DNA from: Luteimonas galliterrae
GTDB lineage: Bacteria > Pseudomonadota > Gammaproteobacteria > Xanthomonadales > Xanthomonadaceae
Length of the DNA stretch: 64,000 bases
Assembly (NCBI RefSeq): GCF_023374055.1
Contig: NZ_JAMBEP010000001.1
Location: forward strand, 1,612,001-1,676,000
Direction: 5' to 3'
The notes below the pieces were generated by a model. That model worked only from the letters and a program-made list of their open reading frames with translations, was not told where the DNA came from and did no database searches. Below are positions 1-64,000 of the stretch, one piece after another; position 1 is the first letter of the stretch, and each line of letters opens with the position of its first letter. A program made the translations under genes and the position numbers.

Positions 1-2118
1 GTGGTCGACCAGCGCCAGCACCGCCGGCGTCGCCGGGCGCGAGCCGTCGAGCACGCGGTTGAGCATGTTCTCCACTTTCCAGCTGAATTCGCCCAGCACG
101 CGCGCGCCGACCAGGCGGCCGCTGCCCTTGAGCGTGTGGAAAACGCGCCGGATCGGACGCAGCCGGTCGAGCTGGTCGGGCTGCTCGCGCCATTGCGGCA
201 GCAACTGGCCCAGGTTGGCGATCTCTTCCTCGAATTCTTCCAAGAAGACTTCGCGGATCTCGTCGTCGATCTCGTCGTTGCTGAAATCGAAACCGCCGCT
301 GCCGGCCTCGACCCCCTGGCGGTCCGGCATGGCTGCGGCGACATCGGCCGGAGCGGCATCGCCGGCGACGATCTCGTCGATCCGGTCCATGGTCTCGTCC
401 TGCACCACGGCCACCGATTCTTCCTGCGGCAGCGGCCAGTAACGCAGCGATTCCAGGCTCTGACGGGTGATCGCGAGGATCTCGTCGGAATTCTGGCGGC
501 GGTCGCGGATCGCTTCGAGGTAGTACTCCAGGCTGGCCAGCGCATCGGCCAGCGTGTCGAGCTGGCGGCCGTTGGGCACGCGCTTGCGCGACAGCAGTTC
601 GGCCTCGGTGTAGCGGCGCACGCCTTCCAGGTAGTTCGCGGGCTCGGGCAACTCGAGCATGCGCAGCGCGCCGGACACTTCGGCGAGCAGGCGCGGCACT
701 TCGCCCAGCTGCGCGTGGTCCCAATTGGTTTCGACGAAGGCGACGAATCCCTGGCGCGCGTCGGCGAAATTGGCGATCGCCTCGCGCACCAGCACTTCCA
801 GCACCTTGTGCGATTCGTTGGCGATCAGGTCGTCCTGCTCGCCGCCCATGCCCGACTGGCCCAGGCGCGCGACCTGGTCGTCGAGCGAGGCGTCGACGTA
901 CAGCAGCGCGCCGGCGACGTCGAGCAAGGCGTCCTCATCGGTGGGGCGCTCGCCCGAAGTCAGTTCGCGCAGCGCATCGCGCTGCTGCAGCACCACGTCG
1001 CGGGCGACGCCCAGGCCGAGCATGCCGAGCGTATCGGCGACGCGGTCCAGGGCGACGACTTGCGGCTGCAGCTCGCCCGCATCGCTGCGGTTGGTGCGCA
1101 GGTGCAGGTCGAGCGCATCCTTGATGCGCAGCAGGTCTTCTTTGATCGCACCGGCGACGGTGTCCAGCAGCGCGCGGTTGCGTCCGCTCAGGCTGCCGCG
1201 CGCGTGCGCGAGTTCGGACTCGCTCGGCGTTTCGCCGACCAGGCCGAACGTGGCGCGCAGCGCATCCAGCGCCGGGTGCGGTTCGGTGGCTTGAGCGACG
1301 TGATAGAGCAGCTGGCGCGTGGATTCGAGCTGCGAGTTCGGCGCGCGTGCGCCGCCGTCGCCGTCGCCGAATTCGCGGCGGGCTTCGCGTTCCACGCTTC
1401 CGAAAGCCTCGCGCAGCGAATAGGCGCCGCCGAGGCCGCCGTCGCGCAACGCGGCCGCGGTTTCGGTGGCCACCCACAGCATGCGGCGCGCGGCCGGCTC
1501 GCTGGCCAGGCCGAGCAGGCCCTGCAGCGATTGCGCCAGCGTGGCGTAATCGCCCGGCGTGCCTTCCGTCCAGCCCGCGAGCGATTCGCGCAGGTCGGCG
1601 AGCAGCGGTTGCGCGTCGGTTTCGCGCTGCCGTCCCGGCGCGTCGATCGGCGCCGGCAGCGTGACCGGCAGCGGGCGGTCGAGATCGGGCGCGAACAGCA
1701 CGCTTTCGCTCAACCCCTTCTCGCCGCGCGCGCCGCGCAGTTCGTTGAGCAGCGGCAGCAGGACGATCGGGATGTCCTTGTGCCCGCCCTGCAGGCGTTC
1801 CAGATAATCGGGCAGCAGCACCACGCCGCGCATCAGACTGGTGCAGGCCTCGTCGCGGTTGCTTACCTGGCCGGAGGCGATCGCCTTGGCCAGCGCTTCC
1901 ATCTCTTCGGCCACCATCGCCGGCGCATACAGCTCTACCATCCGCAGCGTGCCCTGCACCTGGTGCAGGAAGCCGGCGGCGAAGCGCATGCGGCTGGGGT
2001 CGGCGGGATCTTCGGCGTAGCCTTCGATCTCGTGCTGCGTCTGGCGCAGCGTCTCGTCGAGCTCGGGTTTGACCCAGCCCAGCGTGGTGTAGTCGATCGC
2101 GTCGCGCAAAGCCGTCAT
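1..2118 (-). CDS. chpA: ChpA-type hybrid chemotaxis kinase of type IV pili, N-terminal part (cut by window edge)
   Basis: This is the histidine kinase of the Chp/Pil chemosensory pathway that controls twitching motility. Only about 706 N-terminal codons are visible; the rest lies beyond base 1. The start ATG at 2118 opens a long helical region without catalytic motifs, as in the FimL-like N-terminus of ChpA. The first clear phosphotransfer (Hpt) motif, HTLKGSG, lies near residue 661, with H661 the likely phospho-acceptor. Further Hpt, CheA-type kinase, CheW and receiver domains are expected but outside the window. It is the last visible gene of pilG-pilH-pilI-pilJ-chpA, 79 bp after pilJ. Family assignment comes from the Hpt motif plus context; the kinase core is not seen here. 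Confidence 0.85.
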   Translation of the reverse strand, partial: MTALRDAIDYTTLGWVKPELDETLRQTQHEIEGYAEDPADPSRMRFAAGFLHQVQGTLRMVELYAPAMVAEEMEALAKAIASGQVSNRDEACTSLMRGVVLLPDYLERLQGGHKDIPIVLLPLLNELRGARGEKGLSESVLFAPDLDRPLPVTLPAPIDAPGRQRETDAQPLLADLRESLAGWTEGTPGDYATLAQSLQGLLGLASEPAARRMLWVATETAAALRDGGLGGAYSLREAFGSVEREARREFGDGDGGARAPNSQLESTRQLLYHVAQATEPHPALDALRATFGLVGETPSESELAHARGSLSGRNRALLDTVAGAIKEDLLRIKDALDLHLRTNRSDAGELQPQVVALDRVADTLGMLGLGVARDVVLQQRDALRELTSGERPTDEDALLDVAGALLYVDASLDDQVARLGQSGMGGEQDDLIANESHKVLEVLVREAIANFADARQGFVAFVETNWDHAQLGEVPRLLAEVSGALRMLELPEPANYLEGVRRYTEAELLSRKRVPNGRQLDTLADALASLEYYLEAIRDRRQNSDEILAITRQSLESLRYWPLPQEESVAVVQDETMDRIDEIVAGDAAPADVAAAMPDRQGVEAGSGGFDFSNDEIDDEIREVFLEEFEEEIANLGQLLPQWREQPDQLDRLRPIRRVFHTLKGSGRLVGARVLGEFSWKVENMLNRVLDGSRPATPAVLALVDH

Positions 2119-2197
2119 CGCCTATGCCTCCAGGCGAGCGCGCGCGTCACGACCGCGGTGGGTCCATTACCGTTCATGCCTTCGTCGATCCCTCGGC

Positions 2198-4216
2198 TCA
2201 GGCCGGCAGCTTGAAGTCGGCGACCGAACGACGCAGATCCGCCGCGAGTTGCGCCAGATTTCCGATCGACTCGGCCGTCTGGTTGGCGCCCTGCGAGGTC
2301 TGCGCGGTGATCGACTGGATCGTGTTCATCGTCTGGGTGATGTTGGACGCCGCGCTGGACTGCTGCTGCGCAGCCGACGAGATGCCTTGAATCAGGCTCG
2401 ACAAATCGTTCGACACGCGTTCGATCTCGCCCAGCGCGGTACCGGCGTCTTCGGCCAGGCGCGCACCGCTCACCACCTCGGCGGTCGTCTGTTCCATCGA
2501 ACTGACCGCTTCGTTGGTGTCGGACTGAATCGTCTGCACCAGCGTTTCGATTCGCTTGGTCGCGTTGGACGCGCGTTCGGCCAGTCGCTGCACTTCGTCC
2601 GCCACCACCGCGAAGCCGCGGCCCGCCTCGCCGGCCGATGCGGCCTGAATCGCCGCGTTCAGCGCCAGGATGTTCGTTTGTTCGGAGATGTCGTTGATGA
2701 GTTCCACGATCGAGCCGATTTCCTGCGAGCTTTCGCCCAGGCGCTTGATTCGCTTCGAGGTTTCCTGGATCTGGTCGCGGATCGAGTCCATGCCGGCGAT
2801 CGTTTCGCGCACCACGCCCGCGCCCTTGGTCGCGATCTGCACGGAGCGTTGCGCCACGTCGGCCGACTCGGCGGAGTTCTTGGACACCTGGTCGATGCTG
2901 GCCGCGATTTCGCTGATGCGGTCGGAGGCGGAGGAGATTTCCTGCGCCTGGTGTTCGGCCGCCTCGGCCAGGTGCATGGCGGTGGCTTGCGTTTCCTGCG
3001 CGCTCGATGCGACCTGCACCGAGGTGTCGGTGATCGTCTGCACCAGGCTGCGCAGCTGTTCGACGGCGAAGTTGATCGAGTCCGCGATCGCGCCGGTCAT
3101 GTCCTCGGTCACGGTCGCCTTCACGGTCAGGTCGCCTTCTGCGAGCGAACCCATTTCGTCCAGCAGGCGCATGATCGCCTCCTGGTTGCGGTCGTTGAGT
3201 TCCTTAGTGCTCTGGTAGCGCTTGCGTTGCGCGCTGTTGAGGCTGAACAGCAAGCCGGCGATGGCCAGCAGCACCGCCACACCGGAAATAATCGATACCC
3301 ACACGCCGCCCAGGATCGAAGTGTCGCGCAGCGAACCGAACGAGTTCAGCGCGCGGAACAGGCTTTCGCTGTCGGCCAGCAGCTTGTTCGAGCCGGTGGT
3401 CAGCGAGGCCGCCGCGGACTGTGCGGTGAACAGGTTCTGCGAGGTGCCGAGGATGGCGTCGAGGTCCTTCTTCATCTCGACCCACAGCGTGTTGGCCTGG
3501 TTGAGCGCGGCGACCGCGGCCGGCGCGGTTACGCGCTGCACTTCGCCGCTGCCGCCCTGGCGCAGGCCGGTAAGCACGTTGTCGAACACGCCCACGTCCC
3601 GGGTGAGCGCGTCGCCGGCGAGCGATGCGGTCGGGCCGCCTGCGCGCACTTCGGTCACGCGGCGGGCCAGGTTACCGGCCAGCACGTTCTGGCGCAGCGC
3701 CAGGTAGACCTGCGAGGCCGGCGAACCGCTGGCCGACATCGCGCGCACCACTTCGTCCAGCTGCGCCTGCAGCTGCGGCACGCGCTGATTGAAACGGTCG
3801 GCATTGCCGGCCAGGCCCAGCACGGCGGTCTGGCTGGCCAGCACCTGGTCCGCGCTCTTGCCCAGCGGCGCCCAGGTCTGGGCCACGGTGTCGATCGGGC
3901 CGGAGACGCCGGTGGTCGCGCCAAAGCGGTCGCGGAGCAATTTGACGTCGCTCTCGATCTGCGTCTTGGTCGCCCGGAACGCGGCGAACGACTGCGCGTT
4001 GCCGCCCACCGCCTCTCGGCCCTGGTTGGCGAGCTTCTGCGAGTTCACCTGCAGGCTCGAAGCCGCGGTACTGGCGCCGCCCAACCGGGAGGCCTTCCAG
4101 ATCGCGTAGCCGGTATTGGCGCCGAACACCAAAATGGCCGCCACCAGGATCAGAAGCCAGGCGTTGGTGCCGATGTTGCGGCCCTTGCCGGCAACGCTAT
4201 CCATCACAGTGCTCAT
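2198..4216 (-). CDS. pilJ: PilJ, methyl-accepting chemotaxis protein of type IV pili
   Basis: This is the inner-membrane chemoreceptor that feeds the Chp kinase. The 672 aa show a first transmembrane helix at about residues 20-38, a periplasmic helical region, a second transmembrane helix at about 305-326, a HAMP linker and a long cytoplasmic signalling coiled coil. The conserved receptor hairpin is visible as [20 protein letters not shown] followed by [15 protein letters not shown]. Length and domain order match PilJ. It lies 51 bp downstream of pilI. The neighbouring CheR-type methyltransferase pilK found in Pseudomonas is absent between pilJ and chpA. Confidence 0.93.
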
Positions 4217-4267
4217 GTTCGACCTCGATCTCTCGTGTTCTGCAGTACTTCGGTGGTTACGGCGCGG

Positions 4268-4831
4268 TCAGGCCGCGGCTTGTCTGAATTCGGGGGTGCG
4301 CGACAGCCGTTCCAGGCTGAAGATCCCCCATGCGTCGTCGCCCAGGCGGTAGCCGCGCTCGACGAAGTGCGCGTAGCGCCCTTCCGCCAACTGCGCCGCC
4401 GCCAGGTCTTCCTGCTGGATCTGTTGCGAATCGTTGAAGCCGCGCTGGCCGTAGAGCTCGTCGATCAGCACCGCCACGTCGCCGCCCTGCTGGCGCATCA
4501 GCAGCATGCGCTGGCCTTCGTGCATCACGGTGCGCGCGCCTTCCAGGAACTGCTTGAGGTCGATGATCGGCAACAGGTTGCCGCGCACGTTGGCCACGCC
4601 CAGCATCCACGGCTGTGCGCCGGGCACGGGGGTGATGGCGGGCACCGGCAGGATTTCCACCACTTCGTCGAAACCCGACGCCAGGCGGTGCGCACCGATG
4701 CGATAGGCCACGCCGCGCCACAAGCCGGGCGCGTCGAGCTGCTCGGGCAAGCCGACGACGTGCGCCAGGCTTTTCCGCTCGTACTCGGCCAGGATCTCGA
4801 AAGGCTCGTGGCTGCGTTGCTTGGCCATCAT
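4268..4831 (-). CDS. pilI: PilI, CheW-like adaptor
   Basis: A single CheW-like domain of 187 aa is expected to couple the PilJ receptor to the ChpA kinase in the cytoplasm. Typical CheW strands are visible (LGVANVRGNLLPIIDL and VAVLIDELYGQRGF). The start ATG at 4831 overlaps the pilH stop codon; a second in-frame ATG at 4828 is also possible. The overlap implies translational coupling with pilH. Confidence 0.92.
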   Translation of the reverse strand: MMAKQRSHEPFEILAEYERKSLAHVVGLPEQLDAPGLWRGVAYRIGAHRLASGFDEVVEILPVPAITPVPGAQPWMLGVANVRGNLLPIIDLKQFLEGARTVMHEGQRMLLMRQQGGDVAVLIDELYGQRGFNDSQQIQQEDLAAAQLAEGRYAHFVERGYRLGDDAWGIFSLERLSRTPEFRQAAA

Positions 4832-5199
4832 GCTTTGGCGCCGATCAACTCGTTGATGCGGGCGATCAGGGCGTCCTCGCGCGGCGGCTTGACGATGTAG
4901 TCCTTGGCGCCCTGGCGCAGGCCCCAGGCGCGGTCGGTCTCCATGCCCTTGGTGCTGACGATCAGCACCGGAATGGCGCTGGTGTCGGCGTCCTTGGACA
5001 GGGCGCGGGTCGCCTGGAAGCCGTTCATGCCCGGCAGCACCAGGTCCATCAGCACCAGGTCGGGCTTTTCGCGGCGGCACATCTCGATGCCGTCCTCGGC
5101 GCTGCCCGAAGACAGTACCTCGTGGCCGTTGCGTTCGAGCAGCTGGGTGAGGACCGCCGTGTCGGTCGGCGAATCCTCGATCAAAAGAATGCGGGCCAT
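4828..5199 (-). CDS. pilH: PilH, single-domain response regulator
   Basis: A CheY-like receiver of 123 aa. The acidic pair is E8-D9, the phospho-acceptor is D52 (in LVLMDLVLPG), the conserved hydroxyl residue is S82 or T83 and the conserved lysine is K104 (VKP). There is no output domain. In Pseudomonas PilH works with PilG downstream of ChpA to set pilus extension and retraction; the same role is inferred from synteny. Its stop codon overlaps the pilI start, and pilG lies 19 bp upstream. Confidence 0.92.
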   Translation of the reverse strand: MARILLIEDSPTDTAVLTQLLERNGHEVLSSGSAEDGIEMCRREKPDLVLMDLVLPGMNGFQATRALSKDADTSAIPVLIVSTKGMETDRAWGLRQGAKDYIVKPPREDALIARINELIGAKA

Positions 5200-5218
5200 G
5201 CGTTGCCTTACCCCCTGG

Positions 5219-5617
5219 TCAGGCGTTGACGTGAGTACGGATAGCGCCGAGGAGCTCCTCGCGCGTGAAAGGTTTGGTCAGGTATTGCTCGGAACCGACG
5301 ATGCGGCCGCGCGCCTTGTCGAACAGGCCGTCCTTGGAGGACAGCATGACCACGGGGGTGGACTTGAATAGTTGGTTGTTCTTGATCAGCGCGCAGGTCT
5401 GGTAGCCGTCCAGGCGCGGCATCATGATGTCGACGAAGATGATCTGGGGCTGCTCGTCGGCGATCTTGGCCAGCGCCTCGAAACCGTCGTTGGCGGTGAC
5501 GACGGCATAGCCTTCGCGCTTGAGCAAGGTCTCGGCGGTGCGACGGATCGTCTTGGAGTCGTCGATCACCATCACCTTCAAGCCGTTGAGGCTGGGTGCG
5601 CTGCCCTGGTCCTGCAT
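5219..5617 (-). CDS. pilG: PilG, single-domain response regulator
   Basis: A CheY-like receiver of 132 aa with D19-D20, phospho-acceptor D63 (FVDIMMPRLDG), S93/S94 and K115 (TKP). It is the first gene of the pilGHIJ-chpA operon and diverges from gshB, the same neighbourhood as in Pseudomonas aeruginosa. The upstream sigma70-like promoter at 5670-5698 would drive the operon. Confidence 0.93.
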   Translation of the reverse strand: MQDQGSAPSLNGLKVMVIDDSKTIRRTAETLLKREGYAVVTANDGFEALAKIADEQPQIIFVDIMMPRLDGYQTCALIKNNQLFKSTPVVMLSSKDGLFDKARGRIVGSEQYLTKPFTREELLGAIRTHVNA

Positions 5618-5669
5618 TTTTCTGTATCCCCTGTGCGCACGCGAAGAATAGGCGTGCCGCGAAACTACC

Positions 5670-5698
5670 TATATCCCAGCCCCGGTGCGCACTGTCAA
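5670..5698 (-). promoter_or_regulatory. Candidate sigma70 promoter of the pilG operon
   Basis: On the minus strand a perfect -35 hexamer TTGACA (5693-5698) is followed after 17 nt by GATATA (5670-5675) as -10. This is about 50 nt upstream of the pilG start. The perfect -35 and optimal spacing are seen; activity is inferred. Confidence 0.55.
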
Positions 5699-5798
5699 GT
5701 TTTCGTTATAGGAATTTTCGCTGAACGGAGCGAGCCCGAGGTAGGGTTTGGCACGACTGGTAACATCACTGCCCAAATTGGGGAAAAAGCGACCATCC

Positions 5799-6746
5799 AT
5801 GCCGCTCGATATCGTTGTCGTGATGGACCCGATCGGGTCGATCAAGATCGCCAAGGATTCCACTTTCGCGATGCTGCTGGAAGCGCAGCGGCGGGGCCAT
5901 CGGCTGCATTACGTGTTGCCGGGCGGCCTGTCGCTGCGGGATGGCCGGTGCAGCGCCCGTACGGCTGCCCTGAGCGTCCGCGACGATCCCAAAGGCTGGC
6001 ACGAACTGGGAACTGCGTCACAAATCGAGCCGGGTCCGGGCCACGTGATCCTGATGCGCAAGGACCCGCCGGTGGATGCCGATTACCTGCACGACACCCA
6101 CCTGCTCGGCTTCGCCCAGCGTGCCGGAGCGCAGGTGGTCAACGATCCGCAGGGCCTGCGCGACTTCAACGAGAAGCTGGCCGCGCAGGAATTCCCGCAG
6201 TGCTGTCCCCCGACCCTGGTCAGCCGCGACGCAGCCGCCCTCAAGGCTTTCGTGGCCGAGCATGGCGATGCGGTGCTCAAGCCGCTGGACGGCATGGGCG
6301 GGCGCTCGATCTTCCGGATCAAGGCCGGCGACGCCAACCTCAACGTGATCCTGGAAACCCTGACCGAGGGCGGCCGGCACCTGGCCATGGCCCAGCGCTA
6401 CCTGCCGGAGATCGTCGACGGCGACAAACGCATCCTGCTGGTCGACGGCGTCCCGGTCGACTACTGCCTGGCCAGGATCCCGCAGGGCGACGAATTCCGC
6501 GGCAACCTGGCCGCCGGCGGCCGCGGCGAGGGCCGCCCGCTGAGCGAACGCGACCGCTGGATCGCGGCCCAGGTCGGGCCGGAAATGAAGCGCCGCGGCA
6601 TGCGTTTCGTTGGATTGGACGTGATCGGCGACTACCTGACCGAGGTCAACGTCACCAGCCCCACCTGCATCCGCGAGCTCGACGCACAGTTCGGGATCAA
6701 TATCGCTGGGCTGCTGTTCGATGCCATCGAAGCGGGTATGCGGTGA
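5799..6746 (+). CDS. gshB: Glutathione synthetase
   Basis: ATP-grasp enzyme joining gamma-glutamylcysteine and glycine in the last step of glutathione synthesis. The chosen start (MPLDIVVVMDPIG) gives 315 aa, the usual length, and removes 17 unrelated upstream codons. The C-terminal active-site block GDYLTEVNVTSPTCIREL and the ATP-grasp segment around LKPLDGMGGRSIF are clear. It diverges from pilG. Confidence 0.96.
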   Translation: MPLDIVVVMDPIGSIKIAKDSTFAMLLEAQRRGHRLHYVLPGGLSLRDGRCSARTAALSVRDDPKGWHELGTASQIEPGPGHVILMRKDPPVDADYLHDTHLLGFAQRAGAQVVNDPQGLRDFNEKLAAQEFPQCCPPTLVSRDAAALKAFVAEHGDAVLKPLDGMGGRSIFRIKAGDANLNVILETLTEGGRHLAMAQRYLPEIVDGDKRILLVDGVPVDYCLARIPQGDEFRGNLAAGGRGEGRPLSERDRWIAAQVGPEMKRRGMRFVGLDVIGDYLTEVNVTSPTCIRELDAQFGINIAGLLFDAIEAGMR

Positions 6747-6756
6747 AAGAGCGCTT

Positions 6757-6809
6757 GGACACGGATCGGGTCCGATAAAAGCAGATAAATTCGAGAAGCT
6801 TCCGTGTCC
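6757..6809 (+). other. 9-bp inverted repeat between gshB and the tonB-like gene
   Basis: GGACACGGA at 6757-6765 is a perfect reverse complement of TCCGTGTCC at 6801-6809, with a 35-nt loop. It lies in the 95-bp gap just upstream of the tonB-like start and could be an RNA stem or an operator; nothing in the sequence decides which. Confidence 0.4.
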
Positions 6810-6841
6810 GTCAGATTCGATCCGCGCCCAGAAAGGTTTTG

Positions 6842-7720
6842 ATGTCGGCCATTCCAGCCCCCGCCGTTCCCCAGATCGGAGAGAACCAGCGCCTAACGGC
6901 CTCGCTGGCGCTGTCCCTGCTGCTGCACGGCATGTTGATCCTTGGCTTGGGCTTCGCCTTGGACGATGCCGCGCCGATCCTGCCGACACTGGACGTGATC
7001 CTGACCCAGGCGCAGACCCCGCTGACGCCGAAACAGGCCGACTTCCTGGCCCAGGCCAACAATCAGGGCGGCGGCGAACACGACAAGAGCCTGCGCCCGC
7101 GCGAAGCCGAAATCGGCCAGGTGCCGCAGCCCGAAGCCGGCGTGGCCCCGCGTGAGCTGCGCGCCCAGGCGCCCGCGCCGCAGCCTCCACCGGAGGCGCG
7201 CGTGGTCAGCACGCGCAGCGCCGAAACCCAGCTGCCCGCGCCCGAAGCTACGCCCACGCCGCCGGAAACCTCGCTGCCCCAAGGCCAGCAGAAAGTCGAA
7301 CGCGACCTGGCCATGGCGCGGCTGGCGGCCGAGATCCACTTGCGTTCGCAACGCTACGCCAAACGGCCCAAGCGCAAGTTCGTGTCGGCCAGCACGCGCG
7401 AATACGTCTACGCCACTTACCTGCGCGGCTGGGTCGATCGGGTCGAGCGCGTCGGCAACCTCAACTATCCCGAGGAAGCGCGCCGTCGCCACATCGGCGG
7501 CGTGGTGGTGATCACCGTGGCGATCCGCCGCGACGGCAGCGTCGAACGCGCCGACGTGATCCAATCCAGCCACATCCCGATGCTCGACGCCGCCGCATTG
7601 CGCATCGTGCGTTTGTCCGAACCTTTCGAGGCGCTGCCCAAGACTGAGGAGAACGTCGATATCCTCCATGTGACGCGTACCTGGCAGTTCATGCCCGGCG
7701 GCGAGCTGATCGACCAATAG
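6842..7720 (+). CDS. tonB3: TonB-family energy transducer (TonB3-like)
   Basis: Inner-membrane anchored, periplasm-spanning protein of 292 aa. It has one transmembrane helix at about residues 18-38, a long proline- and alanine-rich periplasmic segment and a C-terminal TonB domain (LNYPEEARRRHIGGVVVIT, then DAAALRIV and RTWQFMP). The ATG at 6842 is preferred over an in-frame TTG one codon upstream; GAAAGG precedes it. In Pseudomonas aeruginosa the gene tonB3 sits next to gshB-pilG and affects twitching motility. The same position here suggests a pilus-related role rather than siderophore uptake, but this is inference. Confidence 0.82.
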   Translation: MSAIPAPAVPQIGENQRLTASLALSLLLHGMLILGLGFALDDAAPILPTLDVILTQAQTPLTPKQADFLAQANNQGGGEHDKSLRPREAEIGQVPQPEAGVAPRELRAQAPAPQPPPEARVVSTRSAETQLPAPEATPTPPETSLPQGQQKVERDLAMARLAAEIHLRSQRYAKRPKRKFVSASTREYVYATYLRGWVDRVERVGNLNYPEEARRRHIGGVVVITVAIRRDGSVERADVIQSSHIPMLDAAALRIVRLSEPFEALPKTEENVDILHVTRTWQFMPGGELIDQ

Positions 7721-7722
7721 CC

Positions 7723-8286
7723 ATGACCAAGTTCGAATACCTCTCGGTACTCACGTCGATCATCATCGGTTTGGCGTTGGCGAACCTGCTGTCGGGTGCG
7801 GCGCGGTTGATCCAGTTGCGCGCGCGGGTGCGGCCGCACGCGACCACGCTGTGCTGGATGGCCATGCTGTTCCTGGGCAACATCCAAGTCTGGTGGGTGG
7901 CGTTCGAGCGGCGCGAGGCACGGGAATTCTCGTTCTTCGCCTTCCTGCTCTACCTGATGATGCCGATCGCGATGTTCCTGGTCAGCTACCTGGTGCTGCC
8001 GGATTTGGGCGACGAAGATGCCGTAGATCTGCCGGCGAATTTCGAAGGCAACCGGGTCTGGTTCTTCGGCCTGCTCGCGCTGGTGCCTGGGGTGAGCCTG
8101 ATCGAAGAATGGGTAAAATACGGCGCCGTCCCGCTGGATACCGACGCGGCGTTCCGGATCGTGTTCGTAGCGCTGTGCGTCGTCGCCGTCAGCATCCGCA
8201 GTGCGCGCTTCCATTTCTGGAATGCGCTGTTCGTGCTTGCGGGTTTTGTGGCTTACGTCTCGACGCTGTTCCTGCAACTGGCCTGA
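7723..8286 (+). CDS. Integral membrane protein of unknown function
   Basis: A 187-aa hydrophobic protein starting 2 bp after the tonB-like stop, so probably co-transcribed. About six membrane segments are visible: residues 8-27, 44-60, 66-89, 107-125, 143-157 and 163-186. The rest is short loops with no catalytic or binding motif that I recognise. Function unknown. Confidence 0.75.
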   Translation: MTKFEYLSVLTSIIIGLALANLLSGAARLIQLRARVRPHATTLCWMAMLFLGNIQVWWVAFERREAREFSFFAFLLYLMMPIAMFLVSYLVLPDLGDEDAVDLPANFEGNRVWFFGLLALVPGVSLIEEWVKYGAVPLDTDAAFRIVFVALCVVAVSIRSARFHFWNALFVLAGFVAYVSTLFLQLA

Positions 8287-8298
8287 TCGCCGCCAAGG

Positions 8299-8376
8299 GC
8301 GGGCCTTGGCCCGCTATCGCTCCGTCGGACGATCGCTGCGAACGTGCTGGATCGCAATGGTGGGCCAAGGCCCACC
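8299..8376. repeat. Two related hairpins between convergent genes
   Basis: Two palindromes, GCGGGCC-TT-GGCCCGC (8299-8314) and GGTGGGCC-AA-GGCCCACC (8359-8376), share a GGGCCTTGGCCC core in opposite orientation. They fill the gap between the membrane-protein gene and lepB; the second abuts the lepB stop. They look like dispersed repeats that may also act as bidirectional terminators, although neither has a T-tract. Confidence 0.55.
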
Positions 8377-9003
8377 CTACAGCTTTTTCCAGACGAGGCC
8401 TTCGCCGCGACGGTAGTAGACGCTCACCGCGCGCGCATACAACTCGCGACTATCGACCAGGCCGAAGACGCGGCCGTCCCGGCTGTTGCCGCGATGGTCG
8501 CCCACCATCAGCACCTTGCCTCGCGGAACGACCAGATAGGGAATGTCCGGCCCGCCGCCGTAGTCGAGATTCAAGTCGGCCCGATGCGGCCCGAACCATT
8601 CGACATCGCGCTCGCTGGCCGAGGCCAGCGGCCTGCCGTTGATCGTCAGCCGCCCGTCGACCAGGCTCACCTCGTCCCCGCCGACGGCGACCACGCGCTT
8701 GATCAGCCGCGTGCCGTCGAGCGGCGACTTGAACACCGCGATGTCGCCCCGCTGGGGGACGCCGCGCGGCACGATGTCGATGTCGGTGAACGGAACGCGC
8801 ACCCCGTAGGCCGTCATGTCGACGAACACGCGGTCGCCGGTCATCAACGTGTCCTCCATCGATCCGCTGGGCACGCTGTAGTGGTTGGCGAACGAAGTGC
8901 GCGCAACGGCCAGCAGCAGCACCATGACCAATAACGGACGCGCTTCCGCCTGGATCCAGCCGAGGATTCCCGAGTTGGGTTCGCGCTGCTTGCTGATTTT
9001 CAT
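8377..9003 (-). CDS. lepB: Signal peptidase I
   Basis: Membrane serine protease that removes signal peptides. The 208-aa protein has a single N-terminal transmembrane helix (about residues 22-38), the catalytic serine in PSGSM (S48) and the general-base lysine in RLIKRVVAVGGD (K102). The C-terminal box reads GDHRGNSRDGR, where the commoner form is GDNRDNSxDSR. It is shorter than the E. coli enzyme. It lies away from lepA and rnc, so it may be a second, specialised signal peptidase. Confidence 0.88.
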   Translation of the reverse strand: MKISKQREPNSGILGWIQAEARPLLVMVLLLAVARTSFANHYSVPSGSMEDTLMTGDRVFVDMTAYGVRVPFTDIDIVPRGVPQRGDIAVFKSPLDGTRLIKRVVAVGGDEVSLVDGRLTINGRPLASASERDVEWFGPHRADLNLDYGGGPDIPYLVVPRGKVLMVGDHRGNSRDGRVFGLVDSRELYARAVSVYYRRGEGLVWKKL

Positions 9004-9090
9004 GAGGTTTTCCAGGGTGGCCGATGCATCGACCGCGGCGAACGGTTCTTAGTTCCTGTACGGAAATCCCCATTCCTGGAGGCCAGCGGT

Positions 9091-9259
9091 TTTTAAGCCG
9101 TCATTCCCGCGAAGGCGGGAACCCAGCGACTTACGCTCTAGCCCTCTCCCGCTTGCGGGAGAGGGTTGGGTGAGGGCGCGCGATATCGTAAATCGCGACG
9201 GCACGATCTGGAGGAGCAAAGTTACTGGTTCCCGCCTTCGCGGGAACGACGGCTTAAAA
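9091..9259. repeat. Nested palindromic repeats (family D around family C)
   Basis: The unit TCATTCCCGCGAAGGCGGGA (within 9091-9129) recurs inverted at 9229-9259, as CCCGCCTTCGCGGGAACGA. Between them lies a CTCTCCC/GGGAGAG hairpin at 9141-9177. The right arm ends just before the tsaB stop. The block fills the lepB-tsaB gap and holds no gene. Confidence 0.8.
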
Positions 9260-9958
9260 TCAGGCGCGTCCGGCGCGCAGCGCTTTCTGCTGTTCCAACG
9301 TCAACGCCACGTTGTCGCGCAAATAAGCTGGCTCGAGACGTTCCGGCGCCACGCCTTCGCCGCGGGCGAATGCGAGCGCGGCCAGGCGGGCGACGTCGGC
9401 CGCATGCGGTAGCGCGGCGGCATCCACACTGTCCAAGCGTAATTGCAAACGCTGATGCAAGACCCCGTCGGCGGCAGCGAAACCGGTCCCGACGCCCTGC
9501 CACCCCGCCTCGTCGCCGGGAAGCCGCACGCTATCGGGCGCGCCGACGGTTTCCTGCGACATGGTCAACACTTCCCCGCTCTCGCGGCGGAATGCGGCCG
9601 CATAGACTTCGCCCATCCGTGCATCGATCGCCGCCAGGATGCGCTCGCCTTGCGCCTGCATCGCCAGCGCGGCCAAGGTCGACACCGGCACTACCGGTTT
9701 GTCCAACGCGAGCGCGATGCCCTGCGCGATGGCGATCGCCAGGCGCACGCCGGTGAACGCGCCGGGGCCGCGGCCGACGGCGATCGCGTCGAGTTGCGAC
9801 CGCGCGATGCCGGCTTCGGCCAGCATCGCTTCCGCCCAAGGCAAAGCCAATTCGGCGTGCCGCCGCGGCGCGATCTCGAAACGCTCGCGCGCTTCGCCGT
9901 CGATCCAGACGGCGACCGAACAGGCTTCGGTGGCGGTTTCGAAGGCGAGCAGTTTCAT
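9260..9958 (-). CDS. tsaB: tRNA threonylcarbamoyladenosine biosynthesis protein TsaB
   Basis: Partner of TsaD and TsaE in making the universal t6A37 modification of ANN-decoding tRNAs. The 232-aa protein starts with the ASKHA-fold motif LLAFETATEACSVAV and carries the family block AVGRGPGAFTGVRLAIAIAQ. Length is typical. It is flanked on both sides by palindromic repeats, so it is probably transcribed on its own. Confidence 0.93.
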   Translation of the reverse strand: MKLLAFETATEACSVAVWIDGEARERFEIAPRRHAELALPWAEAMLAEAGIARSQLDAIAVGRGPGAFTGVRLAIAIAQGIALALDKPVVPVSTLAALAMQAQGERILAAIDARMGEVYAAAFRRESGEVLTMSQETVGAPDSVRLPGDEAGWQGVGTGFAAADGVLHQRLQLRLDSVDAAALPHAADVARLAALAFARGEGVAPERLEPAYLRDNVALTLEQQKALRAGRA

Positions 9959-9961
9959 GGT

Positions 9962-10190
9962 CTCGGGAATCGGAATCGGAATCGGGAATCGGGAATCGGG
10001 AATCGGGAATCGGGATAGCTTGATGCTTTTGCCCCCTTTGAAAAAGGGGGTCGGGAATTTGCTGGCCTTTCGTAAGAGCGGCTTCAGCCGCGAGCTCTTG
10101 ATGTTGGCTTCTCGGCCGTCGAAAAGCTCGCGGCTGAAGCCGCTCTTACGAAAAGCAGCAACAAAGCGTCCCCTTTTTCAAAGAGGCAGG
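9962..10190. repeat. Composite nested repeat: heptamer array plus families B and A
   Basis: In order: a GGGAATC-type heptamer array (9962-10016), family B left arm CCCCCTTTGAAAAAGGGGG (about 10030-10051), family A left arm (10072-10100, core GAGCGGCTTCAGCCGCGAGC), family A right arm inverted (10122-10150), and family B right arm inverted (10169-10190). The whole forms a large nested inverted structure. The right end contains the yoaA stop codon. Confidence 0.85.
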
Positions 10191-12178
10191 AACTCGCGGC
10201 TCTCTTCACACGCGTCGGCGCCTGCCTCAGCTTCACTGAAGAACGCCATGACGTCGTCGATCCGCCGCGACCTCGGCAACGGCGGCAGCGAATCCAGGAA
10301 GATGCGGCCGTAGGACTTGCCGAGCAACCGCGGATCGCATAGCACCAGCACGCCGCGATCGGATTCGCTGCGGATCAGGCGGCCGGCGCCCTGCTTGAGC
10401 GCGATCACCGCCTGCGGCAACTGCTCGTCGCGGAACGGGTTGCCGCCGGCGCGGCGGATCGCGTCCAGGCGCGCCTCGAACACCGGATCGTCGGGCGCGG
10501 CGAACGGCAGCTTGTCGATCACCACCACGCTCAACGCGGCGCCGACCACGTCGACGCCTTCGCGAAAACTGGCGGCGCCCAACAGCACCCCGTGCCCCGA
10601 TTCCCGGAAACGCTGCAGCAGCACGTGCCGCGGCGCCTCGCCTTGCACGAACAGCGGCCAAGGGCCGTCGCGCAGCGATTCGGCGGCTTCGCGCAGCGCG
10701 CGGTGCGAGGCGAACAGCACGAAAGCGCGGCCGCTGGAGGCTTCCAGCACCGGCCGCAGCGCCTCGATCAGGGCGCCGTTGTAGTCGCGCGACATCGGCT
10801 CGGGCAGGTTCGGCGGCAGATAGCACAAGGCCTGTGTCGCCCAGTCGAAGGGACTGGGTTCCAGCAGCGTTTCCGGCTGGTCCAGGCCGAGCCGCGTCGC
10901 GACATGGTCGAAACGGCCTTCGACCGCCAACGTCGCCGAGGTGAACACCCACGACGCCTGCGAACGCTCGCGATGCGCGCGCAGCGGCCCGGAGACGTCC
11001 AGCGGCGTGCGCTGCAAGCGGAAGCCGCGCGGCGACAGCTCGTACCAGCGCACGTCGTCGTCGGGCGCGGCGAATTCGTCGTCGTAGTCGCGCACCGCGC
11101 GCCAGCGTTCCAGCCGCGCGGCGAAATCCTGCGCACGGGCGTGGCAGGCGTCGAAGCCCGGCGACGATTCGCGCAGCGGCTCGAGCGCGGCGGCGAGGCC
11201 GGCCAGCGCATCGGCCAGGCCGTCGAAAGCCTCGCCCACGCCGGCATCGTGCATCGCGCGCTGGCGCGTGCCGCGCGACGGCAGGGTTTCCATCGCGGCG
11301 CGCAACGTGCGCGCGGCCTGCTCCAGCGCCTGCGCCGGCTGCTGCAGCAGCGCCAGCGAGCCCTGTGCTTCCTTGGTTTCGGCCAACGCGTCGCGCGCGA
11401 GTTCGACTAGCGGACGCGCGCCCAGGCCTTCGCCGAAGAACTGCGCGGCCAACTCCGGCAACTGGTGCGCTTCGTCGACCACGAACGCCTGCGCGCCGGG
11501 CAGGATTTCGCCGAAGCCTTCCTGCTTGAGCGCCAGGTCGGCCAGCAGCAGATGGTGATTGACCACCACGATGTCGGCCGCCTGCGCGCGTTGCCGCGCC
11601 TGCACGACGAAACAATCGCCCCACATCGGACATTCGCTGCCCAGGCAATTCTCGGCGGTCGAGGTGACCAGCGGGATCAGCGGCGAATCTTCGGGCAAGG
11701 CGTCTATTTCGGCCAGATCGCCCATCTTGGTGCGGCCGCTCCACGCCACCACGCGCTGGAACTGCGCGACCTGTTCGCGCGAAGCGAAACGCGGTTCGCC
11801 CTTGGCTTTCTCCAGCCGATAACGGCAGAGATAATTGGCGCGACCTTTCAGCAGCGCGGTCTTCAGACCGGTGCCCAGCGCATCGCGCACCCGCGGCAGG
11901 TCGCGGTGATAGAGCTGGTCCTGCAACGCGCGCGTGCCGGTGGAGACGATGGTCTTCAAACCCGACAACAGCGCCGGCACCAGATAAGCGTAAGTCTTGC
12001 CCGTGCCGGTGCCGGCTTCGGCCAGCAGCACGTCGCGATGTTCGAACGCATGCGCCACCGCCTCCGCCAGCCGCTGCTGCGAGGGCCGCGGCTGGAAGGC
12101 GGGAATATTGTTGGCCAGCGAACCGCCTTCGGACAATGCGGCGCGGCTGGCTTGGGCGAGCGGGGACATCGGGTTCAC
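10178..12178 (-). CDS. yoaA: ATP-dependent helicase YoaA (XPD/DinG family)
   Basis: Superfamily 2 iron-sulfur helicase implicated in DNA damage tolerance. The 666-aa protein shows Walker A AEAGTGTGKT (residues 53-62), the iron-sulfur cysteines C118, C178, C183 and C189, DEAH at 235-238 and the late helicase motif GAGRLIRSESDRGVL. It aligns throughout with E. coli YoaA. The last five codons (EFLPL) and the stop lie inside a family B repeat, so the native C-terminus seems to have been replaced or extended by repeat DNA. Confidence 0.9.
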   Translation of the reverse strand: MNPMSPLAQASRAALSEGGSLANNIPAFQPRPSQQRLAEAVAHAFEHRDVLLAEAGTGTGKTYAYLVPALLSGLKTIVSTGTRALQDQLYHRDLPRVRDALGTGLKTALLKGRANYLCRYRLEKAKGEPRFASREQVAQFQRVVAWSGRTKMGDLAEIDALPEDSPLIPLVTSTAENCLGSECPMWGDCFVVQARQRAQAADIVVVNHHLLLADLALKQEGFGEILPGAQAFVVDEAHQLPELAAQFFGEGLGARPLVELARDALAETKEAQGSLALLQQPAQALEQAARTLRAAMETLPSRGTRQRAMHDAGVGEAFDGLADALAGLAAALEPLRESSPGFDACHARAQDFAARLERWRAVRDYDDEFAAPDDDVRWYELSPRGFRLQRTPLDVSGPLRAHRERSQASWVFTSATLAVEGRFDHVATRLGLDQPETLLEPSPFDWATQALCYLPPNLPEPMSRDYNGALIEALRPVLEASSGRAFVLFASHRALREAAESLRDGPWPLFVQGEAPRHVLLQRFRESGHGVLLGAASFREGVDVVGAALSVVVIDKLPFAAPDDPVFEARLDAIRRAGGNPFRDEQLPQAVIALKQGAGRLIRSESDRGVLVLCDPRLLGKSYGRIFLDSLPPLPRSRRIDDVMAFFSEAEAGADACEESREFLPL

Positions 12179-12206
12179 GGTACGCAGTTTCGCACGTCGA
12201 GCTTTG

Positions 12207-12363
12207 TATAGCGGAGCTTGCCCCGCTGCTTTCGCTTTCTTGCTCTTGTAGGAGCGGCTTCAGCCGCGAGCTCTTGATTCTTTGCCTTTGGGCGGGAAAG
12301 CTCGCGGCTGAAGCCGCTCCTACAAGAGCCGACGCCAAGGCGGCGGGGCAAGCCCGGCTCTAC
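12207..12363. repeat. Nested inverted repeats (family F around family A)
   Basis: Family A arms at 12247-12275 and 12299-12325 (core GGAGCGGCTTCAGCCGCGAG, and its inverse) are enclosed by a second inverted pair, AGCGGAGCTTGCCCCGCT at about 12212 and GGCGGGGCAAGCCCGGCTCT at about 12341. This fills the gap between the yoaA start and the lipoprotein gene. Confidence 0.8.
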
Positions 12364-12369
12364 TAAAGA

Positions 12370-12900
12370 CTAGAAGCGGTCGAGGCCGGCGACCTTGCAG
12401 CTGTCCATCTGGGTCTTGGCCGACCCCGCGCCCGCGGCATCGCCCGCCACCAGTCGCGCCTGGCGCACGGTGGCCCAGTGCTTGCGACACAGCGGCCCGA
12501 CCTTGGCGCCCAACTCGAAACCGCGCCGTGCCAGCGTTTCCGCCTTGCCGGTATCGCGCAGCAGCAACGCGACTTCGGCGCGCTCTTGCAGCACGGCCGG
12601 GTCGTCGGGCGTGATCGACAAGGCCTTGTCGAGCGCAGCGGCGGCATCCTGGTAATGCTTCTGCTGTTCGAGCCGCGCGGCGGTCTGGCGCAAATCTTCG
12701 ACTTCGGAATCACGCAGCGGCTGTACGGCCAGCTCGCGATCGTCGTCGCCGGCCGCGGCGCGCACTTCGGCGACCATCTGCTCCGGCGTCGCCTGGGTCA
12801 GCGACTGCACCTGGATCACCGGCGGTGAGGCGCAGGCGGTCAACAGCGCGATCGAAGACATCAGCAGGCAGGTTCGAAACGAAAAACTCATCAACGTCAT
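12370..12900 (-). CDS. lpoP: TPR lipoprotein coupled to PBP1B (LpoP-like)
   Basis: A 176-aa predicted outer-membrane lipoprotein. The signal peptide ends in a lipobox, LLTAC, followed by a TPR-like helical region (QKHYQDAAAALDKALSITPD, then AEVALLLRDTGKAETLARRG). Its ATG at 12900 overlaps the mrcB stop in the arrangement ATGA, so translation is coupled. In Pseudomonas aeruginosa the TPR lipoprotein LpoP, encoded beside PBP1b, activates that synthase. Architecture and position support the same role here. Orthology is inferred because I could not align the sequences. An internal ATG at 12891 is an alternative start. Confidence 0.7.
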   Translation of the reverse strand: MTLMSFSFRTCLLMSSIALLTACASPPVIQVQSLTQATPEQMVAEVRAAAGDDDRELAVQPLRDSEVEDLRQTAARLEQQKHYQDAAAALDKALSITPDDPAVLQERAEVALLLRDTGKAETLARRGFELGAKVGPLCRKHWATVRQARLVAGDAAGAGSAKTQMDSCKVAGLDRF

Positions 12901-15293
12901 TGCTCCGGTGTCTCGGATGTCGGGGCCTCGTCGGGATCCTGTTGCGGACGCTCCTCGTCCTTGCCCCAACCGAACCATTCGCGCCATCCGCCGCTCTGCT
13001 CTTCTTCCGGCGCGGCGATCTGGCAAGGCTGGTAGGCGGGGGCATAACCGGCGACGAAGGCGAAACGGCGCGCGCCCGGGCAACCGGCATCGGTGCTGTT
13101 GGACTGCGCCACCCACTGCCATTCCAGGCCCTTGTCCGACACCTGCAGCGGCGCCGTCGGCAGGCGCGAGAAGATGCCCGACCACACGCGCATCGCGCCG
13201 GTCGCGCCATACAGGCCGGTCGGCTCGTTCTGGTCGTTGCCGACCCATACCACGGCCAGGTGGTCGCCGGTCCAGCCCGCGAACCAGCTGTCGCGGCTGT
13301 CGTTGCTGGTGCCGGTCTTGCCGGCCGGCTGCAGGCGGCCCAAGCCGTCGTTGACCAATTGCCGCCCGGTGCCGTTGGACACGGCCTGCTGCAAGGCGAG
13401 CGTGATCAGGCGCACGGCGATCGAGTCGCCTTCCTGCGCCGGCACCGGCGCCTTGTCGTAGCGCTTGACCGGCTTGCCTTCGCGGTCGAGCACGCCGCGC
13501 ACCGCGTGCAGCGATTGCAATTCGCCGCCGCTGGCCAGGAATTGGTACAGCTGCGCCATCGCGTACGGGCTCAGGTCGATCGAGCCCAGGATCAACGAGG
13601 GATTGGGCTCGACCTGGATGCTGGCCAGCGTATGGATCAAATCGGCGATGACCGCCGGATCGACCGCCATGCCTACGCGTACCGTCGCCTGGTTGTAGGA
13701 CTGCGCCAGCGCATCGATCAGGCGCACGGTGCCGTGGCTGCGGCCGTCGGAATTGCCGGGCGTCCAGCGGCGGCCCTTGCCGAGCGTGACCGTCACCGGC
13801 GAGTCGTCGACCCAGGTCGCCAGCGAATAGCGGTCGAGCAAGGCCAATGCGCGCAGATAGACGAAAGGCTTCAACAGCGAACCGACCGGCCGCTTGGCTT
13901 CCACCGCGCGATTGAAACCGGGTTGCGCGAAATTGCGGCTGCCGACCACGGCGACGACTTCGCCGTCGTGCACGTCGGTGACCACCAGCCCGGCCTGCAG
14001 CGCCGGCCGACGCTTGCTGTCCAGCGATTTCAGCGTGCGCGTCACCGCGCCTTCGGCATAGGCCTGCGCCGACGGCGACATGCCGGTGAGCACGCTCAGA
14101 CCGGCGCCCTGCAGCGCATCCGCCGGATAGTCTCGCGCCAGCTGGCGGCGTACCAGATCGACATAAGCCGGAAAACGATTGGCGGCGACGCTGCCGGGCG
14201 CCTGGGTGATGCCCAGCGGCGCCTTCAACGCGCGATCGTACTCGGCCTTGTTGATCAGCTCGGTTTCCAGCATCTCGCCGAGCACGAAATCGCGGCGTTG
14301 CTTGGCGCGCTCGGGATTGCGCCGCGGATCGTAGTAGGAAGGGCCGCGGATGATGCCGACCAGCAGCGCGACCTGCTCGGTGGACAGGTCGCGCAGATCG
14401 CGCGCGAACCAGAATTCGGCGCCGGCGGCGACGCCGTGGATCGCCTGCGCGCCGCGCTGGCCCAGGTAGACCTGGTTGAGATAGGCCTCGAGGATGGTGC
14501 CCTTGTCGTAGCGCGCCTCCATCAGCAGCGCGTACAGGATCTCGTTGAATTTTCGGGTCAGCGTCTGCTCGCGGCCGATGCCGAGCAGGCCGCTGCGCGC
14601 CAACTGCTGGGTCAGCGTGCTGGCGCCCTGCTTGGTTTCGCCGGAACGCACGTTGACGAACAGCGCGCGCGCCATGCCGCTGAGGTCGATGCCGTAGTGG
14701 TGGGCGAAGTCGCGGTCTTCCACCGCCTGCAGCGTATCGGTCAGCAATTGCGGCACTTCGGCGATGCGCACCAGGCGGCGCTCTTCCTGCTGCTGGCCGT
14801 AGAGCGTGGCGATCCGTGCCGGGTCGAGCAGCGCGGACTTGAGCGCGCGCTTGCGGGTGGCGTCGCGCAAGCCGGCGACGCGGCCGCCGGACAGCGTCAG
14901 TTCGATGCGTCCGGGCGCGACCGCGCGGTCCACGTCCTGGAAGCCGCGGCTGGCGATCAGCCAGCGCCCGCCGTTGCGCGAGTACGTGCCGGGACGCACG
15001 CCGGCGCCGTCGTCGCGGTACGCGGCGGCATCCAGTTCGGTCTTCAACGTCTGCGCATCCATCGCCAGGCCGGGCCGCAGTTGCAGCGGGCGGGCGAACA
15101 CGCGGGTCGGGATCTGCCACTGGAATTGGCCGAAGCGCTGCCCGACCTGGTAGTTCAGATACAGCGTGTACGGGATCAGGAAACCCAGTCCCAGGCCCAC
15201 CGCCGCGAGCGCCCAAATGAACAGGCGGCGGCGCCAATCCGGCGCCTGGTCCTCGTCGTCGTAGTCGTCTTCGTCGTATTCGATGCGGGCCAC
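12897..15293 (-). CDS. mrcB: Penicillin-binding protein 1B
   Basis: Bifunctional class A enzyme that polymerises and cross-links peptidoglycan. The 798-aa protein has an acidic cytoplasmic tail, a transmembrane helix at about 24-46, a UB2H-like region and a GT51 glycosyltransferase with catalytic E192 (VEDRDF). The transpeptidase domain shows SLLK (472-475), SYN (532-534) and KTG (659-661). All catalytic motifs are intact. It is followed, with a 4-bp overlap, by the TPR lipoprotein gene. Confidence 0.96.
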   Translation of the reverse strand: MARIEYDEDDYDDEDQAPDWRRRLFIWALAAVGLGLGFLIPYTLYLNYQVGQRFGQFQWQIPTRVFARPLQLRPGLAMDAQTLKTELDAAAYRDDGAGVRPGTYSRNGGRWLIASRGFQDVDRAVAPGRIELTLSGGRVAGLRDATRKRALKSALLDPARIATLYGQQQEERRLVRIAEVPQLLTDTLQAVEDRDFAHHYGIDLSGMARALFVNVRSGETKQGASTLTQQLARSGLLGIGREQTLTRKFNEILYALLMEARYDKGTILEAYLNQVYLGQRGAQAIHGVAAGAEFWFARDLRDLSTEQVALLVGIIRGPSYYDPRRNPERAKQRRDFVLGEMLETELINKAEYDRALKAPLGITQAPGSVAANRFPAYVDLVRRQLARDYPADALQGAGLSVLTGMSPSAQAYAEGAVTRTLKSLDSKRRPALQAGLVVTDVHDGEVVAVVGSRNFAQPGFNRAVEAKRPVGSLLKPFVYLRALALLDRYSLATWVDDSPVTVTLGKGRRWTPGNSDGRSHGTVRLIDALAQSYNQATVRVGMAVDPAVIADLIHTLASIQVEPNPSLILGSIDLSPYAMAQLYQFLASGGELQSLHAVRGVLDREGKPVKRYDKAPVPAQEGDSIAVRLITLALQQAVSNGTGRQLVNDGLGRLQPAGKTGTSNDSRDSWFAGWTGDHLAVVWVGNDQNEPTGLYGATGAMRVWSGIFSRLPTAPLQVSDKGLEWQWVAQSNSTDAGCPGARRFAFVAGYAPAYQPCQIAAPEEEQSGGWREWFGWGKDEERPQQDPDEAPTSETPEQ

Positions 15294-15388
15294 GGGGATG
15301 CGACAATGGGCGGAACGCGCAGTCTAGCGTAGCCGTCCCAGGCCTCGTCCGACCGCTTTACCGACCAGTCAGCCGGAGTTCCACAAGC

Positions 15389-17515
15389 ATGTCGTTTTCG
15401 TTGGCCGAAGCGCGCTTTCTGATCGATCGCGCGCTCGGCCTGGCTCGCCGGGGCTGGACCAGCTTGCGCACCCGCGGCTGGGGCGCCAGCTGGGCGCGGG
15501 TGAAGGCGCAGTTCCACCATGTGCCGGCGCAACGCCGTGCCGAACTCTATCTGCCTGCGCCGCGGCCGTTCGCGCCGTTCGCCGTGCCGTATAGCCAAGC
15601 GCCGCGGGCCAGCATCGTGATTCCGGTCTACAACCAGTTCGCGCATACCCACACCTGCCTGCTGGCATTGGCCGAACACCCGCCGCAGGCCGCCTGCGAA
15701 ATCATCGTGGTCGACGACGGCTCGAGCGACGAAACCCCCATGGCCCTGCCCCAGGTCGCGGGTTTGCGCTACCACAGGCGCCCCGAGAACGGCGGCTTCA
15801 TCGCCGCATGCAACGACGGCGCGGCGATCGCGCGCGGCGAGTACCTGGTCTTCCTCAACAACGACACCGTGCCGCAGCCGGGCTGGCTGGAGGCGTTGCT
15901 GCGCACCTTCGACGAGCGGCCGCGGACCGGCCTGGTCGGCGCGCAACTGCTGTATCCGGACGGACGGCTGCAGGAAGCGGGCGCCATCGTGCGCAACGAC
16001 GGCCGCGCCGACAACCTGGGCCGTTTCCATTCGCCGTTCGATCCCAGGTTCGCGTACCTGCGCAAGGTCGACTACTGCTCCGGCGCGGCCATCGCGATCA
16101 GGACGTCGACGTTCAAAACGGTGAACGGCTTCGATGCGCATTACGCGCCCGCGTACTACGAAGACACGGACCTCGGCTTCGCATTGCGCGAAGCAGGCTT
16201 CGACGTCGTCTGCCAGCCGGCGGCGCGCGTGGTCCACGCCGAAGGCGCGACCGCCGGCACCGATACGCGCAAAGGGGTCAAGACCTATCAGGTGCGCAAC
16301 CAGGAACGCTTCGTCGAGCGTTGGAGGCCGCGCATGGCCGGCCATCCCGACCACGAAACCGCAGTCGAGGACGCCACCCGGCACCTGTACGGAAAACAGA
16401 TACTCGTCGTCGACGCGCTCACCCCCACGCCGGACCAGGATTCCGGCTCGCTGCGCCTGTTCAATCTGATGCGCCTGCTGGTCGACGAAGGCGCGCACGT
16501 GGTTTTTTATCCGGCCAACCGGGCTCACGCCGGCGCCTATACGGAAGCCTTGCAGCAGATCGGCGTGGAAGCCTGGTATGCGCCGTTCGCGGGCCGTGCG
16601 CCGTCCTGGCTGCACCGGCACGGCCGCCGTTTCGATGCGGTGATGCTCAGCCGCCATTATGTGGCGCGCGAGTTCCTGCCGCTGCTGCGCAAGTACGCGC
16701 CGCAGGCCAAGCTGGTGTTCGACACGGTCGACCTGCACTACTTGCGCGAAACGCGCGGCGCGGAACTGGCAGGCGACGCAAGCCTGATGCGCAACGCCCA
16801 GGCCACGCGCAAACGCGAGTTGGAAATCGTCGCGCAAACCGACACCACGCTGGTGGTCAGCGAAGCCGAGCGGGCGCTATTGGCACAGGACGCGCCCAAA
16901 GCGCAGGTCGAACTGCTGTCCAATGTGCATCGCGCCGCAGGCCCGGGCCTGCCCTTCGGCGAACGCCGCGACTTGGTTTTCGTCGGCGGTTTCCGCCATC
17001 CGCCGAATGTCGATGCGGTGTCTTGGTTCGTCGACGACGTGTTCCCGCTGGTGCGCGCGCGATTGCCCGGCGTCGTGTTCCATTGCATCGGCAGCCACGC
17101 GCCGGAAAGCATCCTGGCGCTCGGCCGCCGCGAAGGCGTGGTCGTGCATGGCCATGTGCCGGACATCACCTCTTTCATGGACGGCGCCCGGATCGGGCTG
17201 GCGCCGCTGCGTTACGGCGCAGGCGTCAAGGGCAAGGTCAATCTGAGCATGGCGCACGGCCAGCCGGTGGTCGCCACGCCCTGTGCGGTGGAAGGCATGC
17301 ACTTGCGCGACGGCCACGACGTGCTGGTGGCCGGATCCGCGCAGGCTTTCGCCGATGCGGTCGTGCGCCTGTACGGCGACGAAGCCCTTTGGCAGGCATT
17401 GTCGCGCAACGGCTTGGACAACGTCGCACGGCATTTTTCGGCCGATGCCGCCCGCGATGTGGTGCGGCGCGTGTTCTTCAGCGGCCGGACCCAGCCGCCG
17501 TCTTCACCCGCGTAG
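15389..17515 (+). CDS. Two-domain glycosyltransferase (GT2 then GT4)
   Basis: A 708-aa cytoplasmic or membrane-associated enzyme, probably for surface polysaccharide or protein glycosylation. Residues about 70-320 form a GT-A fold of family 2 (ASIVIPVYNQF, IIVVDDGSSDET, FLNNDTVPQPGW, YYEDTDLGFALREAG). Residues about 345-700 form a GT-B fold of family 4 type (VFVGGFRHPPNVDAVSWF, then GVKGKVNLSMAHGQPVVATP). Two catalytic units in one chain suggest two sequential sugar transfers. No polysaccharide cluster surrounds it. The 3' end overlaps the convergent TPR gene by 38 bp. Acceptor and sugars are unknown. Confidence 0.85.
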   Translation: MSFSLAEARFLIDRALGLARRGWTSLRTRGWGASWARVKAQFHHVPAQRRAELYLPAPRPFAPFAVPYSQAPRASIVIPVYNQFAHTHTCLLALAEHPPQAACEIIVVDDGSSDETPMALPQVAGLRYHRRPENGGFIAACNDGAAIARGEYLVFLNNDTVPQPGWLEALLRTFDERPRTGLVGAQLLYPDGRLQEAGAIVRNDGRADNLGRFHSPFDPRFAYLRKVDYCSGAAIAIRTSTFKTVNGFDAHYAPAYYEDTDLGFALREAGFDVVCQPAARVVHAEGATAGTDTRKGVKTYQVRNQERFVERWRPRMAGHPDHETAVEDATRHLYGKQILVVDALTPTPDQDSGSLRLFNLMRLLVDEGAHVVFYPANRAHAGAYTEALQQIGVEAWYAPFAGRAPSWLHRHGRRFDAVMLSRHYVAREFLPLLRKYAPQAKLVFDTVDLHYLRETRGAELAGDASLMRNAQATRKRELEIVAQTDTTLVVSEAERALLAQDAPKAQVELLSNVHRAAGPGLPFGERRDLVFVGGFRHPPNVDAVSWFVDDVFPLVRARLPGVVFHCIGSHAPESILALGRREGVVVHGHVPDITSFMDGARIGLAPLRYGAGVKGKVNLSMAHGQPVVATPCAVEGMHLRDGHDVLVAGSAQAFADAVVRLYGDEALWQALSRNGLDNVARHFSADAARDVVRRVFFSGRTQPPSSPA

Positions 17516-19070
17516 CGAATTCGTCGAGCCCGGGCGCGCCGGCATCCAGCGCGCGGGCCGAGGCCAGGGCCTGCTCGGCGAAAGCGACTTCCCCGGCGCC
17601 CAGCCGCTCGTTGCCGACCGCGATCCAGCGCTGCGCCAAACGCGACCGCGCGGCGCCCGTGGCGCGGTCGTTCGGCGCCAGCTGTTGCCAGGCATCCAGA
17701 CAAGCTTGAGCGCGCTTCAGGCTGTTGCCGCGCAATTCGTCCTCGTAACAACGGCGCACGCTGGGCAGCGCGCGCGCGGCGGCGCGTTTCACGGCCGCGT
17801 CGTTCGGCGCCAGCGCCTGCGCAGCGCGCAGCTTGTCGTAAGCGCTGTCGCCTGGCGGGGTCAACCAGTCGCCGCGCGCTGCGGCGCGGTCGGATTCGGC
17901 GAGCAGCGCGCTCACCTTGCCGGCGCGTTCGCGCGGCGGCATCGTCGGCGCGACCCGCGACTGCGCCTTGCGGATCCGTTCGACATGGCGCGCGGCATCG
18001 CGCACCGCGGCCGAACCCGGCGAGATCCCGCTCGCGGCGCGCAGGTCGGCCTGGGCTTCGGCGAAACGGAAATCCGCCGCGCGCTGTTCGGCGCGCTGCG
18101 CGTAGGCGTTGCCGACGCGCTCGATGCCAGCCAGCGCCGCGCCGTCCTCCGCGTCGATGTCGAGCAGCTTGCGATAGCCGGCCATCGCCGCTTCCAGCCT
18201 GCCGCCGCGCAAGTCGCGGTCGGCTCGCTGGCGTTGCCGTTCGACGGCGCGTGCCAACTGCGCCCGCGCTTCGGGCAGGGCGACATGGCCCGCATCGTAT
18301 TCGGCCACGCGTCCTACGATCTTCGCGGCGTCGGCCAAACGCCCGCCGTCCATGGCCGCCTTGGCCTGCTGCAGCAAATCGGCCAGCGTATCTTCGCGCG
18401 CTTCCAGCGCCTCGGTGCGCGCCGGCTGCAGCGCCAGCACGCGTTGGTATAACGGCAGCGCGCTGTCCGGTCCTTCGTCCAGCTTGCCGGCCTCGCGCGC
18501 TGCGGCCGCGCGTGCGAGCAGGCCGTCGATGCCAGCGTGCTCGGCCTCCTGTTTCCGCATCAATACGGCGACCGCGTCGCTTTTCGCGCGCGGCGCCGAC
18601 AGCGCACGCGCCAGCTGCAAGGCTTCGTGCGCGTCGGCGTAGCGGTTTTGCGCGATCGCTTCGCGCGCCTGTTGCATGGCCGCATCGGCGACGCGCATGA
18701 GGCCTTCGCGGGCCTCGTTGCGGTCGGGATCCAGCGCTAGCGCCGCCTCGTACAGTTCGCGCGCGCCGCTGCCGTCTTCTGGAGCGGTCAGGTGCCCGAC
18801 CGCCAAGGCCGCCGCGGCGCGCTCGCGCAGCACTTGAGCGCGCGTTTCGGGCCATAACCAGTCCGCCAGCGTCTGCCGGAACGACAGCACGCCGGCCGCC
18901 AGCGCGATGGCGACGGCCAGCGCCCACCATCCGATCCTGGATTTTTTCCGTTCCCGCGGTTCGTAGGCTTGCGAAGGGTCGCGAAAACGCAGGCCCTCGA
19001 GCCAGCCCAGGCGCGGTTCGATGCGTGAACCGGGGCTTTCCGAAGGGTCGTCGTCGCGGGGATCGCTCAC
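17478..19070 (-). CDS. Membrane-anchored TPR-rich protein of unknown function
   Basis: A 530-aa protein with an N-terminal charged cytoplasmic segment, one transmembrane helix (IGWWALAVAIALAAGVLSF, about 46-64) and an almost entirely helical alanine- and arginine-rich remainder. TPR-like blocks repeat, for example ARELYEAALALDPDRNEARE and ALPLYQRVLALQPARTEALE. Topology suggests a periplasmic scaffold. No catalytic motif is visible. It overlaps the glycosyltransferase 3' end by 38 bp and is 22 bp from the relA stop, so it may be transcribed with relA. Confidence 0.75.
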   Translation of the reverse strand: MSDPRDDDPSESPGSRIEPRLGWLEGLRFRDPSQAYEPRERKKSRIGWWALAVAIALAAGVLSFRQTLADWLWPETRAQVLRERAAAALAVGHLTAPEDGSGARELYEAALALDPDRNEAREGLMRVADAAMQQAREAIAQNRYADAHEALQLARALSAPRAKSDAVAVLMRKQEAEHAGIDGLLARAAAAREAGKLDEGPDSALPLYQRVLALQPARTEALEAREDTLADLLQQAKAAMDGGRLADAAKIVGRVAEYDAGHVALPEARAQLARAVERQRQRADRDLRGGRLEAAMAGYRKLLDIDAEDGAALAGIERVGNAYAQRAEQRAADFRFAEAQADLRAASGISPGSAAVRDAARHVERIRKAQSRVAPTMPPRERAGKVSALLAESDRAAARGDWLTPPGDSAYDKLRAAQALAPNDAAVKRAAARALPSVRRCYEDELRGNSLKRAQACLDAWQQLAPNDRATGAARSRLAQRWIAVGNERLGAGEVAFAEQALASARALDAGAPGLDEFATRVKTAAGSGR

Positions 19071-19092
19071 GTGCCGAGCATAGCAGCGCCGC

Positions 19093-21246
19093 TCAGCCGG
19101 CCCTTCGCGCTTCCTCGACGCCCGGCAGGCCGGAGAGCTTGCCGAGCAGGGTCGACAGCTGGCCGAAATCGGCTACGCGCAGCCGCAGCCGCATCCGGAT
19201 GCGGCCGCTGCCACGCTCGGTCTGGCTGTGGATGTCGGCGACATGCGCGTTTTCCTGCGCGATCAGGTTGGTGATGTCCTTCAGCAGCCATTTGCGATCC
19301 AAGGCCAGCAGTTGGACATCGGCTTCGTAGCCGCCGCTCGTTCCGCCCCATTCGACCGGCAATACGCGCTGCGGGTGCCGCGCCGACAGGCGCAGGAACG
19401 CGGCGCAATCGGGCCGGTGCACGGACACGCCGCGGGCACGCGTGAGATAACCCACGATCGGCTCGCCCGGCAGTGGCTGGCAGCAGCGTGCGATCTGCAC
19501 CAGCAGGTTGCCGACGCCCTGCACGGTGAGGCCGGACGTGGCGCCTGCCTTGCGCGCCTTGCGCGGCGCGGGCGGCAGCGTCGGCGTTTCCGGTTCGGGA
19601 CGTTCCAGATCGTGCAAGGCGCGGCCGACCTGGTGCGGGCCGACGTCGCCGAGCGCGACCAGCACGTACAGATCGTCCGCCGTCGCCGCATTGAACTTGG
19701 CCAGCACCGGCGCGAGTTCGGCATTCTGCAGGCCGAGCCGTTTCAGTTCCTTCTCGAGCAATTCGCGCCCCGCCTGTACGTTGCGCGCGCGGTCGAGCTT
19801 GTGGAACCAGTTGCGCACCTTCTCGCGGGAACGCGCGCTGGCGAGGAAACCATTGGCCGCCACCAGCCAGTCGCGGCGCGGCTCGCCAGTCTTGGCGGTG
19901 AGGATTTCCACGCGATCGCCGGTCTGCAGGTTGTAGTCCAGCGGCACGATGCGGCCGTCGACCTTGGCGCCGCGGCAGCGGTGGCCGACTTCGGTGTGCA
20001 CGTGATAGGCGAAATCCAGCGGGGTGGCGCCTTGCGGCAGGTCGATCACCTCGCCGCGCGGAGTGAGCGCGTAGATCCGGTCCTCGGCCAGTTCGGCGTC
20101 GATTTCGCCGAGCAAGTCGGTATTGTCGTCGCGTTGCTCCAGCAGCCGGCGCATCCAGCCGATCTTGCGGTCCAGCGCCGCGTCGCCGGCTGCGCTGCGG
20201 CCTTCCTTGTAGCGCCAGTGCGCGGCCACGCCCAATTCGGCCTGGGCGTGCATTTCGCGGGTGCGGATCTGCACTTCCAGGGTCTTGCCGTCGGGGCCGA
20301 GCACGGCGGTGTGCAGCGAGCGGTAATCGTTGCGCTTGGGCCGCGCGATGTAGTCGTCGAATTCGCTGGGTACCGGCGTCCACAAGGCATGCACCACGCC
20401 GAGCGCGGCGTAGCAGCCGGGAATATCGTCGACCAGCACGCGCACCGCACGCAGATCGTAGAGCTCGCCGAAGGGCACGTTCTTCTTCTGCATCTTCTTC
20501 CAGATGCTGTAGATGTGCTTGGGCCGGCCGGCGATCTCGACGGCCAGTCCCTGCGCGCGCATCGCTTCGCCCAGTTGCGCCTGGACTTGTTCGATATAAC
20601 GCTGGCGATCGTTGCGCTTCTCGTCCAGCAGGCGCGCGATGCGTTGGTAGGTGTCCGGCTCCAAGTGCCGGAAGGCCAGGTCCTCCAACTCCCACTTCAG
20701 CTGCCAGATGCCCAGGCGGTTGGCGAGCGGCGCGTGGATGTCGCGGGTGAGCTGCGCCAGCGCCCTTCGTTCCGGTTCCGGCAGCGCGTTGGCCGCGCGC
20801 AAACGCGCCAGTTGCCGTGCCAGCAGGATCGGCACCACGCGCAGGTCGCGCACGATCGCCAGCAGCAGCCTGCGCAAGCCTTCGGTATTGGCGCCGCCCG
20901 CATGCTCGGCATGCAGCGCCCAGACCTGGTTGGCGGCACGTTGGCCTTCCAGCAGCGCGGCGACCGCGGGCTGTTGGCGTTGCAGCGACGGCTCCAGATG
21001 TTCGCGCCAGTTCGTCGCCACGTGCAGGATCGCGGCGGCCATCACTTCGCCGTCGCCGCCCAACAGCGCCAGCGACGACAGCGTATCGGTCAGCACCGGC
21101 AGCGGATCGCGCAATCCCGGTCCGGTATCGGCGGTTGCGGATGCGGCTTCGCGTAGAGCCGCCTGTAAATCGGGCGCAATAATGGACGCCGCCGGCAGGG
21201 CCAGCAACGTGCTTATCGGGTCTTGCCGATCATGCGCGGGGGACAT
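19093..21246 (-). CDS. relA: GTP pyrophosphokinase RelA
   Basis: Ribosome-associated ppGpp synthetase of the stringent response. The start at 21246 (MSPAHDRQD) gives 717 aa; longer upstream reading runs into repeat DNA. The N-terminal hydrolase-like domain lacks the HDxxED motif, so it is expected to synthesise only. The synthetase block is intact (GRPKHIYSIWKKM, EFDDYIARPKRNDYRSLHT). A TGS domain (IYALTPRGEVIDLPQGATPL) and a C-terminal ACT domain (DRKWLLKDITNLIAQENAHV) follow. This supports RelA rather than SpoT. Confidence 0.93.
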   Translation of the reverse strand: MSPAHDRQDPISTLLALPAASIIAPDLQAALREAASATADTGPGLRDPLPVLTDTLSSLALLGGDGEVMAAAILHVATNWREHLEPSLQRQQPAVAALLEGQRAANQVWALHAEHAGGANTEGLRRLLLAIVRDLRVVPILLARQLARLRAANALPEPERRALAQLTRDIHAPLANRLGIWQLKWELEDLAFRHLEPDTYQRIARLLDEKRNDRQRYIEQVQAQLGEAMRAQGLAVEIAGRPKHIYSIWKKMQKKNVPFGELYDLRAVRVLVDDIPGCYAALGVVHALWTPVPSEFDDYIARPKRNDYRSLHTAVLGPDGKTLEVQIRTREMHAQAELGVAAHWRYKEGRSAAGDAALDRKIGWMRRLLEQRDDNTDLLGEIDAELAEDRIYALTPRGEVIDLPQGATPLDFAYHVHTEVGHRCRGAKVDGRIVPLDYNLQTGDRVEILTAKTGEPRRDWLVAANGFLASARSREKVRNWFHKLDRARNVQAGRELLEKELKRLGLQNAELAPVLAKFNAATADDLYVLVALGDVGPHQVGRALHDLERPEPETPTLPPAPRKARKAGATSGLTVQGVGNLLVQIARCCQPLPGEPIVGYLTRARGVSVHRPDCAAFLRLSARHPQRVLPVEWGGTSGGYEADVQLLALDRKWLLKDITNLIAQENAHVADIHSQTERGSGRIRMRLRLRVADFGQLSTLLGKLSGLPGVEEARRAG

Positions 21247-21343
21247 GACAGAGAGGCTACAGCACCCGGAAAATGGCGCAATGCCCCTGATGGAACGCCT
21301 GTTTTCCATTTGAAGCTGCCGCTCGTTGCAAGGCCCTGCTTTT

Positions 21344-21423
21344 TGTGGGAGCGGCTTCAGCCGCAAGCTTTGTGGATGGCGGCGGATCGGCAAGAAAAGC
21401 TCGCGGCTGAAGCCGCTCCTACA
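21344..21423. repeat. Family A inverted repeat pair
   Basis: GGGAGCGGCTTCAGCCGCAAGC at the left and its inverse GCTCGCGGCTGAAGCCGCTC at the right form a long imperfect stem between relA and the divergent secreted-protein gene. The promoters of both genes must lie in or beside it. Confidence 0.8.
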
Positions 21424-21446
21424 AAGTGCAAAAAAGGAAACAGAAC

Positions 21447-21947
21447 ATGAATCGACGCCCTCGCCTGTCTGCGCTCCGACTGCCTTTGATGGCGGTCTTG
21501 CTATGCCTCTGCGCCAGCGCCGCCGCGCAACGAACTCCGATCGAACAGCGAATGACGCCCGAGCAGTTCAAGGCCGCCGGATTGGAAAAACTTTCGCCTG
21601 ACGAATTGGCGAGCCTCAATACCTGGCTCGAGCGCGGTGATGCGCAGCCGGTGGCTTCCGAAAGCGGCGAAACGCGTCCGCCGGCGGCCGAACGCCCCCG
21701 CGACTCGTTCGCCGGCGCCAGCGATCAACCGGTTCGCAGCCGTTTGAAGGGCTCGGTGCAGCAATGGGCGCCCGGCACCGTTTTCGAGCTGGAGAACGGC
21801 CAGCGTTGGCGCGTGCTGAAAGGCAGCATGACATTGCCCGAGGCGCTGCAGGCGCCGGAGATCGAAGTCGCGCCTGGATTGATGGGGCGTTGGTTCCTGC
21901 AGGTCCATGAAGATGCGCCGCGGGCGCGCGTCGAAAGGATCGAGTAA
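21447..21947 (+). CDS. Small secreted protein of unknown function
   Basis: A 166-aa protein starting at the ATG preceded by AAGGAAA. It has a clear signal peptide (LPLMAVLLCLCASAAA-Q). The mature part contains a motif MTPEQFKAAGLEKLSPDELA resembling short segments common in proteobacterial secreted proteins, then a compact beta-rich end (GTVFELENGQRWRVLKGSM). I recognise no enzyme family. It is probably periplasmic and single-gene. Confidence 0.75.
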   Translation: MNRRPRLSALRLPLMAVLLCLCASAAAQRTPIEQRMTPEQFKAAGLEKLSPDELASLNTWLERGDAQPVASESGETRPPAAERPRDSFAGASDQPVRSRLKGSVQQWAPGTVFELENGQRWRVLKGSMTLPEALQAPEIEVAPGLMGRWFLQVHEDAPRARVERIE

Positions 21948-21954
21948 GGGCTGT

Positions 21955-22112
21955 GGCTTCCCTCCTTCGCGGGAGAGGATGCCCGAAGGGAAAGGAGAGG
22001 GCGGCGCAAGCGTAGCGAGCGTGCTATCGCTCTTAATTGCGCCATGGCGCGAAAAGCCGGATCCTCTCCATGGCCTTCGGCCTGTCCCTCTCCAGCAAGC
22101 GGGAGAGGGAAA
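21955..22112. repeat. Family C repeat pair
   Basis: Left arm CTTCGCGGGAGAGGATGCCC with CCGAAGGG, and right arm CCCTCTCCAGCAAGCGGGAG, form an inverted pair in the gap before the hrpA stop. A related element is inserted inside the ABC-F gene near 61.3 kb. Confidence 0.7.
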
Positions 22113-22126
22113 AAGTCGCGGCGCGC

Positions 22127-25100
22127 TCAGGTCGCGTCGCGGAGACTCGCTATTTTTTGCGCCATTTTCTTCGGCGATACGCCACCGCGCGCGCCCAATT
22201 CTTGGGCGAACAACGACACTCGCAACTCTTCCAATTCCCAGCGTACCGCGTTCCACTCGGGCGACGCCCCGCTCTCGACGAACGCTTCCTCAATCGCATC
22301 GGCGAACGGCTTGACCTCGAGCATGCGCGCCTGGTCGCGGGTCGGATCGCGCAAGGCGCGCTCGCCGCGCAAGGCCAGCGCCTTCAGGTAACGCGGGTAT
22401 TCGCGCAGCGCTTCGGCCGGCACGTCGCGCAGGAAGCCGGGCGGCGTCAGCGACGCGAGATGCGCGCGCATATCGTCGAGGTTGCCGCTGGCCCAGCCGA
22501 TCAATTTCGAATCGAGCTTGGCCCGCACTTCGGCGACCAGCCCAAGGATGGTTTCGGCCTGCTGCAGCCGCGCGACTGCTTCGGGAAACAGCGCTTTGGC
22601 GATGGCATCCAGGCGCCGTTGGAAAGCCGCCGCGTCGCGGATGCCGTCCAAACCTTCCGCAGCGAGCGCCGCAAAGGCGCCGTCGACCAGGTCCGCGCGC
22701 AGCCAGTCGCCGTCGCTGCCGCCGCCCGGCCGCGGTGCGGCCGATTCGATCGCCGCATACAGCAACGCCGCTTTGGGCGGCACCGGCAATTGCTTGCGGG
22801 CCTGCTTCAGTTTGTCCGCCAACGCGAGCGACAGCAGGCGGCGCACGCCGCGCGGATGCCGGCGCTGCGCTTCCTCGCGCGTCGCGTGCACGCCGAGCGA
22901 TGCCGTATCGCCTTCGTCGTCGAGCGCCGGATAGGCGGGCACGCCGGCCGCGCCCGGCACCGATTCCGGAATCGGCTCGGCGGGAAACGCCGTCAAACCG
23001 CGCTGCGCGAAGCCGCGGGCGGCTTGCGCCGCGAACGCCTGCGTCGCGCGCGCGCCGAAGTGTTGGCGCAACTCGTCCAGATCGCGCGATTCGGCCAATA
23101 TCATCCGCCCATCGCTGTCCAACAAGCGCAGATTCATGCGCAGGTGCGGATCGAGCGAGGCTTCGTCGAAATCGACCGCTGCGATCTCGACGCCGGTCAG
23201 TTTGCGCAGGAAGCGCGCCAACGAGCCGGCGAAGGCATCCGCGTCCGCCGTGCGATGCGCCTCGACGAAGGCGCGCGCGAAATCCGGAGCGGGCACGAAA
23301 TTGCGCCGCAGCGCCTTGGGCAGCGACTTGATCATCGCCGCCGCCTTATCGGCGACGAAGCCCGGCGCCAGCCAGGAAAGACGCGCCGCGTCCAACGCGT
23401 TGAGCAGGTGCAGCGGCACCACCACGGTCATGCCGTCGTCCGGCTCGCCGGGCTGGAAGCGGTAACGCACCGCCAGCCGCGCGTCGCCGACGGCGAAATA
23501 AGGCGGAAAGCGTGCCGCCTCGCTCTCGTCGCCGACCAGCAGATCCTGGCGCGACCATTCCAGCGCGGCCTTATCCGCGGCCGGCAGTTTCGCGTACCAC
23601 GCATCCAGCGCCTGCGCGTTGTGCACCTGTGGCGGCAGCCGGTCGAGATACCACTGCGCCATCCAGTCCTCGTCCACGACCAGGCCGCTGCGGCGCTGCT
23701 TGGCTTCCTCGTCGCGCGCCAGCGCCAGGACTTTCAGGTTGCGCGCAAGGAATGCGCTGCGGGTGTTGATCTCGCCGGTCACGAGCGCATCGCGGGCGAA
23801 GATGGCGCGGCTTTCCTCGGGGAATAGCGCGCCGTAGTGGATGGGCCGCTTGGGCGCGAGCACCAGTCCGAACAGGCTGATCTGCTCGCTGCCCACGACC
23901 CGGCCCTGCGAACGCGACCAGCGCGGGTCGTGCCGGCGCCTTGCCAGCAGATGCGCGAGTTCGTCGATCGCCCATTCGGGTTCGATCGCGGCATTGGTGA
24001 GGGACCAGACTTTTTCGGTATCGAGCAAAGTCGCCGACAGCACCCACGGCGGCGGTTTTTTCGCCAGTGGCGAGCCTGGAAACAACAGGAATTTGCGGCT
24101 GCGCGGGCCGTCGTATTGGCCGCGCTCGGTGCGTTGGCCGATTTGGGTGGGCAGGCCTGCGAGCAGGGCGCGGTGAAGGGTGGCGTAGGCGTTTGCTGTC
24201 CGCTGTTCCTCCCCCTTTGAAAAAGGGGGATTGAGGGGGGCGAGGACAGCCGCTTGCAAGCCGGAGGCTTGCGGCTGGCCGAGCGCCCTCGCGTGAGCGA
24301 GGGCCGGGAATCGCGCAGCGATTTGCTTTGGCTGTTTCGTCGTTGTTGCGGCGACGCGCAAATCCCCCCTGCCCCCCTTTTTCAAAGGGGGGTTGGTGTC
24401 GCTGGCTTTTGGAGCGGCGTCGGTCCAGCCGATCTCCTCGCACTGCAATTTGAGCTGGCGATGCAACTCGCGCCACTCGCGCATCCGCAAGAAGCCCAGG
24501 AAATGCTTCTCGCACCATTTGCGCAGCTGCGACTGGGTCATCGCCTCGTGCGCTTCCCGATAGGCTTCCCATAATTTCAAGATGCCCACGAACTCGGACT
24601 TGGCATCGGCGAACAACGCATGCGCGTTGTCGGCCGCCGCACGCTGGTCGGCCGGCCGTTCGCGCGGGTCCTGAATGCCCAGGAACGAGGCGATCGCCAA
24701 CATGTCCGGCAGGCAACCGTGCGCCTGCGCCGCGACCAGCATCCGCGCCAGCTTCACGTCGACAGGCAGCCGCGACATGGTGCGGCCGATCGCCGTGAGC
24801 TTGCGCTCCGCATCGACGGCGCCGAGTTCCTGCAGCTGTTGCCAGCCGTCGGCGATCGCGCGCGGATCGGGCGGTTCCAGGAACGGGAAGTCCTCGATGC
24901 GGCCCAGCCCCAGCGACAGCATGCGCAGGATCACGCCGGCCAATGCGGCGCGGCGGATTTCCGGATCGGTATATGGCGGCCGCGATTCGAAATCCGCTTG
25001 CGAATAGATGCGGAAACAGGTGCCGGGCGCGATGCGGCCGCACCGGCCCTTGCGCTGGTCGGCGCTGGCCTGCGAAATCGGTTCGATGTGCAGGCGATCG

Positions 25101-26245
25101 AGTTTCTGCCGCGGGCTGTAGCGCTTCACCCGCGCCAAGCCGGGATCGACCACGTAATGGATGCGCGGCACCGTAAGCGAAGTTTCGGCGACGTTGGTCG
25201 CCAGCACGATCCGCCGCTGCGGCCCGGGATTGAACACGCGGTCCTGGTCGCGCACCGAAAGCCGCGCGTACAGCGGCAGCACTTCGGTATGGCGGTATTT
25301 GCGCCTTTCCAGCGCCTGGTGCGCGTCGCGGATCTCGCGTTCGCCGGGCAGGAAGACGAGCGTGTCGCCCATGCTGCGGTCGCGCGAGATTTCATCGCAT
25401 GCGGCCACGATGCCGTCGAGCACGCTGCGCCCGCCGGCTTCGTCGCCCTCCCCTTCCAAGGGCCGATAGCGCACTTCGACAGGAAAACCGCGGCCTTCCA
25501 CGTCGACCACCGGTGCGCCATCGAAATGTGCCGAGAAACGCTCGGTATCGATGGTCGCCGAGGTGACGATGATCTTCAGGTCGGAGCGCTTGCGCAGCAG
25601 CTGCTTCAGGTAGCCGAGCAGAAAATCGATGTTGAGGCTGCGCTCGTGCGCCTCGTCGACGATGATCGTGTCGTAGGCCGACAGCCAGCGGTCCGATTGG
25701 ATCTCGGCCAGCAGGATGCCGTCGGTCATGAACTTGATCGCCGCGTCGGCTCCGACGTTGTCGTTGAAGCGCACCTGGTAGCCGACCGCGCCCCCCAGCG
25801 GCACCTGCAGTTCTTCGGCGACGCGGCGCGCGACCGCGCGTGCGGCGATGCGGCGCGGCTGGGTGCAGCCGATCATGCCGGCGGCGCCGCGGCCGGCGGC
25901 GAGGCACAATTTCGGCAGTTGGGTCGTCTTGCCCGAGCCGGTTTCGCCCGCGATCACCACCACCGGATGCTTGCGGATCAGCTCGACGATGCGCCCGGCC
26001 TCGCTCGCGATCGGCAGGCCGGTATCGACTTCGCCGCGCGGCAGCCGCGATGCGCGCGCCTCGCGCTCGGCCACCGATTGCGCCAGCGCCGCCGCGAACG
26101 CGTCGCGCGCCTTGTCGTCGGCCGGCTGCGCCTGCCAGCGCCGCCACAGCCCGTGCAGGCGCGCGGCGTCGCGGCTGCGGGCACCGTCGATGGCGCGCCG
26201 CGCCTGCGTTGACGCGGCGCTTGCAAGGGGTTCGATAGGCTTCAT
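22127..26245 (-). CDS. hrpA: ATP-dependent RNA helicase HrpA with an in-frame repeat insertion
   Basis: DEAH-box helicase of 1,372 aa; E. coli HrpA has about 1,300. Walker A is GETGSGKTTQ, the DEAH box is IIVDEAHERS, and the HA2/OB and C-terminal DUF3418 regions follow to the end. The ATG at 26245 (MKPIEPL) is preferred; 26266 is possible. Residues about 617-679 have no counterpart that I recall in E. coli HrpA. They are encoded by a palindromic repeat pair (24209-24396) read through in frame, giving KASDTNPPLKKGGRGD at one end and LNPPFSKGE at the other. All motifs on either side are intact, so the enzyme is probably functional with an added linker. Confidence 0.92.
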   Translation of the reverse strand: MKPIEPLASAASTQARRAIDGARSRDAARLHGLWRRWQAQPADDKARDAFAAALAQSVAEREARASRLPRGEVDTGLPIASEAGRIVELIRKHPVVVIAGETGSGKTTQLPKLCLAAGRGAAGMIGCTQPRRIAARAVARRVAEELQVPLGGAVGYQVRFNDNVGADAAIKFMTDGILLAEIQSDRWLSAYDTIIVDEAHERSLNIDFLLGYLKQLLRKRSDLKIIVTSATIDTERFSAHFDGAPVVDVEGRGFPVEVRYRPLEGEGDEAGGRSVLDGIVAACDEISRDRSMGDTLVFLPGEREIRDAHQALERRKYRHTEVLPLYARLSVRDQDRVFNPGPQRRIVLATNVAETSLTVPRIHYVVDPGLARVKRYSPRQKLDRLHIEPISQASADQRKGRCGRIAPGTCFRIYSQADFESRPPYTDPEIRRAALAGVILRMLSLGLGRIEDFPFLEPPDPRAIADGWQQLQELGAVDAERKLTAIGRTMSRLPVDVKLARMLVAAQAHGCLPDMLAIASFLGIQDPRERPADQRAAADNAHALFADAKSEFVGILKLWEAYREAHEAMTQSQLRKWCEKHFLGFLRMREWRELHRQLKLQCEEIGWTDAAPKASDTNPPLKKGGRGDLRVAATTTKQPKQIAARFPALAHARALGQPQASGLQAAVLAPLNPPFSKGEEQRTANAYATLHRALLAGLPTQIGQRTERGQYDGPRSRKFLLFPGSPLAKKPPPWVLSATLLDTEKVWSLTNAAIEPEWAIDELAHLLARRRHDPRWSRSQGRVVGSEQISLFGLVLAPKRPIHYGALFPEESRAIFARDALVTGEINTRSAFLARNLKVLALARDEEAKQRRSGLVVDEDWMAQWYLDRLPPQVHNAQALDAWYAKLPAADKAALEWSRQDLLVGDESEAARFPPYFAVGDARLAVRYRFQPGEPDDGMTVVVPLHLLNALDAARLSWLAPGFVADKAAAMIKSLPKALRRNFVPAPDFARAFVEAHRTADADAFAGSLARFLRKLTGVEIAAVDFDEASLDPHLRMNLRLLDSDGRMILAESRDLDELRQHFGARATQAFAAQAARGFAQRGLTAFPAEPIPESVPGAAGVPAYPALDDEGDTASLGVHATREEAQRRHPRGVRRLLSLALADKLKQARKQLPVPPKAALLYAAIESAAPRPGGGSDGDWLRADLVDGAFAALAAEGLDGIRDAAAFQRRLDAIAKALFPEAVARLQQAETILGLVAEVRAKLDSKLIGWASGNLDDMRAHLASLTPPGFLRDVPAEALREYPRYLKALALRGERALRDPTRDQARMLEVKPFADAIEEAFVESGASPEWNAVRWELEELRVSLFAQELGARGGVSPKKMAQKIASLRDAT
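24209..24396. repeat. Family B inverted repeat inserted inside hrpA
   Basis: Left arm CCCCCTTTGAAAAAGGGGGA (about 24211-24240) and right arm CCCCCCTTTTTCAAAGGGGG (about 24372-24394) are inverted copies. The spacer contains further small hairpins (CGCTTGCAAGC/GCTTGCGG; GCCCTCGCGTGAGCGAGGGC). The element sits inside hrpA and keeps its reading frame open. Confidence 0.88.
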
Positions 26246-26328
26246 TGATCGTTCCGACAGCGACATTGCATTTCACACATCCGCCGCCACCCTCTATTGT
26301 GACGTCATACCTTCCCAGGAGAAACCCG

Positions 26329-26889
26329 ATGGCCAAGCCCAAAGCCGCGAAATCCAGCAAAACCAAGTCCGCCGCCGATCCCGCCGCGTCGCCCGGTCCC
26401 GACGACCGCGGCCCGGCCATCGATATCGGGATCGACGCCCGCGATCGCAAGAAGATCGCGCAAGGCCTGTCCGTTTTCCTCGCCGATGCCTACACGCTTT
26501 ATCTGAAGACCCACAATTTCCACTGGAACGTGACCGGGCCGATGTTCAACGCCCTGCACAACATGTTCGAGATGCAGTACACCGAGCAGTGGAACGCGCT
26601 GGACGATGTCGCCGAGCGCATCCGCGCGCTGGGTTTCAACGCGCCGGGCTCGTATGCGGAGTTCATCGGGCTGTCGTCCATCAAGGAAGAGCCCGGGCTC
26701 ACCCAAGCCCAGGATTGGCGCGAGATGGTGAGGCAGTTGGTGGTCGGCAACGAAGCGGTCTGCCGCACCGCCCGCAAGGTGCTGGAGGTGGCCGACGACG
26801 CCGACGACGATCCGACCGAGGATTTGATGATCCAGCGGCTGCAGATCCACGAAAAGAACGCGTGGATGCTGCGCTCGCTGCTGCAGTAG
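26329..26889 (+). CDS. dps: Dps-family DNA protection / ferritin-like protein
   Basis: A 186-aa mini-ferritin that oxidises and stores iron and coats DNA in starvation. The ATG at 26329 follows a good ribosome site (CCAGGAGA). The ferroxidase signature THNFHWNVTGPMFNALH with downstream EQWNALDDVAERIRALG is intact. A Lys/Ala-rich N-terminal tail of about 40 aa precedes the helical core and could bind DNA, as in E. coli Dps. It is divergent from hrpA. Confidence 0.93.
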   Translation: MAKPKAAKSSKTKSAADPAASPGPDDRGPAIDIGIDARDRKKIAQGLSVFLADAYTLYLKTHNFHWNVTGPMFNALHNMFEMQYTEQWNALDDVAERIRALGFNAPGSYAEFIGLSSIKEEPGLTQAQDWREMVRQLVVGNEAVCRTARKVLEVADDADDDPTEDLMIQRLQIHEKNAWMLRSLLQ

Positions 26890-27494
26890 CAGCGACGATC
26901 CGGGACTGCCATTTCCGTACAGCGGTCCCGCCTCCCGCTCTGTAGAGCGGAGCTCGCTCCGATGCCCTCGCCCCGGCTTTGTAGAGCAGGGCTTGCCCCG
27001 CTGTTCTTGCTCTTAAGCCCTTCGCTCTTAAGCCGTTGCTCTTAAGCCGTCATCCCAGCGAACGCTGGGATCCATCTTGCTCTTGCTCTTGCCCTTAAGC
27101 CGTCATCCCGGCGAAGGCCGGGATCCAGGCTCGCGTGCTTGTGGGGTCTCGCTGCGACTCGCGCCATGGACAAAAGCTTCCGGCTGCGCCGGGTCACTTT
27201 CTTTGCTGGCCCAAAGAAAGTAACCCAAGAAAGGGCCTGAACTGCGGTGCGATGCGTCGCGCCTGAAAGTTCGCCAGCAGACCTGCTTTCGTCGTGGGTG
27301 ACCTTCTTACGCAGGTACTAGATTTTGATTCGTAGCGCATGGGTGACGTGGCTTTTGCGGATTTGCACGCTAAGGAGGCGTTCTGGTCGATCGTAGGGCT
27401 CAAGCGTCGAAACCGCATTTCCTTCAGAATAACCCTTAGACCGTAATCGGATTATTCCTTACCGCGGGGGCACCGGCCCCGCTATTCTTCGGCA
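26890..27494. repeat. Gene-free interval made of several dispersed repeats
   Basis: No credible gene in 605 bp. It contains family F units (GTAGAGCGGAGCTCGCTCCG near 26942; TAGAGCAGGGCTTGCCCCGC near 26982), a run of CTCTTAAGCC spacers, two direct family D units (CATCCCAGCGAACGCTGGGA near 27052; CATCCCGGCGAAGGCCGGGA near 27104), and a CTTTCTTTGCTGGCCCAAAG element near 27190 with the inverted parts CTTTCTTT and AAAGAAAG. From about 27250 to recQ I see no structure. The recQ promoter is presumably here. Confidence 0.7.
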
Positions 27495-29300
27495 ATGACC
27501 ACCCGCGCCCGCGAAATACTGCAAACCGTCTTCGGATTCTCCGATTTCCGCGGCGAACAGGAAGCGATCGTCGAGCATGTCGCCCAGGGCAACGACGCGC
27601 TGGTGCTGATGCCCACCGGCGGCGGCAAGTCGCTGTGCTATCAGGTGCCCGCGCTGCTGCGCGACGGCTGCGCCGTGGTGGTTTCGCCGCTGATCGCGCT
27701 GATGCAGGACCAGGTGGAGGCCCTGCGCCAGCTCGGCGTGCGCGCGGCCTATCTCAATTCGACGCTCGACGCCGGCGCCGCGACGCAGATCGAACAGGCC
27801 CTGCTGCGCGGCGAACTCGACTTGCTGTACGTGGCGCCCGAGCGGCTGCTCACGCCGTACTTCCTGTCGTTGCTGGAACGCAGCCGCATCGCACTGTTCG
27901 CGATCGACGAGGCGCACTGCGTATCGCAATGGGGCCACGATTTCCGCCGCGAATACCGCGAACTGACCATCCTGCACGAGCGCTGGCCCGGCATCCCGCG
28001 CATCGCGTTGACCGCCACCGCCGACCCGCCCACGCAGCGCGAGATCGCCGAGCGCCTGCAGCTGGAGGAGGCGCGTCGTTTCGTCAGTTCGTTCGACCGC
28101 CCCAACATCCGCTACAACGTGGTGCAGAAGGACAACGGCAGCCGGCAGCTGCGCGATTTCATCGCCACGCACGTCGGCGAATCGGGCATCGTCTACTGCC
28201 TGTCGCGCAAGAAGGTCGAGAAGACCGCCGAGGCGCTGGTCGGGCTCGGCGTCACGGCCCTGCCCTATCACGCCGGCCTGGATGCCGGCATCCGCGCTCA
28301 GAACCAGCGCCGTTTCCTGCGCGAAGACGGCGTGGTGATGGTCGCCACCATCGCGTTCGGCATGGGCATCGACAAGCCCGACGTGCGCTTCGTGGCGCAC
28401 ATGGACCTGCCCAAATCGATCGAAGGCTACTACCAGGAAACCGGCCGCGCCGGCCGCGACGGCGAGCCTGCCGAGGCCTGGCTATGCCATGGCCTGGGCG
28501 ACGTGGTGCTGCTCAAGCAGATGATCGAAAACTCCGAGGCGGGCGAGGAACGCAAACGCCTGGAGCGGCGCAAGCTGGATTCGCTGGTCGGCTATTGCGA
28601 GACGATGCGCTGCCGGCGCCAGGTGCTGCTGGCCAATTTCGGCGAAGACTATCCGAGGCCCTGCGGCAATTGCGACAACTGCCTGCAGCCGGCCGAAACC
28701 TGGGACGCCACCGTCGCCGCGCAGAAAGCCTTGAGCTGCGTCTACCGCAGCGGCCAGCGCTTCGGCGCGATGCACCTGATCGATATCCTTCGCGGCGTGG
28801 ACAACGAACGCGTGCGGCAGTTCGGACACGACCGGCTCAGCACGTTCGGCGTCGGCCAGGACTTGGACGTCAGGGCTTGGCGCGGCGTATTCCGCCAATT
28901 GGTGGGGTCCGGATTGCTCGAAGTGGATGCCGAAGGCTTCGGCGGGCTGCGCCTGGCCGAGGCCAGCCGCGCCGTGCTGCGCGGCGAACACCCGGTGATG
29001 CTGCGCAAGGAACTGCCGCGCAAACCCGAACGCGAGCGCAACGCGCGCACGCCCGCCACCGCCGCGGTGCTGCAACCGGCGGACCAGCCGCTATTCGAGG
29101 CGCTGCGCGAACTGCGCGCGCAATTGGCGCGTGAACAGAACGTGCCTGCTTATGTGATCTTCCACGACAGCACGTTGCGCAATATCGCCGAACAGCGGCC
29201 GTCGTCGCTGGATGAACTGGCGACGATCGGCGGCATCGGCGGCACCAAGCTGGCTCGTTACGGCGAGCAGGTGCTCGCGATAGTCATGGCACAGGCTTAG
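27495..29300 (+). CDS. recQ: ATP-dependent DNA helicase RecQ
   Basis: 3'-5' SF2 helicase of recombination and fork repair, 601 aa. Walker A is PTGGGKSLCYQ (residues 40-50), and the DEAH box with aromatic loop is IDEAHCVSQWGHDFR. Motif VI is QETGRAGRDG. The RQC zinc site (CETMRCRRQ with CGNCDNC) and a C-terminal HRDC domain (LREQNV-type, ending ARYGEQVLAI) are present. Length and domains are standard. Confidence 0.96.
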   Translation: MTTRAREILQTVFGFSDFRGEQEAIVEHVAQGNDALVLMPTGGGKSLCYQVPALLRDGCAVVVSPLIALMQDQVEALRQLGVRAAYLNSTLDAGAATQIEQALLRGELDLLYVAPERLLTPYFLSLLERSRIALFAIDEAHCVSQWGHDFRREYRELTILHERWPGIPRIALTATADPPTQREIAERLQLEEARRFVSSFDRPNIRYNVVQKDNGSRQLRDFIATHVGESGIVYCLSRKKVEKTAEALVGLGVTALPYHAGLDAGIRAQNQRRFLREDGVVMVATIAFGMGIDKPDVRFVAHMDLPKSIEGYYQETGRAGRDGEPAEAWLCHGLGDVVLLKQMIENSEAGEERKRLERRKLDSLVGYCETMRCRRQVLLANFGEDYPRPCGNCDNCLQPAETWDATVAAQKALSCVYRSGQRFGAMHLIDILRGVDNERVRQFGHDRLSTFGVGQDLDVRAWRGVFRQLVGSGLLEVDAEGFGGLRLAEASRAVLRGEHPVMLRKELPRKPERERNARTPATAAVLQPADQPLFEALRELRAQLAREQNVPAYVIFHDSTLRNIAEQRPSSLDELATIGGIGGTKLARYGEQVLAIVMAQA

Positions 29301-29306
29301 ACATGG

Positions 29307-29331
29307 TTCCGGGCGGCATTGCCGCCCGGAA
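29307..29331. terminator. Perfect 11-bp hairpin between recQ and the DUF11 locus
   Basis: TTCCGGGCGGC (29307-29317), loop ATT, then GCCGCCCGGAA (29321-29331). It lies 7 bp after recQ and 37 bp from the end of the convergent DUF11 gene, so it can serve both as a terminator. There is no T-run, so it may need Rho or only protect RNA ends. Confidence 0.65.
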
Positions 29332-29367
29332 GCTTCACCCGCATTCGGCGATCCAGATGCTGGCCGA

Positions 29368-31281
29368 TTAAGGCGCCACGGTGCAGGTCAGCGTGAAGGT
29401 CACGGCACCGTTCAACGGCATGGTCGGAATAACGGTGCCGGCTGCGGATTGCAGTTCGGAAACCAATGCGGCGCCGGTAGCGCTCGGGCAAACCGCACCG
29501 TTCGTTGCCGAACCGCAAACGGCGGTTGCGCACGTCAAACCCGTCGGTGCCGGATCGCGCACGACCGCGCCGTTCGCCGCGCTGGGGCCCAAATTGGTGA
29601 CCACGATGCTGTAGTCCACGCTCGACCCGGCCGCGACCGTATCGGCGCTGCCGTCGGCAGGGCCGTTAGCCGGCGTGTTGGTCTTGGTGATCTGCAAGTT
29701 GGCTTCGTTCACCACGGTGAACGACGCCGGCGGCGTGTTGCCGGTGCGCGGTATTCCGGTGCTCTTCGACCTGTAGCCGATGCTGGCGACGTTCGCAATC
29801 GAAGTGCCGTTGGCCACATCTGGGTTGATCGTGACCTTGAACTCGATAGTGGTCGCAGAGGTCGGTGTGGGCGTGGGCGACGGCTCCAAGACGCCGCCGT
29901 CGGCGCTATTGGCACCGACGCCAGCACGGAACACGATCTGGCTGCCGTTGAACTCGACCTGGTCGTCGCCGGCGGCGTCGGTCTTGGGACCTGCGTTGGG
30001 CCCGTTGGTCACCACGATCGAACCAGGCACGAAAGTCACGCCGGCGGGCAACGGATCTGTGACGACGACGATCTCGGCGTCGTCGTTGCCGGTATTGGCG
30101 ACGTTGACCGAATAGGTGACTTCGTCGCCTGGACGGAACGGCGCGCCGTTGGCGTCGGTCGCGGATTTGCTGAAGTTGGTGACCACTTCCGGCTCGAACA
30201 CGTCGGTGGCGATGGTCATGATGCCGGGATAGTTGACGTCGCCGCTCGAGCCTCGGATGCGCGCGACTAAGCTAGACGATTCGTTCGGCAACGGCGTGTT
30301 CGGCCGGAACACATCGATGTCGATGCCGAGCGTATTCGTGTAACTAGGCACGCGTCCGGCGGTCACGTTCGTTCCGTCAACGCTGATCGTACTGTTGAAA
30401 ACGTCGAACACCGTATTGACCGCGTTGGACACCGGCGTGAGACTGGTATCGTTCGGACCGAACTGCAGCGACGCCGTACTCGATCCGGCATCGTTCTGGC
30501 CGCGGTCGCCGTCGTAGGTCACCAGGCCGATGTCGCTGTTGACCGGATTTGGTGCACGCGGCGTAATGAAGCCGCTGACCTCAACGTCGATAGTCGAGTT
30601 GACGCCGTCGGCGAGCTGGAAGCCGTCGAAGACCGACAGGTTGCGCAGATCGCCGCTGGCGTTCTGATAGGCGACCACTAGCGTCCAGCCGGCCCACTGC
30701 CCATCCCCGGGGGTCAGGCCGACATTGGCGACGGTGTAGGCGCCATTGCCGCTCGCGGCGACGGTTGTTGTAACGTCGATAAATGACTGATAAGCGTTGC
30801 TGATGACGTCCGTGTTCGTGGCCGAAACCGTGGCATAGCCGGCGCTGGCCGGCGTCCGCAACAGCACGCTGTTGCGAGCGGCCGCAGTGCTGGTCTGCCC
30901 CGCCCAATAGAGGCCGGCGAACAGCACCGTGGAGCCGGCCGGCAGATTCAGCGTGGCGGTGCTTGAGTTGGTCGTGGTGCCGTCCGTATCGACGTCGACC
31001 GCGGTCATGTTGGTACCGTTGTTGCGGCCCGCGCCGTTCTGCGCGGTACAGGTGCCGGGGCAGCTCAAGCTGGTATTGCCGATCAGTGCAATATTGCCAC
31101 GCACCGTCACCGGCTGCGCCATGGGCGCCGGGAAGCGTCGCGCGAAGCTGCGCGCCTGGGCAAAGACCGGCGCGGCCGCCGCCCACAATGCGGCCAAGAG
31201 CAAGCACGCAACCAGCGTGCGCCAGCGCCGCCGGCGCGAGACGGTTTCGGAGATCGTGTTCTGCATTGCGTGCCCGGACAT
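29368..31281 (-). CDS. Secreted DUF11-domain protein (637 aa)
   Basis: Third gene of the DUF11/barrel/OmpA locus; its ATG at 31281 overlaps the stop of the barrel gene (ATGA). A long twin-arginine-like basic N-terminus (SRRRRWRT) precedes a hydrophobic signal segment ending in AQA. Residues about 60-370 are a Thr/Ser/Asn-rich beta domain. DUF11 units follow at about 375-520 (PGDEVTYSVNVANTGNDDAE) and 545-637 (AGSSVDYSIVVTNLGPSAAN). The protein stops within the last strand of the second DUF11 (TFTLTCTVAP), so any C-terminal anchor is missing or was lost. It is probably periplasmic or surface-exposed; function unknown. Confidence 0.82.
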   Translation of the reverse strand: MSGHAMQNTISETVSRRRRWRTLVACLLLAALWAAAAPVFAQARSFARRFPAPMAQPVTVRGNIALIGNTSLSCPGTCTAQNGAGRNNGTNMTAVDVDTDGTTTNSSTATLNLPAGSTVLFAGLYWAGQTSTAAARNSVLLRTPASAGYATVSATNTDVISNAYQSFIDVTTTVAASGNGAYTVANVGLTPGDGQWAGWTLVVAYQNASGDLRNLSVFDGFQLADGVNSTIDVEVSGFITPRAPNPVNSDIGLVTYDGDRGQNDAGSSTASLQFGPNDTSLTPVSNAVNTVFDVFNSTISVDGTNVTAGRVPSYTNTLGIDIDVFRPNTPLPNESSSLVARIRGSSGDVNYPGIMTIATDVFEPEVVTNFSKSATDANGAPFRPGDEVTYSVNVANTGNDDAEIVVVTDPLPAGVTFVPGSIVVTNGPNAGPKTDAAGDDQVEFNGSQIVFRAGVGANSADGGVLEPSPTPTPTSATTIEFKVTINPDVANGTSIANVASIGYRSKSTGIPRTGNTPPASFTVVNEANLQITKTNTPANGPADGSADTVAAGSSVDYSIVVTNLGPSAANGAVVRDPAPTGLTCATAVCGSATNGAVCPSATGAALVSELQSAAGTVIPTMPLNGAVTFTLTCTVAP

Positions 31282-34200
31282 CAGTACTTTCCTACGATGT
31301 TGAGGAAGAACCCTTTGTGGTCGTAATCGAAATCGGTGAGATCATCGCTGAAATCGGTGAAGTTGTAGCCCACGCCGATGCGGAAATTGCCGCCGATGTC
31401 GCGGTCGATCCCCACCAGGAAGCCCTGCCGGCTGCCGCCGCTGGTCACATCGAGCCAACGGTACTCTGCCAGACCGTGCCAATCGTCACCGAATTCGTAG
31501 CGGACCTGGCCTGCGGCGAACGTCGCAGCCGCGTCGGCCCATTGTCCGCTCAAGCGGCCGAAACGCACCTCGCCTTCGCGGCGCATCAGCTTGGTGGCCA
31601 ATTCCCAGCGGTTGTCGGGGTTGTACACGCCTTCCAGCGACAGCACCTGGCTGCGCTGGTCGTAAAACGCCACGTTGTCGCCGACCTGCTGCAGCGAAGA
31701 CACGTCGTATAAGTACGTGTATTTGCCGAGCAGCGCCCAGCGCGTGGTGTCGAACGGACGCCAGGCGAAACCGAGGTTGCCTTCGACGAACTTGGCGCCG
31801 GCCGCGGCCAGCAGCTGGTCCTCGGTCTCGGAATAGTTCACGCGTGCGGCGACGCGGAAGCTTTCGTTGACCTTGTGCAGCAAACGGTTGGTGGTGACCC
31901 ACTGCTCGCGGCGCTCGGCGCCGGTGTCGCGGCGCCATTCCAGCTTGCTCTGCCACTGCGTGTCGACCGAGGTGCGGCCGCCGTTGACGCTGATCGCGTT
32001 GCGATCGACTTGGCCGGCGCCGTTGTCGAGCTCGGCGGTCTGGAGCGTGAAACCCGTGTTCCAGCCTTGGCCCGGATAGAAATCCATGCCGAAGGTATGC
32101 GCCAGACCGGATTCGTTCGGTGCTTTCAGGTACTGGCTTTCGTTGAACAGGTTGACCTGGTTCGACAAGCGCCAACGCTGGCCCAATGTCCAGCCGGGAT
32201 TGAGCCGGTTGTTGAACAGCGGGTCGTATTCGGTGGTATCGGTGGAATACGTGTAGGCGCCGTACAGCGAATGCTCCGGTGACAGGCGATATTCGGCATT
32301 CACTTGCGCCGCGTCGCCGCGATCGCCGCTGGTGACTTCGGCGCCGACCGTCGACAGGTCGCCGAACAGGTATTTGCCGCCGAGCGTGAACGCATCGTTG
32401 TCGGCGTATTTGCCGTTGTCGTCGTCGATCGTCACCTGCGCAGTGCCGTATAGTTCCAGCTTGCTGCCGATGCGTCGCAGGTATCGTATCGCGGCCAGCG
32501 TGCCGATCGCGTCGCCGGCATTCTGGTCCTCGTCGATCCTGCGCAATTCGCCGCTGAGCGTGCTGCCGCCATCGATGCGCCATTCGCCCGTGAACTGCGC
32601 CTGGGTCAGCGATTCCAGGCCGCGTTCGGCGCGGCTGTAGCGCGAATAGACCTGGAAATCGTCGGTAACCAGGCCCAGCACTTCGGCGCCGTGCTCTTCG
32701 ATGTCGTAACCCTGGTCGAAGCGCGCTACCGAAAAGCCGGCATCGGCTTGGCGCCACCATGCGCCGGCGGACCAGTCGCGCTTCGTCCAGCCCAGTTCTT
32801 TCAGGTTGACGCGCCCTTCCACGCTGCTGGCATCGCCGTCGCGGGCGCCCAGGCCCGAGTTGATTTCGGTGAAGCTGAGGCCGCCGTTGTCGGAGAAGAA
32901 CACCGGCACGCTGGTCGATTCGGACTTGGCCTGCTCCAACTTGAGATACGTGCCGCGCCCTGCCTGCAGCGTGATGTCGGCGCCTTTCAGCGAATAATCC
33001 TCGCCGGCGCGGTTTTCGTCGACATAGGTCGCGCCTACCGCGACGTGGTCGCCGAACCAGTGCCTGCCGCGGAAGCCCGCAGTCAGTTCATCCGGATCGA
33101 AACCGGTGGGCACGTATTCGTAATCGGCCAGGAGCACCTGGGTGAAGCCGTCGAGCGGCGCGTCACGGGTCAGCGTGGGGATGTTCTCGCGCGTCACCTG
33201 GGCCAGCGGACGCGTCAGCAGCACACGGCCTTGCAGTTCGTCGATTTCGTAATCGGCGCCGCGCAGCAGCTCGACGCGGTTCTCGACGCGGCCGGTGCCG
33301 GCATCGCGGATCTCGAGCACCAGCCGGTCCGAGCCGGGCAGGACGTCGGTATGCTTCAGGTAATACAGGCTGCCGCCGGTGCCGATGAACTCGCTATGCC
33401 CGGGCGCGGTCTGCGCTTCCGAGCCGAACGCCCGGAACTCGCTGCCCGGCGCGCCGAACACGGTATTGCGCTGCGAACGCCAACTGAAGGCGCCGCCGTA
33501 CAGCGCGCGCGAATACTGGCCGTATTCGGTGCCGGTGATGCCGGTATTGAAGTTGCCCCACAGCGCCTGGTTCTTGTCCCAGTCGACGCGCACGTACAGG
33601 CGGCCCTGGGTGTCGACGTCGCGGTAGGTGGTGGAATCGTCGCCGTACACCGGGTAGTACAAATCCGGATCCAGGCGACGGAAGATGTCCTGCGGGTCGG
33701 CATCCCAGAAGCCGCTGAACAATTCGCTGACTTCGCGTTCCTGCGTATCGGCCTGCGCGGTGATCAGGTATTTGCCCTTGACCTTGCCCTTCAGGTAGAA
33801 GGCGAGGCGGCCCTCGAGCAGGAAGCTGTCGTCGAAGCGGTCGTCCGCGGCCAACGGTTCCACCGAGCCGCTGACGTCGTTCTGCGAGGCGGTGAGATCG
33901 GCGATGGCGACCGCGAACATGTAGCGGCCGCTGACGTCGATATCCAGCGTGTGTTCGATCTTGCGCTGGTCGGGGCCCTGCATTTCGATATCGAAACGGT
34001 GACGGCCGATCGGCACCAGATACTCGGCCACCAGCTTGCGTTCCAGGTCTACCGGCTGGCTCTGCCCGTCGATGGTCAGCGAATAGCCGTCCGGAATATT
34101 GCGGCCCTGGATGCGAATGCGCGAGCCGTAAATGCCGATATTCTGCTGGCGCAGGCTGTTTTCGCCGAACGCGCCGTCGATCAGGCTCTGCTGCTCCGCC

Positions 34201-34991
34201 TGCGCCAGGCTGAAAGCGGTGCCGAACTTGCTTTCGATCTCGCCGCGCAATTGCTGCGCGCCGCGCTCGGCTTCTTCCGGACGGACCAGTTGCAGCCGGC
34301 GCGGATAGGTCTCGTCCACCGCTTTCTCGTCCTGGCCGTAAGCGCGGACGATGTATTGCAGTTCGTCGCCGGCGCGCAACGCCAGCCCTTGCGGCAGGGC
34401 GCCGTCCCATTCGGCGCTGCTGACCGCACCCGCTTGCAGCGGCACAACGGCTAGCGGCGTCACCAGGTCCGCATCGGTCGCGCGGAAGATCGCGATCTCG
34501 GCGCGTTTGATGAAATCCGGATAGTTGTTGTAGACATAGAACTGCACCGGCTGCGCGACGCGGCTGCCGTCGAAGGCGACGAAACTCGGCGCGGAGACGC
34601 TGAGTTCCGGCTGGCCCAGGCTGGGATCTTCGGTCGCCCAGATCACGCCGCCATTGGGCAGCTGCACCGACCATTTGCCGATCGCGACCGCTTTGCCCGG
34701 CGCTTCGGCCTGCACGGTGACGCGGCGGTCCGGCTGCAAGGCCTGCGACGATGCCGTGTTATCCGGCGCGACCGGCTGGCGTTCGCCGCGCGTGCGCACG
34801 CGCAGCAGCACGCCTTCGTCGGACACGCAGGTCACGCCAGTGCAATCGACCTTGTTCGCGTTCTGCGATGCGTCGGCCTTGCCGTTGGCGCCTTGCGGCG
34901 ATGACGATTCCTGTGCGGCCGCCAGCGGCGAAACGCCGGCCAGCAGGCAGATCAGGGTGTAATCGAGCAGTTTCATTTTCATGGTCGTCAT
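31281..34991 (-). CDS. Predicted outer-membrane beta-barrel protein with N-terminal Ig-like/PEGA-like domains
   Basis: A 1,236-aa protein with a signal peptide (LICLLAGVSPLAAA). Residues about 30-370 are soluble and beta-rich, including a PEGA-like segment (YLVPIGRHRFDIEMQGP). From about 390 to the end, alternating amphipathic strands dominate (KGKYLITAQADTQ; LYGGAFSWRS; FRIGVGYNFTDF). The last strand is GFFLNIVGKY with a C-terminal aromatic residue, as expected for BAM-assembled barrels. It lies 6 bp after the giant DUF11/OmpA gene and overlaps the 637-aa DUF11 gene, so the three form one transcript. There is no TonB-box or plug domain that I recognise. A role as exporter or anchor for its partners is inferred. 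Confidence 0.75.
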   Translation of the reverse strand: MTTMKMKLLDYTLICLLAGVSPLAAAQESSSPQGANGKADASQNANKVDCTGVTCVSDEGVLLRVRTRGERQPVAPDNTASSQALQPDRRVTVQAEAPGKAVAIGKWSVQLPNGGVIWATEDPSLGQPELSVSAPSFVAFDGSRVAQPVQFYVYNNYPDFIKRAEIAIFRATDADLVTPLAVVPLQAGAVSSAEWDGALPQGLALRAGDELQYIVRAYGQDEKAVDETYPRRLQLVRPEEAERGAQQLRGEIESKFGTAFSLAQAEQQSLIDGAFGENSLRQQNIGIYGSRIRIQGRNIPDGYSLTIDGQSQPVDLERKLVAEYLVPIGRHRFDIEMQGPDQRKIEHTLDIDVSGRYMFAVAIADLTASQNDVSGSVEPLAADDRFDDSFLLEGRLAFYLKGKVKGKYLITAQADTQEREVSELFSGFWDADPQDIFRRLDPDLYYPVYGDDSTTYRDVDTQGRLYVRVDWDKNQALWGNFNTGITGTEYGQYSRALYGGAFSWRSQRNTVFGAPGSEFRAFGSEAQTAPGHSEFIGTGGSLYYLKHTDVLPGSDRLVLEIRDAGTGRVENRVELLRGADYEIDELQGRVLLTRPLAQVTRENIPTLTRDAPLDGFTQVLLADYEYVPTGFDPDELTAGFRGRHWFGDHVAVGATYVDENRAGEDYSLKGADITLQAGRGTYLKLEQAKSESTSVPVFFSDNGGLSFTEINSGLGARDGDASSVEGRVNLKELGWTKRDWSAGAWWRQADAGFSVARFDQGYDIEEHGAEVLGLVTDDFQVYSRYSRAERGLESLTQAQFTGEWRIDGGSTLSGELRRIDEDQNAGDAIGTLAAIRYLRRIGSKLELYGTAQVTIDDDNGKYADNDAFTLGGKYLFGDLSTVGAEVTSGDRGDAAQVNAEYRLSPEHSLYGAYTYSTDTTEYDPLFNNRLNPGWTLGQRWRLSNQVNLFNESQYLKAPNESGLAHTFGMDFYPGQGWNTGFTLQTAELDNGAGQVDRNAISVNGGRTSVDTQWQSKLEWRRDTGAERREQWVTTNRLLHKVNESFRVAARVNYSETEDQLLAAAGAKFVEGNLGFAWRPFDTTRWALLGKYTYLYDVSSLQQVGDNVAFYDQRSQVLSLEGVYNPDNRWELATKLMRREGEVRFGRLSGQWADAAATFAAGQVRYEFGDDWHGLAEYRWLDVTSGGSRQGFLVGIDRDIGGNFRIGVGYNFTDFSDDLTDFDYDHKGFFLNIVGKY

Positions 34992-34997
34992 CGCCCC

Positions 34998-37900
34998 TTA
35001 TTGGCCACGTGTGCCGACAGGGGCTGTCGGTTTGTCGCTGATGTCTACGCGCAGTTTTCCGCGCGCCTCCGGACTGAGCTTGGCGGCGATCGCCTCGTAC
35101 ACCGCCTTGGCGCGGCGTAGGCCGAGCGCGGCGTTGTAGCTGTCGGCGCCGCGCCGGTCGGCATGGCCGACTATTGCGATCGCACCGCCCTTTCGGCTTT
35201 CGATATCGGCCGCGAGCTTGTCGATCAACGGCGCGTACTCGGGCTTGATCGCCGCTTGGTCGGTGTCGAACAGCAGCGTGCCCAGCACCGCCGATTCGCC
35301 GAGCGCCAGCAGCGAGCTGTCCGGGTCTTCGACATCGGCGCGCAGATCCACGCTCAGCGCTTGCGCCTGTTCCGGCGTGAGTTTTTCTAGCAGCGCGGCA
35401 CGCACCGCCTTGGCGCGGTCGTAGGCCAGGGCCTGCGTTTCGCCATTCGCGGCGATGACGACCTGGCCGCCGCCGTGCGCTCGCACCTGCTCGGCCATCT
35501 TGTCGATCACCGGCGCGTACTGGCTGCGCAACGCGGCGCTGCCGGCATCGAACATCACCTCACCGAGCTCCATCTCGACGGCCTGTTCGCCTCCTTCGAT
35601 CAGGCCTGACGGCAGCTTGACGCCGAAGTCGAAGCGCACCGGAATGCCCGGCGTGAGGCGACGCACCAGCGGGTTGTCGCTGGTGAGCACGCTGCCCGGC
35701 GGCAACGTGGCCGGATCTAGCTTGAGGATGAAGTTGCGGCCGCGCTCCCACGGACCGCCAGCCACGCCTTCCAGGTGGTAGCGGCCGAACTGATCGGTCT
35801 CTATCAGCAAGCCTTCCACCGATGCGATGCGCACGCCCGGTATGCCGCGTTCGTCGACGCCGGCATTGCGGATGACGTAGTCGACGCGATAACCGTCGCC
35901 GACCTGGCTGACGCGACGCTCGACCTTGGGATCGGCGCCGCTCAGGCCCTTAGCCGCATCGCTGCTGCGTTCGACGCGGGTGTTGCCGGCCGCATCCATG
36001 CGCACGGTCACGCCTTGCTTGTTGGTCAGCACGAAGTCGTCGCTGAAGGCGAGCGCGTTCAAGGTCTGGCCGATCACGACGGTATGCGCGTCGAGCGGCT
36101 CGGCGTCGGACTGGCGTCCCGCGATCTCGCCGATATCGATGCCGTGCAGCAGCGGCGCGCTGGCATCGGCCTGCGTTACCGGACCGTCGCCGCGGTCGAC
36201 CGTGGTCGAACCAGCCACGTAGGCGCCCGGCGCGAAGCCGCCCTGCACGCGCACGCCGCTCAGGCTGGCGCGATCCTGCCAGCCATCGCCGTCGCGGTCG
36301 TCGAACACGGTGCCGATCAGCAGCGATTCGTCGAGTAGCGGATCGGCGACCAGCTGCACTTCCGCGGTCGCTTCGTTCGAGACGATGCGGCCGCCATCTT
36401 CGGCGCGCGCGCGGTTGACGTGCGTACCCGGACGCACGCCGGCGCCGACGCGCAGCAGGTACACCACAGTGGCGTGCTCGCCGGCGCGCACGTCGAGCTG
36501 GTCAACGCGGATCGGATAGGTGCCGACCAGGCGGCCGTTACCATCGGCATCGGCCACCGCCAGCGAGTTCGCGACGTAGCTGAAGCCGGCCGGCGGCGTA
36601 TCGATCAACGTGGCGTCGCTGATGTTGGCCGCGCCGACGTTCTCGATGGTCAGGGTGTAGCGGACCAGGTCGCCGATCTTGACGTCGCGCGGGCTGGCCT
36701 GCTTGACGATGCGCAATTGCGCCGCGTCGACGACCGCATGCTGCGTGGTGCAGGACGCGCACTCCGGCTGGCCCCCGCTGCTGCCGCCGTCGGCGGCGAC
36801 CGCATTGGAGACGTTGCCGTTGGCGTCGGCGTTGACCGTGGCCGGATACGCGAAACTGTACGTGCCCGGCACCGATCCGGACGGCAACGTGCAAACGATC
36901 GTGCCGCCGCTGCTCGCGCAACCGGCCGGCAGGGTGCCGATGGTCAGGCCCGTTCCGGGCGTATCGGTCAGCGTCACCGGCTGCGTGGTCGCGGCATTGG
37001 CCACCGTCACCGTCAGCGTGTACTGGATCGTGTCGCCGATGTTCACCGCGACGCCGTTGCCGGGCGTCGAGGTTTTGGACACCTGCACGACAGGCGCGGC
37101 GATCGGGTGCTGCGTAGCGCAGCTCGTGCAGTCCGGATCGGTCGTGCTGCCGCCGGTCGCTGCGACGTTGTTGCCGATCGCACCGCTGGCCGTGGCCGCG
37201 ACGACGGTCTGGTAGACGAAGGCGTAGTTGCCCGGCAGCGAGCCTGCGGCGAGCGTGCACTGCAAACCGTTGGCAGTCGTCGAGCAGGCGCCGCCGGCCG
37301 GTACGGTAGGCGTACCGGTGAGGCTGTGGGCGCCGCTGATCGTATCGGTCAGCACCACCGGCGAGAGGGTCGCGGAATTGGCGACCGCCACCGTGACGGT
37401 GTAAGTGACCGTGTCGCCCGCATTGACCGCGCTGCCGCTGGCGGGATTCGACGATTTGGTCACCGTCACCTGCGGCGCGATGATCGAATGCCCGGTCGTG
37501 CAGCCGGCGGCCGCGCAAGTCGGATTGTCCGGCCCGCTCGGCACCACGCTGTTGCCGATGGCGCCGGTCGCATTCGCATCGACAGTCGCCGGATACACGA
37601 AGGTGTAGTTGCCCGGCAACGAACCGGCGGCGAGCGTGCAAGTCACGACCTGGCCCGCCGCGGTGCAGCCGGCCGGCATCGCGCCGAGCGTTTGGCCCGC
37701 GCTAAGCGTATCGGTCAGCGTGACCGCTGCGGTGGTCGCCGAATTGGCGACCGTCGCCGTCAGCGTGTACTGGATCGTGTCGCCCGGGCTGACCGTGCTG
37801 CCGCTCGCGGGATTCGACGACTTGGACACCGTCACCGCCGTGGCCACGATCGTATGCGTGGTCGTGCAGCCGCCTGCCGCGCAAGTCGGATTGTCCGGGC

Positions 37901-40900
37901 CGCTCGGCACCACGTTGTTGCCGATCGAGCCGGTCGCGTTCGCGTCGACGGTAGCCGGATAGGCGAAGTTGTAGCTGCCCGGCAAAGCGCCCGCACCAAG
38001 CACGCAGGTGACGACCTGCCCCGCCGCCGAGCAGCCAGCCGGCATCGTGCCGAGCGTCTGGCCCGCGCTGAGCGTATCGGTCAGCGTGACCGGGGCGGTA
38101 GTCGCCGAGTTGGCGACGGTCACCGTCAGCGTGTAGCCGATCGTGTCGCCGGGATCGACGGTCGTGTCGCTGGCCGGATTCGACGATTTCGATACCGTCA
38201 CCGCGGTCGGCACGATCGTATGCGTCGTCGCGCATCCGGCAGCAGCGCAGGTCGGATTGTCCGGACCGCTCGGCACGACGTTGTTGCCGATCGAGCCGGT
38301 CGCGTTCGCGTCGACGGTCGCGCTGTAGACGAACGTGTGCGGATTGCCGCTCGGCAATGCGCCAGGCGCCAGCGTGCAGGTCACGACCTGGCCGGAAACA
38401 CCGCAACCGGCCGGCATCGCGCCGAGCGTCTGTCCGGCGCTGAGCGTATCGATCAGCGTGACGGCGCCGGTGGTGGCCGAATTGGCGACGTTCACCGTCA
38501 GCGTGTACTGGATCGTGTCGCCCGGGCTCACCGTCGTTCCGGAGGCCGGATTCGACGCCTTGGACACCGTCACCGCCGTGGCGACGATCGTATGCGTGGT
38601 CGTGCAACCGCTTGCGACGCAAGTCGGATTGTCGGGGCCGCTGGGCACGACGGTATTGCCGACCGAACCGGTCGCGTCGGCATTCACCGTCGCCGGATAG
38701 ACGAAGGTGTAAGTGCCCGGCAGCGAACCGGCGGCAAGGGTGCAGGTCACGACCTGGCCAACGGGCGAGCAGCCCGCGGGAAGCGTGCCGAGCGTCTGGC
38801 CCGCCGTCAGCGTGTCGGTCAGCGTGACCGCACCGGTGGTCGCCGAATTGGCGACGTTCACCGTCAGCGTGTACTGGATGATGTCGCCCGGATCGACCGT
38901 GCTGCCGCTGCCCGGATTGGATGCCTTCGAAACGGTGACGGCCGGCGCGACGATCGTGTGCGTAGTCGCGCAACCGCCCACCGCGCAAGTCGGATTGTCC
39001 GGACCGCTGGGTACGACGTTGTTGCCGATCGCGCCGGTCGCGTTCGCATCGACCGTGGCGCTGTAAACGAACGTGTACGGACTGCCGCTAGGCAAGGCGC
39101 CGGCGGCGAGCGTGCAGGTCACGACCTGGCCCGCAGGCGTGCAGCCTGCGGGAAGCGCGCCGAGCGTCTGGCCCGCGGACAGCGTGTCGGTCAGTGTGAC
39201 TGCGCCGGTGGTCGCCGAATTGACGACATCCACCGTCAGCGTGTACTGGATCGTGTCGCCCGGATTCACGACCGTGCCGCTGGCCGGATTCGACGCCTTC
39301 GAAACGGTGACGCCCGGCGCGACGAGCGTATGCGTCGTCGTGCAACCGCCCACGGTGCAGGTCGGATTGTCGGGACCGCTCGGCACGACGGCATTGCCGA
39401 TCGAACCGGTCGCGTCGGCATTGACCGTCGCCGGATAGGTGAAGGTGTAGTTGCCCGGCAACGAACCCGCCGCGAGCGTGCAGGTCACGACCTGACCGGC
39501 GGGCGTGCAGCCGGCCGGCATCGCACCGAGCGTCTGGCCCGCGCTCAACGTATCGGTCAGCGTGACCACGCCGGTGGTCACCGAATTGGCGACGTTCACC
39601 GTCAGCGTGTACTGGATCGTGTCGCCCGGATCGACCGTGCTGCCGCTGGCCGGATTGGACGATTTCGACACCGTCACCGCGGTCGGCACGATCGTATGCG
39701 TCGTCGTGCAGCCGCCGGCCGCGCAAGTCGGATTGTCCGGACCGCTGGGCACCACGTTGTTGCCGATGGAGCCGGTCGCGTTCGCATCGACCGTGGCGCT
39801 GTAGACGAACGTATGCGGGCTGCCGCTGGGCAATGCACCGGCGGCGAGTACGCAGGTCACGACTTGGCCCGCAGGCGTGCAGCCCGCGGGAAGCGCGCCG
39901 AGCGTCTGGCCCGCGGTCAACGTATCGGTCAACGTGACCGCGCCGGTCGTGACCGAATTGGCGACCGTGACGCTGAGCGTGTACTGGATCGTGCTGCCGG
40001 GAGCGACGGTCGTGCCGCTGGCGGGATTGGACGCCTTCGCCACCGTCACGACGGGCGCGACGATCGTATGCGTGGTGGCGCAGGCGCCGGCCGCGCAAGT
40101 CGGATTGTCGGGACCGCTGGGCACGACGTTGTTGCCGATCGAACCGGTCGCACTCGCATCGACCGTGGCTGGATAAACGAAAGTGTAGCTGCCCGGCACG
40201 GAACCTGCGGCGAGCGTGCAGGTCACGACCTGGCCGGCAGGCGTGCAACCAGCCGGAAGCGTGCCGAGCGTCTGGCCTGCGGTCAGCGTATCGGTCAGCG
40301 TGACGACGCCGGTGGTCGCCGAGTTGGCGACGTTCACCGTCAACGTGTACGTGATCGTGTCGCCCGGGCTTACGGTCGTGTTGCTCGCCGGGTTCGACGT
40401 TTTAGTCACCGTCACCGCTGGCGCGACCGTCGTGGTCTCGGTGCATTTGTTGCCGGCTGCGGCGCAGTTCACGCCTCTCACCGTCACCGCATTGGTGATG
40501 CTGGCGAGGTTGGCCGGCAGCGGGTCGTCGACCCGGGACACGAAGTCCAGCGTCTGGGTCGTGCCGGCCGCGATGTTGATCGTGTTCGTGTTGCTGCAAC
40601 TGCTGCCCGCACAGGTGAAGTCGTTGCCTGCAGCGACATAGGTCGTGTTCACCGGCAGCGGGCTGTCGACGATATCGCCCGGGAACAGCGTCGCCGCCAT
40701 ATCGCCGGCGATATGTTCGATGTCGATGTGATAGGTCAGCACGTCGCCTGGCTTGACGGTCGCACCGGCCGCGGCAGGCGCGCCGTTGATCAGGCCGAGC
40801 CTCTTTTCGACCTGCAGTTGCCCCGGTTGCGGTTCGGCCGGGAACGCGCAGGACGCCAGATCGCGCGCCTGGTTGTCGCCGTTGGAACCGGCGAGCGTCA

Positions 40901-42218
40901 GCGCGCCGGTCGCGAAGTCCAGCGCATAGTAGGTGTCGGCCGAGTTGTTGGTGGCCAGATACAGCCGGCCGTCGCTGCCGAAAGCTACGCCGGCCCATGC
41001 GATCGAGCTCGGCGAACCATTCAGCAACGGACGCTGCTGGCGCACCGCGTCCAGCGTCGAGATATCGATCTTGTAGATATCCTGACCGGCGCTCATCCAG
41101 GCGTTGCCGCCCGCGTCGAAGGCCATATCGCCGGAGCCGGTAGCGGTCGGGTTGACGTCGAAAGACAACAGGCCTTCCGAGGCGATCGTGTAATCGAACG
41201 CGCCGTTAGCGGTGACGCTCCAGACTTGCGGCGTATTGTTGTTGCCGGCCATGAGGTAGCCGATACCGGAAGGGCTCATGGCCGCCCGCGGCAGATCGGC
41301 CACGCCAGTCAGCAACGGCGCGGCTTGGTACCAACCGCCGTTGGCCGGATCGTAAGCCCACAACTGGGCGTTGCCGTTCGGACTGAGGCCCGTGTAGCTG
41401 ATGACCAACAAACGGTTCCTGACCGGATCGACCATCAATGCGTTGAAGTTGGCCGCCGGAGTGACGGGCAAATTCAACCCCGTTACATGGCTATCGGAAC
41501 CGCTGAGGCCGAAACTATAGAAACCGCCTGTGGTCGTCGCGCCCGAGGTGGACTGGGTGACGTTGTAGACCGTATTGGCCGCGCAGAAATTGATCACCGG
41601 CACCGAACTCACCGTGGTCGGATCGCTCGGATTGCAGCGCGCCTGCGTGGCGCCGCTGGGCGGACAGGTGGTGTCGCCGCCGCCGCTGGCGCGCGCCGTA
41701 TTGGTGACGCTCGGCGCGGCTGCGGCATCCACCGCGACCGTGAGCGTGATCGCCGGCGCCGACGCGCCCGGGTTGATGACGCCATTGGTGGTGCAGGTGA
41801 CGACCTGTCCGGCTGCGGCGCAGGTCCAGCCCGCACCTGTCGCAGAAACGAAGCTCAAGCCGGCAGGCAGCGTGTCCTCGACCGTGAGGGTGCCGGCGGT
41901 CGGCGCGCCGATCGGCGGCGCTGCGCTGGTATTGCTCAAGGTCAGCGTATAGACGCCGTTGATGCCGACATTGAAATTGCCGGTGTGGGTCTTGGCCAGC
42001 GTGAGCTGCGGCGCCGCCGCTACGATCGGATCGTCGTCCGTCGCCGAGTCGTTGCCGCCCTCGGGATCGACGACGCCGGCCGGAGGCGCGACGGTAGCGG
42101 TGTTGACCGCGTTCTGCGCCATGGCTACATGGCTTGCGCCAAGCGCGAACAGAATCAGCGCACACGCGACGACATAGCGACGCACGGCCGCCGGCAGGCT
42201 ACCCAGATGTAAGACCAC
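34998..42218 (-). CDS. Giant secreted DUF11-repeat protein with tandem C-terminal OmpA-like domains
   Basis: About 2,406 aa from a GTG start at 42218 preceded by a G-rich ribosome site; a TTG at 42233 would add 5 aa. Residue numbers here count from 42233. Signal peptide to about residue 40 ([11 protein letters not shown]). One DUF11-like unit lies at about 70-190 and a beta-propeller-like domain at about 215-480 (repeated blades such as [20 protein letters not shown]). Eight near-identical DUF11 repeats span 606-1587, two divergent ones 1588-1837 and a canonical one 1838-1950. An SdrD/Cna-B-like segment ([13 protein letters not shown]) follows, then two tandem OmpA-like domains at about 2224-2316 and 2317-2411. 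The second has [20 protein letters not shown], fitting peptidoglycan binding; the first is degenerate. First gene of the locus. Many repeat cysteines could form disulfides. Confidence 0.85.
35001..35564 (-). other. Tandem OmpA-like domain coding segment
   Basis: Two roughly 93-95-codon copies lie head to tail. [20 protein letters not shown] begins the upstream copy and [20 protein letters not shown] the downstream one. Only the downstream copy keeps the D-R residues that bind diaminopimelate in OmpA-type domains (HADRRGAD and GLRRAKAV). The upstream copy is shortened there ([16 protein letters not shown]). Confidence 0.75.
37473..40418 (-). repeat. Eight tandem DUF11-coding repeats alternating 366 and 372 bp
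   Basis: Repeat starts, read on the minus strand, lie at 40418, 40052, 39680, 39314, 38942, 38576, 38204 and 37838, ending at 37473. The lengths are therefore 122, 124, 122, 124, 122, 124, 122 and 122 codons. The 2-codon difference comes from [17 protein letters not shown] against [15 protein letters not shown]. Two more divergent units follow (start 37472, 127 codons; start 37091, 123 codons). The period-2 pattern implies duplication of a two-domain block. Confidence 0.93.
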
Positions 42219-42340
42219 GCCACCCCCCAACAAGCGAAGCCAATGGCCGCGCTTTGACGTTTAAGCAGTCTTCAGATAATTAACGTCCGAAGACATCCCC
42301 TGAATTCATGGAGCCATTTAACGTTGCAAAAATGTTACAC

Positions 42341-42359
42341 GTCACAATGAAAATGTGAC
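42341..42359. promoter_or_regulatory. Dyad GTCACA-N7-TGTGAC, candidate operator
   Basis: Perfect 6-bp inverted arms (42341-42346 and 42354-42359) around the AT-rich spacer ATGAAAA. The half-sites resemble CRP/Clp half-sites but in the opposite order (CRP is TGTGA-N6-TCACA), so the regulator is uncertain. It lies about 120 bp upstream of the giant DUF11 gene. Confidence 0.45.
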
Positions 42360-42380
42360 TAGATGCACAAAACCTTACAC

Positions 42381-42396
42381 GCACAAAGCATGCCAA
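42381..42396 (-). promoter_or_regulatory. Sigma54-like promoter element
   Basis: The minus strand reads TTGGCATGCTTTGTGC, which matches the -24/-12 pattern with GG and GC separated by exactly 10 nt and six of seven bases of TTGGCAC. It would start transcription near 42370 toward the DUF11 locus. No enhancer site was identified, so this stays a candidate. Confidence 0.3.
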
Positions 42397-42914
42397 CAGT
42401 TAAAGCTGATTTAACTAAAACTGAATGATTTAACCGACAATTTTTGTCGCATTCGGTTGGCGGCATGGGCTGGATCTGACCTCTTAAGTCCATGGCCAGT
42501 CACGCCCACGGTGCCGCACTGATCGCATATCGCAGGTGCCGGACGGCCCTGCTTCAGCGGGACGCAATGTATGGAATTGTGAGACCGGTCACAATCCCGA
42601 TAGCTTTCGCTCGATAACCGAATATTGCATTCGTGCCGAATGCGCGGCGGCCATCGCCGGCCGTTTCGCCGTGGCCCGGGACCAAGGCGGCTCGTCGTAC
42701 CAGGAGCGCGGCGATGCGAAGTCGCAGACGGAGACGCAATCGGCCTTGAAGGTGTCGGCCGCACGCGATCGCACGTCGGTCAGGGCCGACCGGGGGATCA
42801 AGGCGCACCAGCGATCGACTGGCCGACGGCGGCAGATCGTGGCGACAGAAGGCCGAGACAGGTATGGAGACCCCCTGCGGCTTCGGCGGAGAGAAGCGCA
42901 ATGCGGCGATTAGA

Positions 42915-42990
42915 TGGTGGGTCGTGATGGATTCGAACCATCGACCAGCGGATTAAAAGTCCGATGCTCTACCGACTGAGCTAACGACCC
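42915..42990 (-). tRNA. tRNA-Lys (anticodon TTT)
   Basis: Reads on the minus strand from 42990. Acceptor stem GGGTCGT pairs with ACGACCC (as 42984-42990 with 42919-42925). The D-loop has AGCTCAGTCGGTAGAGC, the anticodon loop CTTTTAA gives anticodon TTT, and the T-loop is GGTTCGAATCC. The discriminator is A and the CCA end is encoded (42915-42917). All arms fold normally. Confidence 0.97.
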
Positions 42991-43109
42991 ACTTGTGAAC
43001 AGATCGACTCGGCGCATCGCGCGACGGCCGACCCCCTCGCCTGCCCGAAATCGCAGGGGATGAGGACGCGCCGCGGACTGCGGCGGCCCGATATTCTAAC
43101 GCACTGCGC

Positions 43110-43808
43110 CTAAGCGACGTAATGCGTGGGATCGGCTACGCCGGCCGCCGCGAAGCCTTCCGCGCGCAGGCGGCAGGCGTCGCAATGGCCGCAGCCCCGG
43201 CCCTGCGCATCGGCCTGGTAGCACGACACGGTCTGCGCGAAATCCACGCCCAGGCGCAGACCCTCGCGGACGATGTCGGCCTTGCTCATGTGCTGCAGCG
43301 GCGCCCGCACGCGCAGGCCTGCGCCCTCGACGCCGGCCTTGGTGGCCAGATTGGCCAACCGCTCGAAGGCTTCTACGAACTCCGGGCGGCAATCCGGGTA
43401 GCCGGAATAATCGACCGCATTCACGCCGCAATAGATGTCGCTGGCGCCGACCACCTCGGCCCAGCCCAGCGCCACCGACAGCATGATGGTGTTGCGCGCC
43501 GGCACGTAGGTGACCGGGATGTCGTCCTTGGCCGCGGCGGCGCCGACCGGATGCTGGTCCGTGTCCAGCGGCACGTCGATGTCGTCGGTGAGCGCCGAGC
43601 CGCCGATCGAGCGCAGGTCGACGTTCACCGTCTTGTGCTGCACGGCGCCCAGCGTCGAAGCCACCCGCGCCGCGGCGTCGAGTTCGGACGTGTGCCGCTG
43701 TCCGTAGCGCACGCTCAGCGCGTATACGGCGTGGCCGCGTTCGCGGGCGATGGCCAGGACGACGGCGGAATCCATGCCGCCGGAAACTAGGACTACTGCA
43801 GGTTTCAT
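43110..43808 (-). CDS. queC: 7-cyano-7-deazaguanine synthase QueC
   Basis: Converts 7-carboxy-7-deazaguanine to preQ0 in queuosine biosynthesis, using ATP and ammonia. The 232-aa protein has the PP-loop SGGMDSAV (9-16), the family block [18 protein letters not shown] and a C-terminal zinc site of four cysteines (SCYQ with GCGHCDAC). It lies downstream of queE, separated by a 235-bp repeat block, and upstream of tRNA-Lys. Confidence 0.96.
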
Positions 43809-43812
43809 GTTG

Positions 43813-44040
43813 GGGAATCAGGAATCGGGAATCGGGAATCGGAGCTTCAAGCTTTCCCCCCTTTGAAAAAGGGGGGTTGGGGGGATTTGCTCTTGCCTTT
43901 GTAGGAGCGGCTTCAGCCGCGAGCTCCTGATCTTCGGCCAGAAAAGCTCGCAGCTGAAGCCGTCCTACAAAAACAAAAAAAAGGAACAACAGCAAGAGCA
44001 AATCCCCCTCAATCCCCCTTTTTCAAAGGGGGAAGAACAG
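43813..44040. repeat. Composite nested repeat: heptamer array plus families B and A
   Basis: Same module order as at 9962-10190: GGAATC-type heptamers (43813-43842), family B left arm (43856-43890), family A left arm (43901-43927), family A right arm (about 43943-43970), family B right arm (44000-44036). The family A stem carries a one-base deletion in its right arm. It separates queE from queC and ends 4 bp before the queE stop. Confidence 0.85.
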
Positions 44041-44043
44041 CAA

Positions 44044-44724
44044 TCACCGGCCCGGCTCGTCGTTCCACAGCAGTTTGTGCAACTGCATCTGGAAACGTAC
44101 GGGCAAACGGTCGGCGACGATCCAGTCGGCCAGCACGGTCGCCGGCAGTTCCGCCTTGCTCGGCGAGAACAGCACGTCGCAGCGTTCGGCGAGGCGATGC
44201 TCGGCCACCACGTCGCGCGCCCATTCGTAATCGCCGCGCCCGCACAGCACGAACTTGACCTGGTCGCGCGCGGTCAGCAGCGGCAGGTTCTGCCAGCGGT
44301 TGCGTCCGACCTCGGCCGAACCCGGCGTCTTGATGTCCAGCACGCGGCTGACGCGCGGATCGACCGCGGCGATGTCGATCGCGCCGGAAGTCTCCAGCGA
44401 GACGACGTAGCCTGCATCGCACAACCGCGACAGCAGGTTGAGGCAGCGCTTCTGCGACAGCGGCTCGCCGCCGGTCACGCAGACGTGGCGCACGCCATGG
44501 CGGGCGACTTCGTCGAGGATCGCGTCGATCGTCCACCACTCGCCGCCGTGGAAGGCGTAAGCGGTATCGCAATACTGGCAGCGCAGCGGGCAGCCGGTCA
44601 GGCGCACGAACACGCTGGGCCAGCCGGCGTCGCGCGCCTCGCCTTGCAGCGACAGGAATATCTCGGTGATGCGCAGCCGGTCCGCGGATGCGGCGGCCGC
44701 ATCGGGGGCGGAAACGGCGTTCAT
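44044..44724 (-). CDS. queE: 7-carboxy-7-deazaguanine synthase QueE
   Basis: Radical-SAM enzyme making 7-carboxy-7-deazaguanine in the queuosine pathway. The 226-aa protein carries the [4Fe-4S] ligands C45, C49 and C52 (GCPLRCQYC) and the SAM-binding GGEP motif in CVTGGEPLSQK. queD and queF are not in the window. Located between cpoB and queC. Confidence 0.95.
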   Translation of the reverse strand: MNAVSAPDAAAASADRLRITEIFLSLQGEARDAGWPSVFVRLTGCPLRCQYCDTAYAFHGGEWWTIDAILDEVARHGVRHVCVTGGEPLSQKRCLNLLSRLCDAGYVVSLETSGAIDIAAVDPRVSRVLDIKTPGSAEVGRNRWQNLPLLTARDQVKFVLCGRGDYEWARDVVAEHRLAERCDVLFSPSKAELPATVLADWIVADRLPVRFQMQLHKLLWNDEPGR

Positions 44725-44740
44725 GCGTCTATTTTAAGGC

Positions 44741-44829
44741 TTTTCGTAGGAGCGGCTTTAGCCGCGAGCTTTTCGGGTGTCAGCGCCGACAGCCGAGGAG
44801 CTCGCGGCTAAAGCCGCTCCTACGAAAAG
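44741..44829. repeat. Family A inverted repeat pair
   Basis: GTAGGAGCGGCTTTAGCCGC and its inverse GCGGCTAAAGCCGCTCCTAC form a near-perfect long stem between cpoB and queE. This copy is the TTTAGCC variant of the core; the stem bases co-vary in both arms. Confidence 0.85.
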
Positions 44830-44841
44830 CCGAAAAACGGG

Positions 44842-45648
44842 TCAGCGGACCTGGGACAGCTGGATCGCCCGCAAGCGGTCGTCCGCCGTACGGGCGGCGT
44901 CGGTGCCCGGAAAGCGCTGGCTCACTTCGGCCAGGGTCCGCTCGGCGGCGTCCATGTTCTTCAGGCCGTATTGCGCCAGGCCGACCTTGAGCAATGCGCC
45001 GGGAGCCTTGTCGTGGGTCGGATAGCGATCCAGCAGCGCCTGGAACTGCTCCTGCGCCAGCGCGTAGTTCTGGGTCACGTAATAGCTTTCGCCCAGCCAG
45101 TACAACGCGTTGGGCGCATAAGCGCCGCTGGGATAAGCCTGCAGGAAATCGGAGAACAGCCGCGCCGATTCCACGTACTGGCCGGCCTTCAATTGGTCGA
45201 AAGCGGCGTTGTACGCGCTGCGCTCGTCGGCGCCCTTGGCCAGCGCACCGGCATCGCCGCGCACGACCGGAGGCCTGTCCGCGGGCGCGGCCTTGGCGGG
45301 CGGCGCCTTGCCGGTCGAAGGCGACACCGGCACGATCGGCGGATTGTTGCCGCCTTCGAGGCGGTTCAAGCGGCCGTCCAGATCGAGGTACTGGCTGCGG
45401 TTGCTGGATTTCAGCTGCTCGTTCTGCTGCTGGATTTCTTCCAGCTGCGCACGCAAAGCCTGCACTTCGCTCTTGAGTTGCGTGACCTGATTGAGCAAGT
45501 CGACGTTGCCCTGATTATTGCCGGCCTGCTGCTCGAGCGCGGCGACGCGGTCGGCCAGGCTGGCGCGTTGCGCGAACGCGGGCGCGGCGGCCGCCAGGGC
45601 CGCCGCGAACGCGATGATTGCCATTGAACGACGCATCGTATCGGTCAT
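44842..45648 (-). CDS. cpoB: CpoB (YbgF), Tol-Pal associated periplasmic TPR protein
   Basis: Periplasmic protein that coordinates PBP1B activity with Tol-driven outer-membrane constriction in E. coli. The 268-aa protein has a signal peptide (ending APAFAQ), a coiled coil at about residues 30-85 (LNQVTQLKSEVQALRAQLEE) and C-terminal TPRs (SARLFSDFLQAYPSGAYAPN). It lies 7 bp after pal as last gene of the tol cluster. The start could also be the ATG at 45636. Confidence 0.92.
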   Translation of the reverse strand: MTDTMRRSMAIIAFAAALAAAAPAFAQRASLADRVAALEQQAGNNQGNVDLLNQVTQLKSEVQALRAQLEEIQQQNEQLKSSNRSQYLDLDGRLNRLEGGNNPPIVPVSPSTGKAPPAKAAPADRPPVVRGDAGALAKGADERSAYNAAFDQLKAGQYVESARLFSDFLQAYPSGAYAPNALYWLGESYYVTQNYALAQEQFQALLDRYPTHDKAPGALLKVGLAQYGLKNMDAAERTLAEVSQRFPGTDAARTADDRLRAIQLSQVR

Positions 45649-45655
45649 CGCTCAA

Positions 45656-46168
45656 TTACTTGGCGGTGTACACGATCTCGACGCGGCGATTCTTGGCCCA
45701 GCAGTCTTCGTTGGACTCGGTGCAGGTCGGACGCTCTTCGCCGTAGCTGACCACGGTCAGCTGGCTGCCGGAACCGCCGTTGGCCTGCAGCGCGGACGAC
45801 ACGGCATTGCCGCGGCGCTCGCCCAGGCCCATGTTGTACTCGCGGCTGCCGCGCTCGTCGGCATTGCCTTCCAGCGTGATGCGCGAGGACGGACGGTCGC
45901 GCAGGTACTTGGCGTGACAGGACATCGCGGCCTGGAATTCCGGCTTCAACGAATCCTGGTCCAGGTCGAAGTACACGATGCGCTGGCGCAGGCAAGCGTC
46001 GGTATCCAAATCGTTGGGCCCGTAAGCGCCGGCGACCGGAGCGGTGTCGGTGACTGCGCCGGTGCTGCCGGTATCGGCGGGCGGGACTTCCTTGACCTTC
46101 TTGGAACAGCCGACAGCGGCAACGCAAACCAGGGCGGCCGTCAGCATCATGCGGGTGGTGGTGTTCAT
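45656..46168 (-). CDS. pal: Peptidoglycan-associated lipoprotein Pal
   Basis: Outer-membrane lipoprotein of 170 aa. Signal peptide and lipobox are AAVGC. After a Pro/Thr/Ala linker, an OmpA-like domain shows YFDLDQDSLKPEF, the peptidoglycan-binding NADERGSREYNMGLGERR and the typical end WAKNRRVEIVY. It has a 73-bp AT-richer leader after tolB, which may hold a separate promoter. Confidence 0.96.
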   Translation of the reverse strand: MNTTTRMMLTAALVCVAAVGCSKKVKEVPPADTGSTGAVTDTAPVAGAYGPNDLDTDACLRQRIVYFDLDQDSLKPEFQAAMSCHAKYLRDRPSSRITLEGNADERGSREYNMGLGERRGNAVSSALQANGGSGSQLTVVSYGEERPTCTESNEDCWAKNRRVEIVYTAK

Positions 46169-46241
46169 CGTCGATCCTCGTGACACACGTGGGGAAAATC
46201 CAATTTTAAAACGTTTGCCGAAAAAAACCTGCGTTGCGACT

Positions 46242-47552
46242 TCAGCGCTTCTGGCGGTACGGCGACCAGGCCGGCTCGCGCACATCGCCGTCCGCCAGCA
46301 CCAGCCGCTGCCGCACCCGGCCGTCGGCCGACACGGCATACAACACGCCGCGCCGCCCTTCGCGGGCCGCATACAGAAGCATGCTGGCATTGGGGGCAAA
46401 ACTGGGTGATTCGTCCAGCGATCCCGGCGACAGCGTATTCCAGCGCGGCGAACCCAGGCTGCGATCCATCAGGGCGATACGGTAAACGTTTCCAGCGCCC
46501 TGCGCCACGGCAATCTTCTTGCCATCGTAGGAAACGCTGGCGCTGGCGTTGTAGCTGCCCTGGAAGGTGACGCGCGTGGCGCCGCCGCCGCTGGCCGACA
46601 CCTGGTAGATCTGCGGACGGCCGCCGCGATCGGAGGTGAAGTAGATCGTGCCGCCGTCGGCGCTCCAGGTCGGTTCGGTATCGATGCCGAACTGGTTGGT
46701 GATCTGGGTCAGTGCCTTGCTGCCCAGGTTCATGACATAGATTTCGGGATTGCCGCTACGCGACAGGGTCAGCGCCAGGCGGCTGCCGTCCGGCGAGAAG
46801 CTGGGCGCGCCGTTGATGCCGCGGAACGAAGCCACTAATTCGCGGCTGCCGCTGGCGATGTTCTGGATGTAGATCGAAGAATTGCCGCGCTCGAAGCTGA
46901 CGTAAGCCAGGCGTCCGCCATCCGGACTCCACGACGGCGACAGCAGCGGTTCGGACGAGCGCACCACGACCTGCGGGTTGTAACCATCCGAATCGGCGAT
47001 CATCAACGCATATCGGCTGCCCTGGCCGGTGCCGACCGCGGTGACGTAGGCGATCCGAGTCCAGAACGCGCCGCGCACGCCCAGGATCTTTTCGTAGACC
47101 GCGTCCGCGATCTGATGCGCCACGTCGCGCATCGCGTTGGCGCGCGCGGTCAGCGCGAAGCCGAGCAGGCGTTCCTGCTTGGCCACGTCGAACAATTCGT
47201 ATTCGACGCGGAAGCTGCCGTCGCCGGCGGGCAGCACGCGACCGACCACGATGTAGTCCTGCTTGAGCAGGCGCCAGGTCGGATAATTGATCTCGCTGCC
47301 GCGGCTGGGACGCTCGATGATGTCCTGCTCGGGCAGGCCGCGGAACTGGCCCGACCGCGCCAGGTCGGCGCGGATCACCGCAGCGACATCGGTCTCGCCG
47401 GCCGAACCCTGGAACGGCACCACCACGATCGGCAAAGCCGAGGCATTGCCGCCGACGATGTCGATCTCCAGCCCTTTCTCCTGCGCCGCGGCCAGCAGCG
47501 GCAGCATCAACAGGGCGAACAGGGCGGCGAGCAGATACAGCGGTCGTTTCAT
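46242..47552 (-). CDS. tolB: TolB, periplasmic beta-propeller of the Tol-Pal system
   Basis: A 436-aa periplasmic protein that contacts Pal and TolA. The start is set at MKRPLYLLAALFALLM, giving a normal signal peptide. The N-terminal domain (IDIVGGNASALPIVVVPFQG) is followed by a WD40-like propeller with repeated SPDG motifs (SWSPDGGRLAYVS, SFSPDGSRLALTL, TWSADGGTIYFTS). Confidence 0.95.
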   Translation of the reverse strand: MKRPLYLLAALFALLMLPLLAAAQEKGLEIDIVGGNASALPIVVVPFQGSAGETDVAAVIRADLARSGQFRGLPEQDIIERPSRGSEINYPTWRLLKQDYIVVGRVLPAGDGSFRVEYELFDVAKQERLLGFALTARANAMRDVAHQIADAVYEKILGVRGAFWTRIAYVTAVGTGQGSRYALMIADSDGYNPQVVVRSSEPLLSPSWSPDGGRLAYVSFERGNSSIYIQNIASGSRELVASFRGINGAPSFSPDGSRLALTLSRSGNPEIYVMNLGSKALTQITNQFGIDTEPTWSADGGTIYFTSDRGGRPQIYQVSASGGGATRVTFQGSYNASASVSYDGKKIAVAQGAGNVYRIALMDRSLGSPRWNTLSPGSLDESPSFAPNASMLLYAAREGRRGVLYAVSADGRVRQRLVLADGDVREPAWSPYRQKR

Positions 47553-47670
47553 CGGCGGTTCCATCGGGTCGGGGAAATCCGGGTCGAGCCCACGGGCCCG
47601 GCTATTAAACAGCTTGTATGTGAAATTCATCTCAAAGATGAACGGGGCCCTGCTCGGACGGACTTCCGCA

Positions 47671-48620
47671 TCAGCGATCCTGGGCCTCGAAATTGAGGGT
47701 GAGATTGCGCTGGAACACGGTTTCGAAGCCGGCGTAAGGCAGAGGCTGAGCCTTCAGCACCGCGGCTTCGACCGAACGCCGGCCCAGTTCGTCGTAAGGG
47801 CAGGACGGGGAAACCTGCACATCGACCACCTCCCCGCCCGGCAACTGGCGGATATTGAGGCGGCAACGTTGTCCCAGCGGCACGGTTTCGGGCCGCGTCC
47901 AATTGCGCAGGATCGCCTCCTGCAGCGCCGCAGCGTATTTCGCGGCCAGATCGGTATCGACGCCCTCGTTGCCCGGCGGCGGACTGGCGCTGGAAGCCGC
48001 ATCGGACGAGGCCTGCTGCGCGCGCCGGTCGGCCAATTGCTTGAGCCGCTGCTGCGCCAGATCCTCTTCGCGCTTGGCCTTGGCGATTTCGGCGCGGATC
48101 TTCTTCAGCTCTTCGTCTTTCTGCTGCTGGGCGAGGCGTTGTTTCTCTTCGGCTTCCTGCTGGCGCTCGCGTTCGGTCAGATCGATCTGCTCCTGGCGGC
48201 GTTTTTCTTCCTGCTCGCGTTCGCGCTGCTCGGCCGAGATCGCTTCGCGGTCGACACGCTCCTGCTCGCGCGTGTCGGGAATCGGGATCTGTTCCTGCGC
48301 CTGGTTCTGTTGCGGCACCTGCGAATCCTGCGGCCGCGGTTCGGGCAAGGGCTGCGGCGGCGGCGTGGCTTCCTCTTCGGCCGCCTGCGGCTGCTGCACC
48401 GGCTCTGGCGGCACCGCCTTGGGCCGCTCGCGCAACACGCGCTTCATTTGCGCGGACAGCGCATTGGGATCGATCAGTTCGGCTTCCACCATCGGCCCGG
48501 CCGCGGACACGGGCGCCGTGCTGCGCGTCCACCACAGGCCGACGAAGGCCAGCAGGAACAGCAGCACATGCAACGCGATGGCGTAGACGAACGCCTGCGT
48601 CGTGTCGGCGCGGGTTTCCC

Positions 48621-48624
<4 letters not shown>
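47671..48624 (-). CDS. tolA: TolA, inner-membrane protein spanning the periplasm
   Basis: A 317-aa protein with one N-terminal transmembrane helix (FVYAIALHVLLFLLAFVGLW, about residues 12-31), a Pro/Gln-rich stretch, then a long charged Glu/Lys/Gln coiled coil (about 120-215). The C-terminal domain resembles TonB/TolA folds (NIRQLPGGEVVDVQVSPSCP). The start overlaps the tolR stop by 4 bp. Confidence 0.93.
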
Positions 48625-49061
<437 letters not shown>

Positions 49062-49076
49062 GCGTATTTCTGCCCT

Positions 49077-49160
49077 GTCATTCCGTCATTCCGAACGCAG
49101 TGAGGAATCTGCTTTTCTCCATCCCCGAAAGCAGGTCCCTCGCTTCGCTCGGGATGACGC
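49077..49160. repeat. Dispersed inverted repeat inside the tol operon
   Basis: The left part TCATTCCGAACGCAGTGAGG and the right part CCCTCGCTTCGCTCGGGATG are imperfect inverted halves around GAATCTGCTTTTC and GAAAGCAGGTC. The element occupies most of the 136-bp gap between tolQ and tolR, which is unusually wide for this operon. Confidence 0.65.
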
Positions 49161-49197
49161 CAGTGGGGACGACAACGCTTGGGGAGCGCGAGGAGGG

Positions 49198-49971
49198 TCA
49201 ATCGTCCAGGTGCGCCTGCCGTTGCAGGATCGACGAGAACTCTTCGGCGAACGCGTCGTAACGCACGCCGATCCGGTCGACCTTGGTCGCGAAACGGTTG
49301 TAGGCCCACACCGCGGGAATCGCTGCGAACAGGCCCATGGCGGTGGCGATCAGCGCCTCGGAAATGCCCGGCGCCACGGTGGCGATGGTGGCTTCTTTGA
49401 CGTTGGCCAGGCCCTGGAACGAAATCATGATGCCCCAGACGGTGCCGAACAGGCCCACGTAAGGGCTGATCGAGCCGACGTTGGCCAGGAATTCCAGGTT
49501 GTGCTCCAGCCCGTCGAGCTCGCGCGAGGCGGTCGCGCGCATCGCGCGCTGCGCGCCTTCGAGCTGGATGCGGCTGTCCACGCCGCGGCGCTGGCGGATG
49601 CGGTTGAACTCGCGGAAACCGCCCTCGAAGATCGCTTCCATGCCGCCGATGTCGCGGTTGCGTTCGGCGGCGCCGGCGTAGAGCTTGCTCAGTTCGGCGC
49701 CGGACCAGAAGCGTTCTTCGAAGCGGATCGCCTCGTTCTCGGCCCTGTCGAGCACGCGTTTCTTGCGGAAGATGATCACCCACGAGGCGATCGAAGCGCC
49801 CAGCAGCAGCAGCATCACCAGTTGCACCGGGATGCTCGCATGCAATATCAGCTGCAGGATGTTGAAATGGCTTTCCGGCGGCACCGCGGCGGCGGCCTGC
49901 ACGACGTTCGCGGCTTCCTCGGGCAAGGGCTCCGCCGTGGCGGCCTGCGTGGCAAGCAACATCGCAATCAT
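49198..49971 (-). CDS. tolQ: TolQ, Tol-Pal motor subunit
   Basis: ExbB/MotA-family protein of 257 aa with three membrane helices: about 40-60 (VQLVMLLLLGASIASWVIIF), one near 160-180 and one near 195-215 (SEALIATAMGLFAAIPAVWAY). The start at 49971 is supported by CGGAG upstream. It lies 4 bp after ybgC. The N-terminus before the first helix is about 30 aa long and Ala/Pro-rich, longer than in E. coli. Confidence 0.94.
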   Translation of the reverse strand: MIAMLLATQAATAEPLPEEAANVVQAAAAVPPESHFNILQLILHASIPVQLVMLLLLGASIASWVIIFRKKRVLDRAENEAIRFEERFWSGAELSKLYAGAAERNRDIGGMEAIFEGGFREFNRIRQRRGVDSRIQLEGAQRAMRATASRELDGLEHNLEFLANVGSISPYVGLFGTVWGIMISFQGLANVKEATIATVAPGISEALIATAMGLFAAIPAVWAYNRFATKVDRIGVRYDAFAEEFSSILQRQAHLDD

Positions 49972-49975
49972 CCGT

Positions 49976-50461
49976 TCACTCCGCAATCTTGGTTTCGGGG
50001 GAATTGTCCGGCACGGGCCGGGTTTGCAACGATTTGAGCCGCGCGTACAGCGCGTCGGGGATCGCGCGCGGCCGGAAATCGCCCGCGCCCAGCGCCGCCA
50101 CGCGCACCTGCGCATCCAGCAGCCGCGATCCGTCGCGATCGATCGACTGCGCGATCACCAGGCTGGCGCGCCGGCATTCGGCCAGCGCCGCCGTTACCGA
50201 CAGCGCGTCGTCCAACCGCGCCGGCTGGCGGAAATCGATCCGCATCGCCCGCACCGCGAACACCAGATCGTGCTCCGTGCGCAAAAGTTCCTGGCCATAC
50301 CCGTGGACGCGCAGCCATTCGGTGCGCGCGCGCTCCAGGAACGCCAGGTATTGCGCGTGGTAGACCACGCCACCGGCATCGGTATCTTCCCAATAAACGC
50401 GTGTCGGCCAACTGAACGGGGGCCGGGGTTGGGGATTAGGGATTAGGGATTCGGGGATCAA
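49976..50461 (-). CDS. ybgC: YbgC, acyl-CoA thioesterase of the tol-pal cluster
   Basis: Hot-dog fold thioesterase of 161 aa with the signature WEDTDAGGVVYHAQYLAFLERAR, catalytic Asp in EDTDAGG. The first 14 residues (MIPESLIPNPQPRP) are encoded by a GGGATTA/GGGATTC heptamer array, so the start codon itself lies in repeat DNA. The typical family start would be close to FSWPTRVYWED. Confidence 0.92.
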   Translation of the reverse strand: MIPESLIPNPQPRPPFSWPTRVYWEDTDAGGVVYHAQYLAFLERARTEWLRVHGYGQELLRTEHDLVFAVRAMRIDFRQPARLDDALSVTAALAECRRASLVIAQSIDRDGSRLLDAQVRVAALGAGDFRPRAIPDALYARLKSLQTRPVPDNSPETKIAE

Positions 50462-50479
50462 AAGCGCACTCTCCGGGAT

Positions 50480-51553
<1,074 letters not shown>

Positions 51554-51589
51554 GCGCCCATTATGCGGGATGGGACTGGCTTCTCCTTC

Positions 51590-51775
51590 TCCCTGCGGGA
51601 GAAGGTGCCCGAAGGGCGGATGAGGGTACGGCGGAGCGACGCAAGCTGAAACAACGTCGCTTCGCCGTACCCAACCCCCGCTCCGCGCCCCGGCCCGCGC
51701 TCACGGCGCGGGCGTTCGACTGCACGCGCGCCAATGGCGCGCAAGCCGTGCAGCCTCACCCCGATGGGAGAGGGC
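51590..51775. repeat. Family C repeat block between kup and ruvB
   Basis: CTTCTCCCTGCGGGAGAAGG with GCCCGAAGGGCGGATGAGGG at the left, an inner pair (GTACGGCGGAGCGACG near 51627 and CGTCGCTTCGCCGTAC near 51655), and CCTCACCCCGATGGGAGAGG at the right. No gene is visible in the interval. Confidence 0.7.
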
Positions 51776-51782
51776 TCAAGCG

Positions 51783-53696
51783 TCAGATTTCTACCTGCGC
51801 GCCCAACTCCACCAGCCGGTTGCCGGGAATGCGAAAAAACCCCGTCGCCGGCGCCGCATTGCGATGCATGAAGGCGAACAGGCGATCGCGCCAGATCGGC
51901 ATGCCGCGGTGGCGGCTGGCGACGATCGTCTCCCGGCTGGCGAAATAGGTGGTGTCCATCGGATCGAAATAGATGCCGCCGGCATCGCAGCTGCGCATCA
52001 GCGCCAGCGGCACGTCCGGCGTTTCCATGAAGCCGAAGCGGATCAGCACGCGGTAGAAATCGTCGCCGATCGGGTCGATCTTAAGGCGCTTGGCCTGCGG
52101 CGCGTGCGGCACGGTCAGCGTTTCGACGGTCAGGAACACGTTGCGCTCGTGCAGCACCTTGTTGTGCTTAAGGTTATGCAGCAGCGCGTGCGGCACCACG
52201 CCCTGGTCCGCGGTCATGAACACCGCGGTGCCCGGTACGCGAGCCGGCGGCGCCAGCATCAGCCCGGGCAGGAAGCTGTCGATCTGGATGCCTTCCTTGC
52301 GCACTTCCTCGTGCAGCAGCTCGCGGCCGCGGCGCCAGGTGCGCAGCAGGGTGAACACCGCCAGGCCCAGCACCACCGGGAACCAGGCGCCGTCGAAGAA
52401 CTTGGCGCCGTTGGCGATCACGAAACCGACGTCGACGATGAAAAACAGCACGCACAGCGGCAGCACGAACATGCGCCAGCGCGGCCACAGCGCGCGCGCC
52501 ACCAGCGCCAGCAGCAGGGTGTCGATCAGCATCGTCGCCGACACCGAGATGCCGTAAGCCGAGGCCAACGCGGTGGAGCTGCGGAACATCAGCACCACCA
52601 CCAGCACCGTCACCATCAACACCCAGTTGATGTACGGCACATAGATCTGGCCGATGGTTTCGCGCGAGGTGTGCTTGACCAGCATCCGCGGGATATAGCC
52701 CAGCTGCATCGCCTGGCGCGCGACCGAGTACGCGCCGGTGATTACGGCCTGCGAGGCGATCACCGCGGCCATCGTCGCCAGCACGATCATCGGGTACAGC
52801 GCCCAGGAAGGCACCGATTCGTAGAACGGGTTCACCACCGCGGCCGGGTGCCCGAGCACGAACGCGCCCTGCCCCAGGTAGTTCAGCATCAGGCAGGGCA
52901 GCACCATCGTGTACCAGGCGTAACGGATCGGCTTGGCGCCGAAATGGCCCATGTCGGCGTACAGCGCTTCGCCGCCGGTCACGGCGAGCACCACCACGCC
53001 CAGGATCAGCACCGAATGCGAGCCGTGTTCCATGAAGAATTTCGCGCCCCACCATGGATTCAGCGCCTTCAGCACCTCCGGCGCATCGATGACGTTGTGG
53101 ACGCCGATGGCGCCCAGCGCCAGGAACCAGATCATCGTGACCGGGCCGAAGACCTTGCCTACCTTCTCGGTGCCGAAACGCTGCGCGAAGAACACCGCGA
53201 TCAGGATCAGCACCGCGATCGGCACGATGAAGCGGTGCAGGCCCGGCGCCGCGACTTCCAGGCCTTCGACCGCGCCCAACACGGTGATCGCCGGCGTGAT
53301 CACGCTGTCGCCGAAGAACAGCGAGGCGCCGAAGATGCCGAGGATGCCGACCACGTAGGCCGAACGCCCGCCCTTGGCCAGCGTGCGTTGCGCCAGCGTC
53401 ATCAGCGCCATGATGCCGCCTTCGCCGTTGTTGTCGGCGCGCATGATGATGGTCACGTACTTCACCGTGACCACGATCATCAGCGCCCAGAACACCAGCG
53501 ACAGGATGCCCAGCACGGTGTCGTGGTTGCCGACCAGGCCGAAATGGGGCGAAAACGCCTCTTTCAGCGTGTACAGCGGGCTGGTGCCGATGTCGCCGAA
53601 CACCACGCCGATCGCGCCGACCACCAGCGCCGGCAAGCCGGTTTTGCCGTGAGCGTGGGAATTGCCTGTAGCGGAATGGTTCTGCGGGGTGGCCAT
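51783..53696 (-). CDS. kup: Potassium uptake protein Kup
   Basis: Proton/potassium symporter of 637 aa. The start ATG at 53696 follows AGGAAG. About 12 membrane helices are visible, beginning with the signature [20 protein letters not shown] and [14 protein letters not shown] cytoplasmic C-terminal domain ends [13 protein letters not shown]. It splits ruvA from ruvB, an order I recall from related xanthomonads. Confidence 0.95.
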
Positions 53697-53740
53697 GGGC
53701 TTCCTGGTCGCATCCGGCGGGCGGATGGCGCCTTCCGGAT

Positions 53741-54331
53741 TCAACGAAGCGCGGACTGTAGCGCTTTACGGATGATGATTTCGGGGGCATCGCCATCGGC
53801 GGCCGCGTTTTTCGCCATCCGCTGCGCTTCGGCCGGCTTGTAGCCCAGTTGTTGCAGGGCGATGATCGCTTCGGACAGCGGGTCGGCTGGGCCCTTGCCC
53901 ATCGACACCGGCGAACCGCTGCCGATCAGGTCGGCGGCGCGGTCGCGCAGTTCCACCACCATGCGTTCGGCGGTCTTCTTGCCGATGCCCGGAATCCGGG
54001 TCAACGCGGTTACGTCGCCGGTCTGCACCAGTCTTGCGAATTCGTCGACCGAAGCGCCCGACAGCACGGCCAGCGCGATCTTGGCGCCGATGCCGCTGAC
54101 CCGCTGCACGTCGCGGAACAGCCGGCGCTCGGATTCGCTCAGGAAGCCGTACAGCGAGACGCTGTCTTCCTTCTGCGCGTAATGCGTGAACAGCGAGACT
54201 TCGCCGCCGACCTGCGGCAAGTCGTAGAACGTGCTCATCGGGGCTTCGAGCTCGTAGCCGACGCCGTGCACGTCCACCACCAGCCACGGCGGCTGTTTGT
54301 GGAGCAGGATTCCCTTCAAGCGTCCGATCAC
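53741..54331 (-). CDS. ruvA: Holliday junction DNA helicase subunit RuvA
   Basis: A 196-aa junction-binding protein: N-terminal OB fold ([20 protein letters not shown]), helix-hairpin-helix motifs ([33 protein letters not shown]) and a C-terminal RuvB-contacting domain ([20 protein letters not shown]). Length is slightly short of E. coli (203 aa). Confidence 0.96.
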
Positions 54332-54349
54332 CGCGCACCCTCGCTCTTG

Positions 54350-54530
54350 ATTTTTCCCCCTTTGGAAAAGGGCGACACAGGGGGATTTGCTCTTGATCTT
54401 GCTTTTCGTAGGAGCGGCTTTAGCCGCGAGCTCTTGATCTTCACGAAAGGCAAGAGCTCGCGGCTAAAGCCGCTCCTACGAAAAGCCGAAAGCAAATCCC
54501 CCCTGCCCCCCTTTTTCAAAGGGGGGAACA
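54350..54530. repeat. Composite nested repeat: family B around family A
   Basis: Family B left arm (about 54354-54390), family A left arm (54408-54433), family A right arm (54453-54480), family B right arm (54492-54527; CCCCCCTTTTTCAAAGGGGG). Same order as at 10.1 and 43.9 kb, without the heptamer array. It fills the gap between ruvC and ruvA. Confidence 0.88.
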
Positions 54531-54554
54531 GCACATTTTTCAAGGCGACGAGAT

Positions 54555-55091
54555 TCATTTCCTGCTCCACGCCTCGCGTACGTTCACGCCCAATCGCCGC
54601 GCGCTCGCGCGCACGTGCGCATGGGTGATCGCCACCGCCAGCGCGTCGGCCGCGTCGGCCTGCAGCTTGCCTTTCAGGTTGAGCATGATGCCGACCATGT
54701 GCTGCACCTGCACCTTGTCCGCGCCGCCCTTGCCGACCAGGGCCAGCTTGATCTCCTTGGCCGCGTATTCGTGCACGGGCAGGTCGCGCATCACCACCGC
54801 GCACAGCGCGGCGCCGCGGGCCTGGCCCAGCTTGAGCGCCGAATCGGGGTTGCGCGCCATGAAGACCTGCTCGATCGCGACCTCGTCCGGCCGGTGGGCG
54901 TCGATTATCCCGGACAGGCCGTCGAGCAATAACTTCAACCGCTGCGGGAAGTGGCCCTTCTCCGCGGCCTCGCCCAGCATCAGGTTCAGCGGCGCGTGGA
55001 ACACATGCGTGGCCTTGCCGCTGGCGTCGACGTCGATGATGCCCACGCCGGTCCGCTGCGAACCGGGGTCGATGCCGAGGATTCTGGTCAC
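54555..55091 (-). CDS. ruvC: Holliday junction resolvase RuvC
   Basis: Structure-selective endonuclease of 178 aa. The RNase H-like fold opens with [18 protein letters not shown] (catalytic D7); the remaining acidic residues lie around [10 protein letters not shown] (E69) and in the helix [14 protein letters not shown] (D142, D139). Length is normal. It lies 9 bp after yebC. Confidence 0.95.
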
Positions 55092-55100
55092 CGCGCCAGT

Positions 55101-55832
55101 CTACGCGTATGCGTCGGCGCCGAGCTCGGCATTGCTGTAGACGTTCTGCACGTCGTCCATGTCCTCCAGCCAGGCCAGCAGCTTGGCGACCTGCTGCGCG
55201 GTGTCGCCGGAAACGGCGATGTCGTTGTCCGCACGCAGCGTCACCTCGGCGATATCGGGCTTCAGGCCGGCGGCATCCATGGCCGCCTTGACGGTTTCGA
55301 AGGCGTCGGGCGCGGTGATCACGTCGATCGCGCCATCTTCCGGATAGACGACCACATCGTCGGCGCCGGCCTCGATCGCGGCCTCGGTGATCGTGTCTTC
55401 GTCTGCGCCAGCCGCGAAGGACAGCACGCCGAGCTTCTTGAACATGAAGGCCACCGAGCCGTCGGTGCCCAGATTGCCGCCGAACTTGCCGAACGCGTGG
55501 CGCACGTCGGCCACGGTGCGCACCTTGTTGTCGGTGAGGCAGTCGACGATCACCGCCACGCCGCCGGGCGCATAGCCTTCGTAGCGGATTTCCTCGTATT
55601 CGACGCCTTCCAGCTCGCCGGTGGCCTTCTTGATGGCGCGCTCGATCACGTCCTTGGACATGTTGGCGCCCAAGCCCTTGTCGATGGCGCTGCGCAGGCG
55701 CGGATTGCCGGCCGGATCGCCGCCGCCGGCGCGCGCGGCGACGGAGATCTCGCGGATGATCTTGGTGAAGATCTTGCCGCGGCGGGCGTCCTCTGCGTTC
55801 TTGCGGGCCTCGATGGAAGGACCTCTACCCAT
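55101..55832 (-). CDS. yebC: YebC/PmpR-family translation or transcription regulator
   Basis: A 243-aa protein starting [20 protein letters not shown], the family hallmark, followed by [11 protein letters not shown]-type and [17 protein letters not shown] segments. Members near ruvC are widespread; a role in relieving ribosome stalling or in gene control has been described for the family. Confidence 0.93.
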
Positions 55833-55912
55833 GAATTTCGACCGGATTGCGTTGGCTAAGCCGCGATTTTACTCGATCGGCCGCGCCGGCCGGCACGCGA
55901 CCGCGGCCGGGA

Positions 55913-56533
55913 TCAACGCTGGAAACGCCCGTTCCGGAGGAATTCGGCGGCATGCCGCGCCGCATCGGCCGAAAACAGCAGGCCACTGTGGCCGGCTTCG
56001 ACCAGCACGTGGTCGGCCAGGGCCGGGCTGCGCGTTTCTTCGACCGATACGGTGCCGTCGTGCTCCCCATCGAAATGCGCGAACAGCGCCCCCAGCCCGT
56101 GCGGCAGGCGGCCGGCGATCATGCCGACCTGGAACCGGTCCGGCCATACCGCGCAGCCCTGCTGCAGCAACGGCGCGCTGCGACCCAGCATCAGCCCGGC
56201 GACCGGCACGTGCGACAGTCCGTCGGCGGCCGCGCTGCCGCACACCGGCACGCCCAGGCAGACCACGCGGGAAACCGGCAGGTCCGGCTCGGCGGCCAAG
56301 GCCTGCAAGGCGATCAGGCCGCCCAGGCTGTGCGCGACCAGATGGGTCGGGCCGCCGCTGCGGATCTGTTCGGCCAGCCGCGGCACGGCCGCATCGGGCC
56401 CGCCGATCACGCTGTGGTAGCCGAAGGTTTCAGGCTGGAAACCGGCCGTTCTCAACTGGGCGCCGAACCACTGCATGGTGGCGCCGACCATCCAGATGCC
56501 GTGCAGCAGAATGACGCGTTCGGGGTTGGGCAT
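55913..56533 (-). CDS. Alpha/beta hydrolase (lipase-like esterase)
   Basis: A 206-aa single-domain hydrolase without a signal peptide. It shows the oxyanion segment VILLHGIW (HG at 11-12), the nucleophile elbow VAHSLGGL (S69), a likely acid in HFDGEHDGTVSVEET and the histidine in VEAGHSGLLFS. It resembles small cytosolic lipase/PGAP1-like enzymes. Substrate unknown. It lies 80 bp upstream of yebC on the same strand. Confidence 0.8.
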   Translation of the reverse strand: MPNPERVILLHGIWMVGATMQWFGAQLRTAGFQPETFGYHSVIGGPDAAVPRLAEQIRSGGPTHLVAHSLGGLIALQALAAEPDLPVSRVVCLGVPVCGSAAADGLSHVPVAGLMLGRSAPLLQQGCAVWPDRFQVGMIAGRLPHGLGALFAHFDGEHDGTVSVEETRSPALADHVLVEAGHSGLLFSADAARHAAEFLRNGRFQR

Positions 56534-56548
56534 GTGGCGATGCTGCTT

Positions 56549-56640
56549 TTGTGGGAGCGGCTTTAGCCGCGAGCTTTTCGAGCCGCGATGTCTTGAAGCA
56601 AGAGCTCGCGCCTAAAGCCGCTCCCACTAAAGCCGCTCCG
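56549..56640. repeat. Family A repeat pair with an extra partial copy
   Basis: GTGGGAGCGGCTTTAGCCGC and its inverse (CTAAAGCCGCTCCCAC) form the stem. A third, partial copy TAAAGCCGCTCCGACGAAG follows at about 56628-56646, suggesting slippage or partial duplication. Confidence 0.78.
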
Positions 56641-56657
56641 ACGAAGAGCAGGGCCGC

Positions 56658-56960
56658 TCAACCGCAGTTCAATTGGGTGACGATGTTGTTCGCATCCAAA
56701 TAGACATTGATGCGATCGGCGCGGAAATCGCGCGTCACCGCCTCGCCGGGCCCGATCGGGCGCAGCAAGCCGGCGCCGCTTTCCTTCCAGACGCGTTTTA
56801 TCGTGTCCTCGTCGCCGGGCTTGCCGACGGCCCAAGCGACGCGATCGGCATGACAACTGCCGTCGCCGGCGACCTGCGGCCCGCCGTCGGCGGGCATCAC
56901 CGACGAGCAGGAGGTCAAAGCCACGGCAAGCAACGATGAGATGGCGGCAAAACGCATCAT
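56658..56960 (-). CDS. I78-family peptidase inhibitor lipoprotein
   Basis: A 100-aa lipoprotein: signal peptide with lipobox ALTSC (cysteine at residue 18), then a small inhibitor-like domain with the I78 pattern (VLRP-type segment LLRPIGPGEAVTRDFRADRI followed by NVYLDANNIVTQLNCG). Two cysteines, one after GDGS and one at the C-terminus, could form the family disulfide. It probably protects the cell envelope from its own or foreign serine proteases, which fits a protease-rich organism; the target is unknown. Confidence 0.8.
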   Translation of the reverse strand: MMRFAAISSLLAVALTSCSSVMPADGGPQVAGDGSCHADRVAWAVGKPGDEDTIKRVWKESGAGLLRPIGPGEAVTRDFRADRINVYLDANNIVTQLNCG

Positions 56961-57041
56961 GGCGGCGCTCCTCTCCGGATCGGTCGCCCGAGTCTAGCCC
57001 ATGCCGCGGAAAGAGCGCGGCAGCGGAAGCCGCCGCGCTTT

Positions 57042-58838
57042 TCAGGCTTGCGGCTTGGGACGGATCGCGACGTGCACCTCGGCCAGCTGCTTGTCCGGCA
57101 CCGGCGACGGCGCGCCGGTCATCAGGCACTGCGCGGTGGTGGTCTTGGGGAAGGCGATCACGTCGCGGATCGACTCGGTGCCGGCCATCAGCGCGGCGAT
57201 GCGGTCGATGCCGAACGCGATGCCGCCGTGCGGCGGCGCGCCGTACTTGAGCGCATCGAGCAGGAAGCCGAACTTGGCTTCCGCCTCTTCCGCGCCGATG
57301 CCGAGCAGTTCGAACACCGCCGACTGCATCGCCGAATTGTGGATGCGGATCGAACCGCCGCCGATCTCGTTGCCGTTGAGCACCATGTCGTAGCCGCGCG
57401 ACACCGCCGTCTTCGCGTTGGCGCGCAGGTCGGCCACGTCGTCGACCGCCGGCGCGGTGAACGGGTGGTGCAGCGCGACGTAGCGGCCCTCTTCCTCGTC
57501 CCATTCGAACATCGGGAAATCGGTGACCCACAGCGGCGCCCAGCCTTCGGCGACCAGGCCCAGGTCCTTGCCGAGTTTCAGGCGCAACGCGCCCATGAAA
57601 TCGGATGCGGTCTTGTAGGTGGCCGCGCCGAAGAACAGCAGATCGCCGGTCCGCGCGCCGGTCTTTTCGACCAATGCGGCCAACGCGGCGTCGTCCAGGA
57701 ACTTGGCGATCGGCGAATTGATGCCGTCGCGGCCCTTGCCGGCGTCCTCGATCTTCATCCAGGCCAGGCCCTTGGCGCCGAATTTCGCCGCGTGCGCGGC
57801 GTAATCGTCGATCTGCTTGCGCGACAGCGCGGCGCCGCCGGGCGCGCGCAGGGCGACCACGCGGCCGTCCTCGTGGTTGGCCCAGTCGGCGAACACCTTG
57901 AATTCGCTGTCCTTGACCAGCTCGGCCACGTCGACCAGCACCAGATCGATGCGCAAATCCGGCTTGTCCGAGCCGTAATGGCGCATCGCTTCGGCATAAG
58001 TCAGGCGCGGGAACGGTTCGGCGAGTTCGACTTGCATCACTTCGCGGAACACGTCGCGGATGAGGACTTCGACGGTGTCCTGCACGATGGCTTCGTCGAC
58101 CCAGGCGAATTCCATGTCGAGCTGGGTGAACTCGAGCTGGCGGTCGGCGCGCAGCGCTTCGTCGCGGAAGCAGCGCGCGATCTGGTAGTAGCGGTCGAAG
58201 CCGGCCATCATCAGGATCTGCTTGAACAGCTGCGGCGACTGCGGCAACGCGTAGAACTCGCCCGGATGCATGCGCGCGGGCACCAGGAAGTCGCGCGCGC
58301 CTTCGGGCGTGGCCTTGGTCAGGATCGGCGTTTCGATGTCCTGGAAACCGCGCGCGTCCAGCCAGCGGCGCAACGCCTGCACCAGCTTGATGCGGGTGCG
58401 CATCATGCGCTGCATCTGCGGCGTGCGCAGGTCGAGGTAACGGTATTTGAGGCGGATGTCCTCGCCCGGGTTTTCGTGCGCGTGGAACGGCAGCGGCTCG
58501 GCCTTGTTCAGCACTTCGATCTTGGTCGCGACGACTTCCACCTGGCCGGTCTTGATCTTGTCGTTGACCGACTGGCGCTTGCGTACGACGCCGGTGACGC
58601 GCAGGCAATCCTCGTAACCGACGTGTGCGGCCGCAGCGACGACCGCAGCATTGGCTTCGCCCGCGCCGAAATTCGCGTCGGTCGTCGGCTCGGCCACGAC
58701 CTGCACGATGCCTTCGTGGTCGCGCAGATCGATGAAGCACAATCCGCCCAGGTTGCGGGCGACATCGGCCCAGCCGCACAGGGTGACGGTCTGGCCGATC
58801 AGCGCCTCATCGACGAGGCCGCAGAAGTGGGTACGCAT
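57042..58838 (-). CDS. aspS: Aspartyl-tRNA synthetase
   Basis: Class II synthetase of 598 aa. The start is [17 protein letters not shown]-fold anticodon domain, class II motif 2 ([20 protein letters not shown]), the bacterial GAD insertion domain, and motif 3 ([20 protein letters not shown]) are intact. Whether it is discriminating or non-discriminating cannot be read with certainty. Confidence 0.97.
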
Positions 58839-58994
58839 GGATGCTCCGGGAGTTGCGATCCGCCCGGCCGCGGCCGGAGGACAAGGGGCCGGCCTGGGCC
58901 GGAAACACGTCATTTTAACGGCTGCGGCGCCTTACTGCGCTCGCTGTCGCGCCTGGTACCCGGAACGCCCGTCCACACAGCTGGGGAAAACGAT

Positions 58995-59924
58995 ATGAAG
59001 CGCCTTCTGAAGTGCGTCGCGCTGGCCCTGGGCCTGTCGCTGCTGATGCCCGCTGCGGTTTTCGCGCAAGCCCAGACCCGCGCCTACGCGCCGGAAAACC
59101 TGCGCACCCTCAACTACAACGACCAGGTCCGCGTGATCAGCCTGGAATACGAAGAACAATCGCGCGGGCGCCGCATCCCGGACGACCAGTTGCGCTTCTA
59201 CCTGGACCAGGTCAACCGCTCCAACTGGGGTTTCAGCCGGATCAAGCAGGACATCTCGCAGTCGCTGGGCTATGGCGGCGGCGGACCGCAGCCGCCCTAC
59301 CCCGGCAACGGCAACGGCAACCGGATCCGCTGCGAGAGCATCAACAACCGGTCGCAGACCTGCCCGACGCCGTGGAGCGGGCCTTCGCGCCTGGTCCGGC
59401 AACTGTCGGGCACCGGTTGCGAGGAAGGCCGCACCTGGCAGTCGCAGCGCGGGCAGGTCTATGTCGGCGGCGGCTGCCGCGGCGAATTCGAGGCCGCACC
59501 GATCGGCCCGCCGCAGGGCACCGTGCGCTGCGAGAGCGTCAACAACCGTCCGCGCACCTGCGCCACCCCATGGGCCGGCCCTTCACGATTGGTCCGGCAG
59601 TTGTCGGGGACGGGTTGCGAAGAAGGCCGCACTTGGCAATCGCAGCGCGGGCAGGTGTTCGTCAGCGGCGGCTGCCGCGGCGAATTCGCCCCCGGCGCAG
59701 CGCTCAATCCCAACTACAGCGTCACCTGCACCAGCCGCAACATGCGGCCGGCCAACTGCGGTTGGAATCGCGATTACGGCCGCCCGGCCCTGCAGCGGCA
59801 GCTCTCCAGCAGCGCCTGCGTCGAAAACCAAACCTGGGGTTACGACAGCGCGCGCGGCAGCATCTGGGTCAGCAGCGGTTGCAGCGGTCGCTTTGCGCAG
59901 CCGCAGATCCAGCCGCGCTACTGA
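58995..59924 (+). CDS. Secreted DUF3011 protein with three modules
   Basis: A 309-aa protein with signal peptide (LGLSLLMPAAVFAQAQ) and three DUF3011 modules of about 55 aa: RCESINNRSQTCPTPWSGPS, RCESVNNRPRTCATPWAGPS and TCTSRNMRPANCGWN. Each has four cysteines and a Gly-Gly/Ser-Gly-Cys-x-Gly end. The first two are nearly identical, the third has diverged. Probably periplasmic or extracellular; function unknown. It sits on the opposite strand between fmdB and aspS. Confidence 0.85.
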   Translation: MKRLLKCVALALGLSLLMPAAVFAQAQTRAYAPENLRTLNYNDQVRVISLEYEEQSRGRRIPDDQLRFYLDQVNRSNWGFSRIKQDISQSLGYGGGGPQPPYPGNGNGNRIRCESINNRSQTCPTPWSGPSRLVRQLSGTGCEEGRTWQSQRGQVYVGGGCRGEFEAAPIGPPQGTVRCESVNNRPRTCATPWAGPSRLVRQLSGTGCEEGRTWQSQRGQVFVSGGCRGEFAPGAALNPNYSVTCTSRNMRPANCGWNRDYGRPALQRQLSSSACVENQTWGYDSARGSIWVSSGCSGRFAQPQIQPRY

Positions 59925-59928
59925 AGCC

Positions 59929-60249
59929 TCAGGCCGAGTCGGCGGCGGGCTTGGCCGCCGGTTTGCTGTCGGCTTTCGGCGCCGCTTCGGCTTTGCCCGC
60001 AGCGGCCGGCGCGGCGGCCTTGCTGGCGCCTTCGCCGCCTTCGGCCAGGTTGCGCTTCTTGTCGCTGCCCTTCTTGAAGTCGGTCTCGTACCAGCCGCTG
60101 CCGGACAAGCGGAACGAAGGCGCCGTCACCTGGCGGCCGACCGCATGCGCGCCGCAATTCGGGCAGGTGTCCGGATCGGGATCCGATAGCTTCTGCAAGC
60201 GGTCGAATTCGTGGCCGCACTCGGCGCAACGGAAGGCATAAATCGGCAT
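59929..60249 (-). CDS. FmdB-family zinc ribbon protein
   Basis: A 106-aa protein starting MPIYAFRCAECGHEFD. Two CxxC pairs (C8/C11 and C29/C32) form the zinc ribbon. The C-terminal half is a low-complexity Ala/Lys/Pro tail. In many proteobacteria this small regulator-like protein is encoded next to aspS; here the DUF3011 gene lies between. The 3' ends of fmdB and DUF3011 genes are 4 bp apart. Confidence 0.88.
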   Translation of the reverse strand: MPIYAFRCAECGHEFDRLQKLSDPDPDTCPNCGAHAVGRQVTAPSFRLSGSGWYETDFKKGSDKKRNLAEGGEGASKAAAPAAAGKAEAAPKADSKPAAKPAADSA

Positions 60250-60316
60250 AGCGGGAACCAGTAATTGGAGACGCAGGATGATTTTGGGGTCGGCCGGAGC
60301 CGATTCCAAGCGGGAT

Positions 60317-62320
<2,004 letters not shown>

Positions 62321-62377
62321 AAGGATACAGATTTTACCTGTTTTACCGCCGCTCCAGCGACCTGGTCGCGCCTTTTC

Positions 62378-62455
62378 GTGGGAGCGGCTTCAGCCGCGAG
62401 CTTTTCCCTGCGGGCGCAGCACGATCAAGAGCTCGCGGCTGAAGCCGCTCCCACA
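62378..62455. repeat. Family A inverted repeat pair
   Basis: GTGGGAGCGGCTTCAGCCGC and the inverse GCGGCTGAAGCCGCTCCCAC form a near-perfect stem between the esterase and the ABC-F gene. The GTGGG variant of the outer bases is matched in both arms. Confidence 0.85.
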
Positions 62456-62465
62456 AAAGCGGGGC

Positions 62466-64000
62466 CTATCGCTTAACCGGCACCGCATCCGTCGGCGCCT
62501 GTTCCTTGGCCGGCTTAGGCGCATCCGGGCGCGCGATCGCATACATCTCCCAAGCGATCTTGCTCGATAAGGCGCGGCGATCGTCCCCTTCCGCATAAAG
62601 ATCGAAATGGGTGCGCCCCGGCAGAAAGCGCACATCCGTCTTCGCGCCCAGCGTTTCCAGCGTGGCCTTGAGCTTGCGCGCGGAGCCGTCGAGATAGAAC
62701 GTGTCGGCGTCGCCGACGATCACGTGGACCTTGCCGTCCAGATCCGCCTTCAGCGCGGGCCATTGCGTGCGCAGGCGATGCGCGATGTCGTAGTGCTCGC
62801 GCCAATAGGCGGCCACCTGCGGATCCACGCGGCCGGTATCGCGATCGAACAGCGGTACCGGACGCCCGTCCTCGCCGCGCGGCGAAAACACCCATTCGAA
62901 CGACGACATCTGGCCGCCGTACGGACCGAGCACGCGCTCGAGCTTGGCAAACTCTTCGAACGTCGCTTTCACTTCGCCCTTGTCGCGCACCAGCGGCAGC
63001 GGCTTGCCGTCGGGTTTGCGGTAGACGTTGGCATCCTTGGCGTAAAGGTCCGCACCGGTGAAATCGGTGAAATCGCTGGGATCGGGCGATGTCGACCAGG
63101 TGCCGCCAAACACTTTCGGATAAGCCACCTGCAGCCACAGCGTCGCCCAACCGCCGGAAGAGTGGCCGGTGAGGAAGCGCCCGGACGGTCGCGCATCCAT
63201 GCGGTAGCGCTTTTCGAGTTCGGGAATCAGTTCGGTGGTCAATGCCGTGCCCCACGGTCCGTTGTTGACCGAGTCGGCGAATTCGTGGGTGCCGGTGGCG
63301 CTGGACTCGTCCAGGAACACCCAGATCATCGGCGGCATGCGGCCGTCGCGCATGCGCTCGTCCATCGACGCGACATCGGCGATCAAGCGCGAGAGCTTGC
63401 CGCTGAAGCCATGGGTGTAATAGACCGTCGGATAACGCTGTCCGGGATGCGCCGCGTAATCCGGCGGCGGCAATACCCAGCCGCGGATGTGCACCGGCCG
63501 GCCCCAGAACGCGGTCAACGCCGGGCTGGGAAAGTCGAGCGGCTCGGCGTGCGGGCGCGCCGCGGCCGCATCGTCCTGCACTTCCTTCGGTGCATCGGCC
63601 GGCAATTCCCAGGTGGGGCCGCTCGTCCCGGGCAAGGCGCGCGCCAGGGAAATAGGCGCCGCCGCGCCGGCACCGAGCTTCACCATCGTCACGTCGCTGA
63701 CCCAGTCGCCCGGGCCGCGACCGCCGTAGTTGTAATCGTGGTTCACGTCGAGCACGGCCTGCATCGCGTATTCGCCAGGCTTGAGCTTGGAGAAAGCGGC
63801 GGGGAACGCGAGCGATTCGGTATCGACCGTTACGCTCGCGCCCGGCGCCAGCTGCGTCACCTCCATTGCGGCCACGCTGACCTGGGTGGGCTTGAACGGG
63901 CTGGTGTCGACCGAGACGACCTTGCCGTCTTTGGCCGCGGCGCGCGCTTCGGCGGCGGGCATCGCGAACAGCAGCAGGCGGCCGGATGCGGGCTGGGCAG
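62466..64000 (-). CDS. Putative secreted esterase (esterase D/PF00756-like), N-terminus cut by window edge
   Basis: At least 511 aa; the frame stays open to base 64000, so the start lies outside. An N-terminal beta-rich domain (PGEYAMQAVLDVNHDYNYGG) precedes an alpha/beta hydrolase domain. That domain has YPTVYYTHGFSG, the nucleophile elbow TGHSSGGWATLW and a late histidine in LPGRTHFDLYAEGD. The family includes esterases acting on acylated sugars or peptides. A protein-rich or siderophore substrate is possible but not shown. Confidence 0.78.
   Translation of the reverse strand, partial: AQPASGRLLLFAMPAAEARAAAKDGKVVSVDTSPFKPTQVSVAAMEVTQLAPGASVTVDTESLAFPAAFSKLKPGEYAMQAVLDVNHDYNYGGRGPGDWVSDVTMVKLGAGAAAPISLARALPGTSGPTWELPADAPKEVQDDAAAARPHAEPLDFPSPALTAFWGRPVHIRGWVLPPPDYAAHPGQRYPTVYYTHGFSGKLSRLIADVASMDERMRDGRMPPMIWVFLDESSATGTHEFADSVNNGPWGTALTTELIPELEKRYRMDARPSGRFLTGHSSGGWATLWLQVAYPKVFGGTWSTSPDPSDFTDFTGADLYAKDANVYRKPDGKPLPLVRDKGEVKATFEEFAKLERVLGPYGGQMSSFEWVFSPRGEDGRPVPLFDRDTGRVDPQVAAYWREHYDIAHRLRTQWPALKADLDGKVHVIVGDADTFYLDGSARKLKATLETLGAKTDVRFLPGRTHFDLYAEGDDRRALSSKIAWEMYAIARPDAPKPAKEQAPTDAVPVKR

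What the first reader, a model, noticed from the sequence alone, without database searches (positions are those of the whole stretch)
29368..42233. Three-gene DUF11 / beta-barrel / OmpA-like locus with no recognised function
Seen: one transcript-like unit of a giant DUF11-repeat protein with C-terminal OmpA-like domains, a 1,236-aa predicted outer-membrane barrel 6 bp later, and a DUF11 protein overlapping it by 4 bp. Known: DUF11 units are extracellular beta-sandwiches and OmpA-like domains bind peptidoglycan. Inference: the barrel may anchor or export the DUF11 rod while the OmpA end stays tethered to the wall, giving a surface fibre or adhesin system. I know of no described system with this composition.
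Basis: partly seen in the sequence, partly recalled or inferred. Interest (0 to 1): 0.65.

Follow-up and report, generated by a model that had tools for sequence, protein, structure and literature searches.

The report
Peptidoglycan-tethered fibre with giant barrel partner
The three genes encode a long, probably cross-linked surface fibre, a very large outer-membrane barrel that nearly always travels with it, and an optional accessory protein; the pair is found in many Gram-negative bacteria and may be an undescribed way to hold, and perhaps export, giant adhesins.

Summary
In detail: A (2,411 aa, DUF11 rod with two C-terminal OmpA-like domains), B (1,236 aa, barrel) and C (637 aa, DUF11) lie head to tail. 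The B/C overlap is 1 bp, not 4. By pattern, all 13 DUF11 units of A keep the Lys-Asp-Asn triad of an isopeptide bond.

The A-B pairing is real. Of 80 named loci found with barrels alone, A is adjacent in 77, B is cut by a contig end in 2, and 1 has no A. In 89 loci under genome handles a rod gene is adjacent (65) or rod/link domains share the barrel's ORF (24). The OmpA domain moves: end of A, before the barrel, after it, or its own gene; 14 of 89 lack it.

The crystallised DUF11 adhesin of Acinetobacter silvestris (PDB 9IFR) is an A of this system; its barrel gene starts 12 bases downstream and is not mentioned in the passages I read.

B matches no family above cut-off; AlphaFold2 gives at least 34 long strands. 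Best reading: a surface fibre held by its barrel and tethered to peptidoglycan; export through B is inference. The locus is an accessory cassette beside tRNA-Lys.

The parts
34998..42233 (-). A: giant rod protein, 2,411 aa, signal-peptide-like N-terminus (by eye), 13 DUF11-type units, SdrD_B-like link, two OmpA-like domains
40824..41621 (-). A residues 205-470: looks beta-propeller-like by eye; candidate tip module; matched by phmmer in 9 of the 76 upstream A proteins of named loci (many of these are cut by contig or locus ends)
   Evidence: sequence by eye; distribution
36726..40445 (-). A residues 597-1836: ten tandem DUF11/DUF7927 units, each with Lys-Asp-Asn pattern and four Cys
36399..36716 (-). 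A residues 1840-1945: last DUF11 unit, found in most A proteins of the relatives
35559..36383 (-). A residues 1951-2225: SdrD_B-like link with an insert; marker module of the system
35049..35570 (-). A residues about 2222-2395: two OmpA-like domains; by eye the second keeps the Asp and Arg of peptidoglycan binding (motif recalled), the first lacks the Asp
31281..34991 (-). B: 1,236 aa outer-membrane barrel protein
33897..34694 (-). B residues 100-365: two Ig-like sandwiches joined by a helical hairpin, presumably periplasmic
   Evidence: AlphaFold2 pLDDT 90.3; fold searches
31284..33923 (-). B residues 357-1236: barrel region, 34 strands of 8 or more residues in model residues 569-1188 and further strands before them; C-terminal aromatic residue
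   Evidence: model residue n = B residue n+47
29368..31281 (-). C: 637 aa, signal-peptide-like N-terminus (by eye), N-terminal part without a confident Pfam match, two DUF11 units, no OmpA match
29297..42911 (.). inserted stretch: absent from the same place in two same-genus genomes, where 161 and 85 bases lie between the recQ and tRNA-Lys alignments
42915..42990 (-). tRNA-Lys(ttt); its 3' end faces the cassette

Best explanation
A is a cell-surface fibre whose distal end is its N-terminus and whose C-terminal OmpA-like domains stay in the periplasm on peptidoglycan. B is its dedicated outer-membrane partner: a very large barrel with periplasmic Ig-like domains, lying next to the C-terminal end of A, in whose pore the fibre most likely sits and through which it most likely leaves the cell unfolded, folding and forming isopeptide bonds outside. 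C is an optional secreted DUF11 protein. Shown: gene order, co-occurrence, fusions, changing position of the OmpA domain, isopeptide-type residues. Predicted: the barrel. Inferred: surface location, N-terminus out, fibre in the pore of B, export by B, adhesive role.
For: From a barrel-only query, A is adjacent in 77 of 80 named loci (76 upstream, 1 downstream), the barrel is cut at a contig start in 2, and 1 has no A. The A link module occurs in 38 of 199 related genomes and all 38 are among the 52 with a B match (compared by eye). Of 89 loci under genome handles, 62 have a rod gene upstream and 3 downstream (within 2.5 kb), and 24 have rod or link domains in the barrel's own ORF. Within the ORFs printed, the order is rod, SdrD_B, OmpA, barrel, except L081 with OmpA after the barrel. 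Known outer-membrane barrels have both termini in the periplasm (recalled), so each OmpA position lies on the wall side. Distances of the A C-terminal module and B correlate, r = 0.84, 0 of 2000 permutations (75 pairs). All 13 DUF11 units of A show K, D and N as in 9IFR. One rod has about 48 DUF11 units, which by recalled dimensions cannot stand in the periplasm.
Against: I found no experiment on B or on any A-B pair. In 14 of 89 loci no OmpA-like domain was found; Pfam found none in eight barrel or fused proteins and three rods of these. In 5 of the 76 upstream A proteins of named loci my profile found no OmpA either. One barrel (L145) has no rod neighbour. In 2 of the 24 shared-ORF loci (L246, L262) only the link, not DUF11, is in the barrel's ORF. 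Of the 38 shared genomes, G052 has only 23-residue pieces of B, and four (G051, G056, G087, G112) match the link only weakly. The AlphaFold2 barrel has pTM 0.69 and I had no coordinates, so closure, pore and sidedness are untested. I did not search neighbourhoods systematically for another exporter. Folding in the periplasm, with disulfides and isopeptides, would block passage. Linkage and fusion show a functional tie, not export.
Confidence: 0.58

Rival explanations
1. B is only the anchor: another machine exports A, and B clamps its periplasmic end so that pulling on the fibre is shared between outer membrane and wall, somewhat as TpgA does for AtaA.
For: In simulation TpgA about doubles the force needed to extract the AtaA barrel (PMC13082670, passages). 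The OmpA module is variously placed and sometimes a separate gene. Other exporters were not searched for systematically.
Against: No exporter family among the eight window flank proteins scanned. A barrel of at least 34 strands is far more than an anchor needs.
Confidence: 0.22
2. B works like an usher: it assembles several DUF11 proteins (A, C and small DUF11 proteins) into a multi-subunit fibre.
For: Short DUF11 genes lie upstream of the barrel in L244-L249, L252, L255, L258-L260 and L262. In the second-look alignment fimbrial ushers hold ranks 1-8 (Z up to 17.5). A C-like gene follows B in 33 of 74 testable named loci.
Against: The top usher alignments have rmsd of about 15 A over 346-382 residues, and other barrels reach Z 12 in the same list, so this may be only barrel geometry. 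No usher model matches B; no chaperone family among the eight flank proteins scanned.
Confidence: 0.1
3. B is a TonB-dependent-type nutrient receptor or porin, and the DUF11-OmpA protein is a periplasmic strut.
For: Some relatives are annotated 'TonB-dependent receptor'. BtuB and Cir are among the Foldseek matches.
Against: No TonB-dependent receptor model matches B at E up to 1 or any of the 24 aligned sequences, window included, at E up to 0.01. Rods of 13 to about 48 units would not fit across the periplasm (recalled dimensions).
Confidence: 0.07
4. Chance neighbours, or an island that merely carries both genes.
For: The locus is an accessory cassette at a tRNA gene.
Against: Adjacency in 77 of 80 named loci and in 65 of 89 handle loci, shared ORF in the other 24, and the same order on three alphaproteobacterial plasmids.
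Confidence: 0.01

Closest known systems
CLIPPER (DUF11) fibrillar adhesin B9T28_05395 of Acinetobacter silvestris, PDB 9IFR (PMC12617251; abstract, passages, sections 2.4 and 3)
   Same: It is an A protein of this system: 2,129 aa, isopeptide-bonded DUF11 stalk, OmpA-like end, with the conserved link module.
   Different: The paper treats the adhesin alone. The barrel gene 12 bases downstream (55% identical to B) is not mentioned: 'barrel' and 'outer membrane' have 0 occurrences in its main text. Supplements not read.
CdrA-CdrB two-partner adhesin of Pseudomonas aeruginosa (PMC7616799, passages)
   Same: Fibre held by its C-terminus in a partner barrel, adhesive N-terminus outside.
   Different: CdrA is held by a cysteine hook and belongs to two-partner secretion (POTRA barrel and TPS domain; recalled). 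Here OmpA-like domains end the chain and no such family matches A or B.
AtaA-TpgA, trimeric autotransporter with a peptidoglycan-binding partner (PMC13082670, passages)
   Same: Long fibre, outer-membrane barrel and peptidoglycan-bound periplasmic partner.
   Different: Homotrimeric fibre with a small composite barrel (recalled) against a DUF11 rod and one very large barrel.
Type Va and Ve autotransporters
   Same: The fused forms have rod and barrel in one chain; type Ve can also carry a peptidoglycan-binding domain next to the barrel (recalled).
   Different: No autotransporter or intimin barrel model matches the window's B; the predicted strand number is almost three times 12 (the 12 recalled); rod and barrel are separate genes in 65 of 89 loci.
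SprA, the type 9 secretion translocon
   Same: Among the best Foldseek matches (E 3.2e-7); similar strand number (36, recalled).
   Different: Query-normalised TM-score only 0.14-0.15; no SprA model in the Pfam or NCBIfam output.

Membership tests
CLIPPER/DUF11 fibrillar adhesin | tandem DUF11 units with isopeptide triad Lys-Asp-Asn | tested here: met
   13 of 13 units in A by pattern and eye; no bond was observed
CLIPPER/DUF11 fibrillar adhesin | C-terminal surface or wall anchor (OmpA-like) | tested here: met
CLIPPER/DUF11 fibrillar adhesin | adhesive function | not testable with these tools
   no experiment
Type Va autotransporter | C-terminal autotransporter beta-domain (PF03797) | tested here: not met
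   window B: no match at E up to 1; 1 of 24 aligned sequences weak at 0.0018
Type Vb two-partner secretion | POTRA/ShlB-type barrel and TPS domain in the cargo | tested here: not met
   no such Pfam match in A or B at E up to 1
Type Ve inverse autotransporter | intimin-type barrel with LysM | tested here: not met
   no such Pfam match in B at E up to 1
TonB-dependent receptor | TonB-dependent barrel and plug domains | tested here: not met
   no match in B at E up to 1 nor in 24 aligned sequences at E up to 0.01, despite the annotation of some relatives
T9SS SprA | SprA sequence models | tested here: not met
   none for B in the Pfam or NCBIfam output at E up to 1
T9SS SprA | SprA-like fold | tested here: inconclusive
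   Foldseek E 3.2e-7 but query TM-score 0.14-0.15
Fimbrial usher | usher sequence model and a chaperone gene beside it | tested here: not met
   no usher match in B; the eight flank proteins scanned are recQ, a DUF3418 helicase, queC, a radical SAM protein, a TolA-binding TPR protein, tolB and two without a match
Fimbrial usher | usher fold (24-strand barrel with plug) | tested here: inconclusive
   Z up to 17.5 with rmsd 14.6 over 361 residues
T11SS/Slam | DUF560-type barrel | tested here: not met
   no such Pfam match in B at E up to 1

The most novel reading that the evidence does not exclude
A so far unnamed outer-membrane export and anchoring system of Pseudomonadota: a family of barrels with 34 or more strands, each dedicated to a giant isopeptide-stiffened fibre, which it exports N-terminus first and then holds while, in most members, an OmpA-like module locks the trailing end to peptidoglycan. 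It exists in two-gene, three-gene and single-chain forms, the longest about 11,760 codons.
Probability: 0.38. Interest if true: 0.87.

Novelty: new variant of a known kind. Interest (0 to 1): 0.68.

Why it matters
I found no account, in the papers I could search, of how Gram-negative fibrillar adhesins with OmpA-like ends reach and hold the surface. This gives a concrete candidate: a widespread barrel family, annotated as hypothetical or TonB-dependent receptor, tied to these adhesins by gene order, co-divergence and natural fusion. It turns the question into a simple gene-deletion test in an environmental strain such as Acinetobacter silvestris ANC 4999, whose adhesin already has a solved domain. 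A single-chain barrel of 34 or more strands would also be among the largest known (recalled).

Tried and rejected
TonB-dependent receptor or porin: no family match. Usher: tempting because ushers head the second-look list; kept only as a rival, because rmsd is about 15 A and many unrelated barrels follow. T11SS: a paper listed for DUF11 (PMC12282271, passages) turned out to match mainly DUF1194. PDB sequence search with the barrel profile: 0 hits at E up to 0.1. PHROGs: only the OmpA part of A. Fold search with the B N-terminal part: generic Ig-like matches, best PorU Z 8.7 over 98 residues; the second sandwich was barely tested. C as an obligate partner: rejected, 33 of 74. A complex of A and B was not modelled (single chain, 1,200 aa limit).

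Literature: ten searches. Apart from PMC12617251 none of the titles and abstracts listed describes DUF11-OmpA proteins with a barrel partner. Some lists were capped (20 of 391, 12 of 21, 5 of 2,926); no preprints are held and most subscription papers are missing.

Counting limits: the 80 named loci and the loci under genome handles overlap in genomes (L130 and L067 are the same contig) and must not be added. Of I left out the window itself, cut or fragmentary places, second pieces of the same gene, and 13 further places of the third (diverged) barrel type. In one search the script scored 17 of 89 as without OmpA; I reassigned 3 after reading (L082, L083, L067). 'Rod' means a hit of my own DUF11 or SdrB profile; in L226 Pfam sees mostly Big_13 units. 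On re-checking I found that I had not searched for other exporters, and lowered the best explanation from 0.60 to 0.58 and the novel case from 0.40 to 0.38, and raised the anchor-only rival from 0.20 to 0.22.
Full report
Observation. A to B is 6 bp. B and C share one base, TGATG, not four. A has 13 DUF11-type units, an SdrD_B-like link and two OmpA-like stretches. C has two DUF11 units and no OmpA match. B matches no family above cut-off.

Rod chemistry. The solved domain 9IFR matches A residues 1714-1832 with E 4.3e-17. Its bond joins Lys-715 and Asn-806 with Asp-748 nearby (PMC12617251, section 2.4 read in full). By pattern, 13 of 13 A units keep the three residues; twelve of the 13 also have four or five Cys, the last has none.

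The published adhesin is one of these. Acinetobacter silvestris locus L149 holds an ORF of 2,129 aa; the 9IFR letters sit within residues 708-828, the length and place given in the paper. Twelve bases downstream starts a 1,237 aa ORF with the barrel, 55% identical to B. In the paper's main text 'barrel' and 'outer membrane' occur 0 times. I saw its abstract, passages and sections 2.4 and 3 in full, not its supplements.

Co-occurrence. A barrel-only search of 199 related genomes found a B match in 52; some of these are fragments or the diverged type. The A link module alone was found in 38 of the same 199, and all 38 are among those 52 (sets compared by eye). Weak points: in G052 B is seen only as 23-residue pieces, and G051, G056, G087 and G112 match the link with E of only 4e-5 to 3e-4. 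A search of the GTDB genome collection with an alignment of barrels gave 80 named loci, the best of 586: Lysobacter, Luteimonas, Stenotrophomonas, Pseudoxanthomonas, Xanthomonas massiliensis, Dyella, Arenimonas, Halopseudomonas, Microbulbifer, Kangiella, Acinetobacter, Variovorax and others. A is directly upstream in 76, downstream in 1, the barrel is cut by a contig start in 2, and 1 has no A (L145). Of the 76, 71 have an OmpA-like domain by my profile and 5 do not. C-like genes follow the barrel in 33 of 74 loci with enough sequence; 6 had too little. Distances of the A C-terminal module and B correlate with r = 0.84 over 75 pairs, none of 2000 permutations reaching it (best 0.25); shared genome phylogeny contributes to this.

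Moving gene boundaries. With my own profiles of barrel, OmpA, SdrB and DUF11, I classified 89 loci under genome handles. Rod gene upstream within 2.5 kb: 62. Rod or link domains in the barrel's ORF: 24, of which L246 and L262 have only the SdrB link there, with DUF11 genes upstream. Rod gene downstream: 3. OmpA-like domain at the end of the rod protein: 37. On the N-terminal side of the barrel in the same ORF: 24. In a gene just downstream: 10. At the end of the barrel protein: 1 (L081). Not found: 17, of which 3 were resolved by hand (in L082 and L083 an OmpA ORF overlaps the barrel end; L067 is the same contig as L130, whose downstream rod has it), leaving 14. Pfam found no OmpA family either in eight barrel or fused proteins (L080, L088, L226, L231, L250, L252, L256, L257) and three rods of these. 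In genome G309 one ORF of about 11,760 codons (C2:428719-463995, read across L263 and L264) carries 16 and 32 DUF11 hits in its two stretches, then SdrB, OmpA and barrel (one search gives an open frame of 11,777 aa). Within the ORFs printed the order is rod, SdrB, OmpA, barrel, L081 apart; what changes is where genes are cut. That is the strongest evidence that these are parts of one machine and that the C-terminal end of A lies beside the periplasmic side of B.

Distribution. The barrel profile matches 56 of 369 genomes drawn from the class and 47 of 299 from the phylum; a few genomes are in both draws. On plasmids 24 of 72,556 records match. I opened four. Croceibacterium, Sinorhizobium meliloti and Sulfitobacter guttiformis, all Alphaproteobacteria, have a gene called 'OmpA family protein' or 'DUF11 domain-containing protein' directly upstream; Vibrio campbellii has no annotation there. 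The barrel is annotated as hypothetical, TonB-dependent receptor, OmpA family protein or outer membrane protein transport protein.

Barrel. AlphaFold2 on 63 sequences: pLDDT 76, pTM 0.69; 34 strands of 8 or more residues between model residues 569 and 1188, and more between 310 and 545. I had no coordinates, so the total and closure are open. Foldseek lists LptD, SprA, SlpA and receptors with query TM-scores of 0.10-0.22. The second look puts ushers first, up to Z 17.5 with rmsd 14.6. I read these only as 'large outer-membrane barrel'. The N-terminal part, folded alone, has pLDDT 90 and looks like two Ig-like sandwiches with a helical hairpin.

Mechanism. Shown: linkage, domain order, triad residues. 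Predicted: barrel. Established and recalled: OmpA-like domains bind peptidoglycan; barrel termini face the periplasm. Inferred: since A's C-terminus is then periplasmic and rods of 13 to about 48 Ig-size units are longer than the periplasm is wide, the rod must cross the outer membrane, N-terminus out, and B is the only candidate seen for the crossing; other exporters were not searched for systematically. Export of an unfolded chain, with isopeptide bonds formed outside, would follow. Variable N-terminal modules would then act at the tip.

Mobility. In two genomes of the same genus 161 and 85 bases lie between the recQ and tRNA-Lys alignments; in the window 13.6 kb with A, B and C lie between them; a third genome has the locus plus more DNA there. 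I did not look for an integrase.

Novelty. Fibrillar adhesins with OmpA-like ends are known; the barrel family, its fusions and the moving wall anchor did not appear in ten full-text searches (listed with their limits under tried and rejected). I file it as a new variant of a known kind, with a real chance that the barrel is a new exporter class.

Noticed in passing
window 42341-42359: Palindrome GTCACATTTTCATTGTGAC upstream of A, in the leader of about 680 bp between A and tRNA-Lys; possible regulator site.
   Followed up: no
window, e.g. 10067-10164, 12241-12332, 21336-21438, 43898-43980, 44738-44828, 54351-54533, 56539-56635, 62369-62460: An interspersed repeat of about 90 bases matches both strands at many places of the window (REP-like), seen in blastn of same-genus loci.
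   Followed up: no
L244-L249, L252, L255, L258-L260, L262: In many more distant loci, of the same class and of other classes of the phylum, short DUF11 proteins (about 160-870 aa) precede the barrel protein, a pilin-like arrangement.
   Followed up: partly
L226 (G323): Fused rod-barrel ORF whose rod is mostly Big_13 units instead of DUF11: the rod module looks exchangeable.
   Followed up: no
L087: Gene order barrel, stand-alone OmpA-like protein (320 aa), DUF11 rod: the wall anchor as a separate gene between the other two.
   Followed up: partly
L145 (Caulobacterales MAG): The one barrel among 80 named loci with enough sequence but no ORF matching the rod profiles beside it.
   Followed up: no
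L166 (Campylobacteraceae MAG): A barrel 47-48% identical to B in a MAG labelled Campylobacteraceae; transfer or binning error not checked.
   Followed up: no
L225 (G420): Barrel split into two overlapping ORFs of 1,093 and 147 aa, a possible frameshift or sequencing error.
   Followed up: no
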